Source: Soonwooa buanensis (lineage in GTDB: Bacteria; Bacteroidota; Bacteroidia; Flavobacteriales; Weeksellaceae). Taken from it: a stretch of DNA of 64,000 nt. The stretch spans positions 62,001-126,000 of the forward strand of contig NZ_FUYZ01000002.1 of assembly GCF_900167905.1 (NCBI RefSeq), given 5' to 3'. Position 1 is the stretch's first letter. Every line of letters begins with the position of its first letter. This document shows positions 1 to 64,000 of the stretch, piece after piece. The notes beneath the pieces were generated by a model, which saw only the letters and a list, made by a program, of their open reading frames with translations, made no database searches and was not told where the DNA came from. Both the position numbers and the translations under genes were made by a program.

Positions 1-287
1 CGCCAAAAAGAACGCAATCCTTTTCTTGCAACTTTTCCAATTTCAGTGTTGGTAGTAGGGTCAGTTATTGCGTAAGAAGCATTAAAATCTATCCATTTAT
101 TAGCTTTAATGGTGTACAAAACTTGATTTTTTGCATCGCTATCAAAAACTTGTACGTCGTCTTTTAGTTTAAAAATTTTTGAACGAACATAAGCCTGCAT
201 TTGCCCATTTTTGTCAGTAATCGTGAAATCGCTCGCAAGTGTTGTTACTTTGAACTTAAACTCAAGAGGATACTGTAAATTTTTCAT
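1..287 (-). CDS. Tubby/LURP1-like domain protein, 3' end cut by window
   Basis: An open frame runs leftwards from an ATG at 285-287 to the window edge, giving 95 residues (MKNLQYPLEFKFKV...ARKGLRSFW) without a stop. The sequence has the short alternating strands of the tubby C-terminal/LURP-one-related (YxjI-like) barrel: a start built around a default lipid- or ligand-binding shell, then 'ITDKNGQMQAYVRSKIFKLK', then 'LYTIKANKWIDFNASYAITD'. There is no signal peptide, so a cytoplasmic or membrane-edge protein is likely. The biochemical role of bacterial members is not established. The family assignment is from memory of similar flavobacterial proteins and is moderately secure; the stop codon and C-terminal half lie outside the window. 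Confidence 0.7.
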   Translation of the reverse strand, partial: MKNLQYPLEFKFKVTTLASDFTITDKNGQMQAYVRSKIFKLKDDVQVFDSDAKNQVLYTIKANKWIDFNASYAITDPTTNTEIGKVARKGLRSFW

Positions 288-377
288 TTGTTTTATTTTT
301 GCGGATTAAATATAGATTATTTTTTGGGAATTTATTTTTATTCAACGTTACAATTCTGTAATTTCTTTTACATTGTT

Positions 378-385
378 TATCTTTG
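378..385 (+). promoter_or_regulatory. -7 promoter box (TATCTTTG)
   Basis: The Bacteroidetes -7 consensus TAnnTTTG is matched 17 bases before the ATG at 403. No clear -33 TTG box is seen at the usual distance. Confidence 0.5.
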
Positions 386-402
386 CATCGTAAAAATTTA
401 GA

Positions 403-972
403 ATGAATAAGTATATTAAATTTGTAATTGCAGCCATATTTATTGGCTTTGGTATATTTTTAATGTTTAACAGAAATATCGGATGGGGAATTGTAATGGT
501 GATTTTAGCAGCTATTCCGATTCTTTTGTTTTATAAAAACGAATATATCTTGCTGGCATTTTGGCAACTTAGAAAGCAAAATTTTGAAAAAGCGAATCAG
601 TTTTTATCAAATATTAAAAATTTTGAAAGTCAACTTCACAAGAGTCAATATGGTTATTACCATTATTTAATTGGGCTTACAACAGCGCAAGAAAATAACC
701 CAGCAAAGACAGAAGGGCTTATGAAGAAAGCTTTGGATTATGGACTAAATATGAAGCACGATCGTGCAATGGCGACGCTTAATCTTGCTGCTGGTGCCAT
801 GGCGAAAGGTAGAAGACAAGAAGCGACAAAACTTTTGGAAGAAGCGAAAAATCTTGATTCGGCTGGGATGATGACAGACCAAATCAAAATGTTAAAAGAA
901 CAACTGAAGATGCCATCGATGCAAAAACATATGCACAATCCACATATGAGACAAAGAGGTAAATTTCATTAA
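403..972 (+). CDS. Membrane-anchored TPR-like protein
   Basis: A 189-residue protein. Two hydrophobic segments lie at about residues 6-24 and 27-45, separated by 'NRNIGWG', so the N-terminus is probably a membrane hairpin. After that comes a helical region (about 50-165) with TPR-like spacing: 'LLAFWQLRKQNFEKANQFL', 'GYYHYLIGLTTAQENN', 'AMATLNLAAGAMAKGRRQEA'. The tail is rich in Met, His and basic residues ('MQKHMHNPHMRQRGKFH'), possibly a metal- or nucleic-acid-contacting end. It is monocistronic, with a -7 box just upstream and a strong terminator at 981. Such proteins are found in Chryseobacterium relatives but I know no assigned function. Confidence 0.8.
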   Translation: MNKYIKFVIAAIFIGFGIFLMFNRNIGWGIVMVILAAIPILLFYKNEYILLAFWQLRKQNFEKANQFLSNIKNFESQLHKSQYGYYHYLIGLTTAQENNPAKTEGLMKKALDYGLNMKHDRAMATLNLAAGAMAKGRRQEATKLLEEAKNLDSAGMMTDQIKMLKEQLKMPSMQKHMHNPHMRQRGKFH

Positions 973-980
973 AAATATAA

Positions 981-1007
981 GCTCCGAGATTTTTCGGAGC
1001 TTTTTTT
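981..1007 (+). terminator. Intrinsic terminator after the TPR gene
   Basis: GCTCCGA and TCGGAGC arms (981-987 and 994-1000) close a short A/T loop and are followed by seven Ts. It ends the plus-strand gene at 972 and faces the convergent gene that stops at 1011. Confidence 0.85.
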
Positions 1008-1010
1008 ATT

Positions 1011-1643
1011 TTACATTTCAGAATTGTTGGGCGTGTCGTAGAATTTTGGCATTTGCCAATGATATTTGACCGCGAGAGATCGAATAGCAACAATTAATAA
1101 AATTGTGAAAACTTGTACAAAAGTGTAGGTGAATGTTGCATATTTTACTAATAATAAAAATACGGCACTACCAATGATACAAGCGGTTGCGTAGATTTCT
1201 TTTCTAAAAATTAATGGAATTCTGTTTAATAAAATATCTCTTATAATTCCACCAAAACAACCTGTTATCGTCCCAAGAATTATACAAATAAGTGGATGAA
1301 GTTCGGCTGTTAAACCTTTTTGTACACCGATTATAGTGAAAAGTCCTAGTCCAAAACTATCAAAAATAAACAATGTGACTTGGAAGTTTTTTTCTAAAGA
1401 TTTAAAAATCATTGAGACGACGCTGGTAATCAAAATAATGCTACACATACGTAGATCGTGCATCCAAAAAACAGGAACATCCAAAAGCAAATCTCTAACC
1501 GTACCACCACCTACAGAAGTGATGAATGCGATAATGATAACGCCAAATGGATCTAAACGTTTCTGCATTGCTGCGAAACTTCCCGACATAGCGAAGGCAA
1601 TTGTCCCAAGGACTTCTATCATGAAATTAAACTGTTCGTGCAT
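1011..1643 (-). CDS. TRIC-family cation channel (UPF0126, YadS-like)
   Basis: A 210-residue integral membrane protein with about seven hydrophobic segments. It has the internal duplication typical of bacterial trimeric intracellular cation channels: each half carries a GG-x-x-R-D motif, 'GGGTVRDLLL' in the first and 'FGGIIRDILL' in the second. The family forms monovalent-cation channels in the inner membrane. The start is 9 bases downstream of the exonuclease III stop on the same strand, so the two genes are probably co-transcribed, with no obvious functional link. The length matches the family. Confidence 0.88.
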   Translation of the reverse strand: MHEQFNFMIEVLGTIAFAMSGSFAAMQKRLDPFGVIIIAFITSVGGGTVRDLLLDVPVFWMHDLRMCSIILITSVVSMIFKSLEKNFQVTLFIFDSFGLGLFTIIGVQKGLTAELHPLICIILGTITGCFGGIIRDILLNRIPLIFRKEIYATACIIGSAVFLLLVKYATFTYTFVQVFTILLIVAIRSLAVKYHWQMPKFYDTPNNSEM

Positions 1644-1652
1644 AAAAAACGC

Positions 1653-2414
1653 TTATTTCAATTCAACAACAACGGGACAATGATCAGAATGCTTTACTTC
1701 TGGTAAAATTAAAGCGCGCGAAAGTCGATCTTCCAAAGTTTTTGAAACCATATTATAATCGATTCTCCAGCCTTTGTTACGCTCGCGCGACGCCGCACGA
1801 TAACTCCACCAAGAATATTGATCTGGTTGATCATTAAAGTGTCTGAAACTGTCAATTAATCCACATTCGTCCATGAATTTAGTCATCCACTCGCGTTCCA
1901 TTGGTAAGAAACCGGAAACATTTGCAAGTCGCACAGGATCGTGAATATCGATAGCTTCGTGACAAATATTATAATCTCCCGAAATAATAAGATTTGGGAT
2001 TGTCTTTTTTAATTCTTTAATATAATTTAAAAAATCATAACAAAACTGCATTTTAAACTCTAATCGATCGATATTAGAAGCCGATGGTACATAGACTGAA
2101 ATCACCGAAAAATCGTCAAAATCAGCTCGGATAATACGTCCCTCGTTGTCAAAACTTTCGATGCCACAACCATACACAACATGGTTTGGTTTTATTTTGG
2201 AAGCGATACCAACACCGCTGTAACCTTTTCTAATTGCCGAATGCCAATAACTGTGATAACCGGCTTTTTCAAAACTTTCGATGTCAATTTGGTCGTTACC
2301 CGCTTTGCTTTCTTGAATACAGATGATATCGGGATTAGCCAAAGTCAACCATCCGAGAAAGTCTTTTGTAAAAGCAGCACGAATGCCGTTAACATTATAA
2401 GAAATAATTTTCAT
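1653..2414 (-). CDS. xth: Exodeoxyribonuclease III (AP endonuclease)
   Basis: 253 residues of the EEP nuclease fold. Motifs in order: 'MKIISYNVNGIRAA' with the first metal-binding Asn, 'IICIQESKAG' (catalytic Glu), 'VISVYVPS', 'LIISGDYNICH' (Asp and Asn), and 'RIDYNMVS...HSDHCPVVVEL' (Asp-His pair at the end). The enzyme removes 3' blocks and cleaves abasic sites in base-excision repair in the cytoplasm. An upstream in-frame start at 2435 would add seven basic residues before the conserved first strand; the ATG at 2414 places MKI at the usual N-terminus, so I prefer it. It is the first gene of a pair with the TRIC channel. Confidence 0.93.
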   Translation of the reverse strand: MKIISYNVNGIRAAFTKDFLGWLTLANPDIICIQESKAGNDQIDIESFEKAGYHSYWHSAIRKGYSGVGIASKIKPNHVVYGCGIESFDNEGRIIRADFDDFSVISVYVPSASNIDRLEFKMQFCYDFLNYIKELKKTIPNLIISGDYNICHEAIDIHDPVRLANVSGFLPMEREWMTKFMDECGLIDSFRHFNDQPDQYSWWSYRAASRERNKGWRIDYNMVSKTLEDRLSRALILPEVKHSDHCPVVVELK

Positions 2415-2540
2415 TCTTGTTTTTCTAATGGGCAAAGGTCGGAAATATGTTTGGCTTTTGAAGAATGCCTTTAAAATTTAAATCTATTTTAAAACTAATT
2501 CCCAGTAATTCTCACAATTTTAATTAACTACCAAATGTAT

Positions 2541-2954
2541 TTACTGCTTTTTGAAGGTCCAAGTTCCAGTTTTATCACCTTTTTTCCAAGTACCAGAATT
2601 TTGATTAAGATTTCCATAAAGATGAAATCCTGAGTTAACCGAAAGAACACTTAACAAGCCACCATCATCCAACACCGAACCTACAATTATTTCGTCTGCA
2701 GTACCATAATTTCCGTAAATGGTGCCATCTTTACTAACTTTAAAAGTCACGTTCCCACTTTCTGCACCTGTGTATGTGCCAACCCAATTACCCATGTATC
2801 TTGAGGTGTAATTATTTTGCTGATGATTATTTCCTATGTTATCTATTAAATTATCAACAACGGTTTCGCAGGACATCAGACTGAAAAGTATTGATAGAGA
2901 AGCAACCATTAAGATGCTATTTTTACTTCCTATTTTTAGTAATTGTTTTGTCAT
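2541..2954 (-). CDS. Small lipoprotein, function unknown
   Basis: 137 residues. The N-terminus is a lipoprotein signal (hydrophobic stretch at about 14-27, then lipobox LMSC with the Cys near residue 29). The mature part starts with an Asn/Gln-rich linker and then a small beta-rich domain with Gly-Thr-Trp repeats: 'YMGNWVGTYTGAESGNVTFK', 'DGTIYGNYG', 'NSGTWKKGDKTGTWTFKK'. The pattern resembles small beta-barrel or META/lipocalin-like secreted domains, but I cannot name a family. It stands alone between xth and the porX unit. Confidence 0.75.
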   Translation of the reverse strand: MTKQLLKIGSKNSILMVASLSILFSLMSCETVVDNLIDNIGNNHQQNNYTSRYMGNWVGTYTGAESGNVTFKVSKDGTIYGNYGTADEIIVGSVLDDGGLLSVLSVNSGFHLYGNLNQNSGTWKKGDKTGTWTFKKQ

Positions 2955-3100
2955 AATTTATTTTCTATTTGTATTTTTTTAAACTAAATCCTAAATGTTT
3001 TTAACTGACTTTTTGATTTTTCAAAAATAAATTAAATATCAATCTGTTTGTAATATATTTTTAGAAGCTAGAATTTGTTTCCTTTTAAATGAATTAAAAA

Positions 3101-3135
3101 TAAAAAGGCGGAAAAAATCTTTGATTTTTTCCGCC
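3101..3135 (-). terminator. Intrinsic terminator of porX
   Basis: A perfect 13-base inverted repeat (GGCGGAAAAAATC at 3107-3119 with GATTTTTTCCGCC at 3123-3135) with a 3-base loop. On the minus strand it is followed by a U-rich tract, 34 bases after the porX stop. Confidence 0.88.
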
Positions 3136-3168
3136 AGTAACCCAAATTTAAATAAACTATGAAAAAAA

Positions 3169-4713
3169 CTATTTGGGTTCCAAAATACTAAATGGGATAA
3201 TCATTTCTTCTAACGAGATCCCGCCATGTTGGTAAGTCTCCTTGTAATAATTAACGAAATGATTGTAATTTTTAGGATAAGCCAAGAAAATATTGTTCTT
3301 AGCAAAAATATATTTCGAACTCAGATTTCCTTTTGGTAGAAATATTTTTTCTGGATTGTTAATTGCCCAAACATCGCTGTCATCGTAGGTTAAGCTACGC
3401 CCAGTTTTGTAACGGATGTTAGTCGAGGTTTCTCTATCGCCAACAACTTTGCTCGGTTTTTTAACATAGACAGTTCCGTGGTCAGTTGTAATAACCAACT
3501 TAAATCCATTTTCTGCCGCAGTTTTAATAATTTTTAAAAGCGATGAATTTTCAAACCAATTGTAAGTCAACGATCTGAAAGTTTTGTCATCTCTAATTAA
3601 TTGATCAACAATATTGTTGTCTGTTTTCGCGTGAGAAAGGATGTCAATAAAGTTGTAGACAATCACCAAAAGATCATTATTTTTATGTTGGTTAAAATCG
3701 TCTAGAATTTTTCTTTCAAAATCGGCGTTAAGGATTTTAAGATACTTCATCGATTTTCCTGACAAGCCAAGACGCTTCATTTGATCTTCCAAAAACTCTC
3801 TTTCGTGTTCGTTTTTGTTACCTTCTTCGTTGTCATTAAACCATTTGTCTGGGAAGCGTTTTTCGATCTCAGATGGCATTAATCCAGCAAAAAACGAATT
3901 TCTCGCATATTGCGTTGCCGTCGGAAGAATACTGAAATAATAATCTTCGGAAGTCTTGTTGTAGAACCTTGCGAAAAGAGGCTCAATAACTTTCCATTGG
4001 TCGTAACGAAGGTTGTCAACCATTAATAATAGAACTTTATCATCAGCCAATTCTGGTTTCACTTTTTCTTTGAAAAGCGTGTGGCTCATGCTTGGCTTAT
4101 CTTGGTCATGTAACCAATCTTCGTAATTTTTTTCAATGAATTTTGAAAACTGAATATTTGCTTCTTCTTTCTGAGATTGTAAAAGATCCGCAAACTCGCT
4201 GTCGAATACTTTATCGAACTTAATTTCCCAATTAAGGATTTTCTTATAGTATTCTGCCCAATCTTGGAAGGTTCTTAGGTAAGACAATTCCATACTCAAG
4301 TTACGGAACTCTTGCTGATACTCTGTAATTGTTCTTTGTTCTACAAGATTCTCACTTTGTAGATTCTTTTTTAATGATAATAAAATTTGGTTCGGATTAA
4401 CTGGTTTCAAGATATAATCGGCGATTTGCGAACCAATAGCTTGTTCCATAATATGCTCCTCCTCACTCTTGGTCACCATCACGATTTTAAGGCTTGTATC
4501 CTTTTCTTTAATCATTGGGATAGCCTCAAGTCCAGAAATACCTGGCATGTTTTCGTCTAATAATGTCAGCTGAAATTTTTCTTTTTCAATAAGTTCTAGC
4601 GCTTCATTAACATTGTTAACTGGTGTGACTTTGTAGCCTTTGTTTTCCAAAAACACGATATGTGGTTTTAGTAAATCAACTTCATCATCTATCCATAAAA
4701 TTTTTTCTGACAT
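3169..4713 (-). CDS. porX: PorX-type response regulator with PglZ domain
   Basis: 514 residues. Residues 1-120 are a receiver domain: acidic pair 'WIDDEVD', phosphoacceptor Asp53 in 'LTLLDENMPG', Thr/Ser switch in 'KIVMVTKSEEEH', and the Lys in 'YILKPVNP'. A helical linker follows (about 125-215), then a PglZ/alkaline-phosphatase-type domain with metal ligands visible in 'LLMVDNLRYDQW', 'SILPTATQYARNS' and 'VITTDHGTVYV'. This architecture is that of PorX, the regulator of the type IX secretion system that pairs with the sensor PorY; structural work on PorX showed a zinc phosphodiesterase domain (from memory). The start at 4713 is chosen over 4761 because it gives the canonical receiver N-terminus and lies downstream of a -7 box at 4747-4754. 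PorY is not in the window. Confidence 0.9.
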   Translation of the reverse strand: MSEKILWIDDEVDLLKPHIVFLENKGYKVTPVNNVNEALELIEKEKFQLTLLDENMPGISGLEAIPMIKEKDTSLKIVMVTKSEEEHIMEQAIGSQIADYILKPVNPNQILLSLKKNLQSENLVEQRTITEYQQEFRNLSMELSYLRTFQDWAEYYKKILNWEIKFDKVFDSEFADLLQSQKEEANIQFSKFIEKNYEDWLHDQDKPSMSHTLFKEKVKPELADDKVLLLMVDNLRYDQWKVIEPLFARFYNKTSEDYYFSILPTATQYARNSFFAGLMPSEIEKRFPDKWFNDNEEGNKNEHEREFLEDQMKRLGLSGKSMKYLKILNADFERKILDDFNQHKNNDLLVIVYNFIDILSHAKTDNNIVDQLIRDDKTFRSLTYNWFENSSLLKIIKTAAENGFKLVITTDHGTVYVKKPSKVVGDRETSTNIRYKTGRSLTYDDSDVWAINNPEKIFLPKGNLSSKYIFAKNNIFLAYPKNYNHFVNYYKETYQHGGISLEEMIIPFSILEPK

Positions 4714-4746
4714 ATTTTTAGTGTATAATTTGTATTCGAACTGTAT

Positions 4747-4754
4747 CAAAAGTA
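4747..4754 (-). promoter_or_regulatory. -7 promoter box of porX (TACTTTTG)
   Basis: On the minus strand the sequence reads TACTTTTG, a TAnnTTTG match 33 bases upstream of the ATG at 4713. It lies inside a longer open frame that starts at 4761, which argues against that upstream start. Confidence 0.5.
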
Positions 4755-4820
4755 CGACCAAATTATCTTAAGTTTAAATTAAAAAGCCTCTGCTTATCGT
4801 TAAAATAAGTTAATGTTGTA

Positions 4821-4850
4821 AAAAAGAAAACTCAGACCGAAGTCTGAGTT
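4821..4850 (-). terminator. Intrinsic terminator of rng
   Basis: AACTCAGAC (4829-4837) pairs with GTCTGAGTT (4842-4850) around a 4-base loop. The minus-strand side continues into U-rich sequence. The hairpin begins one base after the stop codon of the RNase G gene. Confidence 0.8.
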
Positions 4851-4851
4851 G

Positions 4852-6408
4852 TTAGTTGGAATAAGACATCAATTCTTCTTTTTTGGAATTGACGAGCTTG
4901 AATTCTAAGTACTTGAATGAATCTCGTGGGATAATGGTTACCCATTTTTTGTATCTAAGGAACCATCTGTTCTGGATGCTCATAAGTCCTTTGGTAAGGT
5001 AAGCCTCTACAAATGGATGGACGTGAAGATACAATTTGCCCTTTTCCTTTTGGATAATGTTTCTGATAGATTCTTCCATGCGCTCTACAATAACGATTGG
5101 CGCAGCGATTTCTCCGTCTTTGTTCGGATTTTCTTCCTTGGTTTCAATATATTTTTCTGGACGTACCCTTTGTCTTGTCATTTGGATAAGTCCGAATTTG
5201 CTAGGTGGTAAAACTTTATGCTTAGCTTTATCACGTTTGAGCTCATCTCGGAAATGCTCATATAATTCTTTTCGATGTTCGGGATCTGTCATGTCGATAA
5301 AGTCAATGACGATGATACCTCCCATGTCTCGCAATCTTAATTGTCGGGCAATTTCTGTCGCTGCCATTTTGTTGACATTAAGCGCGTGTGCTTTGTTTGT
5401 AGTAGCTGACGAAATATTGTTACCAGAGTTAACGTCAACAACGTGGAGGGCTTCTGTATGTTCTATTACAAGATATGCACCTTTGGAGCTTGGGATATTA
5501 ACATTTTTCCCAAAGCTTTGTTTTAGTTGTTTTTCGACGTTGTAATACTCCAAAAGTGGAGTAGGCGAGTCGTAAAACTGAACAATATTTTTACTTTCTG
5601 GTGCGATAACTTCTAGATAATTTCTCATATCGCGAACCATACTTTCGTCATCACAAATAATGTTGACAAAGTCTTGATTGAAGTTATCTCTCAAGATAGA
5701 TGAGGCTTTGTCTTCCTCACTTAACATTTTGCTTGGTACTTTATTTTTTTGAATATTTTTGAAACAATCGTCCCATTTTTCGATAAGCTGATTCATATCG
5801 TTATGAAGTTCAGCAACCTTTTTACCTTCGGCAACGGTTCTTATAATAACACCGAAACCTTCTGGGCGAATACTTTCTATTAAAGTCCTAAGTCTTTCTT
5901 TTTCTCCTGGATCTTTTACTTTTTTTGAAATCGAAATTTTATTATCAAATGGTATCAAAACCAAAAAACGACCAGTCAACGATATTTGTGTAGAAATACG
6001 TGGTCCTTTTGTTGAGATTGGTTCTTTTGTTATTTGGATAAGAACAAGATCTCCAGCAGTGGCAACTTTGTCAATAGTGCCATTTTTGTCAATAACTTTT
6101 TGTACTGCAAAGTCTTTAAGTTTTGACGTGTTTTGTCTTTTTGCAATCGTGTCTTTCAAGAATTTTTGATAAGACAAAAATTGTGGTCCCAGGTCCTGAT
6201 AATGCAAAAATGCGTCTTTGCCGTATCCGATGTTGACAAAAGCTGCATTAAGGTTGGGCGCCAATTTTTTTATTTTTCCAAGGAATAAATCTCCAACGAC
6301 AAAGTCAGACTCTGACTCGATCTCGTGGAGCTCGAACAATCTACCGTCTTCTAACAGGGCAATCTGTGAAGAATCATTCTCATGCGAAATGATTAATTCT
6401 TTCTTCAT
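4852..6408 (-). CDS. rng: Ribonuclease G (Rne/Rng family)
   Basis: 518 residues, the RNase G size, without the long C-terminal scaffold of RNase E. The N-terminal region holds the interrupted S1 RNA-binding domain (about residues 35-130, 'VGDLFLGKIKKLAPNLNAAFVNIGYGKDAFLH'-type start, given here only in outline). The DNase I-like catalytic part carries the two acidic metal sites, 'HVVDVNSGNN' near 322 and 'IIVIDFIDM' near 368. The enzyme is a single-strand endoribonuclease, usually acting on rRNA precursors and mRNA in the cytoplasm. It lies downstream of the HU/30-residue gene pair but is separated from it by a terminator hairpin at 6499-6531, so it probably has its own promoter. Confidence 0.93.
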   Translation of the reverse strand: MKKELIISHENDSSQIALLEDGRLFELHEIESESDFVVGDLFLGKIKKLAPNLNAAFVNIGYGKDAFLHYQDLGPQFLSYQKFLKDTIAKRQNTSKLKDFAVQKVIDKNGTIDKVATAGDLVLIQITKEPISTKGPRISTQISLTGRFLVLIPFDNKISISKKVKDPGEKERLRTLIESIRPEGFGVIIRTVAEGKKVAELHNDMNQLIEKWDDCFKNIQKNKVPSKMLSEEDKASSILRDNFNQDFVNIICDDESMVRDMRNYLEVIAPESKNIVQFYDSPTPLLEYYNVEKQLKQSFGKNVNIPSSKGAYLVIEHTEALHVVDVNSGNNISSATTNKAHALNVNKMAATEIARQLRLRDMGGIIVIDFIDMTDPEHRKELYEHFRDELKRDKAKHKVLPPSKFGLIQMTRQRVRPEKYIETKEENPNKDGEIAAPIVIVERMEESIRNIIQKEKGKLYLHVHPFVEAYLTKGLMSIQNRWFLRYKKWVTIIPRDSFKYLEFKLVNSKKEELMSYSN

Positions 6409-6498
6409 AAATTTTGTTTTAATAATTGCCTTTTACGAAAGACATCAATAGTCAATTTTTTGCCAATATGGCGTTGTACTTGTGGTATGTAGAAAACA

Positions 6499-6531
6499 AA
6501 ATATAGTCGGCGAAAAACACCAACTATATTT
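6499..6531 (-). terminator. Terminator after the HU/small basic peptide unit
   Basis: On the minus strand AAATATAGTTGG pairs with CCGACTATATTT (one G-U pair, about 12 base pairs) and is followed by a UUUGUUUU-like tail. It lies 27 bases beyond the stop of the 30-residue gene and before rng. Confidence 0.7.
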
Positions 6532-6558
6532 ATATTTATATGACTGAGAGTCAGAATG

Positions 6559-6651
6559 TTATTTCTTCTTCTTGTGTCTGTTTTGTCTTCTTCTTTTCTT
6601 TCTTTTGTGGGTCGCAACCTTGTGTCTTTTTCTTTTCTTTCCGCTTGGCAT
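6559..6651 (-). CDS. 30-residue very basic peptide, probable ribosome-associated protein
   Basis: A short open frame from an ATG at 6649-6651 to TAA at 6559-6561. The protein begins MPSGKKRKRHKVATHK and ends RHKKKK; 18 of 30 residues are Lys or Arg, with three His, and no acidic residue. I recall near-identical peptides in many Bacteroidetes genomes, usually unannotated or called hypothetical. The composition is that of a small ribosomal or nucleic-acid-binding protein. It lies 37 bases downstream of the HU gene on the same strand and before a terminator, so the two are probably co-transcribed. Alternative explanations are a chance basic frame or an unrelated peptide, but the strong charge bias and conservation that I remember argue for a real gene. 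I cannot say which ribosomal family, if any, it belongs to. Confidence 0.72.
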   Translation of the reverse strand: MPSGKKRKRHKVATHKRKKRRRQNRHKKKK

Positions 6652-6688
6652 AATTTAGAAATTTTATTATAAGTTAATATTAAATTAA

Positions 6689-6982
6689 TTAGTTCTTTAC
6701 TGCAACTTTCGTTTTTACTTTCTCAACAAAAGTTTTTGATGGTTTGAAAGCCGGAATATTGTGTGCCGGAATTTCAATTGCAACATTTTTAGAAATGTTT
6801 CTTCCCGTTTTAGCCGCTCTAGTTTTAATAACGAATGATCCAAAACCTCTTAGATAAACATTGTCTCCATTATACATCGATGTTCTTATCTCTTGCATGA
6901 ATGCCTCGATAACCTTCTGAGTATCATTTTTTTCTACGCCTAATTTATTTGAGATGATGTTTACCAATTCTGCCTTTGTCAT
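6689..6982 (-). CDS. HU-family DNA-binding protein
   Basis: 97 residues with the complete HU/IHF fold: an N-terminal helical dimer region ('MTKAELVNIISNKLGVEKND...'), the 'LRGFGSFVIKTRAAKTGRN' strand region, and the DNA-intercalating arm with Pro in 'IEIPAHNIPAFKPSKTF'. The arm sequence NIPAF rather than RNPQT is typical of Bacteroidetes HU paralogues. It compacts and bends chromosomal DNA. A -7 box lies 29 bases upstream (7011-7018), back to back with the mutY region. Together with the 30-residue basic gene it forms a short transcription unit. Confidence 0.93.
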   Translation of the reverse strand: MTKAELVNIISNKLGVEKNDTQKVIEAFMQEIRTSMYNGDNVYLRGFGSFVIKTRAAKTGRNISKNVAIEIPAHNIPAFKPSKTFVEKVKTKVAVKN

Positions 6983-7010
6983 TTCCTTTTTTGTTTATAA
7001 TTTTGGTGTG

Positions 7011-7018
7011 CAAATATA
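7011..7018 (-). promoter_or_regulatory. -7 promoter box of the HU gene (TATATTTG)
   Basis: The minus strand reads TATATTTG, an exact TAnnTTTG match, 29 bases upstream of the HU start codon. Confidence 0.6.
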
Positions 7019-7028
7019 AAACATATTT

Positions 7029-8066
7029 TTGAAAACTTACAAACAAAAGACTGATTTTCTTTATATTGGCGTTAAGCTACTTAAATGGTATCAAACCCAT
7101 AAACGTGACCTTCCTTGGCGCAAAAGTATAAATCCTTATAATATTTGGATTAGCGAAGTCGTGTTACAACAGACGCAAGTCAAACAAGGTATGCAACATT
7201 ATCTCAATTTTGTAGAGCGTTTTCCTGATGTTGATACGCTTGCAAATGCTGATGAAGAGGAGGTTTTATTGTACTGGAAAGGGCTTGGTTATTATTCTCG
7301 AGCGCTCAATCTTCATAAAGCTGCAAAGCAATTGGTTACAGATTACAATTCAGAATTCCCTGAAACATACGCCGAATTATTAAAACTAAAAGGTGTTGGC
7401 AAATATACTGCTGCGGCAATTGCAAGTATTTCGTTTCATGAGAAGGTTGCGGCGGTTGATGGTAATTTTTATCGTGTCTTGTCGAGGTTGTTTGCAGATG
7501 ATTTTGATATTTCTAACTCTCGAGCTTTTCAATATTTCTCAGAGTTGACAGAATTAATTATGCCCGAAACAGATGCAGGTTGTTTTAACCAAGCGATGAT
7601 GGATCTGGGTTCGGAAGTTTGCAAACCTAAAAATCCACTTTGCTCGGATTGTCCTTTGCAAGATGATTGTCGAGCTTTTGCTATCGGAAAAATCAATCAA
7701 TTCCCTGTTAAACTTAAAAAAACTAAAGTTGAAAATTTAGCTTTAAGTTATCAATTCATTTATCATGATGACCAGTTTTTAGTTAAACAACGTGACACGT
7801 CAGATATTTGGAAAAAGTTATTCGAGTATCCAAAGAATTTAGATTTTAATGATATTGATTTTATTGAAGAACATGAGAAAGTTATTCAACATAAGTTGAC
7901 CCATCGCAATTTGGAAATTTCGATTTCAAAAATTTTAATACCAAATAAATGCGATTTTGATAAAATAAAAACTGAAAATGATTTTTTAAGCTTTAGCTTT
8001 ACTGAAGCCGAACAAAAGTCTTTTCCAAAACCTCTGCACGATTATTATATTAAATATTTTTCATAA
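7029..8066 (+). CDS. mutY: A/G-specific adenine DNA glycosylase MutY
   Basis: 345 residues. The helix-hairpin-helix glycosylase domain contains the catalytic Glu43 in 'ISEVVLQQTQV', the hairpin 'LKGVGKYTAAAIASI' and the Asp in 'AAVDGNFYRVLSRL'. The [4Fe-4S] loop is complete: Cys198, Cys205, Cys208 and Cys214 with spacing C-x6-C-x2-C-x5-C. The C-terminal third is a NUDIX-like domain that recognises 8-oxoguanine. The protein removes adenine mispaired with 8-oxoG. The only usual start giving a full N-terminus is TTG at 7029; no ATG lies before the conserved 'LLKWY'. That TTG overlaps a possible -7 box (7024-7031), so the true start is uncertain. Confidence 0.92.
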   Translation: MKTYKQKTDFLYIGVKLLKWYQTHKRDLPWRKSINPYNIWISEVVLQQTQVKQGMQHYLNFVERFPDVDTLANADEEEVLLYWKGLGYYSRALNLHKAAKQLVTDYNSEFPETYAELLKLKGVGKYTAAAIASISFHEKVAAVDGNFYRVLSRLFADDFDISNSRAFQYFSELTELIMPETDAGCFNQAMMDLGSEVCKPKNPLCSDCPLQDDCRAFAIGKINQFPVKLKKTKVENLALSYQFIYHDDQFLVKQRDTSDIWKKLFEYPKNLDFNDIDFIEEHEKVIQHKLTHRNLEISISKILIPNKCDFDKIKTENDFLSFSFTEAEQKSFPKPLHDYYIKYFS

Positions 8067-8107
8067 CAAATTGAATTAAAAGAAAAACTTTACATATTTT
8101 TGCAAAA

Positions 8108-8260
8108 TTGGTTTTCGGGCTTAATAACCCGAAATTAAAAGGGAATCGAAGTGTAAGTCTTCAACTGTCCCCGCAACTGTAGATCGTATAAAGAGATTGC
8201 ATCAAGACCATTGTCGCCGACGAGAAGGGGTGTAATCAACGAAAGTCAGGAGACCTGCCA
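8108..8260 (+). ncRNA. Cobalamin (B12) riboswitch
   Basis: The leader of the receptor gene has the conserved B12-riboswitch elements in order: an outer stem starting GGTTTTCGGGC, the AAAAGGGAAT segment (about 8137-8145), CCCCGCAACTGT at 8169-8180, a variable arm, and the B12 box GTCAGGAGACCTGCC at 8245-8259. The coding start is at 8303. In this class adenosyl- or other cobalamin binding folds the leader so that the downstream transport gene is shut off. It should control the BtuB-like and BtuG-like genes together. Confidence 0.95.
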
Positions 8261-8302
8261 AATTTAACTTAACAAAAGGCTTTCGGGAGAAAAGTGATCA
8301 GT

Positions 8303-10120
8303 ATGAAGCGATTATTTTTTTATTTTAGTTTTATCTTTCCAATTTTTGGTTTTGCGCAAGAAGCTGTCATAGACACGGTTTATGTTGATCCGCAATTTCA
8401 AACTTCTCGAGTTTTTTCAAAAATTAAAGTCATAAAATCTGACGAAGTTCTCAGAAATGCCACTTCACTTTCAGATTTATTAAGTTTCCAAACGCCTATT
8501 TATATTAAAGAAAATGGTCGCGGAATGGTGTCTTCGCCTTCTTTTCGTGGGACAACAGCTCAGCAAACCGCTTTTGTCTGGAACGGAATTAACATTAATT
8601 CTCAGTTTTTAGGACAAGGCGATATCAATAATATTTCACTTTTGGGTTATGATAATATTTCTGTCAAATATGGTGGTGGAAGTGTTTTGTATGGCAGTGG
8701 CGCTATTGGTGGCTCTATTCACCTAAATAATTCGTTTGGATACAACAAGGGTTTCCAAGGACAATTGTTTTCGGAATATGCATCCTACGAAACGCTTAAT
8801 TCTTTGTTAAAATCTTCTTTTAGTAACGATAAATTCAGTTTTCAGTTTTCGCTTAGTCATAACCAAAGCAAAAACGATTATGAAGTTGAAAAGTATTACG
8901 TCAACCGAAATGGCGCATATGACAATACTGGCGTTAATTTAGGTTTTGCGTACAAAGCTGATGACAAAAACGAAATCTACTCGCAAAGTCAGATTTTTGA
9001 TGCTACACAAAATTACCCATTGTTGTCAGAATTTTCGACGCCAAGTAAGTATTTAAGTCGAACCTTTAGAAGTCTTGCAGGTTGGAATTTTAAAAATGAA
9101 AAGATTAAAAATGATTTTAAAATCGCTTATTTAACCGACGATTATCAATATTATTTAGATTCTAATATTCCGAATGCAAAAACTGGTGGAAGCATCAAAC
9201 AGTACTTGACGAAAAATGATTTTAAATATCAACTTAACGCATCATCTGAAATTAACTTTTTAGGTGAAATTGGGCAAGTTGAAGCCAAAGGTTTTAATAC
9301 TGGAATTAGCTCAATAAAGCGTGCGCAGGGTTCTGCTGGATTGTTATACCGGAATTTTTATTCTAAAAATTTTAGTTGGGAACTTGGTGCTAAAAAGGAA
9401 TATATCGAAAATGTAAAAAGCCCATTTTTGTTTTCTGCGGCAGGTAATTTCACGATTAATAATTTTTATAGTTTAAAATTGAGTGCCTCAAAGAATTTTC
9501 GCGCACCAACTTTTAACGATTTGTATTGGGAACCTGGCGGAAATAAAGATTTGAAACCAGAAAAATCTTATCAATTTGAGATTAGTCAAACTGTAAAATG
9601 GAAATTCTTGCAAGCAAGTCTATCACCTTATTATATGGATATCAAAGACATGATACGTTGGGTTCCTGGTGCGGGCGGGATATATCATGCGACTAATACC
9701 GCACATGTAAAATCTTATGGTGTGGAAGCGCAACTTGGCGCAGAGCAGAAGTTTGGAGATTTTGGCTATCGTGCGATGTTAGGATACGCTTACACCAATT
9801 CTGAAGACCAAGCATTGAAAAAACAGTTGGCTTTTGTTCCTTTTCATAAAGTGAATTTTGGCGCTGATTTTAGTTATAAAATTGTGACTTTACATCTGCA
9901 AACAATTTGGAATTCGAAGATATTTTCTGATACGCAATCAACTGATAAATTGGCGCTTGATCCTTTTTATGTCATTAATGTTGGTGCTGATGTCGATGTA
10001 ATAAAATCTTTAAAACTCGGTTTTAAAGTTAATAATCTGACATCGGAAGTCTATCGTACGGTTGTTGGTTATTATATGCCAAAACGCAATTATGCAATTA
10101 ACATGAATTTTAATTTCTAA
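8303..10120 (+). CDS. btuB: TonB-dependent cobalamin receptor, BtuB-like
   Basis: 605 residues. A signal peptide ends near 'FGFAQ' (residue 18), followed by a TonB-box-like segment 'DTVYVDP'. The plug domain spans about residues 30-145 ('LSDLLSFQTPIYIKENG', 'SPSFRGTTAQQTAFVWNG', 'VLYGSGAIGGSIHL'). The rest is a 22-strand type barrel with the final aromatic 'YAINMNFNF'. The size is that of BtuB rather than of the larger SusC proteins. The ATG at 8303 is preferred over a GTG at 8294. The riboswitch immediately upstream is the main reason to assign cobalamin as substrate. The next gene begins 11 bases after the stop and is a probable partner lipoprotein. Confidence 0.88.
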   Translation: MKRLFFYFSFIFPIFGFAQEAVIDTVYVDPQFQTSRVFSKIKVIKSDEVLRNATSLSDLLSFQTPIYIKENGRGMVSSPSFRGTTAQQTAFVWNGININSQFLGQGDINNISLLGYDNISVKYGGGSVLYGSGAIGGSIHLNNSFGYNKGFQGQLFSEYASYETLNSLLKSSFSNDKFSFQFSLSHNQSKNDYEVEKYYVNRNGAYDNTGVNLGFAYKADDKNEIYSQSQIFDATQNYPLLSEFSTPSKYLSRTFRSLAGWNFKNEKIKNDFKIAYLTDDYQYYLDSNIPNAKTGGSIKQYLTKNDFKYQLNASSEINFLGEIGQVEAKGFNTGISSIKRAQGSAGLLYRNFYSKNFSWELGAKKEYIENVKSPFLFSAAGNFTINNFYSLKLSASKNFRAPTFNDLYWEPGGNKDLKPEKSYQFEISQTVKWKFLQASLSPYYMDIKDMIRWVPGAGGIYHATNTAHVKSYGVEAQLGAEQKFGDFGYRAMLGYAYTNSEDQALKKQLAFVPFHKVNFGADFSYKIVTLHLQTIWNSKIFSDTQSTDKLALDPFYVINVGADVDVIKSLKLGFKVNNLTSEVYRTVVGYYMPKRNYAINMNFNF

Positions 10121-10131
10121 AAAAATATATT

Positions 10132-11160
10132 ATGAAAATCAAAAATTTAATTACTGGTCTTTTTGCTGTCAGTTTATTATTTGTGACAGCTTGTAAAGAT
10201 GATAATGACATTATCGTAGAGCATGGCGCTTATGAAAATGGTGTTTTAATCTCTGCTGAAGGTGCATTGAATAGCAATCAAGGTGAAGTGTCATTCATGA
10301 CATCGGATCTGTCAAAGTTTTCCGAGAATATTTATTCAGCCGTTAATGGACAAAAACTTGGAGATGTTTTACAAACAGTTGGCACCAAAGATGATAAAGC
10401 TTACTTGGTTGTTAATAATTCTAACAAAATTGAAGTTGTTAATCGTTATTCGTTTAAAAAATTAGCAACGATTTCTACTGAAGTTAATCAACCAAGAGAT
10501 ATCGCGTTTTCGGATAACTATATTTATGTTACCAACGATAAATATTTAGGAGATAAATATGTTGCTGTATACAACGCTTCGGATTTTAGCTTTATTAAAA
10601 AAATAAGCTTTAGCGATGCTGCACAAGATATAGCGGTAATTGGAGGAAAAGCATTTGTACAGAATGCGTCTTATGGATTCGGAAAAAATCTAAGTGTTAT
10701 TAATACAATGACTAATAATCTTGATACAACTGTGTCTGTGCCAAAAGGTGATATCCAAAAAACAATTGCTTATAACAATCGTGTGTATACAGTTACTTCG
10801 GACGGTGTCGATTCTTATATTTATACAATTGATGCAACGGCAGCAATCGCAAATACGCTTACTCTTACGGGCATTCCGTATGCAACTAATTTGGTAATCG
10901 ATAATGATAACTATTATTTTTCGTCAAACAACAAAGTTTACACAATGCCTTTGTCGAGCAATTCGCCTAAGTTGTTATTTGCTGCGTCAGAATCTCCGTA
11001 CGGAACTTTGTACGGTTTTAATGTAATTGATGGTAAGATATTTACTTCTAATGCTGGTGATTTTGCATCACCAAGTGAAATTACTGTCTATTCTATTACT
11101 GGAAGTAAATTGAAAACTTTCAACGGAGGAATTGGTGTTAGCGGTTTCTACAAGAACTAA
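10132..11160 (+). CDS. BtuG-like surface lipoprotein (beta-propeller, YncE/DUF5074 type)
   Basis: 342 residues. A lipoprotein signal ends with Cys at residue 21 ('FVTACKDDNDI'); the Lys-Asp-Asp directly after Cys matches the surface-export signal reported for Bacteroidetes lipoproteins. The mature protein is built of repeated blade-like units such as 'KLATISTEVNQPRDIAFSDN', 'FIKKISFSDAAQDIAVIGG' and 'YATNLVIDNDNYYFSSNN', typical of YncE/DUF5074 beta-propellers. In Bacteroides, BtuG is a propeller lipoprotein that binds cobalamin with very high affinity and caps BtuB. Position right after a riboswitch-controlled BtuB-like gene supports the same role here. Sequence identity to BtuG itself was not tested. 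Confidence 0.75.
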   Translation: MKIKNLITGLFAVSLLFVTACKDDNDIIVEHGAYENGVLISAEGALNSNQGEVSFMTSDLSKFSENIYSAVNGQKLGDVLQTVGTKDDKAYLVVNNSNKIEVVNRYSFKKLATISTEVNQPRDIAFSDNYIYVTNDKYLGDKYVAVYNASDFSFIKKISFSDAAQDIAVIGGKAFVQNASYGFGKNLSVINTMTNNLDTTVSVPKGDIQKTIAYNNRVYTVTSDGVDSYIYTIDATAAIANTLTLTGIPYATNLVIDNDNYYFSSNNKVYTMPLSSNSPKLLFAASESPYGTLYGFNVIDGKIFTSNAGDFASPSEITVYSITGSKLKTFNGGIGVSGFYKN

Positions 11161-11190
11161 AATTTAGTTTTAAAAAAAAATATTTAATAA

Positions 11191-11220
11191 CGGCAACTTT
11201 TCGGAGTTGTCGTTTTTTTT
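11191..11220 (+). terminator. Intrinsic terminator of the btuB unit
   Basis: CGGCAACT and AGTTGTCG arms (one G-U pair) with a TTTCGG-type loop, followed by at least eight Ts; 30 bases after the stop at 11160. Confidence 0.85.
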
Positions 11221-11276
11221 TGGATTAAATTTTAGAAGCATAGATTTTGCTATTCTTTAAAGCGAGAAATTTGGAG

Positions 11277-11284
11277 TATTTTTG
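11277..11284 (+). promoter_or_regulatory. -7 promoter box of ndh (TATTTTTG)
   Basis: TAnnTTTG match 16 bases upstream of the ATG at 11301. A TTTG lies at 11246-11249, somewhat too far away for a standard -33 box. Confidence 0.5.
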
Positions 11285-11300
11285 TATAAATTTTTAAACG

Positions 11301-12563
11301 ATGATTAGGGAGAAAATTGTAATAATAGGAGGTGGATTTGCTGGTTTGCAATTGGCAAAACAACTGAATGCAGATAGTAACAAAAAAGTAATTTTGATAG
11401 ATAAGGTTAACCATCACATGTTTCAACCACTGTTTTATCAAGTTGCTAGTGGTCGTATCGAACCTTCTAATATTTCGTTTCCTTTCAGAAAAATCTTTCA
11501 ACGTTCTCGGAATATTCAGTTTAGGATGACCGAAGTGCAGCAAATTGACACTGCCGAAAATCGTGTAATTTGTGAAGAAGGCACTTTTTCCTATGATAAA
11601 TTAATAATCGCAACAGGTTGCAAAACCAACTTTTTCGGAAATTCCAAAATGGAAAATTTAACATTTGGAATGAAAAATACGCAGGAAGCCATCAGTATCA
11701 GAAATCATATTTTGATGACTTTCGAAAAATTAATTATCGAAAAATCTAGAAGTGATGACGGTAACTGGAATATCGTTATCGTCGGAAGTGGTGCAACTGG
11801 CGTAGAGTTGGCAGGTGCATTTGCAGAGATGAAAAACGAAATTCTTCCTCGCGATTATCCGCACATGAGTTTTGATCATCTCAAAATCATTTTGATTAGC
11901 TCTGGCGAAAAGCCTTTGGAAGCGATGAGTGTTGAATCTCAGAATAAAGCTGAAGAATATCTTGTCAAACTTGGCGTTACGTTTATGAAAAACGAACGTG
12001 TAACTGACTACGATGGCGAAACGGTTTTCATGCAAAGTGGAAAAACGATTCCTTGTAATAATGTGATTTGGGCGGCTGGTGTAACGGGTAATGTTATTGG
12101 AGATTTTGATAAAGAAAATTTAGTCAGAAATCGATATAAAGTTGATCGATACAATCGTGTTATTGGTTTTGATAATATTTTTGCGATTGGTGACATCGCT
12201 TATATGGAAACACCAAAATATCCACAAGGTCATCCGCAAGTTGCTAATGTTGCAATTAATCAAGGGAAAAATCTAGGAAAAAATCTTCGTCGATCGTCGT
12301 CTAGTCAATGGACGGAGTTTGAATATGTGGATCGCGGATCGATGGCAACAATTGGTAAACACCGTGCAGTTGTTGATCTTCCTGATCTTAAATTTCAAGG
12401 TTTTCTTGCTTGGTATTTCTGGATGTTTCTACATTTGATGCTTATTTTGAGCGTGAGAAACAAAATAGCGATTTTCTTTAATTGGATGTGGAGTTACTTT
12501 AATAAAGATTCTTCGCTTCGTTTGATCATCGTTTCTACCAAGAAAAATAATACAGAACAATAA
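11301..12563 (+). CDS. ndh: Type II NADH dehydrogenase (NDH-2)
   Basis: 420 residues. Two Rossmann nucleotide-binding motifs are visible: FAD at '[17 protein letters not shown]' (about 6-22) and NADH at '[17 protein letters not shown]' (about 155-171). The FAD-closing motif is '[13 protein letters not shown]' near 300. The C-terminus has an aromatic hydrophobic stretch '[16 protein letters not shown]' followed by basic residues, which is the membrane-anchoring end of this family. The enzyme passes electrons from NADH to menaquinone at the inner face of the cytoplasmic membrane without pumping protons. trmD starts one base after its stop codon, so both are on one message. Confidence 0.9.
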
Positions 12564-12564
12564 T

Positions 12565-13245
12565 ATGAGAATTGATATAATAAGTGTGTTGCCAGATTTG
12601 ATGCGTAGTCCTTTCGAAACTTCAATTTTGAAACGCGCTATGGAAAAAGGTTTGGCTGAGGTTCACTTTCATAATGTTAGAGATTTTGCAACCAACAAAC
12701 ATCGTCAGATCGATGATGCACCTTATGGCGGTGGAGCTGGTATGGTGATGATGGTTGAACCTTTGGATTTATGTATTTCTAAATTAAAATCTGAACGTCA
12801 CTATGACGAAATTATCTATATGACGCCTGATGGCGAAACGCTAAATCAAAGAATTGCGAATAAACTTTCTACGGTTGAGAATTTAATTTTCTTGTGTGGT
12901 CATTACAAAGGCATCGATCAACGCGTTCGAGATTTACATATTACTAAAGAAATTTCTATCGGTGATTATGTTTTGACAGGCGGTGAATTGGCGGCTTGTG
13001 TCTTGGCGGATTCTATCATTAGATTGTTGCCTGGTGTTCTTAATGACGAACAAAGTGCGTTGACAGACAGTTTTCAGGATGACTTGTTATCTTATCCAAT
13101 CTACACGCGTCCAGATGTGTACAAAGGTCTAGAAGTGCCAAAAGTTCTGTTAAGCGGAAACTTCCAAGCGATTGAAGATTGGCAACATGATGAGGCTATT
13201 AGGATTACAACAGAACGTCGTCCCGATTTATTCGAAAAAAAGTAA
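12565..13245 (+). CDS. trmD: tRNA (guanine-37 N1)-methyltransferase
   Basis: 226 residues of the SPOUT trefoil-knot family. The start '[13 protein letters not shown]', '[14 protein letters not shown]', '[12 protein letters not shown]' and '[16 protein letters not shown]' are all diagnostic; the last two form the knot and S-adenosylmethionine site. It methylates G37 next to the anticodon, preventing +1 frameshifts. In many bacteria trmD sits with rpsP/rimM/rplS; here it is instead coupled to ndh, an arrangement I recall from flavobacteria. The length is normal. Confidence 0.96.
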
Positions 13246-13591
13246 AATTTTTATTTTTCAACGATACTGTGTTTTATTTGTATATATTATATGTGAAATA
13301 AATATTTATTTTGTGTTAATTGATAAATTATTAATAGTATATTTTTAATTATTTGTATATTTACACGGAAGTTAATTAATAATATTTAATTATTGTGATT
13401 TTATTCGCAAAGTTAGTTGAGTTGTTTTTTTAAGATAACTCACTTTTTTTTGTGAAAAATTTGAAGAATATTCGATGCTTAAGTTTAATTTTAATATTCT
13501 TTAAACATGATTTTTATTATAAAAGTATAGATAATTGATTAATATAGATTAATTTCGTAAAGTTTCAACCGTTTTGTAAAAATTAATAATA
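13246..13591. other. 346-base AT-rich intergenic leader of the Lrp gene
   Basis: No open frame of note. A hairpin with GAGTTGT/ATAACTC arms lies at about 13419-13441 and is followed by a run of eight Ts (13444-13451); it could be a late terminator for ndh-trmD or the end of a small transcript. The rest is almost only A and T, with no TAnnTTTG box that I can place with confidence before the ATG at 13592. Confidence 0.4.
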
Positions 13592-14062
13592 ATGAAAAGT
13601 GCTACACACTATGGTTATCAACTCGACAGCGTTGATAAGGAGATCATCTACATGCTTATGGATAATGCAAAAACATCCTTAGCGCAGATCTCAAAAAATG
13701 TTGGTATTTCTACCACTGCGGTACATCAGCGTATCAAAAAACTAGAGCAAGCTGGTGTTATCGAAAATTCAATTTCATTCCTTAATCCTCGTAAAGTCGG
13801 CTACAAAGTCGTATCGTACATTGGTGTTTATTTAGAAAAGCCAAGTCATTACAAGGATGCTGTGGATGCCTTCAAACAGATTAACGAAATCATCGAAGCG
13901 CATTACACAACAGGTAATTACACAGTTTTCTTAAAAGTGCTTTGTAGAGATAATGATCATTTGATGGACATTATCAACCAAATCCAAAGTTTGAAAGGGG
14001 TTACAAGAACCGAAACTTTCATCTCTCTGGAGCAAAGTATTAATCGTCAACTTAAAGTTTGA
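13592..14062 (+). CDS. Lrp/AsnC-family transcriptional regulator
   Basis: 156 residues. The N-terminal winged helix-turn-helix is at about 12-60 ('QLDSVDKEIIYMLMDNAKTS', 'SKNVGISTTAVHQRIKKLE') and the C-terminal RAM/effector domain at about 75-150 ('YKVVSYIGVYLEK', 'IIEAHYTTGNYTVFLKVLCR'). Family members form octamers and respond to amino acids or similar small ligands. It is monocistronic, with a 346-base leader and a strong terminator. The neighbours do not reveal its target; autoregulation is common in the family. Confidence 0.93.
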   Translation: MKSATHYGYQLDSVDKEIIYMLMDNAKTSLAQISKNVGISTTAVHQRIKKLEQAGVIENSISFLNPRKVGYKVVSYIGVYLEKPSHYKDAVDAFKQINEIIEAHYTTGNYTVFLKVLCRDNDHLMDIINQIQSLKGVTRTETFISLEQSINRQLKV

Positions 14063-14083
14063 TCGATACTTAATAAGATTTTA

Positions 14084-14110
14084 AGAGCGCACAAGTGGCG
14101 CTCTTTTTTT
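14084..14110 (+). terminator. Intrinsic terminator of the Lrp gene
   Basis: AGAGCGC (14084-14090) and GCGCTCT (14098-14104) arms, 7-base loop, then seven Ts. The T-run runs directly into the -7 box of deoC. Confidence 0.88.
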
Positions 14111-14117
14111 ATCTTTG
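14110..14117 (+). promoter_or_regulatory. -7 promoter box of deoC (TATCTTTG)
   Basis: Exact TAnnTTTG match sharing its first T with the terminator T-run; 19 bases before the ATG at 14137. Confidence 0.6.
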
Positions 14118-14136
14118 TACTATTAAATTTTCAACT

Positions 14137-14880
14137 ATGGATATTAAAAAATATTTAGATTCAACATATCTTAAAACGCCTGCTCAGTCAGGATTAACAG
14201 AAGAAGAAACGATTAAAATCGTTAAAGAATTAACCGACGAGGCAATCGATAATCAACTTTTCGCTGTGATGATTCGTCCTGATTATGTTTCGGAAATCCG
14301 AAATTATATTGACGCTAAAAAAGCAAATGTAGTTTTAGGAACTGTCATTGGTTTCCATGAAGGCTCGGCTTCTATTGATGAAAAGTTGGCAGAAGCTGAG
14401 AAAGCGATTAAGGATGGCGCTAACGAGTTAGATTTCGTGATTAATTATGAAGCTTTCAAAAGGGGAGAAACAGATTTAGTAAAAAGTGAATTTATTAAAT
14501 GTACAAAACTTGCTTTAGATAACGAAAAAGTTGCAAAATGGATTATCGAAATCGCTGCTTTAACCGATGAACAAATTGCTGATATTACTGCTAAAATTTG
14601 GACTTGGTCACAAGAGAATTTTTCGGAGAAGGATTTCAAGAATATCTTTGTTAAATCATCAACTGGATTTTATCAAACTGAAGGAGGTAAGCCAAATGGA
14701 GCAACTTTTGAAGGAATCAAAATTATGTTAGATAATGCTGGTGAACTTCCTGTAAAAGCTGCAGGCGGCGTTAGATCGCACGATGACGCTGTTAAGATGA
14801 TTGATCTTGGCGTTAAAAGAATCGGGACTTCTTCAGCTTTAGCGTTAACAAAAGACGAAAATACTTCAGGTTCTTATTAG
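14137..14880 (+). CDS. deoC: Deoxyribose-phosphate aldolase
   Basis: 247 residues of the class I aldolase TIM barrel. Both active-site lysines are visible: the Schiff-base Lys in 'FVKSSTGFY' and the second Lys in 'PVKAAGGVRSHDDA'. 'ANELDFVINYEAF' carries the conserved Asp. The enzyme splits 2-deoxyribose-5-phosphate into glyceraldehyde-3-phosphate and acetaldehyde in deoxynucleoside breakdown. The ATG at 14137 is chosen over an upstream start at 14095, which would lie inside the preceding terminator and before the -7 box. Confidence 0.94.
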   Translation: MDIKKYLDSTYLKTPAQSGLTEEETIKIVKELTDEAIDNQLFAVMIRPDYVSEIRNYIDAKKANVVLGTVIGFHEGSASIDEKLAEAEKAIKDGANELDFVINYEAFKRGETDLVKSEFIKCTKLALDNEKVAKWIIEIAALTDEQIADITAKIWTWSQENFSEKDFKNIFVKSSTGFYQTEGGKPNGATFEGIKIMLDNAGELPVKAAGGVRSHDDAVKMIDLGVKRIGTSSALALTKDENTSGSY

Positions 14881-14894
14881 TAGATATAAAAGCA

Positions 14895-14927
14895 TAAAAA
14901 AGCCTCAACGATTGTTGAGGCTTTTGT
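14895..14927. terminator. Bidirectional terminator between deoC and the T9SS-domain gene
   Basis: AGCCTCAAC (14901-14909) and GTTGAGGCT (14914-14922) arms with a 4-base loop, A-run before and T-run after, between two convergent genes. Confidence 0.85.
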
Positions 14928-14944
14928 TTTATCTAGAGTTTTAA

Positions 14945-15307
14945 TTATTGTTTAATAATTTGTGTAACTCTTTGTGTATTGTCGTCTAATAAATAACGCA
15001 TTAGATATTTACCAGGACGAAGTTTGTCTAGTCTTATTTCGGCAGCGTTCATGTTAACGCTATATTCCAAAACTTGTACACCAAGAATAGAATAGAAAGT
15101 CACAGATTTTATTTTAGCTTCATTGTCTTTTGCTTTTACAATGATAAAATCCTTCGCAGGGTTAGGGTATGCCACCAAAACACCGTCATCACTCTTGCTA
15201 ATTCCGGAGTTGATGCTATAATTAGCTTTACTAACTTGTGCATTAATCTTAGTAGAAAATGCAAAGGAAAAGCCGATAAACAATATAAATAGTAAAAATT
15301 TCTTCAT
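14945..15307 (-). CDS. Lone T9SS type A sorting domain with signal peptide
   Basis: 120 residues. Residues 1-23 are a Sec signal peptide ending 'KINAQ'. About 20 residues of linker follow ('VSKANYSINSGISKSDDG'), and then from residue 43 the whole remainder is a type A sorting domain: 'VAYPNPAKDFIIVKAK', 'IKSVTFYSILGVQVLEY', 'LRPGKYLMRYLLDD', ending 'RVTQIIKQ'. Such domains normally sit at the C-terminus of large secreted proteins and are cleaved by PorU. Here there is practically no cargo. It has its own -7 box and terminator, so it is not simply a fragment of a neighbouring gene. It could be a remnant of a larger gene or a small secreted factor. Confidence 0.85.
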   Translation of the reverse strand: MKKFLLFILFIGFSFAFSTKINAQVSKANYSINSGISKSDDGVLVAYPNPAKDFIIVKAKDNEAKIKSVTFYSILGVQVLEYSVNMNAAEIRLDKLRPGKYLMRYLLDDNTQRVTQIIKQ

Positions 15308-15336
15308 TTAAATAAACTTTTTTGAAAGTCTAAACA

Positions 15337-15344
15337 CAAATGTA
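15337..15344 (-). promoter_or_regulatory. -7 promoter box of the T9SS-domain gene (TACATTTG)
   Basis: Minus-strand TAnnTTTG match 29 bases upstream of the start codon at 15307. Confidence 0.5.
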
Positions 15345-15389
15345 TTTAATTCATTTCAATTATACAATAATTATTCCACAATTGTGATG

Positions 15390-15397
15390 TAAATTTG
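15390..15397 (+). promoter_or_regulatory. -7 promoter box of hemB (TAAATTTG)
   Basis: TAnnTTTG match 17 bases upstream of the hemB ATG at 15415. Confidence 0.55.
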
Positions 15398-15414
15398 CAG
15401 TAAAATTTTTACTG

Positions 15415-16401
15415 ATGTTTACAAGAAATAGAAGACTTAGATCTAATGCGTCTATTAGAAGTCTAATTCAAGAAACGCAACTTACAACTAACGATTTTGT
15501 GTTACCAATGTTCGTCATGGAAGGTGATAACAAAAAGGAAGCCATTTCTTCAATGCCAGGTGTTTTTCGTCAATCTTTGGACTTAACAGTTCAGCAGGTT
15601 AAAGAAAATTATGCGCTAGGCATCAAGGCTATCAACATTTATATGAAGGTTTCGGACAACCTAAAAGATAACACAGGAAAAGAAGCTTGGAATCCGAACG
15701 GGCTTATGCAAACTACCATCAAAGCGATAAAAGATGCAGTTCCAGAAGTTATCATTATGCCAGACGTAGCCTTGGATCCGTACTCAATTTATGGTCACGA
15801 TGGTATCATCAAAAACGGAAAAGTGGACAACGATTCTACTTTGGAAGCGCTTGCCAATATGTCAGTGTCATTGGCAGAAGCGGGTGCAGACATTGTGGCA
15901 CCGAGTGACATGATGGATGGCCGTGTGTTGGCAATTCGCGAAGCTTTGGATGAAGCCAATTATACAGATTGTGGAATTTTATCTTACGCCGCCAAATATG
16001 CAAGTGCGTTTTACGGACCGTTCCGAAGTGCTTTGGACAGTGCGCCAGTAGATTCGCAGGATATTCCAGAAGATAAAAAAACCTATCAAATGGATTTTCA
16101 TAATTCTCGTGAAGCGATTACTGAGGTTTTGGATGATGTTGCCGAAGGCGCTGATATTATCATGATAAAACCAGGAATGCCATATTTAGACATCGTTTCT
16201 AAAGTTCGCGAAATTATCACGCAACCAATCGCTGTTTACCAAGTAAGTGGCGAATATGCGATGATAAAAGCCGCTGCGCAGAATGGTTGGTTGGACAATG
16301 ACAAGGTTCTTATCGAAAGTTTGACAAGCATCAAACGAGCTGGTGCGGATATGATTTTCACATATGCAGCGCCAGAAGTAGCAAAATTGCTTAATAAATA
16401 A
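15415..16401 (+). CDS. hemB: Porphobilinogen synthase (delta-aminolevulinate dehydratase)
   Basis: 328 residues of the HemB barrel. Visible signatures: 'VLPMFVMEGDNK' near the N-terminus, 'GILSYAAKYASAFYGPFR' with the first active-site Lys, 'DSAPVDSQDIPEDKKTYQMD', and the Schiff-base Lys in 'IIMIKPGMPYLD'. It condenses two 5-aminolevulinate molecules to porphobilinogen in heme synthesis. The region 'VIIMPDVALDPYSIYGHDG' lacks the Cys triad of the zinc-dependent form, having Asp/Tyr residues there, which suggests a magnesium-type enzyme. The other heme genes are not in the window. Confidence 0.96.
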   Translation: MFTRNRRLRSNASIRSLIQETQLTTNDFVLPMFVMEGDNKKEAISSMPGVFRQSLDLTVQQVKENYALGIKAINIYMKVSDNLKDNTGKEAWNPNGLMQTTIKAIKDAVPEVIIMPDVALDPYSIYGHDGIIKNGKVDNDSTLEALANMSVSLAEAGADIVAPSDMMDGRVLAIREALDEANYTDCGILSYAAKYASAFYGPFRSALDSAPVDSQDIPEDKKTYQMDFHNSREAITEVLDDVAEGADIIMIKPGMPYLDIVSKVREIITQPIAVYQVSGEYAMIKAAAQNGWLDNDKVLIESLTSIKRAGADMIFTYAAPEVAKLLNK

Positions 16402-16410
16402 TTTTTTTAG

Positions 16411-16513
16411 GAGCTTAATCCCGCTGTCCGCTATATCTTTTGTTGACTCGGGTTGCTGAGCGGAGCCGAAGTACCCTCATCAACAAAAGGATGCCGCTTC
16501 CATCGGGGCTAGG
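16411..16513. repeat. Structured intergenic repeat with nested hairpin (Flavo-1-like?)
   Basis: A GC-rich block in AT-rich surroundings. Outer conserved-looking ends are CCCGCTGTCCGCTATAT (16420-16436) and GGATGCCGCTTCCATCGGGG (16489-16508). Between them, CTTTTGTTGA (16437-16446) pairs perfectly with TCAACAAAAG (16480-16489). The loop itself holds a second element, GGGTTGCTGAGCGGAGCCGA...GTACCC (16450-16475), which folds on its own. I recall both the outer frame and the inner GAGCGGAGCCGAAG-type segment as dispersed repeats in flavobacterial genomes, and the outer part may match the Flavo-1 RNA class; that is from memory and was not tested. Confidence 0.6.
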
Positions 16514-16522
16514 GATTGCACA

Positions 16523-16565
16523 TAAAAAAGCCATTCAGGGTTTCAAACCCTGAATGGCTTTTTTT
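16523..16565. terminator. Strong palindromic terminator after hemB
   Basis: A perfect 16-base arm, AAGCCATTCAGGGTTT (16528-16543), pairs with AAACCCTGAATGGCTT (16545-16560), with an A-run before and a T-run after. It can stop transcription from either side. Confidence 0.85.
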
Positions 16566-16660
16566 GTTTACCCGAAATTTACTAGATTTTTGGATCATTA
16601 AGTAGAACCTCCAAAAATAGGAAACAAAACCTACTAAGCTTAGAGATTATTGACGAGCTT

Positions 16661-16693
16661 AAGCCTTTCAGGGTTCTAAACCCTGAAAGGCTT
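16661..16693. repeat. Second copy of the TTCAGGGTT palindrome
   Basis: AAGCCTTTCAGGGTT (16661-16675) and AACCCTGAAAGGCTT (16679-16693) form a perfect 15-base hairpin. It shares its core with the terminator 130 bases upstream but has no T-run on either side, so it looks like a repeat copy rather than a normal terminator. It lies 25 bases beyond the rmuC stop. Confidence 0.75.
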
Positions 16694-16718
16694 TCATAAT
16701 TTATATGACCTCTATTCC

Positions 16719-18203
16719 TTACTCACTTTCCGAAGAATCTGTAAGATTGTTAGAAAGTTGCTTTTTGTTTTTTAATCCAAGTTTTCGCAGTTTCTCAGTT
16801 TGAGCGACAAGATTATCATTTCCTGTGGAAAGTTGCTTGTAGGCTTCATTATAAGAAGATTGCGCTTGTTCGATGTTCTTGCCAATTTTTTCAAGATTCT
16901 CCACAAAACCAACAAACTTATCATAAAGTTTTGCGCCGCGATCCGCGATTTCCAAAGCGTTTTTATTTTGGGCATCGCGTTTCCAAAGATCAGCGATTAA
17001 TTTGAGAGAGGTGATGAGGTTGGTTGGACTTAATAATAAAATTCGTTTATCATAAGCATAATTCCAAAGTTGCGAATCCGCTTGTAAAGCTGCATTGTAA
17101 GCTGCTTCATTCGGAATAAACATCATCACAAAATCCAAACTTTTGTCGTAATCATCATAAGCTTTTAGACTTAACTCGTTGATGTGTTGTTTTACCGAAC
17201 GAAGATGTTGCTCTTGTTTGATTTTAAAAATATCTTTGTCCTCTTCGTTTGCCATTTCGATAAAAGCATTTAAAGATACTTTGCTGTCGATAATCACATT
17301 GCGTTCATCAGGATATTTAATCAAAGCATCGGGACGCATTTTTTTTCCAGAAAACTCCGAATAGATTGGGTTTTTGGCGTCGTCACGCAATTCGTGTTCG
17401 AGGAAGTATTCTCGATTTTTTGCAAGTCCAGATTTTTCCAAAATGCTTTCCAAAATCATTTCGCCCCAGTTGCCTTGGGTTTTGTTATTTCCTTTTAAAG
17501 CTTGCGTCAGTTTTTGCGCTTCCTCAGAAATTTGCTGATTCAGAAGTTTTAATTCCGTTACTTTTTGACCAAGCGAAAAACGTTCTTTAGCTTCTTTATC
17601 ATAAGTTTCAAAAACAGTTTTCTTTAGCTCGTCAATGTTTTTCCCGAAAGGTTCAAGAATAGATTTTAGATGTAGTTGATTAAGATTCGTGAATTTTTCT
17701 GTTTTTTCTTCGAGAATCTGGTTCGCCATTTTCTCAAAATGCAATTTGCTTTGTTCTTGCAATTTTTCGATTTCCTCTTTTTGATTGTTAAGAAGAAGTT
17801 CTAGGTTTTTGTTTTGTGCAGACAATTCAGCATTTTGGGCAATTAGATTTTGCTTTTCTTGTTGGGAAATTTCTTGCTTGTCCTGAAGTTGTTTTAATTC
17901 AAATTTAAAATCATCAAGCTGCTGGACTAGATTAGTGTTTTCTGCATTTAGTTCAGCAACTTTTTGAAGCTGCGAAAATGTTTTAGATTCTTGCTCGTCA
18001 ATTTTAAATTGTAAATCTGCTTTTTGCTTTTCCGATGTTTCTAGATTAGATTTAATAAAAGAATTTTCAGATTTTAAGCTTGCAAGATTTTGCTCCATCA
18101 AAACAGAATTTTTCGCAGTCTTTGACAAATAATAAAAATGCAAAATCACCGCACCAATTACAAAACCAACAACAACGCCCAAAAGCAGCGACATTACATC
18201 CAT
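16719..18203 (-). CDS. rmuC: DNA recombination protein RmuC
   Basis: 494 residues. An N-terminal membrane segment (about 4-25, '[20 protein letters not shown]') is followed by a long coiled coil rich in Gln, Glu and Lys (about 30-190), then the RmuC domain with '[20 protein letters not shown]', '[20 protein letters not shown]' and '[14 protein letters not shown]'. The Asp/Asp-Ser-Lys residues are those of a PD-(D/E)XK-type nuclease fold. RmuC limits inversions at short inverted repeats. It starts 3 bases after the PPK2 stop, so it is the second gene of that pair. Confidence 0.92.
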
Positions 18204-18206
18204 ATT

Positions 18207-19082
18207 TTATTTTTCGTTTTCTAATTCAATTTTTGATTTTTGTAAAGCTTCTTTTTCTTCTTTGCTAACCTCAGGGAATTTAAGATTCATATCTTCCAAA
18301 GTGTCGATAATAATCTGTAAAGCTGCGAGTCTTGTAAACCATTTTTTGTCCGCTGGGATAACATACCAAGGTGCAAAATCGGTATTGGTCTCTTGGATGG
18401 CTTCTTCGTATGCTTTCATATAATCTTTCCAGTAACTGCGCTCTACAACATCACCACTAGAAAATTTCCAGTTTTTATCTTCTTCGTTGATTCGGTCCAA
18501 GAATCTTTGCTTTTGTTCATCTTTAGAAACATTAAGGAAGAATTTAATAATTCTCGTTCCGTTATTAGCAAGATGTTTTTCAAAATTTCTGATGCTTTCG
18601 TAACGATTATCCCAGAATTTTTTGTCAAAATCTTTAACATCGTCCCAAACACGTTCCTTAAGATTATATTCTGGGTGAACTTTACACACCAAAACACTTT
18701 CGTATTGAGAGCGATTGAAAATTCCTATTTTTCCTTTCGCCGGAACCGCCAGATAATGTCTCCACAAGAAGTCGTGATCATATTCTTTAGAACTTGGTGT
18801 TTTAAAACTTGTGACTTCGCAACCTTGCGGATTAACCCCTCCGAAAACATGTTCTATCAAGCTGTCTTTACCTGCTGCATCCATAGCTTGGATTACGATG
18901 AGTAGAGATTGGCTGCTGTCGGCATATAGTTTTTCTTGTAAATCGTAAAGTTTTTCTTTTTCAGAATTAAGAAGTTTTTCACCTTCTTCTTTTGGAATAT
19001 CTGCTTTATAATCGGTCTTGTGATCAGCGATTTTAAAATCTTTTTTACTAGCTAAAAAGTCTTTTGTTGATATAGATTTCAT
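18207..19082 (-). CDS. ppk2: Polyphosphate kinase 2 (polyphosphate:nucleotide phosphotransferase)
   Basis: 291 residues, single-domain PPK2. The Walker A motif is 'IQAMDAAGKDSLIEHVF', the Walker B region 'GIFNRSQYESVL', and the lid 'RSYWKDYMKAYEEAI'. 'GVNPQGCEVTSFKTP' is the conserved substrate loop. Enzymes of this size use polyphosphate to phosphorylate nucleotides (AMP or ADP) in the cytoplasm; the exact class cannot be settled by eye, although the overall pattern looks like class III. It heads a two-gene unit with rmuC. Confidence 0.9.
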   Translation of the reverse strand: MKSISTKDFLASKKDFKIADHKTDYKADIPKEEGEKLLNSEKEKLYDLQEKLYADSSQSLLIVIQAMDAAGKDSLIEHVFGGVNPQGCEVTSFKTPSSKEYDHDFLWRHYLAVPAKGKIGIFNRSQYESVLVCKVHPEYNLKERVWDDVKDFDKKFWDNRYESIRNFEKHLANNGTRIIKFFLNVSKDEQKQRFLDRINEEDKNWKFSSGDVVERSYWKDYMKAYEEAIQETNTDFAPWYVIPADKKWFTRLAALQIIIDTLEDMNLKFPEVSKEEKEALQKSKIELENEK

Positions 19083-19104
19083 ATTCGTTTTTATGTAAAT
19101 GTAA

Positions 19105-19132
19105 CAAAAAAAACCGCTTGTATAAGCGGTTT
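19105..19132 (-). terminator. Intrinsic terminator of the DUF1573 gene
   Basis: AAACCGCTT (19111-19119) and AAGCGGTTT (19124-19132) arms; on the minus strand a run of Us follows. It lies 22 bases after the stop at 19155. Confidence 0.82.
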
Positions 19133-19154
19133 GAAAGTCTTTAGTTGAAAAATA

Positions 19155-19670
19155 TTATTTCTTAACTTCTTCCATTTTAACTGGTGCAGCAAGTTGTACT
19201 TGTTGCGCTTTTACTGCTTTTTTAGATTGTGCAGGAGAAGCTTCTTTTACTATTTCAGCCTTCATTGTAGCTGGAGTTGCTTGTAAAGTTTGTACTTGTT
19301 GTGTAGCAGCACCAACTTCACCTTTAATAGTTAATACAGATCTAGGATTTTTTGGGTCATTCGAAAATACTTCGATTGGCTTACTAAAAGTACCTGTTAA
19401 ATTTGTATTATATCCTACTTTAATTTGAGCAGATTTTCCTGGTAAAATTGGATCTTTGCTCCACTCGGGAGTTGTACATCCACAAGCTGGTTTTACTTCT
19501 GTTAGGATAAGAGGCTTGTCTCCAGTGTTTTTTACAGTGAAGTATCTGTGACCATCACTACCTGCAGTTACTTTTCCGTAATCAAAAACTGTTTTGTCAA
19601 AAGAAATTGATTGTGCAGAAGCAAGTCCGAAACCTAAAACAGCAACCATTCCTAAAAGTGTCTTTTTCAT
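19155..19670 (-). CDS. Secreted DUF1573 domain protein
   Basis: 171 residues. A signal peptide ends near 'GLASAQ' (residue 20). The DUF1573 domain (about 22-120) has the typical 'FDKTVFDYGKVTAGSDGHRY', 'KNTGDKPLILTEVKPACGCT', 'PEWSKDPILPGKSAQIKV' and 'VFSNDPKNPRSVLTIKGEV', an Ig-like immunoglobulin-type fold with a Cys pair in CGC. The C-terminal 50 residues are low in complexity, rich in Ala, Gln, Lys and Val. Function unknown; the family is abundant in Bacteroidetes as exported proteins. Confidence 0.88.
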   Translation of the reverse strand: MKKTLLGMVAVLGFGLASAQSISFDKTVFDYGKVTAGSDGHRYFTVKNTGDKPLILTEVKPACGCTTPEWSKDPILPGKSAQIKVGYNTNLTGTFSKPIEVFSNDPKNPRSVLTIKGEVGAATQQVQTLQATPATMKAEIVKEASPAQSKKAVKAQQVQLAAPVKMEEVKK

Positions 19671-19717
19671 ATTGTTTTTCTATTTTGTTAGTTAAAATTC
19701 TTGAAAATACTAAGAAT

Positions 19718-19725
19718 CAAAGTTA
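19718..19725 (-). promoter_or_regulatory. -7 promoter box of the DUF1573 gene (TAACTTTG)
   Basis: Minus-strand TAnnTTTG match 47 bases upstream of the start at 19670; divergent from the valS box. Confidence 0.5.
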
Positions 19726-19766
19726 TAAATAAATTTAAATATATCTATAAATAATTTTGTTTATCT

Positions 19767-19774
19767 TATTTTTG
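19767..19774 (+). promoter_or_regulatory. -7 promoter box of valS (TATTTTTG)
   Basis: TAnnTTTG match 28 bases upstream of the valS ATG. Confidence 0.5.
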
Positions 19775-19802
19775 CAAATAATAAGCCAAAAAATTATTAA
19801 TA

Positions 19803-22421
19803 ATGCAGATTGCAGACAAATATAATCCTCAAGAGACAGAACAAAAATGGTATAACTACTGGTTAGATAACAAATATTTTCATTCGACACCAGATGATAG
19901 ACCACCTTACACCATTGTAATTCCGCCACCTAATGTAACGGGAATTCTTCACATGGGACACATGTTGAACAATACAATTCAGGATGTGTTGGTGAGACGT
20001 GCAAGAATGCAAGGTTTCAATGCGTGTTGGGTGCCAGGTACTGACCATGCTTCTATCGCAACTGAGGCTAAAGTTGTTGCTAAACTAAAAGAGCAAGGAA
20101 TTTCTAAAACAGATATCGGAAGAGAAGAATTCTTAAAACATGCTTGGGATTGGACACACCAATATGGTGGGACAATTTTGGAGCAGTTGAAAAAGTTAGG
20201 ATGTTCTTGTGACTGGGATCGTACGAGATTCACGATGGAGGATAATTTGTCAAAATCGGTTATTAAAGTTTTTGTAGATCTTTATAATAAAGGATTAATC
20301 TACAGAGGTTACAAAATGATCAACTGGGATCCCGAGGCGAAAACAAACATCTCGGATGAAGAAGTAATCTTTAAAGAACAACAAGGTAAATTATTTTATC
20401 TAAAATATAAAATTCAAGGATCGGAAGATTTCGTGACAGTTGCAACGACGCGTCCAGAAACTATTTTTGGAGATGTTGCAGTTTGTGTTAATCCTAATGA
20501 TGAGCGTTACCAAGCTTTAAAAGGAAAAAAATTGATTGTGCCAATCGTTAATCGCGAAATTCCTGTTATTGAAGATGAGTATGTTGACATCGAATTCGGG
20601 ACTGGCGCTTTAAAAATTACTCCAGCTCACGATCTTAACGACTACGAAATTGGAAAAAAACACGACTTGCCAATCATCGATTCTATGGATAATGATGCTA
20701 ATCTTAACGAAAATGGATTGCATTATGCAGGCAAAAATAGATTTGTTGTTAGAAAAGAAATCGTAAAAGAACTTGATGAAAAAGATCTTTTGTTAAAGGC
20801 AGAAGATTATACTAATAAAGTTGGGACTTCAGAAAGAACAGGCGCAGTTATCGAGCCTAAAATTTCTGTACAGTGGTTCCTAAAAATGGCAACATTAGCA
20901 AAACCTGCTTTGGATGTTGTCATGGATGATGAGGTTAAATTTTATCCTGAAAAGTTTAAAAACACTTATCGTCACTGGATGGAGAATGTTCATGATTGGA
21001 ATATTTCTCGTCAACTTTGGTGGGGACAACAGATTCCGGCTTTCTATTATGGAACTGCAGAAAATGACTTTGTCGTTGCAGAAAATATTGACGAAGCTTT
21101 AATCTTAGCAAAACAAAAAACTAACAACCAACAACTGACAACTGAAGATTTACGACAAGATGAAGATGCGTTGGATACTTGGTTCTCGTCTTGGTTATGG
21201 CCGATTTCTGTTTTCGAAGGCATTTTAGAACCAAATAATAAAGACATCAATTACTATTATCCGACTTCGGATTTGGTGACGGGTCCAGATATTATTTTCT
21301 TCTGGGTTGCGAGAATGGTGATGGCTGGTCTAGAATACAGAAAAGAAATTCCGTTTAAGAATGTTTATTTCACAGGAATTGTGCGTGATAAGCAACGTCG
21401 TAAGATGTCAAAATCTTTAGGGAATTCTCCTGATCCAATCGAATTAATCGATAAATATGGTGCAGATGGTGTTCGTGTTGGGATTTTGTTAAGTTCTGCG
21501 GCGGGTAACGATTTGTTGTTTGATGAAGATTTGATGTTGCAAGGACGTAATTTCGCGACTAAAATTTGGAACGCATTTAAGCTTACACAAACTTGGACGA
21601 AAGATGCTAATGTAAAAGCAAATGATGCCGATACGCAAGCAATCAATTGGTTTGAGCAACAACTAGCGAAAAGCATTTTAGAAATGGAAGATCATTTTTC
21701 AAAATTCCGTATTTCGGATGCGCTTCATGTGTTGTATAAGTTGATTTGGGATGATTTCTGCTCTTGGTATTTGGAAGCTGTGAAGCCAAACTATGGTGAA
21801 GCGATTAGCCAAGAAGTTTATGACAAAACAATTTATTATTTTGAAGAATTAATGAAGTTGTTGCATCCATTTATGCCATTCTTGTCAGAAGAAATTTGGC
21901 ATATTATCAGCGACAGAAGTATAGAAGAAGCTTTGATTATTACACAACAGAAAAAAGTTGATGGTTTTGATGAAGCTTTAATTTCTAATTTTGATTTTGC
22001 TAAAGAAGTAATTTCGGGTGTTAGAAATTATAGACAATCAAAGGGAATTTCACCAAGAGAAGAAGTTGAAGTTTTCACAAATGCGTCTGAATTTGCTAAT
22101 CAAGCTGTAGTTTTAAAATTGGCTAATTTGCAAGACATTCATTTTGGTCAAAAAACGGATAAACCGAGTTTTAGCTTCTTAGTTGGCGCGACAGAATGTG
22201 CGATTCCGTTAAGTGAAAACTTAGACTTAGGCGAAGAAAAAGAAAAAACAGAGGAAGAAATTAAATATTTAAAAGGTTTCTTAATCTCTGTTGAGAAGAA
22301 ATTGTCAAACGAAAAATTCATGGCTGGTGCGCCACAACAAGTTGTTGATAACGAGCTTAAAAAACAACGCGACGCGATGGATAAGATTGCAATTTTAGAA
22401 GAAAAATTAAAAACATTATAA
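19803..22421 (+). CDS. valS: Valyl-tRNA synthetase
   Basis: 872 residues. Class I motifs: HIGH as 'ILHMGHMLNNT' near 48 and KMSKS as 'RRKMSKSLGNSPDP' near 535. The editing domain CP1 carries 'VATTRPETIFGDVAV' and 'IKITPAHDLNDYEIG'-type motifs (here 'LKITPAHDLND'). The C-terminus is the valine-enzyme coiled-coil arm (about 805-872, 'EKEKTEEEIKYLKGFL'). It charges tRNA-Val. It probably heads a polycistronic unit, since four further genes follow on the same strand with gaps of 31, 10, 9 and 7 bases and no terminator. Confidence 0.97.
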   Translation: MQIADKYNPQETEQKWYNYWLDNKYFHSTPDDRPPYTIVIPPPNVTGILHMGHMLNNTIQDVLVRRARMQGFNACWVPGTDHASIATEAKVVAKLKEQGISKTDIGREEFLKHAWDWTHQYGGTILEQLKKLGCSCDWDRTRFTMEDNLSKSVIKVFVDLYNKGLIYRGYKMINWDPEAKTNISDEEVIFKEQQGKLFYLKYKIQGSEDFVTVATTRPETIFGDVAVCVNPNDERYQALKGKKLIVPIVNREIPVIEDEYVDIEFGTGALKITPAHDLNDYEIGKKHDLPIIDSMDNDANLNENGLHYAGKNRFVVRKEIVKELDEKDLLLKAEDYTNKVGTSERTGAVIEPKISVQWFLKMATLAKPALDVVMDDEVKFYPEKFKNTYRHWMENVHDWNISRQLWWGQQIPAFYYGTAENDFVVAENIDEALILAKQKTNNQQLTTEDLRQDEDALDTWFSSWLWPISVFEGILEPNNKDINYYYPTSDLVTGPDIIFFWVARMVMAGLEYRKEIPFKNVYFTGIVRDKQRRKMSKSLGNSPDPIELIDKYGADGVRVGILLSSAAGNDLLFDEDLMLQGRNFATKIWNAFKLTQTWTKDANVKANDADTQAINWFEQQLAKSILEMEDHFSKFRISDALHVLYKLIWDDFCSWYLEAVKPNYGEAISQEVYDKTIYYFEELMKLLHPFMPFLSEEIWHIISDRSIEEALIITQQKKVDGFDEALISNFDFAKEVISGVRNYRQSKGISPREEVEVFTNASEFANQAVVLKLANLQDIHFGQKTDKPSFSFLVGATECAIPLSENLDLGEEKEKTEEEIKYLKGFLISVEKKLSNEKFMAGAPQQVVDNELKKQRDAMDKIAILEEKLKTL

Positions 22422-22452
22422 TACTTAAGAATTATTCTTTACTTTCACAAGA

Positions 22453-23088
22453 ATGAATCATATAGAAAATATCACGAAATTATTTTCAAAATCACATGTA
22501 GAAAATCCGCTTCTAGAAAGCTTTGAGGCGGGTTATTTACATATTTCGTCAGGAAGATTGGTGGCTTGCGATCCGGTGGTTACGCCAGATAAGACTGCTT
22601 TTAACCAATTGTTTCCGAAAGGCGATTTTCCAGTGACGATACATAAAGAAGCGAGTAGTAATTGCATTGCATATTCGGAGATCGTCTTTGCAGATGACAA
22701 AGTTGACACTTGGGTGATGGCTTTGTGCGATGATCAAAAACTAGAAGATTTGGAAGATGGCGAAATTTTTGGTTTTCCAGTAGAATCAGGAATGGCAGGA
22801 TTGATGGATTTTGACACGCAAAAAAAAGTTAATGATTACGAGCAAGAGCTTTTCAAAAAGAAAGGTGCCGATTTTATGGGGCTTTACGAAGAGTTTTTCC
22901 ATAGTTATTTTTATGATAGCAATGGGGCAATCGATCAATTTGCAATGATGAAGCCTTATCCAGAAGAGGCTAATAATCTTTTAGCTTTCGAAGCTGGTTA
23001 TGGCGAAGGTTTTTACGCGTCGTACATTGGATATAATAAAGATAAGCAACCTGTTAAATTTATTACCGAATTTATAGAAATTCAATAA
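22453..23088 (+). CDS. DUF4241 domain protein
   Basis: 211 residues, no signal peptide or membrane segment. Features of DUF4241 proteins are visible: 'SGRLVACDPVV' near 32, 'DFPVTIHKEAS' near 58, 'VESGMAGLMD' near 105, 'ESGM' being the most conserved piece, and 'AFEAGYGEGFYASYIGYN' near the end. I know no experimentally proven function for the family. It lies between valS and a PfkB-type sugar kinase in an apparent operon. Confidence 0.85.
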   Translation: MNHIENITKLFSKSHVENPLLESFEAGYLHISSGRLVACDPVVTPDKTAFNQLFPKGDFPVTIHKEASSNCIAYSEIVFADDKVDTWVMALCDDQKLEDLEDGEIFGFPVESGMAGLMDFDTQKKVNDYEQELFKKKGADFMGLYEEFFHSYFYDSNGAIDQFAMMKPYPEEANNLLAFEAGYGEGFYASYIGYNKDKQPVKFITEFIEIQ

Positions 23089-23098
23089 ACGTTAAAGC

Positions 23099-23986
23099 AT
23101 GATAAAAGTAACACAAAAACATCCTTTGATAGTTGTTGTTGGAAGTTCTTCAATAGATTTTGTTTTAGAAACTTCCAAAATTCCACAAGCTAATGATACT
23201 ATTTTGGCATCCGAATCCAAGAGTTTTCTAGGAGGGAAAGGCGCAAACCAAGCGATAGCTACGGCAAGACTTGGTGCCAATGTCTATTTGGTGAGTTGTG
23301 TCGGGATGGATCCTTATGGACAACAAGTTATTCGAAACCTCGATGACGAGGGCGTTAATGTTGCATTTATCAATGAGACTGACGAGCCGACGGGTACGGC
23401 TTATGTAACGACTTCGGCGGAAGGTAATGCCATTGTTGTTATTCCTGGCGCTAATTACAAATTAGGAAAACGTTATATCGACGAAGCGGATCGCTTTATT
23501 CAAAGTGCAGATTTGGTTTTAATGCAAATGGAAATTCCAGCAGAAACCATCAATTACGTTGCACAAAAGTGTAAGAAATATTCTAAAAAATTGGGTGTTT
23601 ATGCGGCACCAGCGGCGCAACTTTCTCAAGAAGTTGTAGATGCAGCGACTTTTATCGTTGCTAAAAATCATGATGTTAAAAACGTCTTTGGCGATGTGCC
23701 TGTAGAAAGCATTATGAAGAGTCTTCCTAATAAATTGTTTTTGCGTGATGATGCCAACTCTACAAGTTATTATGATGGTGCAGAAATGAAATATTTCCGC
23801 GAAAATCCTAGTGAAATGGTCAACAAAATGGGAATGGGCGACGCCTTTACTTCTGGTTTTGCAATTGCGCTTTTACATCAAAATAATATCGAAGATTGCG
23901 TGAAGTTTGGTAACAAAATTGCCCTTCGTGCTGCTAGTCAACTAGATTCTCAAAAAGGTCTTCCTTATCTTAAGGAGATCAAATAG
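23099..23986 (+). CDS. rbsK: Ribokinase (PfkB family)
   Basis: 295 residues. The N-terminal PfkB signature is 'SFLGGKGANQAIATARLGA' (about 39-57), and the C-terminal signature with the catalytic Asp is 'NKMGMGDAFTSGFAIALLH', where GMGD replaces the usual GAGD. 'VVGSSSIDFV' matches the ribokinase start. It phosphorylates a sugar, most likely ribose at C5, with ATP. No ribose transporter or other rbs gene is near, so it may serve nucleoside recycling, in keeping with deoC elsewhere in the window. The substrate is inferred. Confidence 0.85.
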   Translation: MIKVTQKHPLIVVVGSSSIDFVLETSKIPQANDTILASESKSFLGGKGANQAIATARLGANVYLVSCVGMDPYGQQVIRNLDDEGVNVAFINETDEPTGTAYVTTSAEGNAIVVIPGANYKLGKRYIDEADRFIQSADLVLMQMEIPAETINYVAQKCKKYSKKLGVYAAPAAQLSQEVVDAATFIVAKNHDVKNVFGDVPVESIMKSLPNKLFLRDDANSTSYYDGAEMKYFRENPSEMVNKMGMGDAFTSGFAIALLHQNNIEDCVKFGNKIALRAASQLDSQKGLPYLKEIK

Positions 23987-23995
23987 CCCAGTCCG

Positions 23996-24838
23996 ATGCA
24001 GGAATTATCAATAAAAGCTGAGGATGGATATCTGTTAGCCGCAACCTTGTTTGTGCCCGAAATTGATATGAAAAAAGTTTTGATTATTAATTCGGCGACA
24101 GGTGTTAAGCAACAAATGTATTTTGGATTCGCTCAGTTTTTAGCGCAGAACGGAATAACGGTTATCACTTATGATTACCGCGGAATAGGTTTGTCCAAGC
24201 CTAAAAAGATGAAAGGTTTTTCTGCAACAATGCGAGATTGGGGCAACCTCGATTACAAAGCAGTGACAGAATATGTTATTAAACATTATTCTGATTCTTC
24301 TAAATTTATCCTTGGTCACAGTGTCGGTGCGCTAATTCTTGGGATGAATCAAAATTCTGATGTTTTCGAAAAATTGTTTTTTGTAGCAACGCAAAATGCC
24401 TATGTTGGTCATCTCAATTTTAAAACCAAAGTTTCGGCTTATTTGGGTTTTGGGATTATGCAACCTTTGTCAACTAAATTGTTCGGTTATTTCCCTGCAC
24501 ATCGCTTTGGATTGGGCGAAAGTCTTCCTGCTGGCGTTGGTTATGATTGGCGAAATTTAATTTTAAAACAAAAGTCAACCGATTATTTATTAGAGAATTC
24601 TAAAGTTGATATTTCTAAAAATATTTCTAAAAAAGTTTTTGTTCTTTATGCCGAAGATGATGCTTGGTTAACCAAAAATGGTGTCGAATCGCTATTAAAA
24701 AGTACCTATCCAAAACTAGAGCCCGAATATCATTTAATAAAAGTTAAAGATTCGGAAGTAGGTAATATTGGACATGTCAACTTTTTTAGAAGTTATAATC
24801 AAAAGCTGTGGAATATTATTTTAAACCAAATTAATTAA
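23996..24838 (+). CDS. Alpha/beta hydrolase
   Basis: 280 residues, cytoplasmic. The nucleophile elbow is 'ILGHSVGALILG' (about 100-111). The catalytic Asp is probably in 'VLYAEDDAWLTKNG' and the His in 'GNIGHVNFF' close to the C-terminus, in the right order for the fold. 'VITYDYRGIGLSKPKKMKG' is the oxyanion-side loop. It looks like a COG4757-type predicted hydrolase. The substrate is unknown. It starts 9 bases after the sugar kinase stop. Confidence 0.85.
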   Translation: MQELSIKAEDGYLLAATLFVPEIDMKKVLIINSATGVKQQMYFGFAQFLAQNGITVITYDYRGIGLSKPKKMKGFSATMRDWGNLDYKAVTEYVIKHYSDSSKFILGHSVGALILGMNQNSDVFEKLFFVATQNAYVGHLNFKTKVSAYLGFGIMQPLSTKLFGYFPAHRFGLGESLPAGVGYDWRNLILKQKSTDYLLENSKVDISKNISKKVFVLYAEDDAWLTKNGVESLLKSTYPKLEPEYHLIKVKDSEVGNIGHVNFFRSYNQKLWNIILNQIN

Positions 24839-24845
24839 AGAGAAA

Positions 24846-25490
24846 ATGAGTCAAATTATTGATGAAACCATAGATTTTGTAAAAGAAAAACTACAAGGCG
24901 CGGAAGCTGGACACGATTGGTACCACATTGAACGCGTTTGGAAATTGTCAAAAAAAATCGCAGCTAAAGAATCTTGTGATATTGAGATCGTCGAGTTAGG
25001 TGCTTTACTACACGATATTGCTGATCCCAAATTCCATAACGGAGACGAAACTGTAGCGCCAAAAGTAGCAACCGAATTTTTACAATCTTTGAATTTCCCT
25101 AGCGACCGCATCGAAAAAGTTGTTTTTATCATCAATAATATTTCATTTAAAAATAGAAATGAAGCGCCAGAAGATCTTCCAATCGAGCTAAAAATTGTAC
25201 AAGATGCTGATCGTATCGATGCAATTGGAGCGATTGGTATTGCGAGAACTTTCAATTTTGGAGGTTTTAAAAACAATTTAATGTACGATGCTAATATTCC
25301 GCCACAAGTTGGAATGTCAAAAGAAGAATACAAAAAATCGAATGGGACGACCATTAATCATTTTTATGAAAAATTGTTGTTGCTAAAAGATTTGTTGAAT
25401 ACCGATTCTGCAAAGGAAATTGCTGAGGAGCGTCACCAGTTTATGTTAAGCTTTTTGGATCAATTTTATAAAGAATGGAATGTCGACTAA
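24846..25490 (+). CDS. HD-domain phosphohydrolase
   Basis: 214 residues. The metal-binding HD pattern is complete: His in 'EAGHDWYHIERVWKLS' (about 19-34), His-Asp in 'LGALLHDIADPKFHNG' (about 56-71), and Asp in 'QDADRIDAIGAIGIAR'. This arrangement is that of the YedJ/YpgQ-like nucleotide phosphohydrolases. It probably dephosphorylates or cleaves a nucleotide; the exact substrate is unknown. It is the last gene of the run starting at valS. Confidence 0.87.
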   Translation: MSQIIDETIDFVKEKLQGAEAGHDWYHIERVWKLSKKIAAKESCDIEIVELGALLHDIADPKFHNGDETVAPKVATEFLQSLNFPSDRIEKVVFIINNISFKNRNEAPEDLPIELKIVQDADRIDAIGAIGIARTFNFGGFKNNLMYDANIPPQVGMSKEEYKKSNGTTINHFYEKLLLLKDLLNTDSAKEIAEERHQFMLSFLDQFYKEWNVD

Positions 25491-25512
25491 GCTCTAGTTT
25501 CAAAAGCTTTCT

Positions 25513-25520
25513 TATCTTTG
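25513..25520 (+). promoter_or_regulatory. -7 promoter box (TATCTTTG), almost at the start codon
   Basis: TAnnTTTG ends 4 bases before the ATG at 25525. If used, the message would start close to the initiation codon and be nearly leaderless. Confidence 0.5.
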
Positions 25521-25524
25521 CAAC

Positions 25525-26118
25525 ATGTATTTAATAATATTTCTGATTTTCTTGTTGTTATGCGCTGCCTTAGTTTTGTCTTTGTACAAAAAAGGTCGAT
25601 TTGCGGTTGTAGCAAAGATTTTTAGATTTGTTATTGTTGTTGGGAGTATCGCTTATTTTGCATATTGGTTTGTCGAAAAAAGTCTAAGCCAATTTCTAGA
25701 AAATTCGATGGCGGTACAAGTTATCAACCATCTTCCGCAGCCGTTGGATTTTTATGTTATTCGTGTTTCGGATAAAGATGGAAGCGACGAAAAGTATCTT
25801 TCTAAACATATTGGGAGAATTCGACCAGATTTTTATCGCATAGAATATCTTAATATGCAAAAGTCAAATGAGTTTTGGATCGTAGGTTATCTTAACAAAT
25901 CTAGACTAGCTTATTTTTCGCAACATGCTGTTACAGAAGGCAATCGCGACCAGATTGTAGAAGTACGCAACTATATTAATCAAAGTCAGAAATTGTCAAG
26001 TATTGCTTCGGATCAAGTTGGTATTTTGAAGTATGACAATATGAAAATCAGTATTTGGGTAACCCTAGATTTATTGCTGATTTTTCTTAATTCAGTTTTG
26101 CTTTTTAGGCGAAAATAA
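25525..26118 (+). CDS. Small membrane protein, function unknown
   Basis: 197 residues with three hydrophobic helices: about 1-19 (MYLIIFLIFLLLCAALVL), 28-47 ('IFRFVIVVGSIAYFAYWF') and 172-192 ('ISIWVTLDLLLIFLNSVLLF'). The central 120 residues are soluble, contain 'PLDFYVIRVSDKDGSDEKYL' and probably lie in the periplasm. I do not recognise a family. Similar proteins occur in the same place in related genomes as far as I recall. It has its own -7 box. Confidence 0.75.
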   Translation: MYLIIFLIFLLLCAALVLSLYKKGRFAVVAKIFRFVIVVGSIAYFAYWFVEKSLSQFLENSMAVQVINHLPQPLDFYVIRVSDKDGSDEKYLSKHIGRIRPDFYRIEYLNMQKSNEFWIVGYLNKSRLAYFSQHAVTEGNRDQIVEVRNYINQSQKLSSIASDQVGILKYDNMKISIWVTLDLLLIFLNSVLLFRRK

Positions 26119-26202
26119 AACTGATTCTGTCTATTACAAACAAATTTAAATTTTATTAAAATCAAACTTTCTAGCACAGATTTTGTGCGGAAATTTTATA
26201 CT

Positions 26203-27492
26203 ATGAATATACAAGCAAAATTAGAATTAGGTAACAAAGCCTTTCTCAATTGGAGAAAAATAAGTTTTGAAGAACGTCAAAAATTGTTTTCAAAAATGGC
26301 TGAATTGATGAGGTCGGATGTTGACAAGTATGCGGTTACCATTACTAAAGAAATGCACAAGCCGATTACCCAATCGATTGCCGAAATCAATAAAACTGCG
26401 GGTATGCTCGACTATTACGCAAATTGCGAGAATGTTTTGGCACCTGAAAATATCGAAACCGAATTTAATGTTTCTGAAGTTCATCATGCGCCGCTTGGGA
26501 TTATTTTGGGCGTAATGCCTTGGAATTTTCCTTTCTGGCAAGTATTGAGATTTGCGGTTCCAGCAATTTTGGCAGGAAATGTTGTTGTGTTAAAACATGC
26601 TTCAATCTGTTTCGGAACGGGGCGACTTATCGAGGAATTGTTTGTACAAGCTGGTTTTCCAGAAGCGGTATTTCAAAATTTTGAAGTTGGACATAAAGAG
26701 ATTCAAGAGATTTTAGAAAGTCCTTATGTACAAGGTGTAAGCTTGACAGGCAGCGGAAAAGCGGGTGGCGAAGTGGCGTCGATTGCCGGTAAAAATATTA
26801 AAAGATCGGTTTTAGAATTGGGTGGTAGCGATGCTTATATTGTTTTAGACGATGCCGAAATTCTAAAAGCAGCCAAAGAAGCACCTCGTGGAAAACTCCA
26901 AAATACAGGTCAAGTTTGTAATGCTGCAAAACGTTTCTTAGTTCAAAAATCTGTGGAAAATGAGTTTATTCCTGCTTTCGTGGAGGAGTATAAAACTTAT
27001 GTTCCTGGCGATCCAATGGATAAAAATACGCGTATTTCCAAAATGGCTAGAAAAGATTTAGCGGACGAATTGTTGGCGCAATATGATAAAGCTATTGCAA
27101 ATGGAGCCGAAATTGTCTTGCCTTTAGAAAGACTTTCTGACCAAGAATTAAAACCTGGAATCATCAAAGTAAAAGCTGGGAATCCAATTCTTCAAGAGGA
27201 ATTATTTGGTCCTTTAGCAATGTTGATGGTTGGTGAAACGGATGAAGAATTATTGGCATTGGCAAATGATATTCCGTTCGGTTTAGGAAATGCAATTTGG
27301 ACGAAAGATAAAAAACGTGCGCAATTCTTTATTGATAATTTAGATTCTGGTACAGTTTCTATAAATAAATCAACAAGTTCTGATGCTAGATTGCCGTTTG
27401 GAGGCGCAAAACAATCTGGTTATGGTGTAGAGCTTTCGACAGTTGCGCTTAGAGAATTTACTATTACAAAAACCATTGTCGGGAATATTTAA
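26203..27492 (+). CDS. Aldehyde dehydrogenase (succinate-semialdehyde dehydrogenase type)
   Basis: 429 residues. The general base Glu lies in 'SVLELGGSDAYIVLDDA' and the catalytic Cys in 'QNTGQVCNAAKRFLV'. 'VMPWNFPFWQVLRFAVPAIL' forms the substrate tunnel and 'GSGKAGGEVASIAGK' the NAD(P) loop (usually GST). The family commonly has 450-490 residues; the shorter N-terminus and the QVC motif match the Sad/YneI-like subgroup that oxidises succinate semialdehyde. The substrate is an inference. The ATG at 26203 is preferred to a GTG at 26185. Confidence 0.85.
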   Translation: MNIQAKLELGNKAFLNWRKISFEERQKLFSKMAELMRSDVDKYAVTITKEMHKPITQSIAEINKTAGMLDYYANCENVLAPENIETEFNVSEVHHAPLGIILGVMPWNFPFWQVLRFAVPAILAGNVVVLKHASICFGTGRLIEELFVQAGFPEAVFQNFEVGHKEIQEILESPYVQGVSLTGSGKAGGEVASIAGKNIKRSVLELGGSDAYIVLDDAEILKAAKEAPRGKLQNTGQVCNAAKRFLVQKSVENEFIPAFVEEYKTYVPGDPMDKNTRISKMARKDLADELLAQYDKAIANGAEIVLPLERLSDQELKPGIIKVKAGNPILQEELFGPLAMLMVGETDEELLALANDIPFGLGNAIWTKDKKRAQFFIDNLDSGTVSINKSTSSDARLPFGGAKQSGYGVELSTVALREFTITKTIVGNI

Positions 27493-27526
27493 TTTTTTCT
27501 GAATTAAATATTCTTAAATAATATTA

Positions 27527-27563
27527 AAATAAATTCGGCGCCCTTTGGGCGCCGAATTTATTT
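27527..27563. terminator. Bidirectional terminator between ALDH and cysS
   Basis: A perfect 17-base inverted repeat (27527-27543 with 27547-27563) and a TTT loop, A- and T-rich at its base. It overlaps the first base pair of the cysS stop codon region and separates two convergent genes. Confidence 0.9.
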
Positions 27564-29022
27564 ATAAAAGTTGGTAACTTGTACCGTCTCTGCTATCTTT
27601 TAGCTCAATACCTTGCTCCAAAAGTTGATCTCGAATTTGATCTGACAAATCAAAATTCTTTGCTTTTCTCGCTTGATTTCTTAGATCAATAAGAACTTTT
27701 AAAGCTTGATCAAGTTTTTCACTATTGTTTTCTTCAACATTTTGTAAGCCCAAAACTTCGAAGACAATATCATGAACGAATTGCTTTAATGTATCTAAAT
27801 CCGCTTGGCTAATTGTTTCTTTTTTATCTTTAATAGCGAATATCGTTTTAACAATTTCAAAAAGGTTAGCAATAACAATCGGACTGTTAAAGTCGTCTAA
27901 TAAAGCATCTACAACTTTAGTTTTCAGTTCTTCAACATTAATACTCGACGTTGTTGTAGCTTCCAGATTATCCAAAGATTTTACGGCTTCCATCAATCTG
28001 TTAAAACCTTTTTCACTAGCCAACATCGCCTCGTTAGAAATGTCCAAAACGCTTCTGTAATGCGCTTGCATAAAGCAAAATCTCAACACACTTGGATGGA
28101 AAGCTTTCTCAAAGAAATTGTTATTTCCTGTAATCAATTCCATTGGAAGAATATAGTTGCCCGTGGATTTTGACATACGTTGACCATTCATCGTTAGCAT
28201 ATTGGCGTGCATCCAATATCTCACAGGTTCTTCGCCATTACAAGCTTTTCCTTGTGCAATTTCACATTCGTGATGCGGAAATTTAAGATCCATTCCGCCG
28301 CCGTGGATGTCAAATTGATTACCAAGGTATTTTGTGCTCATTGCTGTACATTCGAGATGCCAACCTGGGAAACCTTCTCCCCAAGGCGAAATCCACTTCA
28401 TAATATGTTGTGGCGATGCGTTTTTCCAAAGTGCAAAATCTTGCGGATTTTTCTTTTCGTGTTGTCCGTCTAGATCACGCGTATTGGCGAAAAGCTCTTC
28501 GATATTACGACGAGACAATTCGCCGTAGTTAAGACCACGTTTGTTATATTCCAAAACATCAAAATAAACTGAACCATTGCTTTCGTAAGCAAAACCTTTA
28601 TCGATAAGGGTTTTGGTTAATTCAATTTGTTCAACAATATGTCCAGTTGCTGTCGGCTCAATCGTTGGAGGCAAAAGATTGAATTTTTTAAGAACATCAT
28701 GAAAATCAACAGTATATTTTTGTACGATTTCCATTGGTTCTAATTTTTCCAAACGCGATTGTTTGATGAATCGGTCGTTGTTAATGTCGCCATCGTCCGT
28801 CAAATGTCCAGCATCTGTAATGTTGCGAACATAACGAACTTTGTAACCCAAAAACATCAAGCTTCGGTAGATGAAATCAAAGGACAAAAATGTTCGGACA
28901 TTACCCAAGTGTACATTGCTGTAGACGGTTGGTCCGCAGACATACATCCCAACATTTCCAGGTAAAATCGGTTCGAAAATTTCCTTTTCTCCAGTTAAGG
29001 AGTTATATATTTTAAGTTGCAT
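27562..29022 (-). CDS. cysS: Cysteinyl-tRNA synthetase
   Basis: 486 residues, class I. HIGH motif as '[14 protein letters not shown]' (about 32-45), KMSKS as '[13 protein letters not shown]' near 275. Zinc ligands are Cys in 'MYVCGPTVY', Cys in 'WHLECTAMS' and His/Cys in '[10 protein letters not shown]'. '[15 protein letters not shown]' is the family signature. It charges tRNA-Cys. The C-terminal anticodon-binding part is complete ('[12 protein letters not shown]'). Confidence 0.97.
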
Positions 29023-29152
29023 TGTTTAGTTTTAAAAGATTTTAAATTCAAAAATTAGTAGTTGTTTTTACATGAAATTTCATCAACAACATATAATTGT
29101 CGTGATAAAAATTTTATTTAATACTTTTTTGAATTTTATCATTTTTTTATTT

Positions 29153-29818
29153 TTAATCTAGTTTTGCATGACTTCCTACATAATGTAAGAACTCTTGACG
29201 TGTGATTGGATTAGTACGGAATATTCCACTTAATTCTGCTGTAATTGTTGAACTCGCTGTGTCTTTAATGCCTCGACAATTAACGCAAAGATGTTTGGCA
29301 TCGATGATACAAGCGACATCTTTAGTACCTAAAGCGACCTTCAAAGCCTCAACGATTTGCATGGTTAGTCGTTCTTGGACTTGTGGTCTTTTGGCGTAAT
29401 AATCTACAATTCTATTAATTTTAGAAAGACCAATCACTTCACCATTGGAGATGTATGCGACGTGCGCGCGACCAATAATCGGTAAGAAATGATGTTCGCA
29501 AAAAGAATAAACTGTAATGTCTTTTTCAACAAGCATTTGACGATACTTGTACTTATTAGAAAAAGTCGAAATACCAGGTTTGTTCTCCGGAAGAAGGCCT
29601 CCGAAAATTTCGTTAACATACATTTTGGCAACGCGCTTTGGAGAATCTTTAAGAGAATCGTCCGTCATATCAAGTCCCAAAGTCTGCATTATTTCACCAA
29701 AAAGTCCTTGGATTTTTTCAATTTTTTCGTCTGGACTTAATGCAAAAGCATCTTCTCGAAGTGGTGTATGTTCTTTACCTGTGAAAAGGTCATCGTCATT
29801 GTCAAAATGTTCCGTCAT
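29153..29818 (-). CDS. folE: GTP cyclohydrolase I
   Basis: 221 residues. The catalytic region contains the zinc ligands Cys and His in 'YSFCEHHFLPIIGRAHVAYI' and the second Cys in 'HLCVNCRGIKD'. 'GLSKINRIVDYYAKRPQVQE' is the family signature. The first 45 residues are an acidic extension common in the group. It converts GTP to dihydroneopterin triphosphate, the first step to folate. A -7 box is 24 bases upstream. Confidence 0.95.
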   Translation of the reverse strand: MTEHFDNDDDLFTGKEHTPLREDAFALSPDEKIEKIQGLFGEIMQTLGLDMTDDSLKDSPKRVAKMYVNEIFGGLLPENKPGISTFSNKYKYRQMLVEKDITVYSFCEHHFLPIIGRAHVAYISNGEVIGLSKINRIVDYYAKRPQVQERLTMQIVEALKVALGTKDVACIIDAKHLCVNCRGIKDTASSTITAELSGIFRTNPITRQEFLHYVGSHAKLD

Positions 29819-29841
29819 TTCTAAAAACTAATTATAATAAG

Positions 29842-29849
29842 CAAAATTA
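29842..29849 (-). promoter_or_regulatory. -7 promoter box of folE (TAATTTTG)
   Basis: Minus-strand TAnnTTTG match 24 bases upstream of the ATG at 29818. Confidence 0.5.
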
Positions 29850-30012
29850 GGAAAAATTATACTTTTTGTGACTAAAAGCATCGGCTTATTAAAATTTTAT
29901 TGTAGCTTTAATATTATAAAAGACTTCAAATATTAAACTAACTGATAATCTTTCCGTTGTGTTTTTATGGAAAGGGAATCATAAAATTTAATTATTTTGA
30001 ATTGAAATTTTA

Positions 30013-30020
30013 TATATTTG
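30013..30020 (+). promoter_or_regulatory. -7 promoter box of acpP (TATATTTG)
   Basis: Exact TAnnTTTG match 32 bases upstream of the acpP ATG; probably drives the run from acpP to pyk. Confidence 0.6.
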
Positions 30021-30052
30021 CACCAAATTAACATTAATTAAAATTAAATACT

Positions 30053-30292
30053 ATGTCAGACATTGCATCAAGAGTAAAAGCTATCATCGCTGATAAGCTT
30101 GACGTTGAAGAAACAGAAGTGACTCCAGAGGCTAGCTTCACTAACGATTTAGGAGCAGATTCTTTGGATACTGTAGAATTGATTATGGAATTCGAAAAAG
30201 AATTTAACATTCAGATTCCAGACGATCAAGCAGAAAAAATTACTACTGTAGGTCACGCTATCGCTTACATCGAGGAAGTAGTTAACAAATAA
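30053..30292 (+). CDS. acpP: Acyl carrier protein
   Basis: 79 residues, highly acidic. The phosphopantetheine attachment site is Ser37 in '[16 protein letters not shown]'. It carries the growing acyl chain in type II fatty-acid synthesis. fabF starts 39 bases downstream, as in most bacteria. The length and all four helices are normal. Confidence 0.97.
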
Positions 30293-30331
30293 TATTTTCT
30301 AACGAATTAATTAGAAATTATAAAAAATTAT

Positions 30332-31579
30332 ATGGAATTAAAAAGAGTAGTTGTTACAGGTTTTGGTGCCATTACACCGATAGGAAATAATGCGAAAGAA
30401 TATTGGGACAGTCTTGTAAAAGGTGAGAGCGGAGCCGCTCCCATTACTCTTTTTGATTCCACTAATTTTAAAACGAAGTTCGCTTGCGAAGTCAAAAACT
30501 TCAATCCTTTGGATCATTTTGACAAAAAAGAAGCGAAAAAAATGGACAGAAATTCACAATTCGGTCAAGTTGCAGCGCGCGAAGCGATTGCACATAGCCG
30601 TATAATTGAAGATTCTGTTGATAAAAATAGAGTAGGTGTTATCTGGGGTTCGGGTATTGGCGGACTAGAAACTTTTGAAACAGAAGTTGTTGGTTGGGCT
30701 AATTCTCAAAACATTCCTAGATTCAACCCTTTCTTTATCCCTAAAATGATTGCTGATATTACACCTGGTAATATTTCTATCGAATTTGGATTCCATGGTC
30801 CTAATTATACAACTGTTTCGGCTTGTGCTTCGTCTGCTAATGCACTTATCGATGCAAGAATGCTTATCCAATTGGGTAAAGCTGATGTTATCGTTTGTGG
30901 TGGATCAGAAGCTGCAGTTACAGCAAGTGGTATGGGAGGATTTAACGCTTTGATGGCGCTTTCTACAAGAAATGATGATCCTAAAACAGCTTCTAGACCT
31001 TTTGACAAAGACAGAGATGGTTTTGTATTAGGTGAAGGTGCAGGTTGTATCATTCTTGAAGAATATGAACACGCTGTTAAAAGAGGTGCAACGATTTATG
31101 CAGAGTTAGCTGGAGGTGGACTTAGTGCAGATGCACACCACATGACAGCTCCACATCCTGAAGGATTGGGCGCTTATCTTGTAATGAAAAATTGTTTGGA
31201 AGATGCAGGGCTTACTGCTGACGATGTAGACCATATCAACATGCATGGTACATCTACGCCGTTAGGAGATATTGCAGAATCTAGTGCGATTGCAAAATTA
31301 CTAGGCGAGCATGCTTATGATATTAATCTTAACTCTACTAAGTCGATGACAGGTCACCTTTTAGGTGCAGCTGGTGTTATCGAAGCTATTGCGGCTATTG
31401 GTACTATTATCCATGGGGTTATACCTCCGACGATTAATCACTTTACAGATGATGAAAAGATCGATGCGAGATTAGATTTTACTTTTAACGAAGCAGTTCA
31501 TAAAGAAGTGAATGTTGCTATGAGCAATACATTCGGATTCGGTGGACATAACGCTTGTGTACTTTTCAAAAAAATCTAA
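30332..31579 (+). CDS. fabF: Beta-ketoacyl-ACP synthase II
   Basis: 415 residues of the thiolase fold. The Cys-His-His triad is visible: Cys in 'TTVSACASSANAL' (about 165), His in 'NMHGTSTPLGD' (about 303) and His in 'KSMTGHLLGAAGVIEA' (about 340). 'NTFGFGGHNACVLFKK' closes the protein. It elongates acyl-ACP with malonyl-ACP. rnc follows 6 bases after the stop. Confidence 0.97.
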   Translation: MELKRVVVTGFGAITPIGNNAKEYWDSLVKGESGAAPITLFDSTNFKTKFACEVKNFNPLDHFDKKEAKKMDRNSQFGQVAAREAIAHSRIIEDSVDKNRVGVIWGSGIGGLETFETEVVGWANSQNIPRFNPFFIPKMIADITPGNISIEFGFHGPNYTTVSACASSANALIDARMLIQLGKADVIVCGGSEAAVTASGMGGFNALMALSTRNDDPKTASRPFDKDRDGFVLGEGAGCIILEEYEHAVKRGATIYAELAGGGLSADAHHMTAPHPEGLGAYLVMKNCLEDAGLTADDVDHINMHGTSTPLGDIAESSAIAKLLGEHAYDINLNSTKSMTGHLLGAAGVIEAIAAIGTIIHGVIPPTINHFTDDEKIDARLDFTFNEAVHKEVNVAMSNTFGFGGHNACVLFKKI

Positions 31580-31585
31580 ATTATT

Positions 31586-32353
31586 ATGGAGTTGAAGAAT
31601 TTACTTTCTAAATTCCTAATAAAAAGAAAAACCAACGGACTTTCTCAAAGAGATTCTAAATTTCAAAAAGAGATATCTGACCTTGTCGGCTATCAGGTTA
31701 ACAATCTTGAAGTCTTTCGAGAGGCTTTTTCATTAAAAGTTTCTGGAAAAAATTCTGAGAAAAAAAACTACGAAAGATTAGAGTTTTTGGGCGATTCTGT
31801 ATTGGGTTCGATTATTTCTTGTTACTTATTTCAAAGGTATCCAGAGGCTAATGAAGGTTTTCTAACACAAATGAAATCCAAAATCGTTAACCGCAAAAAC
31901 CTTAATAAACTCGGTGACGAACTTGGTCTACCAAAACTAATTTTTGCTGATAATAGTGTCACACTGAGTGAGAATATTGCAGGAAATCTTTTAGAAGCTT
32001 TTGTTGGCGCATTATTTTTGGATGTCGACTACGAAGCTTGTAAAAAAATTGTTCTTGAAAAACTACTTCCACCAGAAGAAATCAATAAGCTCGAAAACAA
32101 AATTATCAGTTACAAAGGTCTTCTGCTAGAGTGGAGCCAAAAGAAAAAACTTTCTATTAAGTACGAAACTTGTGAAGAACATCTAGTTGGCAAGCAGATT
32201 GCATTCCGTTGTAATGTTTGGCTAGAGGACGAAAAAATTGCTAATGCTTCGGAGACTTCAAAGAAGAAGGCCGAAGAAAAAGCAGCGCAACGTGCGTTCT
32301 ACATGTTAAATAAAAAAGAACAAATTATTGAAAAGCAAAAAACTATTTCTTGA
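31586..32353 (+). CDS. rnc: Ribonuclease III
   Basis: 255 residues. The RNase III signature with catalytic acids is 'YERLEFLGDSVLGSII' (about 52-67), and the second acidic site is in 'NLLEAFVGALFLD'. The double-stranded-RNA-binding domain occupies about 170-245 ('YKGLLLEWSQKKKLS', 'KKKAEEKAAQRAF'). It processes rRNA precursors and structured mRNAs. Its end overlaps the next gene's start by 26 bases. Confidence 0.95.
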   Translation: MELKNLLSKFLIKRKTNGLSQRDSKFQKEISDLVGYQVNNLEVFREAFSLKVSGKNSEKKNYERLEFLGDSVLGSIISCYLFQRYPEANEGFLTQMKSKIVNRKNLNKLGDELGLPKLIFADNSVTLSENIAGNLLEAFVGALFLDVDYEACKKIVLEKLLPPEEINKLENKIISYKGLLLEWSQKKKLSIKYETCEEHLVGKQIAFRCNVWLEDEKIANASETSKKKAEEKAAQRAFYMLNKKEQIIEKQKTIS

Positions 32354-32798
32354 TTTTGAAGAAGAAGAATGCATCGATGTTGGATTGGTGCGTATTGCTA
32401 GTAATTTGCCTCATTTCGAAGTTTTTTTTCACTTAAATAATTCTAATACTTTTAACCTAAAGAGAAGTGAAGATATCGTTTTCGAGGGTGTGTATAACGA
32501 TTATTTTTTTGAGTGTTATGAAGCTTATGACAAGTCAAACAAAAACTGTTGGAAGTTAATCTCTAACAAGTCTATCTCAACAATATTTAAAAAAGAACAA
32601 AGTCAGCTTTTTCAAGATGAAGAAGATGTAAAATTTTTATTAAATGATCATCATGACGTTGATTATATTGTCAAATCGTCGGATTCATTTGCGGATTTTT
32701 CAGTAATTTTGCTGCCGGAAAAGTTGTTCTTTCCAATACAAGAGTTCGAGTTGTCTGCAGATACAGAGCTCTATCAAATAATTCAATATTATGAATAA
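32328..32798 (+). CDS. IPExxxVDY-family protein
   Basis: 156 residues, acidic, with no signal peptide. The family-defining stretch is seen as 'NDHHDVDYIVKSSD' (about 105-118), with the VDY part intact and the IPE part degenerate. The start is a TTG inside the end of rnc; the frame has no ATG before the conserved 'FLDFEEEE' segment, so translational coupling is likely. The last 8 bases overlap the pyk start. The family occurs in Bacteroidetes between rnc and pyk; I know no proven function. Confidence 0.8.
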   Translation: MKSKKLFLDFEEEECIDVGLVRIASNLPHFEVFFHLNNSNTFNLKRSEDIVFEGVYNDYFFECYEAYDKSNKNCWKLISNKSISTIFKKEQSQLFQDEEDVKFLLNDHHDVDYIVKSSDSFADFSVILLPEKLFFPIQEFELSADTELYQIIQYYE

Positions 32799-34236
32799 AA
32801 ATTTAAAAAAGACAAAAATCATCGCAACCCTTGGCCCAGCGTCTTCTGACAAAGAAACGATGATCCAAATGGTAAAAGCGGGTGTTGATGTTTTCAGAAT
32901 AAATTTCTCACATGCCGATTACGATCTTGTAAAACGTAATGTCGACATTATCCGCGAAATCAATCAAGAATATGGTTACTCGGTAGCTATTCTTGGAGAT
33001 TTGCAAGGTCCAAAACTTCGTGTTGGTGTTGTTAAAGAAGGGGCGTTCCTTAATCCTGGAGATGTTTTAACTTTTACTAATGAAAAAGTTGAAGGCGATT
33101 CTACAAAAGTCTACATGACTTACGAGAAATTTCCACAGGATGTAAAAGTTGGAGAAAGAATCCTTATTGACGATGGTAAGTTGGTTTTAGAAGTTATCGA
33201 AACTAACGAAAAAGATACTGTTAAAGCAAAAACTATCCAAGGTGGACCTCTGAGTTCTAAAAAAGGAGTAAATCTTCCAAACACAAATGTTTCGCTTCCT
33301 GCTTTAACAGAGAAAGATATTCAGGATGCTAACTTTATGTTGGATTTAGAATTTGACTGGATTGCATTGTCTTTCGTTCGTCATGCTCAAGATATTAAAG
33401 ATTTAAAAATTTTAATAGAAAATCATCCAACCAACAATATTAAGACACCAATTATTGCCAAGATTGAAAAGCCAGAAGGTGTTAAAAATATTGAAGAAAT
33501 CCTTGTTGAGTGTGATGGATTGATGGTTGCTCGTGGAGATCTAGGTGTAGAAGTTCCGATGGAGCAAGTGCCAGTTATTCAGAAAAACTTAGTGCATAAA
33601 GCAAGATTGTATTCGAAACCTGTTATCATTGCGACGCAAATGATGGAGACGATGATTACAAGCCTTACACCTACAAGAGCAGAAGTTAACGACGTTGCTA
33701 ACTCTGTTATGGATGGCGCGGATGCTGTGATGTTATCAGGAGAAACTTCTGTTGGTAAATATCCAGTGGATGTTATCAAAAACATGACTAAAATTGTTAA
33801 AACAACCGAAACAACACATCTTTACGCAAAACAAAATGTTCCTTTGGAGGAAAAAATCAATTGTGTTGATGATCGTTTCGTAACAGATATGGTTTGTCGT
33901 TCGGCGGTTGATATCGTTAGAAATGCTGGCGCAGAAGCGATTATTACGTTGACATCTTCAGGTTATACGGCGTTCCAAATTTCAGCACATAGACCAGATG
34001 CTCATATCATCGTTTTTAGCTCAAATAGACGCGTTATCACGATGCTGAATTTGCTTTGGGGCGTTCGTGCTTTCTATTATGATATGCAAAAATCTACGGA
34101 TGAGACGGTAATTCAGGTTAATATGCTGGCGCATAATTATGGTTTTGTAGAGCAAGGTGATTTTGTCATCAATCTCAATGCGATGCCGGTGCATTATGGT
34201 GGAAAAACCAATACGTTAAGACTAACAACAATATAA
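32791..34236 (+). CDS. pyk: Pyruvate kinase
   Basis: 481 residues. The N-terminus 'TKIIATLGPASSDKE', the catalytic Lys in 'IIAKIEKPEGVKN', the metal-binding 'GLMVARGDLGVEVP' and the 'IIATQMMETMITS' segment are all standard. It makes pyruvate and ATP from phosphoenolpyruvate and ADP. The C-terminal allosteric domain is complete. Its ATG lies inside the previous gene's last codons (ATGAATAA), so the two are translationally coupled. Confidence 0.96.
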   Translation: MNKNLKKTKIIATLGPASSDKETMIQMVKAGVDVFRINFSHADYDLVKRNVDIIREINQEYGYSVAILGDLQGPKLRVGVVKEGAFLNPGDVLTFTNEKVEGDSTKVYMTYEKFPQDVKVGERILIDDGKLVLEVIETNEKDTVKAKTIQGGPLSSKKGVNLPNTNVSLPALTEKDIQDANFMLDLEFDWIALSFVRHAQDIKDLKILIENHPTNNIKTPIIAKIEKPEGVKNIEEILVECDGLMVARGDLGVEVPMEQVPVIQKNLVHKARLYSKPVIIATQMMETMITSLTPTRAEVNDVANSVMDGADAVMLSGETSVGKYPVDVIKNMTKIVKTTETTHLYAKQNVPLEEKINCVDDRFVTDMVCRSAVDIVRNAGAEAIITLTSSGYTAFQISAHRPDAHIIVFSSNRRVITMLNLLWGVRAFYYDMQKSTDETVIQVNMLAHNYGFVEQGDFVINLNAMPVHYGGKTNTLRLTTI

Positions 34237-34238
34237 TG

Positions 34239-34263
34239 AAAGCCCCAATTTTGGGGCTTTTTT
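34239..34263 (+). terminator. Intrinsic terminator of the acpP-pyk unit
   Basis: AAAGCCCCAA and TTGGGGCTTT arms followed by a T-run, 3 bases after the pyk stop. Confidence 0.88.
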
Positions 34264-34325
34264 CTTAAAATATCCTAAAGCACGTTAATCCGCGTTAAAG
34301 TTATTTTTGGTAACGCTCAAAGCTT

Positions 34326-34333
34326 TACTTTTG
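34326..34333 (+). promoter_or_regulatory. -7 promoter box (TACTTTTG)
   Basis: TAnnTTTG match with TTG at 34307-34309, 16 bases before it. It overlaps the TTG start proposed for the next gene, so either the box or the start is wrong. Confidence 0.4.
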
Positions 34334-35104
34334 AAAAAAAACTATTTGAGACTACTTTTATTTTTTCTAGTCATTTTTTCGAATTTAATATTTGGACAAA
34401 ATCAAATTTCTGGTATTGTTCAGACCGAAAATGGACTTCGGATTCCTAATGCGATGCTCGTGAATGTCGCAACTGGTGCTAAGTCTTATTCCAACAACAT
34501 TGGAGAATTCTACATTGGTGCGAAGGTCGGTGAGACGATTCGTGTTCTAAAAGACAATTACGATCGTCAAACTATAACAGCTAGTCTTAATGGTAATTTC
34601 GTTGTAACCTTGGTGAAATCTGCTGAAGAAATTGAGGAAGTGACAGTGTCAAACATCAAAGTGACTGGCAATATTGATGATGCTTCTAGGTTAAAAACAG
34701 ATGACAGCGCCGAGCGATTGCGTAGAGAAGTTGGCACACCAAAAGCACCGGAAAAACCTCGAGAAAAAGCGCCAGAAATGACTAAAAATGTATTGTTGCC
34801 AATGCTTTTCGGGACATTAAATGTTGATGGTTTGTATAAAATTGTATCTGGAAAGTCACGTCAAATGAAAAGCCTTTATCGTTATGAAGATTCTCAAGAT
34901 GACCTTAAATGGATTCGTACGAGAATCGACGATTCTTATTTTAAAAGTGCTGAAATTCCTGATGATCAGATTAATTCTTTTTTAAATTTTATCATGGTGG
35001 ATCCAGATGTTCGACGCTATGTAAAAGCTCGAAATGAAGGCGGTCTTATTGTTACAATGGAAAAACATATCCCTGAATTTCTTAAACGTATTAAAAAAGA
35101 TTAA
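34331..35104 (+). CDS. Secreted carboxypeptidase-regulatory-like domain protein
   Basis: About 257 residues. A hydrophobic signal ('LLLFFLVIFSNLIFG', cleavage before Gln) is followed by a CarboxypepD_reg-like beta domain (about 30-105: 'ISGIVQTENGLRIPNAMLVN', 'YSNNIGEFYIGAKVGETIRV'). The second half is helical, with a basic Pro-Lys-Glu linker 'APEKPREKAPEMTKN' and a 'FFLNFIMVDPDVRRYVKA'-like segment. The start is uncertain: TTG codons at 34307, 34331 and 34346 are all in frame and no ATG precedes the signal. A possible -7 box at 34326 would favour 34346. Function unknown; such domains are common on flavobacterial envelope proteins. Confidence 0.75.
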   Translation: MKKNYLRLLLFFLVIFSNLIFGQNQISGIVQTENGLRIPNAMLVNVATGAKSYSNNIGEFYIGAKVGETIRVLKDNYDRQTITASLNGNFVVTLVKSAEEIEEVTVSNIKVTGNIDDASRLKTDDSAERLRREVGTPKAPEKPREKAPEMTKNVLLPMLFGTLNVDGLYKIVSGKSRQMKSLYRYEDSQDDLKWIRTRIDDSYFKSAEIPDDQINSFLNFIMVDPDVRRYVKARNEGGLIVTMEKHIPEFLKRIKKD

Positions 35105-35196
35105 TCTCAGCATTTTCATCTTTTATAAAATGCTTAATTTCATTAAATTGCAATCGATAAAAGTCTTCAATTTACTTTAATCAAATAACATTTTTG

Positions 35197-37854
35197 ATGA
35201 AACTTTATTTTAAAATTAATTACGTAACCAAACTTGGTGAGCGTCTCGTTTTACAAGTTTTAATGGATAACCAAACTTGGAAATCCTACGATTTATATTG
35301 CGAAAATACTTTTATTTGGCAAGGAGAAGTCGATTACTTTTCGAAAGAGATTTGCTACAAATATCAAGTGTTAGATAAGGATAATCAGCTTTTACAAGAA
35401 GAGATTATTCCGCATCGTTTGTTTCTTGGACATAGTTTTAAAGAATATCAAATTATTGATACTTGGAATAGTAAAAACTTCCCCGAGAACTATCTTAACA
35501 ACAAGATTTTTAGAAATACAAAACACAATTTCGTTCCAGAAAAGCTTAATGTTCGTAAAAAACATACGCATCTTTTCCGTATCGAAGCGCCGCTTTACAA
35601 ACCAAATTGGAAGATTTTAATTTTTGGAGAAATTCCAGAACTTGGCGCTTGGCAGTATGATAAAGCGGTTGCTTTAAATGAAGTCGATTTTGGAATTTGG
35701 GAAGTTGCAGTAGAATTAAATGTAAATCATGATTTTGCTTACAAATACGGTATTTACGATGATGAAACTAAGAAAGTAATCTTCATAGAATCTGGCGATA
35801 ATAGAATAACTTCTGCCAATAACAATGACGAAATTTTGCAAGTTAATTCGGACCATTATTTTGTGTTTGATGATGCTAGACTTTGGCATGCGGCGGGCGT
35901 TGCTGTTCCTGTCTTTTCTTTGAGATCGGATGATGCTTTTGGCGTTGGTGAGTTTTTGGATTTAAAACTTTTGGCAGATTGGTCAAAAGATACAGATTTG
36001 TCAATTATCCAGATTTTGCCAATTAACGATACAACTGCAAATTACACTTGGACGGACAGTTATCCGTATGCTGCAATTTCGGTGTATGCTTTACATTCGC
36101 AGTATTTGCGCGTTGATGCTTTGGATTTTCCGATTGCAAAAGCAGATTTGGAAGCGTTTAATAATTTAAAATCAAAACTTAACCAAGAAAAATTTGTTGA
36201 CTACGAAGTGATGATGTCCGAAAAATGGAATGTCATCAAGAAAGTTTTCAATGAGAATGCGTCAATTATATTTAAGGATAAATCTTTTAAATCATTTTTA
36301 AAAGAGAATAAAGATTGGTTGTTGCCATACGCTGCCTTTTGTGTTTTGAGAGATAAATACAAAACGCCTAATTTCAACAATTGGAAAACGCACAAACGTT
36401 ATGTTGCTGGTAAGATTGCAACGATGTTTGATGCAAAACATAAAGATTATTCGGCAGTGATGATGCATGCTTGGGTGCAATATCAATTGCATTTGCAGTT
36501 AACGGAAGCGATAGATTATGCTCATAGTTTGGGGATTTCTCTTAAAGGAGATTTGCCGATTGGTATTTATCGATATAGCGTTGAAGCTTGGGCGGAACCA
36601 GAATTATTCGGGATGGATTTCCAAGCGGGCGCACCGCCAGATCAGTTTTCTGATTTGGGACAAAACTGGGAATTCCCGACCTATAATTGGGAGGTGATGA
36701 AAGCCGACGGTTACAACTGGTGGAAGAAGCGTTTTGCGGTTTTAGAACGTTATTTTGATGCAATGCGAATTGATCATATTCTTGGATTTTTCAGAATTTG
36801 GAGAATGCCGATTGATGCGACGCAAGGTGTTTTGGGTTATTTTTATCCTGCAATTCCGGTTACTAAAGAAGAGTTACATGCTAATCATATCGATTTTAAT
36901 GAAGATCGTTTTTGCAAGCCATTTATTAACGATTCTATTATTCATCATACTTTTGGAGAAGAAGCAGACGTTGTTAAATCTCATTTTTTTGAATTAAATT
37001 CTAACGGACTTTACAAATTTAAACCAGAATTTGATACGCAACGAAAACTTAGTGACAGTTTCAAAAAACAATCTTGGGATTGGAAGGAAGAAAAATTGTT
37101 GGCTTTAGCTGCTAATGTTTTGTTTATAATTGAAACTACTGAAGATGGCGAGAACGTTTATCATCCAAGATTTAACATGGAAAAAACCTTGTCTTTTGCT
37201 AACCTTCCAGAATGGGAACGCGTAAAATTAGCAGAGATTTATAACGATTATTTCTTTGTTCGACAAGACGATTTGTGGTACGAAAAAGCCATGGAAAAAC
37301 TTCCCGCTTTATTGACTTCTACCAAGATGTTGATTTGTGGTGAAGATCTTGGTTTGGTGCCAGATTCTGTGCCAGTAGTTATGGATCAATTGGCGATAAC
37401 GGCGCTTAAAGTCCAGAGGATGCCTTCGGAAAATATTCCTTTTTATGATCCGAAAAATGCAAGTTATATGAATGTGGTTACGGCTTCGTCGCACGATAGT
37501 TCGACTTTGCGACAATGGTGGCACGAAGATCGAGAAATGACGCAACAATATTTTAATCAACAATTGAAGCAATACGGCACGGCGCCTTGGGATTTGTTAC
37601 CAGATTTTTCGGAGATGATTATGAAACAACATTTGTACACAGATGCGATGTTGGCGATTTTCCCGATTCAAGAATTTTTGGCGACAGATCAACGATTAAT
37701 GAACGAAAATATGGACGACGAACGAATCAACGTTCCTGCTATTTTTCCACATTATTGGCGTTACAGAATGCATCTGAAGTTAGAAGATTTAAAAACCGAA
37801 ACAGCATTTAATCAAAAAATATCTGATTGGGTTAAAGATTCGGGTAGAAAATAA
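35197..37854 (+). CDS. malQ: 4-alpha-glucanotransferase with N-terminal starch-binding modules
   Basis: 885 residues. Two CBM20-like modules come first (about 3-110 and 125-235, the latter with 'FGEIPELGAWQYDKAVALNE'), then a GH77 catalytic domain (about 245-885). Catalytic residues are visible in 'DAMRIDHILGFFRIWRMP' (nucleophile Asp near 525), 'LICGEDLGLVPDSV' (acid/base Glu near 714) and 'TASSHDSSTLRQWW' (Asp near 768). The architecture is that of plant DPE2 and its bacterial relatives, which transfer glucans between maltose and longer glucans. No glycogen or maltose genes are near. The start at ATG 35197 is one codon inside a possible TTG at 35194. Confidence 0.92.
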   Translation: MKLYFKINYVTKLGERLVLQVLMDNQTWKSYDLYCENTFIWQGEVDYFSKEICYKYQVLDKDNQLLQEEIIPHRLFLGHSFKEYQIIDTWNSKNFPENYLNNKIFRNTKHNFVPEKLNVRKKHTHLFRIEAPLYKPNWKILIFGEIPELGAWQYDKAVALNEVDFGIWEVAVELNVNHDFAYKYGIYDDETKKVIFIESGDNRITSANNNDEILQVNSDHYFVFDDARLWHAAGVAVPVFSLRSDDAFGVGEFLDLKLLADWSKDTDLSIIQILPINDTTANYTWTDSYPYAAISVYALHSQYLRVDALDFPIAKADLEAFNNLKSKLNQEKFVDYEVMMSEKWNVIKKVFNENASIIFKDKSFKSFLKENKDWLLPYAAFCVLRDKYKTPNFNNWKTHKRYVAGKIATMFDAKHKDYSAVMMHAWVQYQLHLQLTEAIDYAHSLGISLKGDLPIGIYRYSVEAWAEPELFGMDFQAGAPPDQFSDLGQNWEFPTYNWEVMKADGYNWWKKRFAVLERYFDAMRIDHILGFFRIWRMPIDATQGVLGYFYPAIPVTKEELHANHIDFNEDRFCKPFINDSIIHHTFGEEADVVKSHFFELNSNGLYKFKPEFDTQRKLSDSFKKQSWDWKEEKLLALAANVLFIIETTEDGENVYHPRFNMEKTLSFANLPEWERVKLAEIYNDYFFVRQDDLWYEKAMEKLPALLTSTKMLICGEDLGLVPDSVPVVMDQLAITALKVQRMPSENIPFYDPKNASYMNVVTASSHDSSTLRQWWHEDREMTQQYFNQQLKQYGTAPWDLLPDFSEMIMKQHLYTDAMLAIFPIQEFLATDQRLMNENMDDERINVPAIFPHYWRYRMHLKLEDLKTETAFNQKISDWVKDSGRK

Positions 37855-37881
37855 GTCTTTGATTTTCAATGCTAAAAATTA

Positions 37882-37920
37882 TAAAAAAAGTTAAAAGTGC
37901 GAAATGCTTTTAACTTTTTT
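37882..37920 (+). terminator. Intrinsic terminator of malQ
   Basis: AAAAAAGTTAAAAG and CTTTTAACTTTTTT arms (about 37883-37896 and 37907-37920) with a 9-10-base loop and a T-run, about 28 bases after the stop. Confidence 0.8.
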
Positions 37921-37979
37921 TGTTATTAAGTATCATAGAATTAAACAAGAGTATTTGTTTTGCTAAAAACCAATTCGTT

Positions 37980-38999
37980 ATGAAAAAAATGATTCTTGCA
38001 ATGTCACTTGTTATAAGTAGCTTTGCGTTTTCACAATATTATCAAGATACGTATCCTGACTATTATGGGTACGAATATTATGATAACCAATATAATTATC
38101 CAGACGATTATTATTACAATTATCCTACGGATTATTATCCTGAAGATTATTATCAAAATTATTACAACGACTACAGAAATAGTATTGTAAATATTAACTG
38201 GAATAGATTCTTTAGAACTTATAGATTGTCGCCAATGCAAGTGCAAGCGATTATCAATCTTAATAACAGATTCCCGTCATTTATGGCTTGGAACTCTTAT
38301 TACGGAATGAATCCTGATCGTTGGTATTATGATAGATTCTACGAGTTAGAAAGAATTTTGGGACCACAAGTTTTTGTTGTTTATCAGCAAAATTATTATC
38401 GTGGTGTAAGTCCAATCGTGTACTTCCAAAACTATAGAACGTCTTATTATGTAGTTAATTATCATATTCGACCTAAATACAGAAATGTAGATGTAATAAG
38501 ATATCGAGTAGATCGTTCTAACCTTAATGATAGTTGGAAGTCAACACGTAATGTTGCGATGATTGATACTAATGCTAACAGTATTAGATCAAATTCTGGT
38601 ACTAGAAATCAAAATATGTTGGCAGATAATGCTAACAATAACGGAATTAGAAATTCATCAAGTATTAGAAACCAAGCTGCGGTATCTGACAACAATGGTG
38701 GAACCAGAACTTCATCAGGAACTAGAAATCAGTCGATGATCGAAACTAATAATTCTGGTGTTAGAAATAATGTAAGAAATCAAACTTCATCTTCTGACAA
38801 TTATCAAACAGGAGGTGTTAGAAATAATCCAGTTAGAAGTTCGGAGCCGGTTCGTTCTTCTAGTATGGAAGTAAGAAGTAATAATATGAGAAGTTCATCA
38901 TCCAGTGGAGCGACAAGAAGCTCGGGGACGAGAGAATCTCAAAGAGATAATGCGGGTGGAATGAGAAGTTCTAATAACGGAGCTTCTAGAGGAAGGTAA
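37980..38999 (+). CDS. Secreted Tyr-rich protein with Arg/Asn/Ser repeat tail
   Basis: 339 residues in three parts. A signal peptide (about 1-18, ending 'SFAFSQ') is followed by a tyrosine-rich stretch of about 48 residues, 21 of them Tyr ('YYDNQYNYPDDYYYNYP'). The middle (about 70-190) is a compact domain: 'FFRTYRLSPMQVQAIINLNN', 'WNSYYGMNPDRWYYDRFYEL', 'GPQVFVVYQQNYYRG'. The tail (195-339) consists of degenerate repeats of about 20 residues built on 'S-G-T-R-N-Q' and 'V-R-N-N', with few acidic residues. The ATG at 37980 gives the signal peptide; an upstream start at 37920 would add 20 residues before it. Function unknown; the composition suggests an extracellular or envelope matrix protein. 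Confidence 0.8.
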   Translation: MKKMILAMSLVISSFAFSQYYQDTYPDYYGYEYYDNQYNYPDDYYYNYPTDYYPEDYYQNYYNDYRNSIVNINWNRFFRTYRLSPMQVQAIINLNNRFPSFMAWNSYYGMNPDRWYYDRFYELERILGPQVFVVYQQNYYRGVSPIVYFQNYRTSYYVVNYHIRPKYRNVDVIRYRVDRSNLNDSWKSTRNVAMIDTNANSIRSNSGTRNQNMLADNANNNGIRNSSSIRNQAAVSDNNGGTRTSSGTRNQSMIETNNSGVRNNVRNQTSSSDNYQTGGVRNNPVRSSEPVRSSSMEVRSNNMRSSSSSGATRSSGTRESQRDNAGGMRSSNNGASRGR

Positions 39000-39026
39000 G
39001 TTTTTTTAGTGTTTGTGTTATTTTGG

Positions 39027-39065
39027 AAATGGAGGAGGTTTTTTAAGCTTTCTCCATTTTATTTT
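39027..39065 (+). terminator. Probable terminator of the Tyr-rich protein gene
   Basis: AAATGGAG (39027-39034) and CTCCATTT (39052-39059) arms with a T-rich loop and tail, about 30 bases after the stop. Confidence 0.6.
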
Positions 39066-39183
39066 AATTATGAATGTTTAAAATTTAACAAAATTTAATA
39101 TTTTTTGATTTAACTTTAAATAATTTGCTGCATCCAATAGATGTAATTAAACAAAATAGTAATTAACGTAAAATTTTAATAAA

Positions 39184-39558
39184 ATGAAAAAATTGATTTT
39201 AAGTGCAGCATTCGTAGTAGTAGGTTCTTTTGCTTTTGCACAACAAACAACACCAACTGCAAAAAAAGAAAACTTTGAAGCAAAACAACAAGAACGTCTT
39301 GCTAAAATGAAAACGGATCTTAATTTGACAGATGCTCAAGTTGTAAAAATTAAGGAACTGCACGAGAAAAAAAGAGCAGCGAAAATGGACCAAATGAAAG
39401 AGCAACGTCAAGAGATGAAATTGAAAATGGAAAAGAATAACGAAGACATGAAGCAGATTCTTACACCAGACCAATATACTAAATGGCAAGAAATGAAAAA
39501 GCAAAAGATGGCCGAGCATAAAGGGATGAGAAAAGAAAAAATGGAGATGAAGAAATAA
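39184..39558 (+). CDS. Small periplasmic LTxxQ-like (Spy/CpxP-type) protein
   Basis: 124 residues. A signal peptide ends near 'SFAFAQ' (residue 20). The mature part is almost entirely helical and charged: 'NFEAKQQERLAKMKTDLNLT', then 'TDAQVVKIKELHEKKRAAKM', then 'ILTPDQYTKWQEMKKQKM'. The two 'L-T-x-x-Q' segments are the Spy/CpxP signature. The tail is Met/Lys-rich. E. coli Spy and CpxP are periplasmic chaperones responding to envelope stress or metals, but in flavobacteria the role is not established. It is alone, with a terminator 20 bases on. Confidence 0.78.
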   Translation: MKKLILSAAFVVVGSFAFAQQTTPTAKKENFEAKQQERLAKMKTDLNLTDAQVVKIKELHEKKRAAKMDQMKEQRQEMKLKMEKNNEDMKQILTPDQYTKWQEMKKQKMAEHKGMRKEKMEMKK

Positions 39559-39578
39559 TTGTAATGCAAATTTAGAAG

Positions 39579-39611
39579 TAGGAGTAAGGGAAACTTTACT
39601 CCTATTTTTTT
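39579..39611 (+). terminator. Intrinsic terminator of the LTxxQ gene
   Basis: TAGGAGTAA (39579-39587) and TTACTCCTA (39596-39604) arms with a purine-rich loop, followed by a T-run. Confidence 0.82.
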
Positions 39612-39634
39612 GTTAAATAATGTTAAGAATTTAG

Positions 39635-39642
39635 TATATTTG
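39635..39642 (+). promoter_or_regulatory. -7 promoter box of the ferritin gene (TATATTTG)
   Basis: Exact TAnnTTTG match 17 bases upstream of the ferritin ATG at 39660. Confidence 0.58.
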
Positions 39643-39659
39643 ACTTTAAAGAAAAAAAT

Positions 39660-40172
39660 ATGGTTACGGAAAAAATTATTAATCTAATCAACGAGCAAAT
39701 CACGAAAGAGCAATATGCTGCACAACTTTATTTGTCGATGTCGGCATGGTGTTATGCACAAGATTTGGAAGGTATCGGTAATTACTTTAGAGTACAATCG
39801 AAGGAAGAGTTGATGCACTCTGACAAGATGTTTGATTATATCAACAATATCGGTGGAAAAGTTGTTTTGGGAGCTGTTGATGCACCTCCACATGATTTTA
39901 ATAGTGCGGAAGAAATCTTTGAAAAAGCGCTAGAGCACGAAAAATTAGTTACAAAAAGTATTTTCAATATTGTAAAAGCGGCTACGGAAGAAAGCGATTT
40001 TGCAACGACAACATTTTTGCAATGGTTCGTTAATGAGCAAGTTGAAGAAGAAGCTAGCGCATCGCTTTTAGTAACGAAAATAAAACGTGTTAAAGACAAT
40101 CCGTCAGCAATGTATCTTTTTGATCAAGAGTTGGCGCAACGCGTTTTCACTCCAGATAACGGAGCGGCTTAG
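39660..40172 (+). CDS. ftnA: Bacterial non-heme ferritin
   Basis: 170 residues of the four-helix ferritin fold. Ferroxidase residues Glu17, Glu50 and His53 ('SKEELMHSDKMFDYI') occupy the same positions as in E. coli FtnA; a further Glu is in 'ALEHEKLVTKSI' and Gln/Glu in 'WFVNEQVEEEASA'. It stores iron as ferric mineral in the cytoplasmic 24-mer. Two DUF3857 genes follow on the same strand with gaps of 27 and 11 bases and no terminator until 44067, so co-transcription is possible. Confidence 0.95.
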   Translation: MVTEKIINLINEQITKEQYAAQLYLSMSAWCYAQDLEGIGNYFRVQSKEELMHSDKMFDYINNIGGKVVLGAVDAPPHDFNSAEEIFEKALEHEKLVTKSIFNIVKAATEESDFATTTFLQWFVNEQVEEEASASLLVTKIKRVKDNPSAMYLFDQELAQRVFTPDNGAA

Positions 40173-40199
40173 TTTTTACATTACACACCACATCACAAA

Positions 40200-42089
40200 A
40201 TGTTAAAAAAAATTATTATAACAACAGCTACAATTAGCTGTTGTTACTTTTTTGGCCAACAATATGAAGCGGCTAGTATTCCTCAAGAACTTAAGAAAAA
40301 CGCAAATACAGTTGTCCGAAAAGATAGTAAGTTATATACCATTTCTTCTTTTGATAATCTAAATATCAAATTCAATAAGGCTAGTACAATACTTAATAAA
40401 TCTGGTGAAAAAAACTCTTATGTTGTTATTCACTATGATAAGTTTGATAAGGTCGGTAGTGTCAAAGTAAAGGTTTTTGACGAATTTGGTAAGCAAATTC
40501 AATCTTTTTCTAAAAGTGATTTTCAGGATGTTAATACGACTGGATCGTCAGGCTTGTATACGGACAATCGTATGCTTTATTTGGAAATTTCCACTCCCAA
40601 TTATCCTTATACGATAGAAGAAACTTACGAAGTTAATACATCTAACACAGCTTTTATACCTGAATTTGTTCCTTTTCGATCAAGCAATATTGCACTAGAA
40701 AAAGCAGAATTAAAATTATTGAATAAATCTGGTGTTAAACTTAGAAAAAAGTTAAAAGAAACTGCTTTTGCAAGGCTTAGTCAACAAGGTTCTGATGATG
40801 ATTTTACGTTAAGTTTTGAAAATGTTCCTGCTTTAAAGGACGAAAAATATTCTCCAAATATTAATACGCTTTTGCCTCGTGTTGAGTTTTCTCTTGAAAA
40901 ATTTAGTCTTGCTGGCAAAAAAGGAGATTTAACAACTTGGAAAGATTTCGGAATTTGGTATAATACTTTGTTAGAGCCAGTTTCAGTAATAACACCTGAA
41001 ATCCAAAAAGAGGTTAATGATCTTAATTTGCAAGGTACGGTTTCGGAGAAGGTGAAGACGCTTTATCAATATATGCAAAATAAAACGCGATATGTAAATG
41101 TTGCGATTGGGATTGGTGGGTGGCAACCTATGCCAGCAGACGAGGTTCGTAGGAAAGGTTATGGCGACTGCAAAGGACTCACTAACTATATGAGAGTGTT
41201 GTTAAAAGCTGCTGGGGTACCTGCATATTATGCTATTATTTACTCTGATTTTACACCGAAAAAATTCGATCAAGACTTTCCTAAAATGGCTGGTAATCAC
41301 ATTGTGTTGATGGTGCCTACAGAAAAAGGAAATGTTTGGTTAGAGAATACTTCGCAAAAAATAGCATTTAATCATATCGGAATTAATAATACCAACCGAA
41401 ATGTATTGTTAGTGAAAGAAGATGGTATTGAGTTGATGGACACGCCGATTTATAAAACTGAAGATTCCAACGAAAAATTGAAATTGTCTGCTAAAATTTT
41501 AGAAGATAATTCAATAACAGGTGATGCGGATTTTAATTACAGCGGAGGTTTGTACGATTATATGTTTTCGCTTTCAAACTCGTCAACGGATGATCAAAAA
41601 GATGCTTTGAAGTCGATTTTTTCTAATCTTAAGTTTCAGGACTTAGCTATTCAGAAAATTGATAACAATAGAGATGATGCAAAACTTCAACTTAATTTTG
41701 ATTTTAAAGCTAACAATTATTCAAAAAAAATGGGTGATGATATTTTCTTTGGAATTGTTCCTTTTGGTCAAAATAGCTTTTATTTAGAAAGTTCGGAGGA
41801 CAGAATTAGCCCTGTTGAAATCCCGTTCGCTTACCATGATCAATACGAAATAGAATATACTTTGCCCCAAAATTATAAAATTGGCGATCTACCAACTCCT
41901 GTTAAGTTAACATCGGAGTTTGGAGAATATCAACTTTCAGTTTCTCAAAAAGAAGGTAAAATAGTTGTAGAGCGACAAATGAAACTCAACAAAATGTTAC
42001 TACAACCAACACAAATCAAAAGTTATCAGGATTTTAGAAGAAAAATAAGCTCCAACGATAACACGAAAATATTACTTACTAAAATTTAA
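40200..42089 (+). CDS. DUF3857 and transglutaminase-like protein, catalytic residues intact
   Basis: 629 residues. The N-terminal hydrophobic segment ('KKIIITTATISCCYFFG') is a signal peptide. The first half is the DUF3857 beta domain (about 40-240). The transglutaminase-like core (about 260-400) has the Cys in 'RRKGYGDCKGLTNYMRVLLK', the His in 'MAGNHIVLMVPTEKGN' and the third residue in 'VWLENTSQK', so a Cys-His dyad is present. The C-terminus is a DUF3858-like beta domain. The export signal points to the periplasm or outer membrane. Cysteine-protease, amide-hydrolase or cross-linking activity is possible; no function is proven for the family in flavobacteria. Its neighbour is a paralogue without the dyad. 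Confidence 0.87.
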   Translation: MLKKIIITTATISCCYFFGQQYEAASIPQELKKNANTVVRKDSKLYTISSFDNLNIKFNKASTILNKSGEKNSYVVIHYDKFDKVGSVKVKVFDEFGKQIQSFSKSDFQDVNTTGSSGLYTDNRMLYLEISTPNYPYTIEETYEVNTSNTAFIPEFVPFRSSNIALEKAELKLLNKSGVKLRKKLKETAFARLSQQGSDDDFTLSFENVPALKDEKYSPNINTLLPRVEFSLEKFSLAGKKGDLTTWKDFGIWYNTLLEPVSVITPEIQKEVNDLNLQGTVSEKVKTLYQYMQNKTRYVNVAIGIGGWQPMPADEVRRKGYGDCKGLTNYMRVLLKAAGVPAYYAIIYSDFTPKKFDQDFPKMAGNHIVLMVPTEKGNVWLENTSQKIAFNHIGINNTNRNVLLVKEDGIELMDTPIYKTEDSNEKLKLSAKILEDNSITGDADFNYSGGLYDYMFSLSNSSTDDQKDALKSIFSNLKFQDLAIQKIDNNRDDAKLQLNFDFKANNYSKKMGDDIFFGIVPFGQNSFYLESSEDRISPVEIPFAYHDQYEIEYTLPQNYKIGDLPTPVKLTSEFGEYQLSVSQKEGKIVVERQMKLNKMLLQPTQIKSYQDFRRKISSNDNTKILLTKI

Positions 42090-42100
42090 AAACATATCAC

Positions 42101-44053
42101 ATGAAGAAAACTATACTAATTGCTGGTATTTTCTTAAATACTTTGGTTTTCGCACAACATAAATTTCTTAATATTCCTAAGCTTGATCAGACTGATGTAT
42201 CTTCAACCATTAGTGCAACCAATGCTAAAGATCCCGCAGAGATTTTGTTCAGCTCACATCATTTTTTAATTGAAGGGAATGGATTTATGACCATTGAGGT
42301 TATCAAAAGAGTCAAAATTTATGATAAATCTAATGCTGAAGAATTTTTAAATGTTGAAATTCCTTTGAAGATAAAGGGTGGCGATCGAGAATCGGTTAGC
42401 GGTCTCAAGGCGACAACTTATAATTTTGAGAATGGGAAAATTGCAACCACAGTGGTTGATAAAGAATCACGAATTAGATCTAATGATTCTAAAAATGTTG
42501 ATATCCTGAAATTCGCTTTTGCAAACGTGAAAAACGGTTCGGTTCTCGAGTATAAATATAAGCTGAGTACACCATTTTATTATTCGATTCCACGTGTTAT
42601 GGTTGAGTCATCGGCCCCTGTTAGATATTTTGAATATGTGTTCGATATGCCAATTTATTTAGGTTATAATATCAATTATCAAGGTTCTTTAGCCCCGACA
42701 CATAGAGAAGTTGGCGAAAAAAGTTTGTATGGTGGCGATTACAAGACGGTTAGGTTTGCTTATGAAAATCTAAAGGCGTATAAAGATGAAAAATATGTTT
42801 ATAATATAGATAATTATCGTACGTCTATTCGTGCAGAATTGGCGAGCACTAATTTTCCAATTACGGGTAATATGGGTAGTGTTTCTGGCGGTTTTAAATC
42901 TTATGCTGTAACGTGGGACGATCTTCGAAAAACAATCTTGAACGAAGATGATTTCGGAATTGAGTATGCTAAAATGGGAGCTGTAAAAGATCTTTTGCCA
43001 GCTACCATAACATCTATCACCAATGAAAATGAACGTGCAGATGCGATTTTAAAATTTGTTCAAAAAAATTATACTTGGAATAAAAAAACAACGGGTTGGG
43101 CAGAAGATGGTATCAGGACTTTAATTTCAAAGAAAATCGGAAATTCTGCTGAAATTAACTTGTTGCTTACAATGTTGATGAAATCAGCTGGACTAAAAGC
43201 AAATCCTGCGATCATGTCCACAAAAGAGCGTGGTATTCTCAACTTCTCGTCACCATCATTATCGCAAGTTAACTACGTGCTGGCGACTGTTGATATTGCT
43301 GGCCAACTTAAATTTTACGATGCGACCAGTAAGTATTCCGAAGCTAATGTATTGCCGCCTCGCGCTTATAATTATTTCGCGTATTTAATTAGAGAAAAAG
43401 AAGGCGTGCAGGTTAATGTGCTCCCTGATGGGAAAAGCTCAACTACGCAAATTATTAAAGCTAAGCTAAATCCTGATGGAAGTTTTGGTGGTGATTTTTC
43501 AGACACTGATGCTAAATTGTATTCTTTAGTATCGACAGAGTCTTATGAGAAAGATGCTGATCAATATTTTAAAGATTACAAAGAAAATTTTAAGTTTCCG
43601 ATCGAAAATATGAAAGGTGAACATCAGGAAAACGGAAGTTTTATAACTAAGTTCAACTTTACGGCGGATAACTTTGTTGATGGTATTGGAGGAAAATACG
43701 TCTTTAATCCACTTCTATTTTTGTATCGTAAAAATCACGATTTTGATCAAGAAGAAAATAGAAAATCACCAATCGAAATGTTGTCTGGATATGATCGTAT
43801 CAAAAAAGTTACAATTGAACTGCCAGAAGGTTATGCGTTCGAAAATTTACCAAAATCCAAAAAATTTAGAACCGAAGATAGCTCAATTGTGTACAATTAT
43901 ATAGTGACGCAATCTGGAAATTCTTTGACGGTTGAGTCGACAACCTCGGTGGAAGATCCAATATATCCTGCAGAATATTATCCTGCTTTTAAGCAAGTAT
44001 TTGACCACATTGCAAATATGGAATCGCAAGTGGTAAGTGTCGTTAAAAAGTAG
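42101..44053 (+). CDS. DUF3857 protein with degenerate transglutaminase-like core
   Basis: 650 residues, paralogous to the previous gene and starting 11 bases after it. A signal peptide ends near 'TLVFAQ' (residue 19). The DUF3857 half is intact ('ILFSSHHFLIEGNGFMTIEV', 'ILKFAFANVKNGSVLEYKYK'). In the transglutaminase-like region, where the neighbour has 'GYGDCKGLTNYM', this one has 'KIGNSAEINLLLTMLMKSAG' (Cys replaced by Ser), and at the His position it has 'LSQVNYVLATVDIAG' (Tyr). The fold seems kept but catalysis lost, suggesting a binding or structural partner. 'TVDIAGQLKFYDATSKY' shows the rest of the core. Confidence 0.85.
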   Translation: MKKTILIAGIFLNTLVFAQHKFLNIPKLDQTDVSSTISATNAKDPAEILFSSHHFLIEGNGFMTIEVIKRVKIYDKSNAEEFLNVEIPLKIKGGDRESVSGLKATTYNFENGKIATTVVDKESRIRSNDSKNVDILKFAFANVKNGSVLEYKYKLSTPFYYSIPRVMVESSAPVRYFEYVFDMPIYLGYNINYQGSLAPTHREVGEKSLYGGDYKTVRFAYENLKAYKDEKYVYNIDNYRTSIRAELASTNFPITGNMGSVSGGFKSYAVTWDDLRKTILNEDDFGIEYAKMGAVKDLLPATITSITNENERADAILKFVQKNYTWNKKTTGWAEDGIRTLISKKIGNSAEINLLLTMLMKSAGLKANPAIMSTKERGILNFSSPSLSQVNYVLATVDIAGQLKFYDATSKYSEANVLPPRAYNYFAYLIREKEGVQVNVLPDGKSSTTQIIKAKLNPDGSFGGDFSDTDAKLYSLVSTESYEKDADQYFKDYKENFKFPIENMKGEHQENGSFITKFNFTADNFVDGIGGKYVFNPLLFLYRKNHDFDQEENRKSPIEMLSGYDRIKKVTIELPEGYAFENLPKSKKFRTEDSSIVYNYIVTQSGNSLTVESTTSVEDPIYPAEYYPAFKQVFDHIANMESQVVSVVKK

Positions 44054-44066
44054 ATTATTAATACAG

Positions 44067-44097
44067 AAAAAGCTTAGAATTTCTAAGCTTTTTTTTA
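44067..44097. terminator. Bidirectional terminator between the DUF3857 pair and the helicase gene
   Basis: AAAAAGCTTAGAA and TTCTAAGCTTTTT arms (44067-44079 and 44081-44093) with flanking A and T runs between convergent genes. Confidence 0.85.
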
Positions 44098-44100
44098 TTT

Positions 44101-47100
44101 TTAAATGTAAATAAGATGTGTTTCCGAAACCTTTTTTCCGAGTTTTTCTAGAGCATTTTTGTAGACTTCAATTTGTTGCTCGTGCTTGTCTTTTTTATCA
44201 CCAGTTTTAAAATCGATAATGATAAAACCCTGTTCTGTTTCGATAAGTCGGTCAGGACGGAGAACCTTTGTTTCGCCATTTTCAGAAATCATAATGTCGC
44301 GTTCGCTAATGATTTTTAAATCTGGAACAAAGAAGTGACGATAAGCTTCCGAGTTAATAATTTCAAAAATACGTTGCTCGATATTAATGCGCTCTTCTGA
44401 CGTAAAAACGCCTTCTAGCTCATACTTTTCTAAAACCTTTTCTAAATCAAGATTTGATTTTATTTTGGAGAGAATTTCATGGACAAAAATTCCGATTCTT
44501 ACTTTTGCAACGCGTTCTTGATAGTTTTTACTAGGTGTTGCAATTTGGATATTGTTATTTTCTGAATTTTCTCCTTTTAATGCGGTTATAGATAGTTTTT
44601 CAACGATATTTTTCGTTTTGTTTTTTTGCTTTTTTAAATCTGATTCTTCGATGTTATACAAGTCGAAAGAATCGCTTTCTTCGTTGTCAGTTGAAGGTCT
44701 TTTTGCATTAATATAATCGATGATCTCTAAATGATTTGCAGACTTATTTGGTTTTTCAAGATAAAGATATAATTGCTCAACAGCGCGCGTTGTCGCAACA
44801 TATTGAAGACAAAATCTGTCGATTTTATTTTTGTATTCGTTGTCAATATTAAAGTTTGACATCTCTTGATCATATTCCAAAAGTTTTTTATTAAAACCTG
44901 TAATATTCACTTTTTTGAGTTCGTCATTATTGTTTAAATCAAACCAACTTGAAAATTTGGAATCTTTATTTTCGTTACGCATTGGCAAAAACACAATCGG
45001 AAATTCTAAACCTTTTGATTTGTGAATCGTCATCATTTTGATAGCGTCGATGTTTTCGCTTGCTTGGATGCTTTGGTTGATGCCTTCTTCATTCCAATAT
45101 TTAAGGAAATCTTTGATGGTTGCGCCTGCATTTTGCGTATAATTAAACAACATTTCTAAAAAGTTCAATAAGAAATCGACTTCTTTATTTTCCACTGAAA
45201 AATTTTGTAGAAAGTATTCGATATAGTTGTAAAGGTTTAGATTTAAAATATGTTCTGAACTTAAATCCAGATTATAATTTGATTTTAGTTTAGTATTTAT
45301 TTCAACGAAATTTTTAGTTTCGAGTATGTTTAATACTTCTGTGGTAAAGTCTTTTATTTCAATTCTTCCTAAATGATTAAGGTGATAAAGCATCTTAATG
45401 AAAAATTGATAGTTGTCAGGATTTACTTTCCAATTTAAAAATTCGATAAGCGCTTTGATGGTGTAAGATAAACCAATGGTTAAGCCACTTTCAGAGATGC
45501 TTTTAATGTATTGCTCTTGTCCTTTATAGTTGATAAGTTGTTGACCAAGAAGATTCGAAAAATTGAAAATATCTGTGTTTCCACGACAAAGTATACAAAT
45601 GTCTGAAAGTTCAAACCCATTATCCAAGCATTGTTGGATGTCATTACGCATTTTAAGAACTGCTTCTTCATAAAAGATTTCCTTAACATCATTTTCAAGC
45701 AAATTGACACGAACTCGTCCATTGATATTTGATTTTGCAGTTTGTGTTGCTGCTTCACCAAAAATGTATTCGTGTATCGGTTCTAAACCTCTCGAAATGC
45801 TGTAATACAACTGATTATTGAAGTCAACGATGTTTTTTGCACTTCGCCAATTATGTTCTAGATTTATGATTTCCGCTTCTTTTGCAACCTCTTCTTTATG
45901 ACTAATAATATCAAGCATTAATTGACTTTCGCCACCTCGAAAACGGTAAATACTTTGTTTGGGATCGCCAACCAAACTAAAACTCGTGTTGTCGCTCGCA
46001 ATGGCATTGTCGCGAAGCGGTTTGAAGTTTTCCCATTGCATTTTCGAAGTGTCTTGGAATTCATCAAAAAAGAAATACTGGAATTGCGTGCCGACTTTTT
46101 CGTAAATAAAAGACGAAGGTTCCGATTTTAGATTTTCCCCAATAATCACATTGAATTTCGAAAGAAGAACCAAATCATTTTCTATTTCAATATCCTTTAG
46201 TTTTTTTTGAATGTCAGAATTTACTTTTAAAGGTAAAAGCGAATCGAGGATTTTAGTATTTCTTTCAATATTGACGTACTTCGCAATGAGGTCAATACGA
46301 AGGTCGGTCAGTTTTGGTAAAATAGATTGTATGTCGGCTTCCTTCTTTTTTCCTTTCGCTGAACTTCCACTTGCAAATTTTTGTAAAGCGCCGCTCTCAC
46401 TTGCGGGAATTGGAAATTCAGAACGTTCATCTTTGTAAAACTTAATAGCTTCATGGAAAAATTTTGCGATACCATTTACGTTTCCTCCTGCAAAATCTTC
46501 GATATTTAGATCTTGTTCTGTAAGTGTCTGTATAATTTCTTTTGCTAAAGAAATGGATTGGTTTTTGTCGGCTTTTATCTCGTTTCTAAGATTTTCTTTT
46601 TTACGTTCATAAGCCTCCCATTCGAAGTTTTTGTTTTCCGAAAGCGCTTCGTAATGAGTGTCGCTAATAAATTTTTTAGCAGAATCGTATAGGTTTTTAT
46701 TAATGTTAATGCGAGTTTCGTTATCTAGACCATAATTAACAAAATCCATGAAAGCCTCAGAAATGTGATTGTTGTCACCAATTTCGTCTAAAAGTTGATC
46801 AACCGCTTCGATAAGAAATGGCTCTGCATTTATTTCTAAATTGAAATTTTGCGCAAGCCCCAACTCGTACGTAAAACTTCTTACCAACCTTGCATTAAAT
46901 TTGTCAATGGTCCCAATATTCAGCGTAGAATAATGGTGTAGTACATAATCTAGGATTTGCTTTGCACGATGATGCAGGTCTTCTATAGTAATATGAATGC
47001 CCTCGTCATCGAACTCCGATTTTATATTTTGTAATTCAAGATTCTCCTTATAATTCTCTTTTGTAAATGAAAAAAGCCAATTGATAATTCGCTCTTTCAT

Positions 47101-47259
47101 TTCGTTAGCTGCTTTGTTGGTAAAGGTTAGCGCTAAAATATGACGAATGCTTTCTGCCTGATTAGGATATCGAAGACAGATTTTCAAAAGGTTTTTTACA
47201 AGGCTGTAGGTTTTCCCCGAACCAGCCGACGCATTGATGACAAGGTAAGAATTTTGCAT
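44101..47259 (-). CDS. AddA/RecB-like UvrD-family helicase-nuclease
   Basis: 1052 residues. Walker A is 'VINASAGSGKTYSLVKNLL' near the N-terminus (about 6-24). Further helicase motifs: 'ILALTFTNKAANEMKERI', 'YFFFDEFQDTSKMQWENF' (Walker B, near 395), 'LVGDPKQSIYRFRGGE', 'LEHNWRSAKNIVDFN', 'MMTIHKSKGLEFPIVFLP'. The C-terminus holds a RecB-type PD-(D/E)XK nuclease with 'VLRPDRLIETEQGFIIIDFK'. This is the AddA or RecB architecture of double-strand-break resection enzymes. AddA works with AddB, often its direct neighbour; I see no AddB-like gene in the window, with rnhB 50 bases upstream. Confidence 0.88.
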   Translation of the reverse strand: MQNSYLVINASAGSGKTYSLVKNLLKICLRYPNQAESIRHILALTFTNKAANEMKERIINWLFSFTKENYKENLELQNIKSEFDDEGIHITIEDLHHRAKQILDYVLHHYSTLNIGTIDKFNARLVRSFTYELGLAQNFNLEINAEPFLIEAVDQLLDEIGDNNHISEAFMDFVNYGLDNETRININKNLYDSAKKFISDTHYEALSENKNFEWEAYERKKENLRNEIKADKNQSISLAKEIIQTLTEQDLNIEDFAGGNVNGIAKFFHEAIKFYKDERSEFPIPASESGALQKFASGSSAKGKKKEADIQSILPKLTDLRIDLIAKYVNIERNTKILDSLLPLKVNSDIQKKLKDIEIENDLVLLSKFNVIIGENLKSEPSSFIYEKVGTQFQYFFFDEFQDTSKMQWENFKPLRDNAIASDNTSFSLVGDPKQSIYRFRGGESQLMLDIISHKEEVAKEAEIINLEHNWRSAKNIVDFNNQLYYSISRGLEPIHEYIFGEAATQTAKSNINGRVRVNLLENDVKEIFYEEAVLKMRNDIQQCLDNGFELSDICILCRGNTDIFNFSNLLGQQLINYKGQEQYIKSISESGLTIGLSYTIKALIEFLNWKVNPDNYQFFIKMLYHLNHLGRIEIKDFTTEVLNILETKNFVEINTKLKSNYNLDLSSEHILNLNLYNYIEYFLQNFSVENKEVDFLLNFLEMLFNYTQNAGATIKDFLKYWNEEGINQSIQASENIDAIKMMTIHKSKGLEFPIVFLPMRNENKDSKFSSWFDLNNNDELKKVNITGFNKKLLEYDQEMSNFNIDNEYKNKIDRFCLQYVATTRAVEQLYLYLEKPNKSANHLEIIDYINAKRPSTDNEESDSFDLYNIEESDLKKQKNKTKNIVEKLSITALKGENSENNNIQIATPSKNYQERVAKVRIGIFVHEILSKIKSNLDLEKVLEKYELEGVFTSEERINIEQRIFEIINSEAYRHFFVPDLKIISERDIMISENGETKVLRPDRLIETEQGFIIIDFKTGDKKDKHEQQIEVYKNALEKLGKKVSETHLIYI

Positions 47260-47309
47260 TCAAAGGAAATTTAGGCACAATTTAATTTAAACTTCCACAT
47301 CATCAAAAT

Positions 47310-47915
47310 TTAGTCTTCTATATTATATATAAGTTTAAAAGATTTTCTGTGGTGCATGGTTGGTCCATGTTCCATAAGAGCTCTTTGATGAACTTTAGTA
47401 CAGTATCCAAAATTTTTGTCCCATCCATATTCCGGAAAATCTTTTGCAAGTTCGATCATGAGATTATCACGATAATTTTTTGCAATAATAGAGGCTGCCG
47501 CAATGGATAGAAATTTGGAATCTCCTTTAACAATACAATGATGCGGAATGTAGTTGTAAGGATGAAATTTGTTGCCGTCAACTAAGATCAATTCTGGTCT
47601 TATTTTTAATTGATCTAAAGCAAGGTGCATAGCATGTATACTTGCTTGTAAAATGTTGTGTTTATCTATGAATTCTGGAGAAAGTTCGGCGATTGCGTAG
47701 TCTAACGCGTTATTTTTGATATATAAATCTAGCTCATTTCGCTGTTTAAACGTTAATTTTTTGGAGTCATTAATAAAATTTTGGTTAAAATTTTGGTCAA
47801 TTATGACAGCGGCAGCAACCACAGGACCAGAAAGACATCCTCTTCCAACTTCATCACAACCGACTTCTATTAGGCTGTTTGAGAAACTTTTAGAAAGCTT
47901 TACTTCAGTAATCAT
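47310..47915 (-). CDS. rnhB: Ribonuclease HII
   Basis: 201 residues. The signature 'EVGCDEVGRGCLSGPVVAAA' carries the Asp-Glu pair; later acids are in 'PELILVDGNKF' and the 'AAASIIAKNYRD' helix. 'YGWDKNFGYCTKVHQRALME' is the C-terminal family block. It removes RNA from RNA-DNA hybrids, including single ribonucleotides. The -7 box at 47920-47927 lies only 5 bases before the start codon, so the message may be almost leaderless. Confidence 0.95.
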   Translation of the reverse strand: MITEVKLSKSFSNSLIEVGCDEVGRGCLSGPVVAAAVIIDQNFNQNFINDSKKLTFKQRNELDLYIKNNALDYAIAELSPEFIDKHNILQASIHAMHLALDQLKIRPELILVDGNKFHPYNYIPHHCIVKGDSKFLSIAAASIIAKNYRDNLMIELAKDFPEYGWDKNFGYCTKVHQRALMEHGPTMHHRKSFKLIYNIED

Positions 47916-47919
47916 TTAA

Positions 47920-47927
47920 CAAAGTTA
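47920..47927 (-). promoter_or_regulatory. -7 promoter box of rnhB (TAACTTTG)
   Basis: Minus-strand TAnnTTTG match, 4 bases between it and the ATG at 47915. Confidence 0.5.
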
Positions 47928-48035
47928 TCAATAAAAGAATGAAACGTTAAAGAAAAATTAAGAAATATTTAACTTTTTTATTGTTTATGTTGAGAAAGTT
48001 TTGCACATTTGTTTTATTGAAAAATTTAATTTGAT

Positions 48036-51029
48036 ATGAAAAAATTAACAGCTAGTGTTTTAGCAGTAGTGTTGAGTTCTTCGGTTGCAATGGTTTCGGC
48101 GCAAACCAAGCCAAGAGACACCGCAAAAACTACGGAAATTGGCGAGGTTATTATAACTGGTGCTATGGGTATTACCAAAAAAGTTGATGCGGTTACTTCT
48201 GCTCAACAAGTGGTTAGCTCTGAATTATTAACGCAAGCAGCGAATCCAAACGCAGTTCAAGCTTTGGCAGGTAAGGTTGCGGGATTAACAATTAATGTTA
48301 ATAGTAGTGGGGTAAATGGCTCTACTTCTATTCAACTTAGAGGTTCAAGATCACTTACAGGAAATAACGATGCTTTAGTAGTTATTGATAATGTGATTTC
48401 TACATCTACAATTTTGCAAGGTTTACCTCCTGATATCATTGAGTCGGTTAACGTTATTAAAGGTGCTCAAGGAGCAGCATTGTACGGTTCTGATGGAGTA
48501 AATGGTGTTATTATAGTAACTACAAAACGTGGTGCAAAAAATAACAGACTTTCAGTAGTGTATGATGGTTCAATTGATTTTGAAAGTGTTGCGTTTTTGC
48601 CGAAAAGACAAACAAAGTACGGTCAAGGTTGGGATAAAGCGAGAGATCAATATGAGAATGGTGCTTGGGGACCTATTTTTGATGGTAGTATGACGGCTTA
48701 TGGTATGCCCTTGTATGATTATACGGGAGATGGTTATATTACATTAGATGGTATTGGTTGGGGAGATGATTCTACAATTTCAACTGGTGATAACGGCGCA
48801 GCTATTATTAGACCTTACGTTTCTAGACCAAATGAATTGAAGAATTTCTTTAAGACAGGTACAACATTTAGTAATGGTGTTACAATTAATGCGGGTGGAG
48901 AAGGTAAATATGCTCTACTAACTTTGAATAATACTCAAAGAGGATTTGTTGTTGATGGAGATTCGTCGAACAGGACTTCTGTTCTTTTTAAAGGAGGTGC
49001 TAAATTAGGTAAGTTTTCAGTTGATGGTTCTGCTCAATATACAAGAACTAACTTCACACAAACAACAGTAATGTTTGACGAAACGACAAATGATTCATTA
49101 TACTGGACGTTATTACAGTCAGGATCTGATACACCAATTACTGCTTACAAAGATTATCCAGAAAGTGCTTACGCTTGGAATATCTACTATCAGAACCCTT
49201 ACTGGAGAATGAAGCATGTTAGACAAGATTATAAGAGAGATGCTTATAACTTAACAGGAGCAATCGGTTATGAACTTAATAAAAATATTAATTTCAAATA
49301 TACAGCCAATTTACAACAGACTTCATCTTCTTCAACAAGTCATAGAGATGCATTTTCAAAAGCAAACTATAACGGACCAGCTGCAACATATGTTAAAGCT
49401 ATCACCTCTGCATTGTTTTTAGATAAGAGAGAAAATACGGACTACTATGGCGATTTGATGGCTAATTTTAACTATGATCTTACTGATGATTTAAATTTGA
49501 AGTTAAATTTAGGTTATAATTATCAAGAACATAGATACGAAATTATGCAAAATGGAGGTTCAGCATTAGCAGTTCCTGGCGTTTATAACATGACAAATGT
49601 TACTCTACCTTTATCAATGGGAAGTGCTTCATTGACAAATGGTTATTATAGAAGAAATTCTCATGCTGTGTTTGCAAACTTAGATTTAGCATACCGTGAT
49701 TTTTTATTTTTGAATGCTACAGGACGTAACGAGTGGAGCTCAGTATTACCAAAGCATAATAATAGTTATTTCTATCCATCAGTTGGTTTATCTTTTGTTC
49801 CAACAAAAGCATTTGATTTTGGAGGGGATGTACTTAATTATATGAAGGTTTCTGGTAACTGGACAAGAGTTGGTAACTCTAGTTCTGTAAGTTGGTATGG
49901 CATTAATAGAACAGCAGAATTAGTTGCAGGATTCCCTATGAATAGTGTTAATAGTTACAGAAATGGAATGGTTCAGGTTGATCCAAATATTCGTCCAGAA
50001 TTTGTTACTACGACGGAAGTTAACTTAGATTTAGGTTTCTTTAAAGATAGAATTAGATTGAATGGATCAATCTATAAACAAGACACTAAAGATTTGATTA
50101 CAAATCAATCAACATCGTCAGCGTCTGGGATTAACATTAAGACAATTAATATTGCAAAAGCTCGTTCTAAAGGAGCAGAGATTAATTTGGGCTTAACACC
50201 ATTCAAATCTGCAGATTTCAAATGGGATATCAACGCAGGCTATTCATATAATGAGTCAATTGTATTGGATATTATGGATGGCGTTGATGAAATTGCTTTA
50301 CAGACAGGGACTACTTGGGGTATTTACGCACAAAAAGGATCAGCTTTCCCAATGTTGAAAGTTTCTAAAATGAAAAGAGACGATCAAGGGAGAATTATTA
50401 TTAATCCATTGAATGGTAATCCAGTATTAACGTCTTCTATGGAAAATGTAGGAAGTACGGTGCCGAAAAGTATTTATACTTTTAGCACAACTATTTCATA
50501 TAAAGGATTCAAGTTAGGTGCTGTTGCAGATTACAGATATGGCGCTAAATTTATAGCTGATGTTAAAAGTGGTTTAGCATTTAATGGGTCTTTATGGGAT
50601 TCAGGAGAAGTAGATAGAGAGAAAGGTGGCTTTGTTATGCCAAACTCAGTAATACCTGATGGAAATGGAGGATATACACCTAATACTACTATTAAGACAG
50701 GTGGTAATAACTATTCCGATGTAATTACATGGTTTAGTAGTAACTACGCAACTTACGGAGAAAACCTAGTTGCTGATGGACAAGTTTTCAAATTAAGAGA
50801 AGTTTCATTGTCATATACGCTATCAAAAGATATTGTTAAATCTTATGGTATAGATGAAATTACATTTGGAGTTTATGCTAGAAATCCATTTATGAAATTT
50901 GCTAAAAATAATTTGAATTATGCAGACCCTGAAACAAGTTATTATGGTGGAAATGCAAGAGGAGTAGCATCACGTACTCAATATCCAAGTACGAAAGTCT
51001 ACGGGTTTGCTTTAAACGTTAAATTTTAA
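48036..51029 (+). CDS. SusC/RagA-type TonB-linked outer-membrane protein
   Basis: 997 residues. A signal peptide ends near 'MVSAQ' (residue 23). A short 'EIGEVIITGAMG' TonB-box-like segment precedes the plug (about 45-165) with the SusC hallmarks 'AVQALAGKVAGLTINVNSSG', 'IQLRGSRSLTGNNDALVVID' and 'GAQGAALYGSDGVNGVIIVT'. The rest is the barrel, ending with 'TKVYGFALNVKF'. It lacks the usual N-terminal carboxypeptidase-D-like domain. It imports a ligand captured by the SusD partner 16 bases downstream. The substrate cannot be told: no glycosidase, peptidase or other processing enzyme is adjacent. Confidence 0.93.
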   Translation: MKKLTASVLAVVLSSSVAMVSAQTKPRDTAKTTEIGEVIITGAMGITKKVDAVTSAQQVVSSELLTQAANPNAVQALAGKVAGLTINVNSSGVNGSTSIQLRGSRSLTGNNDALVVIDNVISTSTILQGLPPDIIESVNVIKGAQGAALYGSDGVNGVIIVTTKRGAKNNRLSVVYDGSIDFESVAFLPKRQTKYGQGWDKARDQYENGAWGPIFDGSMTAYGMPLYDYTGDGYITLDGIGWGDDSTISTGDNGAAIIRPYVSRPNELKNFFKTGTTFSNGVTINAGGEGKYALLTLNNTQRGFVVDGDSSNRTSVLFKGGAKLGKFSVDGSAQYTRTNFTQTTVMFDETTNDSLYWTLLQSGSDTPITAYKDYPESAYAWNIYYQNPYWRMKHVRQDYKRDAYNLTGAIGYELNKNINFKYTANLQQTSSSSTSHRDAFSKANYNGPAATYVKAITSALFLDKRENTDYYGDLMANFNYDLTDDLNLKLNLGYNYQEHRYEIMQNGGSALAVPGVYNMTNVTLPLSMGSASLTNGYYRRNSHAVFANLDLAYRDFLFLNATGRNEWSSVLPKHNNSYFYPSVGLSFVPTKAFDFGGDVLNYMKVSGNWTRVGNSSSVSWYGINRTAELVAGFPMNSVNSYRNGMVQVDPNIRPEFVTTTEVNLDLGFFKDRIRLNGSIYKQDTKDLITNQSTSSASGINIKTINIAKARSKGAEINLGLTPFKSADFKWDINAGYSYNESIVLDIMDGVDEIALQTGTTWGIYAQKGSAFPMLKVSKMKRDDQGRIIINPLNGNPVLTSSMENVGSTVPKSIYTFSTTISYKGFKLGAVADYRYGAKFIADVKSGLAFNGSLWDSGEVDREKGGFVMPNSVIPDGNGGYTPNTTIKTGGNNYSDVITWFSSNYATYGENLVADGQVFKLREVSLSYTLSKDIVKSYGIDEITFGVYARNPFMKFAKNNLNYADPETSYYGGNARGVASRTQYPSTKVYGFALNVKF

Positions 51030-51045
51030 ATTTTAATCTAACATT

Positions 51046-52647
51046 ATGAAAAAATACATATTATTAAGCTTGGTTGGTGCCGCATTGGTATCATGTCGTT
51101 TGGACGATAACCTAGATCCGAATAAAGTTTTAACAGACCAAGTTAAACCAAATCTTCGTTTATCAGGTGCATCTACTACAGCCTATGCAGTCCAAGCAGG
51201 CAATATGAATGCATTAGGAAATGCGTGGACTAATACCTGGTCAGGTAATTTTGCCCAATTTGGTAACCCTTTTACAACTGAATCAAATCTTGAAATTACT
51301 ACGACTTATCGTCAAGCGATTTTTATGGATATGTACAGAGCTGTAACAAGATTTCAAAGAATTATTGACTTTGGTAATGATTATGCTAATTATGTAGCAA
51401 TATCAAAGATACAGAAGGCATACTACATGCAGTATATCGTTGATTTGTATGGAAGTGTTCCATATACAGAAGCATTTCAAGAACTGGAGGTTCCAACTCC
51501 GAAATATGATTCTGATGTAAATGTTTATAAAGGTTTAGTATCCGAATTGCTTGATGCAAGAAAGTTAATCGATCAATATGGAACTAATCCTACTCAAACT
51601 GTTGAAAGTGCAGCTGATCCTATTTTTAAGGGTAATATGGCTAAATGGAAATCTTTTGCGAATACAGTTTTGTTAAAATTTGCAGTTCGTCTAGCGAATA
51701 CTAGTAATGCTGATGGTATTGCTTTGAGAAATCAAATTATCAGTGAACTAGCAGGAGCTACTTATATTACCGCTGATGTTGCAATTAACCCAGGTTATAG
51801 TAATGCTTCTCCAGATTCGCAGAATCCACTTTACTTTAATTTCGGAAAATACACTAATACAGGAGCTACAAATACAAATGGTTATTACCTAATGACTGCA
51901 TCAGATCATGCTGTGAAAGTATTGACTGGTGATGCATCTAAAATTACAAGTGGTATTTCTGATGCGAGAGTATCTTTCTTATTTACTAGTGGTAAAATGT
52001 ATAATAATACTTCTGCTGGTGGTGCTGCTGGTTATTACGGATACCCTCAAGGGATGTCTAATGATGATTATAAAGTACACATGGGGTATACTGTTAATGC
52101 ATTGAAACCTTCGTTAGCTAATTTTTCATTTTTAGCTGGTCCTTCTTTTTATTCTGCAAATGCTGCAACGGCAACTGGACAGTCGAAAGATGGTTATCTA
52201 ATGATGCTTTCTGAAAGTGAGTTTTTACAATCAGAAGCAGCGCTTAGAGGTTATAATGGATTCTCAGCAGCTCAAGCTCATTTTGAGGCTGGTGTAAATG
52301 CATCATATACATTCGATGGTAAAGCTAGTGACGGTGCTGCTTATATTACTAGTATTGCTGCAAAATCAAAAGTTGGTTGGGCTGGTAGTAATGATGATAA
52401 AATTGCTGCAATTCAGTATCAGAGATGGGTTGCTCTAATTAATTATAATGGTGCAGAGTCATACATTAATTATTTAAGAACTGGATATCCAGAAACTCCT
52501 TTGGCGACAACAACTGTTAGAACTAATAAACCATGGAGACTTTTATATCCAGCATCTGAGTATTCTAATAACAGTGCAAATGTTCCTGTTGTTAGTCAAG
52601 CTGATATTTTTGTGAAGAATAATTTCACGCCGTTTATTTACAAATAA
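51046..52647 (+). CDS. SusD/RagB-type lipoprotein (SusD-like_2)
   Basis: 533 residues. The lipoprotein signal ends at Cys17 ('GAALVSCRLDDNLDP'). The mature protein is mostly helical with TPR-like helices early on ('IQKAYYMQYIVDLYGSVPYT', 'NMAKWKSFANTVLLKFAVRL'), the usual SusD pattern, and the C-terminal 'QRWVALINYNGAESYINYLR' block. It resembles the SusD-like_2 branch often seen in Chryseobacterium. It should cap the SusC barrel on the cell surface and bind the substrate. Confidence 0.92.
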   Translation: MKKYILLSLVGAALVSCRLDDNLDPNKVLTDQVKPNLRLSGASTTAYAVQAGNMNALGNAWTNTWSGNFAQFGNPFTTESNLEITTTYRQAIFMDMYRAVTRFQRIIDFGNDYANYVAISKIQKAYYMQYIVDLYGSVPYTEAFQELEVPTPKYDSDVNVYKGLVSELLDARKLIDQYGTNPTQTVESAADPIFKGNMAKWKSFANTVLLKFAVRLANTSNADGIALRNQIISELAGATYITADVAINPGYSNASPDSQNPLYFNFGKYTNTGATNTNGYYLMTASDHAVKVLTGDASKITSGISDARVSFLFTSGKMYNNTSAGGAAGYYGYPQGMSNDDYKVHMGYTVNALKPSLANFSFLAGPSFYSANAATATGQSKDGYLMMLSESEFLQSEAALRGYNGFSAAQAHFEAGVNASYTFDGKASDGAAYITSIAAKSKVGWAGSNDDKIAAIQYQRWVALINYNGAESYINYLRTGYPETPLATTTVRTNKPWRLLYPASEYSNNSANVPVVSQADIFVKNNFTPFIYK

Positions 52648-52671
52648 TCTGATTATTACATAATAATTATC

Positions 52672-52697
52672 AAAACCGCCTTCGGGCGGTTTTTTTA
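52672..52697 (+). terminator. Intrinsic terminator of the SusC/SusD pair
   Basis: ACCGCC and GGCGGT arms around a TTCG tetraloop, extended by AAA/TTT pairs, then a T-run. Confidence 0.9.
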
Positions 52698-52703
52698 TTT
52701 TCG

Positions 52704-52711
52704 TAACTTTG
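52704..52711 (+). promoter_or_regulatory. -7 promoter box of argS (TAACTTTG)
   Basis: Exact TAnnTTTG match 18 bases before the ATG at 52730, directly after the terminator T-run. It rules against an upstream in-frame start at 52709. Confidence 0.6.
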
Positions 52712-52729
52712 CCATTATTTTTTAACATA

Positions 52730-54493
52730 ATGAATATTAAAGATAGCATTCAGCAGAAGGTTTCAGATATTATTAATAACCTTTACCAGATTCAGGATTT
52801 GAAGTTGGAAGTTCAACAGAACAAAACAGATTTCGATGGTGATTTTACCGTTGTTGTTTTCCCATTGGTTAAACTTCTTAAGAAAAGTCCGGATGTCATT
52901 GGTATGGAATTGGGTAGCGAGCTTACCAACGAAGTTGAATATATAGAAAGCTTTATCACGGTTAAAGGTTTTCTTAATTTAAAAATTAACAATTCGCTGT
53001 TTCTTGATAATTTCGAAAGTACTTACCAAGATTTTGGGAAGGTAGATTCTAAAAATCAAACTGTAATGGTGGAATATTCTTCTCCAAATACCAACAAACC
53101 TTTGCATCTTGGACATATCAGAAATAATCTTTTAGGTTTTTCTGTGGCGCAGATTCTAGAAGCTGATGGCTATGATGTAATCAAAACTCAAATTATTAAC
53201 GACAGAGGAGTACATATTTGTAAATCTATGTGGGCTTGGGAGCAATTCGGAAATGGTGTGACACCAGAATCAGAAAATCTGAAAGGTGACAAGTTAGTAG
53301 GTAATTTCTATGTAGAATTTGATAAAAATTATAAGTCAGAAATTGCTACTTTGGTCTCAGATGGCATGGATGAAGAAACTGCTAAAAAGCAAGCACCGTC
53401 TATGTTGGCTGTTCAAAAAATGCTTTTAGATTGGGAAAACGGAAATCCAGATGTGAGAATGCTTTGGGGAATAATGAACTCTTGGGTTTATTCTGGATTT
53501 AATCAAACTTACCAAAGATTGGGTGTTGAATTTGACCAAGTTCAGTACGAAAGTAACACTTACATTTTAGGAAAAGATATTATTCAGGAAGGTCTTAAAA
53601 AGGGTGTTTTATTCCAAAAAGAAGACGGTTCTGTTTGGGCAGATTTAACGGACGAAGGTTTGGATCAAAAGTTACTTCTTCGTTCTGACGGAACTTCAGT
53701 TTATATGACGCAAGATTTAGGAACTGCGGTTGAGCGTTTCAAAGATAATGATATTCAGAAATTAATATATACTGTTGGTAACGAGCAAGATTATCATTTC
53801 CAAGTTTTATTTTTAATTCTTAAAAAATTGGGATACGAGTGGGCTGATCAACTTTATCATTTGTCTTACGGTATGGTTGAACTTCCGAATGGTAAAATGA
53901 AATCTCGCGAAGGGACGGTTGTGGACGCTGATGATTTGATGCAAGAGATGTATCAAACGGCAAAAGATAAATCTCAGGAACTAGGAAAATTAGAACATTT
54001 AACTGAGGAAGAAAAGGAAATTTCTTACGAAAAGGTTGGGATTGGAGCGCTTAAGTATTTTATGCTTAAGGTTGATCCAAAGAAAAAAATGTTGTTTAAT
54101 CCAGAGGAAAGTATCGATTTTAATGGTAATACAGGACCGTTTATCCAATATACTTATGCCCGAATTCAATCGTTGTTAAATAAGGCGAATTTCGCTGAAT
54201 CTGCTATTACAAAAGATTATGCGATTAATGATAGTGAGAAAGAGTTGGTGATGACTTTGTCAAATTTCAAAGAAGTAATTGCGCGAGCAGCCGAACAACT
54301 AAGTCCAGCATTGGTGGCGAATTATGTTTACGAATTGGTGAAAGTTTATAATTCGTTCTATCAAAACAATCCAATTTTGAATCAAGAGGATCAAAATACA
54401 ATTCAATTTAGATTACAGGTTTCCAATTTAACAGCTAAAACTATCAAGAAGGCTTTGGCTTTAATGGGAATTGGTGTTGTTAATAGAATGTAA
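52730..54493 (+). CDS. argS: Arginyl-tRNA synthetase
   Basis: 587 residues, class I. HIGH motif in 'NTNKPLHLGHIRNNLLGF' (about 118-135); the KMSKS equivalent is 'GKMKSREGTVVDADDL' near 392. The N-terminal Add1 domain (about 1-100) and C-terminal DALR anticodon-binding domain (about 465-587, 'FIQYTYARIQSLLNKA') are present. It charges tRNA-Arg. A probable terminator follows at 54515. Confidence 0.97.
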   Translation: MNIKDSIQQKVSDIINNLYQIQDLKLEVQQNKTDFDGDFTVVVFPLVKLLKKSPDVIGMELGSELTNEVEYIESFITVKGFLNLKINNSLFLDNFESTYQDFGKVDSKNQTVMVEYSSPNTNKPLHLGHIRNNLLGFSVAQILEADGYDVIKTQIINDRGVHICKSMWAWEQFGNGVTPESENLKGDKLVGNFYVEFDKNYKSEIATLVSDGMDEETAKKQAPSMLAVQKMLLDWENGNPDVRMLWGIMNSWVYSGFNQTYQRLGVEFDQVQYESNTYILGKDIIQEGLKKGVLFQKEDGSVWADLTDEGLDQKLLLRSDGTSVYMTQDLGTAVERFKDNDIQKLIYTVGNEQDYHFQVLFLILKKLGYEWADQLYHLSYGMVELPNGKMKSREGTVVDADDLMQEMYQTAKDKSQELGKLEHLTEEEKEISYEKVGIGALKYFMLKVDPKKKMLFNPEESIDFNGNTGPFIQYTYARIQSLLNKANFAESAITKDYAINDSEKELVMTLSNFKEVIARAAEQLSPALVANYVYELVKVYNSFYQNNPILNQEDQNTIQFRLQVSNLTAKTIKKALALMGIGVVNRM

Positions 54494-54514
54494 TTTTAAC
54501 AAAATAACTTTATG

Positions 54515-54547
54515 AAAGAGCTTTCAAATTTGATGGCTCTTTTTTTA
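54515..54547 (+). terminator. Intrinsic terminator of argS
   Basis: AAAGAGC (54515-54521) and GCTCTTT (54536-54542) arms enclosing a loop with its own TCAAATTTGA palindrome, then a T-run. Confidence 0.75.
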
Positions 54548-54556
54548 CGAATAAAA

Positions 54557-54586
54557 AAAACGGATTTCAGTTAAGAAATCCGTTTT
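54557..54586. terminator. Second hairpin after argS, better oriented for the minus strand
   Basis: AAAACGGATTTC (54557-54568) and GAAATCCGTTTT (54575-54586) arms with a 6-base loop. The long A-run on its left gives a U-run on the minus strand, where no gene is seen. Confidence 0.65.
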
Positions 54587-54763
54587 ACTGATTTTCTAAT
54601 AGTTTAAAATTTCAGTTTAGTTTCGTCCGTTTTGTAATTTCAAATTTCTTAAAAATAAATAGGTTATGTTATATTTTGTAATCGACACTGTATTTACATT
54701 TGTAGATTTTTTGTCTACAAAATATATACGATACTTTATAATGTATTATTAATCAATTATTTA
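54587..54763. other. Intergenic upstream region of the TPR-HTH gene with inverted repeat
   Basis: No gene seen. TTTGTAGA (54699-54706) and TCTACAAA (54714-54721) form an 8-base inverted repeat with a 7-base T-rich spacer, centred about 54 bases upstream of the -7 box at 54764. It could be an operator or a weak hairpin. The rest is AT-rich. Confidence 0.45.
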
Positions 54764-54771
54764 TATTTTTG
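54764..54771 (+). promoter_or_regulatory. -7 promoter box of the TPR-HTH gene (TATTTTTG)
   Basis: TAnnTTTG match 152 bases upstream of the ATG at 54924, implying a leader of roughly 145 bases with no clear structure. Confidence 0.45.
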
Positions 54772-54923
54772 CAGGAGTTGTACGAAATTAACACTCAATT
54801 ATGAATTTCGATTTTTTGTTTTTTGTTAAATTTTGTAATATTTAATTCATTGATTATAAGATGCTTTAAGGTTTTTTTATTTAAAAAAAGGTGTTTTATT
54901 CAATATAAAGAAGATAAGTTATA

Positions 54924-56714
54924 ATGCTGAGATTGATATTTTCTAGGTTTTTGCTGTTAATGTTTTTAATTCCAATTTGTTATTTTGGACAAAGTGATTT
55001 GGATAAAAGTCAACAAACTGTATATGCGTATCTTTATGCAAAGGAGAACGAAAAGGCTAGAAGTCTTCTCGAAAAAGATTTTCTTCCTAGCCAAGATCTG
55101 CGTCGCAAAATAATTGGGCTTGTCTATTTGTCCGATTATTTTTCGGTGACTAAAGATGAGCAAGCGCAGGTTAATTCTTTAAAAAAAGCAAAAGATCTAC
55201 TTGACGAGGCTAATGATAATCTGTCTAATGCTTATGTTGATTATGGATATGCGAGATATTATTTAAAACTTAATAAAAAAGATCAATTTGTAAAGGCTAT
55301 TAATAGTAGTATTTCGGTTTTTGAAAAGGCAGATCGAGAGAATTTTATTTTAACCCAACTGTATTTTCTTAAATTTTCATATCAAGTCAAAAATGCAGCT
55401 GATGTCCAAGAGTATAAGGATTCGGCTTTCAAGGCTCTGGATTATGCTAAGAAATCTAAGAATAATTTGTTGTTAAATTTTACTTTTAATAATGTTGGTT
55501 TTTATTACAAAAATCTAAGTACGGCAACACGCGAAAAGAAATACTTGGATTCTGCGGATGTTAATTATCGTCGAGCTTTCGATGTTATTTCTAAAATCGA
55601 ACCTAAAGTCGCACAAAAGCGTTCTCTCATTGCTTATTACATCAATTATGGAAGTTTAGTTCCGTTCATTCGTACAAGCAATGCGAGTAAGGAAAGTTTG
55701 GATTTAGCTTTCAAAGCTTTAGATTTAACAAGTAACGATGCTAATTACGGAGATCTTACCTCACTTATTTATAATAATATTGGATACAATTATGAGAATG
55801 AAGGTAATGTTAGTTTAGCAGAGAATTACTATCAAAAAGCCTACGATCTTGGTCGAGCAAATACAGAGATTATGTTAAGCTCAAAAATCTCTACAATCGA
55901 CAATTTGTCTCGTGTTTATTCTAATTCTGGTCGTTTTGAAAAGGCCTTGGCCATCGAGCGTGAAGCTAAAGATATGATTCGTCAAGAAAGTAAAGAGCGC
56001 TTTGATAATAATACAAAGTCTTTGGAAATTTTTTATGACACAGAGAAAAAGAATGAACAAATCCATCAGCTAGAACAGATTAACAAAGGTCGAACTCGTC
56101 AATTATGGATGTTGTTGGCGATTGTTATTATTGCAGTTGCTGGATTTATCGTGCTTTTCAATAATCACCGATACAAACAAAAACTCATTAAACAACGTGC
56201 AGATCTATTAGAGTCAGAAAAAATTGAAACCGAGTTAAAACTCCAGCTAGAATCTGAGGAGAAAGCAAGATTGGAAGCTGAGCAAAGACTTTTGGAAATA
56301 GAACAGGAGCGTCTGCATAAACAGGCCTTGGCAAAATCGATCCAATTGGATCAGAAAAACTCTATTATTAATGAATTAACAGAAAAGATTAAAACCGATG
56401 CAGATGCTGATTTAGATAAGCTTCTTCGCGAAGACAAACTTGTAGATCGAGATTTGACGCGTGTCAAAGATATGCACGAGGAAGTACATCCACAGCTTTT
56501 CAAAAAGTTGAATGAAGCTTCCAAAGGAAAGCTAACGACACAAGATTTAAAATATGCATCCTATATTTATTTGAATATGGATAATCAACAGATTGCAAAT
56601 CTTCTAAAGGTTGAGGTTAAAACTGTTAGAATGACGAAATATAGATTGAAAATAAAACTTGGTCTTGATAAAGAAATGGATTTACAAAGTTTTATTCAGA
56701 ATTTGGTTTTATAA
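54924..56714 (+). CDS. Membrane-tethered TPR protein with C-terminal HTH
   Basis: 596 residues. A signal peptide (about 1-22, ending 'IPICYFGQ') is followed by a helical TPR region (about 25-375; clear units 'LIYNNIGYNYENEGNVSLAE' and 'NLSRVYSNSGRFEKALAIER'), a membrane segment at about 394-413 ('MLLAIVIIAVAGFIVLF'), a charged coiled coil (about 425-490) and a LuxR-like HTH (about 536-580: 'LTTQDLKYASYIYLNMDNQQ', 'IANLLKVEVKTVRMTKYRLK'). The layout puts the TPR part outside and the DNA-binding part inside the cell, as in a one-protein signal transducer. The ligand and target genes are unknown. A second protein of the same layout is at 59917. Confidence 0.88.
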   Translation: MLRLIFSRFLLLMFLIPICYFGQSDLDKSQQTVYAYLYAKENEKARSLLEKDFLPSQDLRRKIIGLVYLSDYFSVTKDEQAQVNSLKKAKDLLDEANDNLSNAYVDYGYARYYLKLNKKDQFVKAINSSISVFEKADRENFILTQLYFLKFSYQVKNAADVQEYKDSAFKALDYAKKSKNNLLLNFTFNNVGFYYKNLSTATREKKYLDSADVNYRRAFDVISKIEPKVAQKRSLIAYYINYGSLVPFIRTSNASKESLDLAFKALDLTSNDANYGDLTSLIYNNIGYNYENEGNVSLAENYYQKAYDLGRANTEIMLSSKISTIDNLSRVYSNSGRFEKALAIEREAKDMIRQESKERFDNNTKSLEIFYDTEKKNEQIHQLEQINKGRTRQLWMLLAIVIIAVAGFIVLFNNHRYKQKLIKQRADLLESEKIETELKLQLESEEKARLEAEQRLLEIEQERLHKQALAKSIQLDQKNSIINELTEKIKTDADADLDKLLREDKLVDRDLTRVKDMHEEVHPQLFKKLNEASKGKLTTQDLKYASYIYLNMDNQQIANLLKVEVKTVRMTKYRLKIKLGLDKEMDLQSFIQNLVL

Positions 56715-56720
56715 GAAAAT

Positions 56721-56752
56721 AAAAAAACGCAACTTAATAAGTTGCGTTTTTT
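56721..56752. terminator. Terminator between convergent TPR-HTH and hypothetical genes
   Basis: AAAACGCAACTT and AAGTTGCGTTTT arms with a 3-4-base loop, A-run before and T-run after; serves both genes. Confidence 0.85.
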
Positions 56753-56768
56753 ATTAATTAAATTATTT

Positions 56769-57470
56769 TTATTCCTCAGCGTTTTCGTCATCACTCCCAA
56801 AATAGAAATCAGTTAAGTTAGTAACTATTTCTTCATAGATATTTCCACTGTTGTAATATATTTTCCCTTTTTCTTTTAATTGGTACAAGCTAACTTGACG
56901 GTCAATACTTTCTTCTTTAGTCGCGTTGCTATAGGTGTTTTTAAGCGAAATTAAAAGTTGTTTAAGTTCGTCCGCTTTCAGTGTTTTAGGATTTTTATTT
57001 TTGTAGACAGATAGGATGTCGTCAGAAGCTTCGTTCGGCATTTTGAAAGTGACACGATAAGAAATTTCTGCTATTTTTTCGCCTTTTACATATTCGTTAT
57101 CTACCAACTTTGCACTGCTTATTTTATAAGTAGCTTCATTGAAGTTTTTAATCATTGCAGCGAAATAGTCTTCTGCCTCTTTTTTGTTGGCTTTTGCAGC
57201 AGCAGGAGAAAAGATGCTTAAAAAGTTGTCAGACATATTGGCGATCATTTCCGAATTTCCTTCAGTAAAATCAATTGCGTACATATCTTTTCCTTCAACG
57301 GTTGGTCGCATGTAATCGTTAAGTGCTTTCAGCGCGTTTTCGTTTTTATTAACAAAAGCTTTGAAATAAAGGTCGAAAGCATCAGATGGCTTTTTAACTT
57401 CAGTCTGTGCCGAAAAGATTTGAATGGTTAAAACACAGAATAGTGTCCAGATAAGTTTGATTTTTGTCAT
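56769..57470 (-). CDS. Secreted protein, function unknown
   Basis: 233 residues. A signal peptide ends near 'IQIFSAQ' (residue 21). The mature part is helical then beta-rich and acidic: 'PSDAFDLYFKAFVNKNENAL', 'ISYRVTFKMPNEASDDILSV', 'LYQLKEKGKIYYNSGNIYEE', ending in the acidic 'GSDDENAEE'. The order (helix, then curved strands) is reminiscent of NTF2-like or DUF4878-type secreted proteins, but I cannot assign a family. A -7 box lies at 57495. Confidence 0.75.
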   Translation of the reverse strand: MTKIKLIWTLFCVLTIQIFSAQTEVKKPSDAFDLYFKAFVNKNENALKALNDYMRPTVEGKDMYAIDFTEGNSEMIANMSDNFLSIFSPAAAKANKKEAEDYFAAMIKNFNEATYKISSAKLVDNEYVKGEKIAEISYRVTFKMPNEASDDILSVYKNKNPKTLKADELKQLLISLKNTYSNATKEESIDRQVSLYQLKEKGKIYYNSGNIYEEIVTNLTDFYFGSDDENAEE

Positions 57471-57737
57471 TTAATTATTTTTAGCATGTTTCGCCAAAAA
57501 TAAAGTCTTTGTTATTTGAATGCAATTATTTTATTGAAAATTTTAGTTAAATTTTCTTATTCTGTCGTCCTTGGCGCTGTTTTTATTAAATTAATAATCA
57601 CAGCTTTAAGTTTTTATTTATTGTTGAATAATTTTCGGAGTTTGTCAGAATAAATCTTGCCACCATTTGGAAGACTAAGCTTAAGTATTACAAGGTGAAA
57701 TTTAAATTTAGAATAAATTATTTTGAAATAAAGCATA
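57471..57737. other. Intergenic stretch between the secreted protein and tRNA-Gln
   Basis: AT-rich, holding the -7 box of the secreted protein at 57495. A 63-codon minus-strand frame (57614-57805) runs into the tRNA gene and is not believed to be a gene. Nothing else seen. Confidence 0.4.
57495..57502 (-). promoter_or_regulatory. -7 promoter box of the secreted protein gene (TATTTTTG)
   Basis: Minus-strand TAnnTTTG match 24 bases upstream of the ATG at 57470. Confidence 0.45.
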
Positions 57738-57770
57738 AAAAAATAGCTTGCTAAATTTAGCAAGCTATTT
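57738..57770 (-). terminator. Terminator of tRNA-Gln
   Basis: AAATAGCTTGCTAA (57741-57754) and TTAGCAAGCTATTT (57757-57770) form a perfect 14-base hairpin followed on the minus strand by a U-run; it begins 9 bases after the tRNA. Confidence 0.85.
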
Positions 57771-57779
57771 GGATAATCG

Positions 57780-57850
57780 TAGACCCACAGGGATTCGAAC
57801 CCCAACAGACGGTACCAAAAACCGGAGTGCTACCGTTACACCATGGGTCT
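57780..57850 (-). tRNA. tRNA-Gln (anticodon TTG)
   Basis: On the minus strand a cloverleaf starts AGACCCA and ends TGGGTCT plus an A discriminator, a perfect 7-base acceptor stem. The D arm is GTGT/GCAC with AACGGTA in its loop. The anticodon loop reads TTTTGGT, giving anticodon TTG (glutamine); the outermost pair of the anticodon stem is a C-T mismatch. The T arm has the TTCGAAT loop. CCA is not encoded. A -7 box lies 17 bases upstream and a strong hairpin downstream. Confidence 0.93.
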
Positions 57851-57866
57851 GTCGTTTATTGTGATG

Positions 57867-57874
57867 CAAATGTA
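57867..57874 (-). promoter_or_regulatory. -7 promoter box of tRNA-Gln (TACATTTG)
   Basis: Minus-strand TAnnTTTG match ending 16 bases before the first tRNA base. Confidence 0.5.
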
Positions 57875-57951
57875 GGCCTTTTTTTCTAACTTCCAAAATA
57901 TTTCGCAAAAAATTTCATAATTTTATACAAAATAATTTCATAAAAAAATCA

Positions 57952-58986
57952 ATGTTAATCGACTGTTCTGATATTCAGCTAGATATAATGAAACCTAAAA
58001 ATGACTTCGAAACAAAAGTTTTTGAATTTTTTCAAGAATGCCTTTCCGATAAGCTTACAACAAGCATAAAAAGTTCTGGTTCGACAGGAATTCCAAAGCT
58101 TTTTGATGTCGAAAAAAGCAGAATGTTTGCTTCGGCAAAGATGACTTGCGATTTTTTAGGTTTAAAAAAAGGAAATTCTGCTGCGTTGTGTCTTCCGATA
58201 GAATATATTTCTGGCAAAATGATGGTGATTCGCGCTATCGAACGTCAACTTATTCTTAATGTCTTAGAACCTAAGTCGGATGCGCTTGCTAATTTAGAGA
58301 CAGAAGTCGATTTTTGTGCAATGACGCCTTTGCAAGTGGAGCATTCACTAGATAAGTTACATTTAATTAAAAAACTGATTATTGGCGGAGCAGCTGTTTC
58401 GGAAAGTTTAAAAAAGAAAATTTATGACAGTTTAAAAACTTCAAATCAAGAGATTTTTGAGACTTACGGCATGTCCGAAACCTTGTCTCATATCGCATTA
58501 CGAAAGATTTATCCAATTACGGAAGATTATTTTACTTGTTTTGAAGGTGTTAATATTAGCATTAGTCCGAGCGGATGTCTTATTATAAATGCACCAAGTA
58601 TTAGTCCGGATCTTATTGTAACCAACGATTTGGTCGAGATAATTGGGGAAAATCAATTCCGATTCTTAGGACGAATTGATAATGTGATTAATTCTGGTGG
58701 TGCCAAAATTTTTCCTGAAGAAGTTGAAGCTTTAATAAAGAAAGAAACACCTTATGAAGTTGTTGTTACTGCGATTCTTGATGACGTTTTGGGAGAAAAA
58801 ATGATCGCTGTTGTTGAGGCTCCGCCGAGTGAAGATTTAAAACTAAAGATTTTAAATATAAATTACCGTCGTAAGCTTGATCGTCCAAAAGATGTTATCT
58901 TTATTGAAAATATCCCGAGAACTCCAAACGGAAAAGTGAACCGAATAGATTTGAAAGCGATAATTAATAGATACAAAGATGAATGA
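57952..58986 (+). CDS. menE: o-Succinylbenzoate-CoA ligase-like AMP-forming enzyme
   Basis: 344 residues, short for an adenylate-forming enzyme but usual for MenE in Bacteroidetes. The P-loop is 'SIKSSGSTGIPKLFDVE' (about 37-53); 'IFETYGMSETLSHIAL' is the A5 motif; 'FLGRIDNVINSGGAKIFPEE' holds the A7/A8 hinge with Asp; the catalytic Lys is in 'RTPNGKVNRIDL'. MenE activates o-succinylbenzoate in menaquinone synthesis, the quinone used by flavobacteria and by the NDH-2 in this window. The other men genes are not here, so the exact substrate is inferred. The last 8 bases overlap arfB. Confidence 0.85.
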   Translation: MLIDCSDIQLDIMKPKNDFETKVFEFFQECLSDKLTTSIKSSGSTGIPKLFDVEKSRMFASAKMTCDFLGLKKGNSAALCLPIEYISGKMMVIRAIERQLILNVLEPKSDALANLETEVDFCAMTPLQVEHSLDKLHLIKKLIIGGAAVSESLKKKIYDSLKTSNQEIFETYGMSETLSHIALRKIYPITEDYFTCFEGVNISISPSGCLIINAPSISPDLIVTNDLVEIIGENQFRFLGRIDNVINSGGAKIFPEEVEALIKKETPYEVVVTAILDDVLGEKMIAVVEAPPSEDLKLKILNINYRRKLDRPKDVIFIENIPRTPNGKVNRIDLKAIINRYKDE

Positions 58987-59371
58987 TTTTTCTAAGGAAC
59001 TTAGTTTTAAAACATCAAGAAGTGGTGGTGCTGGCGGTCAAAATGTAAATAAAGTTGAGACGGCGGTTACTGCGATGTGGAAAGTTTCGGAAACTAAATT
59101 TTTTTCTGATGAGCAAATTGAGTTGATTTTGGAAAAATTAAAAAATCGTATTAACAACGACGGAGTTTTGCAATTGACGTCTACCGAAGCAAGAACGCAA
59201 CTTGAAAATAAAGCGATTGCTATCGAAAGAATTCTTAATATCGTTAATGCTTCTGTTGTTGTTCATAAACCCAGAAAACAGACAAAACCACGTAAAAGTC
59301 AGATTGAAAAACGATTGACAGCGAAGAAAATTTTGTCAGAGAAAAAAGATAATCGGAGATTTCGTTACTAA
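58979..59371 (+). CDS. arfB: Ribosome-rescue peptidyl-tRNA hydrolase ArfB
   Basis: 130 residues. The GGQ motif is in 'SRSGGAGGQNVNKVETAV' (about 13-30). The C-terminal tail is long and basic ('HKPRKQTKPRKSQIEKRL', 'KKILSEKKDNRRFRY'), the part that enters the empty mRNA channel. It hydrolyses peptidyl-tRNA on ribosomes stalled without a stop codon. It has no codon-recognition domain, which separates it from release factors. Its start overlaps menE. Confidence 0.93.
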   Translation: MNDFSKELSFKTSRSGGAGGQNVNKVETAVTAMWKVSETKFFSDEQIELILEKLKNRINNDGVLQLTSTEARTQLENKAIAIERILNIVNASVVVHKPRKQTKPRKSQIEKRLTAKKILSEKKDNRRFRY

Positions 59372-59433
59372 AGATTAAAAATAGTTTTGGGATAACTAAA
59401 AAAGGCGTACTTTTACCCTCCGATTTTTGAAAA

Positions 59434-59913
59434 ATGGAAAAAGAAATCAAAATCAGTTTTCACGTGATTCCTTCATATAAGGATCTTGATGAAACTGAAA
59501 AGAAACTTTTTGACGCTGCAAAAGCAGTTCGAGAAAATGCCTATGCAAATTATTCTAACTTCTTGGTAGGTTGCGCACTTTTGCTTGATAATGGTGAGAT
59601 TGTTACAGGAAGTAATCAAGAAAATGCAGCCTATCCTTCTGGTCTATGTGCTGAAAGAACAACCATCTACTGGACTTCTGCGAATTTTCCTAAAGCACAA
59701 ATTACTAAAATGTTTGTGATTGGTGCACCTCGTAATATGCTTAGTTCTCAGCCAATTCCGCCTTGTGGCGCGTGTCGCCAAAGTATTTTGGAGTATGAGG
59801 CTAAACAAGATCAACCTATCGAAATCTATTTTGCTTCCTTAGAAGGTGAAATTTTTAAAACAAAATCAGTTCGAGATTTATTACCTTTCTCGTTTGATTC
59901 TAGTTTTTTATAG
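59434..59913 (+). CDS. cdd: Cytidine deaminase
   Basis: 159 residues. The zinc and catalytic site is complete: Cys-Ala-Glu in 'YPSGLCAERTTIYW' and the Cys pair in 'IPPCGACRQSILEYE'. 'NYSNFLVGCALLLDNGEI' and 'GSNQENAAYPSG' are typical of the tetrameric enzyme. It deaminates cytidine and deoxycytidine to the uridine forms in nucleoside salvage. It is 62 bases after arfB. The regulator gene on the other strand converges to within 3 bases. Confidence 0.94.
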   Translation: MEKEIKISFHVIPSYKDLDETEKKLFDAAKAVRENAYANYSNFLVGCALLLDNGEIVTGSNQENAAYPSGLCAERTTIYWTSANFPKAQITKMFVIGAPRNMLSSQPIPPCGACRQSILEYEAKQDQPIEIYFASLEGEIFKTKSVRDLLPFSFDSSFL

Positions 59914-59916
59914 GCT

Positions 59917-61605
59917 TTAAATTACAAAATTATCTTCGTTATCGAACTTTTTACGAAGTCTTTGTTTAGACTTTTTAACACCATCAACGCTTAGTCCTAA
60001 TAATTGAGCGATTTCTAAGTTGTTGAGATTTAGTCTATTAAGGAGAATGATTCTTAAGTTTGACTCTGTTAAGCCTGGGAATGAGGTGAGGATGTATTGA
60101 TAATATTCTGGCTCTTCTCGAATAAAAACTTCTTTGAATTTGTTCCAGTTTTCATCAGTAACTAAATGCGAAATTTTTAATTCCTCCATAGCGGAAAGTG
60201 TTTTTGTTGCTTTTCCTATTTGACGGAGTTTATTAATTTCGTTATCAATATCATCGATATGTTTATTTCGGTCGACTAAATAGGCTTTGAAACTTGCTAG
60301 AGAGTTATTGGTGGTTTGCAGTCTTTTATCAGACTCAACTTGGTCTAATTTGAACTTTAAAATCTGCTTTTCGTAACTACTTTTCAGTAAACGAATTTTT
60401 CTTTTATTAAGTTGATAAATACTTGCAACAAGACCACAGAGCAAAAGACTGACCGCAAGTAAGGACCATTTGATAACTTTTGACTTTTCCGCTTTGTTTT
60501 GTTCGGCTTCTAATTGCCATTCTACACGCTCTTTTTGGCTTTGCCAGTTTGCCATTTTTACGGCTTCAACACCGTCTTGTAATATGATTTGATCACTCAG
60601 ACTTTCAATTCTTCTTCTTGCAGCTAACTCTGCATTATCATTTTTTTCATATACTGCGATTTGCAAAAGTAGTTTTTGGATATCTAGCTCATTACTAGCT
60701 AAATAAGTTTTGGTTTTAATATAATCTAAAGCATCTAATAATAATGTTTTTGCGTTTTGATACTGTTTAGTTTCAACATAGATTGTAGCTAATCTTATTT
60801 GAGCAAACATAGTGTTTTTATCACTATTTTCAACCTGAGAAATTTCGATGTCTTCCTTTAATAAGCTAATTGCTTTGCTGTAGTTTTTTCTATGAGCTTC
60901 AATGTATGCAATGTCTCCTAAAGCTTTTGCATAACGGACTTTATCATTAATTGTTATAGACGCAGTTTTGGTCTTTTCTAGATATGTCAGTGCTTTTTGA
61001 AAATTATTTAACTTGATGTAATTAAGGGCAATGTTGTTAAGTATTGTCCCATAGTTTTGGTTATTAGTCGAGCATTGTTGTAAAGCGCGCTCAAGATATT
61101 CGTTACTTTTATTGTTATCTTCAATTGTCGACCAAAAGAAGCCATTTAATTTTAAAGTATTACAAGGATCGATAATGTCCTGGTCGCGATTGTTTTCTAA
61201 TAGTTTTGATGTTTTTAAAAATAAAGGTAATGCGTTGGGATAATCATTGTAGGTGTAATAATAGAATCCAAAGCTTGTATAAAACCATATCAAAAAATTG
61301 TTGTCTTTGATATCTGACGATAATTTTAACGCATCTTTGTAAAGTTGAAGACTTTTAGGATTAGATCTGTCTAATTGTTTTGAATAAAAGTTTGCTAATA
61401 CAACTTTGTTTATGATTTCTTTTTTGTTACTTATTATTTTGTAAGAATCTGAGTTTAGAAATGTAATTAGTTCTTTTTCGCTGTTTATTTCTGAGGCTTT
61501 TACAACATATTTTGTCTCGATTGTAGACAGATTTTCGAGTTGTTGTGCTTTGTAAGTGGCTCCGCAAAATGCAAAAAAGAAAAAAAAGAGGTATATTTTT
61601 ACCAT
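59917..61605 (-). CDS. Membrane-tethered TPR protein with C-terminal HTH (second copy)
   Basis: 562 residues with the same layout as the protein at 54924. A signal peptide (about 1-20, 'IYLFFFFFAFCGATYKAQ') is followed by TPR helices (about 25-350; clear units 'LNNIALNYIKLNNFQKALTY' and 'ALGDIAYIEAHRKNYSKAIS'), a membrane segment near 378-398 ('WSLLAVSLLLCGLVASIY'), a coiled coil, and the HTH at about 510-560 ('LTESNLRIILLNRLNLNNLE', 'IAQLLGLSVDGVKKSKQRLR'). The ATG at 61605 gives a proper signal peptide and lies 5 bases after a -7 box; the upstream TTG at 61623 would lie within the promoter. Signal and targets unknown. Confidence 0.88.
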   Translation of the reverse strand: MVKIYLFFFFFAFCGATYKAQQLENLSTIETKYVVKASEINSEKELITFLNSDSYKIISNKKEIINKVVLANFYSKQLDRSNPKSLQLYKDALKLSSDIKDNNFLIWFYTSFGFYYYTYNDYPNALPLFLKTSKLLENNRDQDIIDPCNTLKLNGFFWSTIEDNNKSNEYLERALQQCSTNNQNYGTILNNIALNYIKLNNFQKALTYLEKTKTASITINDKVRYAKALGDIAYIEAHRKNYSKAISLLKEDIEISQVENSDKNTMFAQIRLATIYVETKQYQNAKTLLLDALDYIKTKTYLASNELDIQKLLLQIAVYEKNDNAELAARRRIESLSDQIILQDGVEAVKMANWQSQKERVEWQLEAEQNKAEKSKVIKWSLLAVSLLLCGLVASIYQLNKRKIRLLKSSYEKQILKFKLDQVESDKRLQTTNNSLASFKAYLVDRNKHIDDIDNEINKLRQIGKATKTLSAMEELKISHLVTDENWNKFKEVFIREEPEYYQYILTSFPGLTESNLRIILLNRLNLNNLEIAQLLGLSVDGVKKSKQRLRKKFDNEDNFVI

Positions 61606-61609
61606 ATTA

Positions 61610-61617
61610 ACAAATAT
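61610..61617 (-). promoter_or_regulatory. -7 promoter box of the second TPR-HTH gene (TATATTTG)
   Basis: Minus-strand exact TAnnTTTG match 5 bases before the ATG at 61605, with a TTTG about 16 bases further upstream as a possible -33 element. A near-leaderless message is implied. Confidence 0.55.
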
Positions 61618-61699
61618 ATCCAAAAAAAGTGTATCAAATTATTTTTTTTGAAAGTCTGTATGTAGTTGATAATCAGTATTGCTTATTTGTAAAATAATT

Positions 61700-61722
61700 T
61701 GTCCACCCCAATGTCCACCCCT
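61700..61722. repeat. Tandem TGTCCACCCC repeat upstream of the TPR-HTH gene
   Basis: TGTCCACCCCA (61700-61710) and TGTCCACCCCT (61712-61722) are two copies of one 10-base unit with a period of 12. They stand out as GC-rich in AT-rich surroundings, about 85-110 bases upstream of the promoter on the minus strand. A regulator-binding site is possible. Confidence 0.6.
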
Positions 61723-61847
61723 AAATTTTGCATTTTTTGAATATTTTTTGAAATTTTGATGGAAATATTTAGACAAAGACTACTACTAAGCTTTTTTCAA
61801 TTACCATGAATGTCTAAATGTGATTAATAACCATTCTATTATATGCG

Positions 61848-61877
61848 AAATGCCAGATATATTCTGGCATTTTTTAT
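61848..61877. terminator. Hairpin beyond recF, T-run on the plus strand
   Basis: AAATGCCAGA (61848-61857) and TCTGGCATTT (61863-61872) form a perfect 10-base stem with a TATAT loop. It lies 8 bases after the recF stop, but the long T-run is on the plus strand, where no long gene precedes it. Confidence 0.7.
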
Positions 61878-61879
61878 TT

Positions 61880-62956
61880 TTAGATTTCGTAGATGTTGAT
61901 TGGTTCTTTTATGTCTTTCAAAATACTTTCTGTACGTTCTTTATGTGTGTCTGTAATAAAGATTTGTCCAAAATTTTCTTGATTAACAAGATCAATTAAC
62001 TGTGTTACGCGTTTATCATCTAGTTTATCAAAGATGTCGTCCAATAAAAGGATTGGGGTTTTGCCTGTCAATTCTTTAATACGAATCATTTGTGCTAGTT
62101 TAAGAGCAACCAAAAAAGTTTTTTGTTGTCCTTGCGATCCTACTTTTTTGATGGGATAATGCATCATTTCAAAAAGCAAGTCATCTTTATGTATGCCTTT
62201 TGATGTATAGGTTAGCACACGATCCTTCTCTAAAGATTGACTAAGCAAATCAGAATAATCTTGCTCTAAGTCCGATTGATAAGTGATGTAAACTTCTTCT
62301 TTTCCGCCAGAAATACTTTGATAAAAGTTTTGCATAACTGGATTAAGAAGTTCAACAAAGTTTTTACGTTTTGCAAATATTTTTTCGCCGTGTTTTATCA
62401 AAGGTTCATCATAAATCTCGAGGCTATCTTTGTCGAAATATCTATTTTTTGCGAAATTTTTTAGAAGCGCATTTCGTTGTTGTAAGGTCTTTTGATATTG
62501 TATTAAAGCAAAAAGATAATCGCTGTCAGTTTGAGAAATCATCGCATCTAAAAATTTTCTGCGGCTTTCTCCAGAATCCGAAATTAAATTTTGATCATAA
62601 GGCGAAATAATAACAGATGGTAAATAACCAACATGATCTGCGAGTCGGTCATAAGATTTGTCATTTTTTTTAATAACTTTCTTACTTTCCTTACTAAGAA
62701 TTATTTTGAGAATATCTTCTTTTTCCTCATTTTGAACTTCCGCTTCGATGCTAAAGAAATCGCAATCGTTTTTAATATTGTTAAAATCGGAGTTTCCGAG
62801 GAAGCTTTTACCAACAGAAAGATAATACAAAGCGTCTAGGATATTCGTTTTTCCCACGCCATTATTCCCGACAAAACAGTTGATTTGTGCAGAAAGATCT
62901 AGCTGTAGATGATCGTGATTTTTAAAATTATGAAGACTGAGTTTATTAATTCTCAA
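61880..62956 (-). CDS. recF: DNA replication and repair protein RecF
   Basis: 358 residues of the SMC-like ATPase family. Walker A is 'NCFVGNNGVGKTNILDALYY' (about 26-45). The signature 'KVGSQGQQKTFLVALKLAQM' and Walker B 'TPILLLDDIFDKLDDKRV' are near 275 and 310. It loads RecA at gaps with RecO and RecR. The start is set at TTG 62956 ('MRINKLSLHNFKNHDHL' fits the normal RecF start); an ATG at 62992 would add 12 atypical residues and lies upstream of the -7 box at 62979-62986. Confidence 0.92.
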   Translation of the reverse strand: MRINKLSLHNFKNHDHLQLDLSAQINCFVGNNGVGKTNILDALYYLSVGKSFLGNSDFNNIKNDCDFFSIEAEVQNEEKEDILKIILSKESKKVIKKNDKSYDRLADHVGYLPSVIISPYDQNLISDSGESRRKFLDAMISQTDSDYLFALIQYQKTLQQRNALLKNFAKNRYFDKDSLEIYDEPLIKHGEKIFAKRKNFVELLNPVMQNFYQSISGGKEEVYITYQSDLEQDYSDLLSQSLEKDRVLTYTSKGIHKDDLLFEMMHYPIKKVGSQGQQKTFLVALKLAQMIRIKELTGKTPILLLDDIFDKLDDKRVTQLIDLVNQENFGQIFITDTHKERTESILKDIKEPINIYEI

Positions 62957-62978
62957 AATAGAAATTGATTTAGTCCTA

Positions 62979-62986
62979 CAAAGATA
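62979..62986 (-). promoter_or_regulatory. -7 promoter box of recF (TATCTTTG)
   Basis: Minus-strand exact TAnnTTTG match, 22 bases upstream of the proposed TTG start and inside the longer frame that begins at 62992. Confidence 0.55.
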
Positions 62987-63001
62987 AGTCAAATCGGATT
63001 C

Positions 63002-63769
63002 TTAAAAAAGAAGGTAATATTTAATCGCCAAGTAAATAATGAGCGGAAGTGCGGAACAACTTTCTATCCAAAAAGAAAAATAAGCATCAGTTTTGTTTTC
63101 AGATGCGAAAAATATCAAAATACAACTTACAAAAGATGTTAACAATAATGCAATAATGCTATCAATTCTAAAAAATAGAATACTTATGATATTTGCTAAA
63201 ATAATCAAAAAATAGGCGAGTAATTTTGTGTTTTTGATACCAATTAATTTCGGAAAAGTCACGACTGTATCGTATTTCATATCACGAATATCAAAAGGTA
63301 AAACAAGTGCGGAGATGAAAAAAAAGCTAAAACCGATAATTGGCCAATTAACTTCTGGCAATCCTAAGAATCCAAAGGATAAGGCCCAAACAAGTCCAAC
63401 GTAAAAAATCTTGACAAATGGTATGTTACGAATGGTATTCGCAAGAAAATTACTGTTGTACAAAAGTCCAAGAACAACTATTAATAACCATTTTAATAAG
63501 ACAATTTCGTTATGATTTCTGATGATCAGGAGGACGCAAATAATACCAGTAAAAAAATTGAATATTAATATTTTTTTAAATATTCGACCTTGTCCTTGGT
63601 ATTTTGTGTAAAGATAACCACTGAAAAATGTTAGAAAAATGAGGTACAGCTTGGGAAAACGGAATGTATTTTGTTCCAAAAAGAAAAAAGCAGCCAACAT
63701 TGTTCCCATTAAGGAAACATAAATTTGGCTGTCTACAATATATTTTTTTGCTAATTTTAAAACTGACAT
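63002..63769 (-). CDS. UbiA-like prenyltransferase-related membrane protein
   Basis: 255 residues with about eight hydrophobic helices. The second Asp-rich motif of the UbiA family is present ('LPFDIRDMKYDTVVTFPKLI', about 157-176), together with 'LLYNSNFLANTIRNIPFVKI'. The first motif (N-x3-D-x3-D), expected near residue 50-70, is not recognisable; the sequence there is 'GYLYTKYQGQGRIFKKI'. The protein may have lost or changed prenyltransferase activity. It is upstream of recF on the same strand but separated by 45 bases holding a promoter box. Confidence 0.7.
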   Translation of the reverse strand: MSVLKLAKKYIVDSQIYVSLMGTMLAAFFFLEQNTFRFPKLYLIFLTFFSGYLYTKYQGQGRIFKKILIFNFFTGIICVLLIIRNHNEIVLLKWLLIVVLGLLYNSNFLANTIRNIPFVKIFYVGLVWALSFGFLGLPEVNWPIIGFSFFFISALVLPFDIRDMKYDTVVTFPKLIGIKNTKLLAYFLIILANIISILFFRIDSIIALLLTSFVSCILIFFASENKTDAYFSFWIESCSALPLIIYLAIKYYLLF

Positions 63770-63785
63770 TATATTACAAAGTAAA

Positions 63786-63793
63786 CAAAATTA
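63786..63793 (-). promoter_or_regulatory. -7 promoter box of the UbiA-like gene (TAATTTTG)
   Basis: Minus-strand TAnnTTTG match 17 bases upstream of the ATG at 63769. Confidence 0.45.
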
Positions 63794-63829
63794 TAGCTTT
63801 TGTAATGTGATTTTGATAAATAAAAGTTT

Positions 63830-64000
63830 ATGAAAAAACTCATTCCTACTTTAGGATTGTTGTTCTTGACTAGTTTTTCGGCTCCAATTTTTGGACAGAA
63901 TTACTACGAGCAACAATGGAAAATCATTAAAGAACAGGCGAAGAAAGGAAACTTTAAGTCCAACCAGACGATTTTTCAAAATATTCAAAAACAAGCCATG
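63830..64000 (+). CDS. Probable alpha-2-macroglobulin-family protein, 5' end only
   Basis: An open frame of 57 codons from an ATG at 63830 to the window edge. It begins with a signal peptide ('LIPTLGLLFLTSFSAPIFG', cleavage before Gln23) and continues 'NYYEQQWKIIKEQAKKGNFK...NIQKQAM'. I recall the 'YYEQQWK-x-I' and 'IQKQAM' segments from the N-terminus of very large secreted alpha-2-macroglobulin/MG2 proteins of Chryseobacterium. The rest of the gene is outside the window, so the assignment is provisional. Confidence 0.55.
   Translation, partial: MKKLIPTLGLLFLTSFSAPIFGQNYYEQQWKIIKEQAKKGNFKSNQTIFQNIQKQAM

Follow-up and report, generated by a model that had tools for sequence, protein, structure and literature searches.

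Ribosomal protein bS22 is encoded downstream of HU in Soonwooa buanensis and has relatives in a few very large phages

Positions 6559-6651 on the minus strand of the window (the whole 64-kb stretch of DNA that was analysed) form an open reading frame with an ATG start and a TAA stop codon, which is identified below as the bS22 gene by its translation, PDB match, conservation and selection. It translates to the 30-residue peptide MPSGKKRKRHKVATHKRKKRRRQNRHKKKK, followed by the stop. The peptide contains 11 Lys and 7 Arg (18/30, 60%), 3 His and neither Asp nor Glu, in exact agreement with a preliminary description of this DNA. Upstream and in the same direction lies the gene for a 97-residue HU-family DNA-binding protein (6689-6982, minus strand), whose match to Pfam PF00216 (E 7.7e-28) backs the earlier placement of the frame 37 bases after an HU gene; the bS22 ATG is found 37 bases past the HU stop codon. 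The good terminator said to follow the frame was recovered as an intrinsic terminator-like hairpin of 14 pairs with a T-rich tail (6531-6499, minus strand), 27 bases after the bS22 stop. Two terminator-like sites were observed around bS22, compared with a mean of 0.3 in shuffled sequence; the second has 5 pairs and lies on the plus strand.

Beyond the terminator-like hairpin, downstream of bS22, is a gene for an Rne/Rng family ribonuclease (RNase E/G; 4852-6408, minus strand; NCBIfam TIGR00757, E 7.7e-113, above cut-off), and a divergent mutY gene, also above the NCBIfam cut-off, is located upstream of HU. A candidate promoter for HU and bS22 could be read from the sequence at 7043-7011 on the minus strand, where TTTG (7043-7040) is separated by a 21-base spacer from TATATTTG (7018-7011). 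This TTTG-N21-TATATTTG arrangement resembles TTTG / TAnnTTTG, the promoter consensus of Bacteroidota. A sigma-70 scan of the HU-bS22 region gave 2 promoter-like sites compared with 3.0 in shuffles and hence no excess, and an Rfam search of positions 6300-7200 returned no RNA family. The short gap, the common strand and a terminator-like hairpin placed after bS22 suggest that HU and bS22 are co-transcribed.

The identity of the peptide was established by searching PDB sequences at E ≤ 10, which returned three distinct sequences and no further chain. These were 7jil_5 (E 1.4e-10, 30/30 residues aligned and 28 identical), 9i5v_10, which is labelled as an AURKAIP1/COX24 domain-containing protein (E 1.1e-8), and 8fmw_V, the Borrelia bS22 (E 1.3e-6, residues 1-28 matched). 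A 22-row profile recovered the identical three chains with E-values of 4.6e-15 to 1.1e-11. 7JIL and 8FMW are the ribosomes of Flavobacterium johnsoniae and Borrelia, respectively. The peptide of 7jil_5 carries both of the names S22 and L38 across entries 7jil, 9oz9, 9ozn, 9ozz and 9p0e. Given that bS22 is a 30S protein and bL38 a distinct 50S protein of Flavobacterium (PMC10618245), the window gene is that of bS22. The source genome contains one match, and hence a single bS22 gene. Across 90 loci, bS22 was 29-35 residues long; a length of about 28-35 residues, ∼60% Lys/Arg and the absence of a long extension are expected of this type of protein, and all three hold for the window peptide.

The preliminary description had proposed a lineage-specific ribosomal or nucleoid peptide and a comparison with the proteins of the F. 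johnsoniae ribosome. That comparison yielded the end-to-end match to 7JIL chain 5, and the ribosomal part of the proposal stands, the peptide being identical at 28 of 30 positions to a chain modelled in that ribosome. By contrast, “lineage-specific” is too narrow because bS22 has also been described in Borrelia (PMC10618245) and actinobacteria (PMC10085706), and the nucleoid part draws on the HU neighbourhood and charge, which are considered below. Thus, the frame is a real gene for an already known ribosomal protein, and the gene itself is ordinary.

To describe its conservation, 395 genomes sampled evenly from the phylum of the window, Bacteroidota, were searched at E ≤ 0.01. A bS22 match was obtained in 376 of these, and in 358 of the 371 genomes with a completeness of 90% or more and a contamination of 5% or less, which bears out the similar peptides in other Bacteroidetes mentioned in the preliminary description. 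Each positive genome gave one match, except for two each in G209, G212 and G330. From among the genomes with a match, 90 homologues were picked at one locus per genome: the 30 best-scoring (that of the window and 29 of its family or order) and 60 from further genomes of 53 families, together representing 53 distinct peptides. One of the latter 60 (L068) also belongs to the order of the window, such that the order set comprises 31 loci. Within codons 2-29, residues P2, G4, K6, K11, H15, K16, R17, K18, K19, R25, H26 and K27 were invariant in 90/90 loci, and two of the 90 genes have a GTG start. At the DNA level, the window locus was compared with four named loci (L094, L101, L106 and L115), of which Epilithonimonas (L101) was the most similar at about 74%; similarity to two other loci (L011 and L002) was about 75% or less, and the organism is placed no more narrowly than as a relative of the Weeksellaceae. 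One contig with a Flavobacteriales-type bS22 of 93% identity is titled as a SAR202 cluster bacterium (L151, VFGW01000013.1) and is probably mis-binned.

Synonymous and nonsynonymous changes, equal rates of which had been named earlier as grounds for rejecting the proposal, were compared in a Nei-Gojobori count of our own, without correction for multiple hits. The pN/pS ratio was 0.019 within the family (9 loci; pN < pS in 35/36 pairs), 0.064 across the order (31 loci; 460/465 pairs) and 0.136 over all 90 loci (4000/4005 pairs), where pS is saturated; single ratios are coarse, since each bS22 gene has only ∼16 synonymous sites. Differences at codon positions 1, 2 and 3 at the level of the order numbered 1194, 270 and 5523, respectively, in agreement with pN/pS. 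The bS22 gene is therefore under strong purifying selection.

Gene order was examined around the same 90 loci. The order HU-bS22-RNase E/G was present in 30/30 close loci, the window's own counted, with HU at most 200 bases upstream of bS22. Among the other 60 loci, which come from other families or genera, 39 have HU on the bS22 strand no more than 1.3 kb upstream, 13 have it within 200 bases, and in 11 RNase E/G follows bS22. The value of 39/60 is a lower bound, given that the flanks were unequal (1.5 kb or up to 3 kb) and that the only HU query was the window's own, applied at E ≤ 1e-5; in the remaining 21 loci, HU was undetected within 1.3 kb upstream, where a divergent HU could escape such a query. 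Several of the 22 loci that were laid out have an extra gene of ∼0.5 to 0.9 kb between HU and bS22, and that of L041 resembles TPR proteins, below all cut-offs. The link between HU and bS22 is old and apparently not obligatory, and within the order of the window it provides a simple handle for finding bS22.

These data bear directly on whether the peptide could instead be a nucleoid-associated or DNA-condensing partner of HU, an idea that its very basic composition and its position next to HU in all close loci and in most of the wider ones would favor. A peptide of that kind would be expected to show constant linkage to HU, which is not the pattern observed: the peptide core is unchanged in the 21 wider loci where HU was not detected, albeit with the caveat that a divergent HU may have been missed. 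Moreover, the invariant P2, G4, H15 and H26 are specific residues beyond charge, and a near-identical peptide is a modelled ribosome chain. A nucleoid function is accordingly regarded as very improbable. Still further from credibility is the notion that an A-rich spacer has produced the open frame by chance. Although A-rich, low-complexity DNA favors Lys codons, the bS22 frame is the sole ATG frame of 25-60 residues with at least 50% Lys plus Arg in the 64-kb window, and comparable frames were absent from 100 windows simulated with a first-order Markov model. Together with the conservation of the frame through the phylum and the excess of third-position differences, this amounts to a refutation.

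The possibility that bS22 is bifunctional, combining a ribosomal role with antimicrobial or regulatory activity in the free state, gains something from the report that added Cutibacterium acnes bS22 inhibited three bacteria in disk assays and also cell-free translation (PMC10085706). Those assays concern the C. acnes peptide, effects on membranes or RNA may be expected of any free peptide so basic, and visual inspection of the 30 residues gave no sign of a secretion signal. We consider such a second function unlikely here. By comparison, we are nearly certain that the product of the gene is bS22, a structural component, 30 residues long, of the 30S subunit that would be made from an HU-bS22 transcript and would act as an RNA-pocket helix and a small inter-subunit bridge.

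The site at which this protein would act is known from other ribosomes. The bS22 proteins of Borrelia, Flavobacterium and Mycobacterium occupy one common ribosomal pocket, which in Borrelia is formed by 16S h2, h27, h44 and h45; there, bS22 also contacts 23S H68 (PMC10618245). The Borrelia study detected every ribosomal protein except bS22 by tryptic mass spectrometry (PMC10618245). The C. acnes bS22 sits between h27, h44 and h45, touches 23S H67 and provides an extra inter-subunit bridge (PMC10085706). The contacts of Flavobacterium bS22 considered here are those given in these two papers; bS22 is unnamed in the F. johnsoniae bS21 paper (PMC9976891). As 28 of its 30 residues are identical to those of the Flavobacterium chain, the window protein is expected to bind in the same way, and the ribosome of this organism would be predicted to carry bS22 in the h2/h27/h44/h45 pocket. 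The basic peptide probably folds only once it is on the ribosome, where its helix would fill the 30S RNA pocket of h2, h27, h44 and h45 and neutralize phosphate. Through a contact with H68 of 23S rRNA, bS22 would link the two subunits as a small bridge and might thereby steady the decoding helix at its base. A stabilizing role of this type is also what the authors of PMC10618245 and PMC10085706 infer, as do we.

A first search left 19 of the 395 genomes without bS22: seven of seven in family f36, four of eight in genus g88, seven in family f18 (assemblies of 230-520 contigs) and one in family f29 (340 contigs). When these 19 were searched with a profile (E ≤ 10), two genomes returned matches. 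In G386, a 14-column partial match fell in a 22-residue open frame (E 6.0e-6) and a second match was weak (E 0.88), while G309 gave a single weak match (E 0.33). The genomes of family f36 (G147, G195, G199, G309, G328, G344 and G388) are GC-rich, their assemblies are 98-99% complete and a convincing bS22 is absent even by profile. It therefore appears that the whole of this sampled family (7/7) is without bS22 and that the protein is dispensable in some lineages. Within genus g88, bS22 was undetectable in G227, G274, G286 and G348 and present in G081, G151, G250 and G364; HU genes were observed in all four of the former and in the 3 other g88 genomes tested. In the GC-rich stretches from f36, acidic residues were equal to or slightly above basic residues, as far as can be judged with frame picking that is crude in such DNA. 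Halophily was considered as a cause of bS22 loss and found to be unsupported, members of g88 with and without bS22 being alike in composition. A family that appears to be without bS22 offers a natural test of bS22 function.

Relatives of bS22 in a few very large phages were unexpected. Two profile scans and a pattern scan of virus contigs revealed three uncultivated virus contigs with clear bS22 homologues, each on the plus strand. The first profile scan located one at L181:10001-10093 (IMGVR_UViG_3300027771_001853, 297,623 bases), the second one at L214:5564-5656 (IMGVR_UViG_3300031519_007017, 18,050 bases), and the third, at L220:3342-3434 (IMGVR_UViG_3300030202_003189, 231,285 bases), was found by the motif pattern. 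The L181 peptide, MSGAKKKKPSKISTHKRKKQSRKNRHKTKK, is 60% identical to the window protein, and the other two are 97 and 80% identical to it. In the three pairwise comparisons pN/pS was 0.06, 0.22 and 0.23, and the phage genes thus look to be under purifying selection. The pattern HKRKKxxRxxRHK gave five matches in virus contigs, namely these three loci and two doubtful ones, which were set aside before counting. Of the doubtful pair, L218 (positions 9557-9652, plus strand, IMGVR_UViG_3300013117_000201) is a basic, bS22-like frame of 31 residues that is ambiguous, with a TTG start and matches to a major tail protein nearby, and L219 is a frame without a start codon at a contig edge, probably a product of chance. 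Two further virus scans added no contig; one recovered just two of the three known contigs, indicating that the virus scans were not exhaustive, and the variant pattern used in the other misfits all three. A tblastn search of INPHARED phages with the window peptide gave no match and is accorded no weight, as the low-complexity filter probably masks the query.

The 298-kb contig (L181) encodes a terminase, a portal protein and a head maturation protease, and the 231-kb contig (L220) a terminase. Both carry bS21 above the Pfam cut-off; neither terminase nor bS21 was found on the 18-kb fragment (L214). Of the 23 larger frames of that fragment, six have counterparts in the examined pieces of L181 and L220; identity is 64 to 76% for five of these and 34% for the sixth. 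The 298-kb contig also carries genes for Hsp70, DNA ligase and a PPDK-type enzyme. One of its proteins contains CHU_C, a signal domain for type IX secretion (E 4.6e-13). This is indicative of a Bacteroidota host, and such a host is suggested for the bS22 phages. All three contigs are derived from metagenomes, and mis-assembly could explain one, although hardly all three.

Phage-encoded bS21 is known in Bacteroidota phages, and the curated genomes are said to be without other ribosomal protein genes (PMC9723584), which argues against a general pairing of bS21 with bS22, although a gene for 30 residues can readily escape notice. Viruses have been reported to encode fourteen ribosomal proteins (PMC6375957), and huge phages S1, S4, S21 and L7/L12 (PMC7162821). 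The main texts of these three papers and of a 2026 jumbo cyanophage paper do not mention bS22, and no report of a phage bS22 was found in the main texts of the open-licence papers searched. Bacteroidota ribosomes ignore Shine-Dalgarno sequences owing to a pocket that includes bS21 (PMC9976891). The phage genes are homologous to bS22 and co-occur with bS21 on the two long contigs. Here, we propose, at about even odds of being correct, that jumbo phages of Bacteroidota encode their own bS22 alongside their own bS21 and, during infection, insert both in place of the host proteins, at two sites of the 30S subunit, favoring phage mRNA. If true, this would be a case, open to experimental test, in which a virus replaces two proteins of one subunit. 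In summary, the bS22 protein was known already, and the aspects that merit attention are the bS22 copies in phages and the family that appears to lack the protein.

The protein is nearly universal in the phylum, and at E ≤ 10 neither Pfam nor NCBIfam returned a family for the window peptide. Given that no model reports the gene, bS22 can be missed or left unnamed. Searches of both libraries with 22 relatives gave PF08213 (AURKAIP1/COX24_C) as a weak match in 8/22, with a best E-value of 0.063, plus one chance-level match and nothing else. None of 21 genomes had a PF08213 match above the cut-off and the source genome had no match to it at all, as compared with control matches in 3/14 genomes, 1 of them above the cut-off.

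Compared with known systems, the window protein is closest to the F. johnsoniae bS22 (7JIL chain 5), from which it differs at two positions, with R21 and Q23 in place of A21 and A23. The Borrelia burgdorferi bS22 (8FMW chain V) belongs to another phylum and is matched over all but the end of the window peptide; it is 61% Lys/Arg, occupies an equivalent pocket (PMC10618245) and has a reported GUG start as opposed to the ATG of the window gene. The Mycobacterium and Cutibacterium proteins (5O61, 8CRX; AURKAIP1/COX24 domain) also occupy an equivalent pocket (PMC10085706, PMC10618245), but they were not found in the PDB at E ≤ 10 with either the Bacteroidota sequence or the profile, and a direct hhalign comparison of actinobacterial and Bacteroidota bS22 covered 22 columns at 27% identity, with a probability of 19% and a pairwise E-value of 0.0012. 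Mitochondrial mS38 and eukaryotic eL41 are analogues at the equivalent site (PMC10618245, PMC10085706); mS38 is longer than bS22, eL41 is shorter and unbent, and neither is matched by the Bacteroidota profile. It is the common pocket that connects Bacteroidota bS22 with actinobacterial bS22, mS38 and eL41; by sequence this link is weak, and the gene is therefore filed under bS22, apart from COX24_C. By contrast, the Bacteroidota and Borrelia peptides constitute one clear sequence family.
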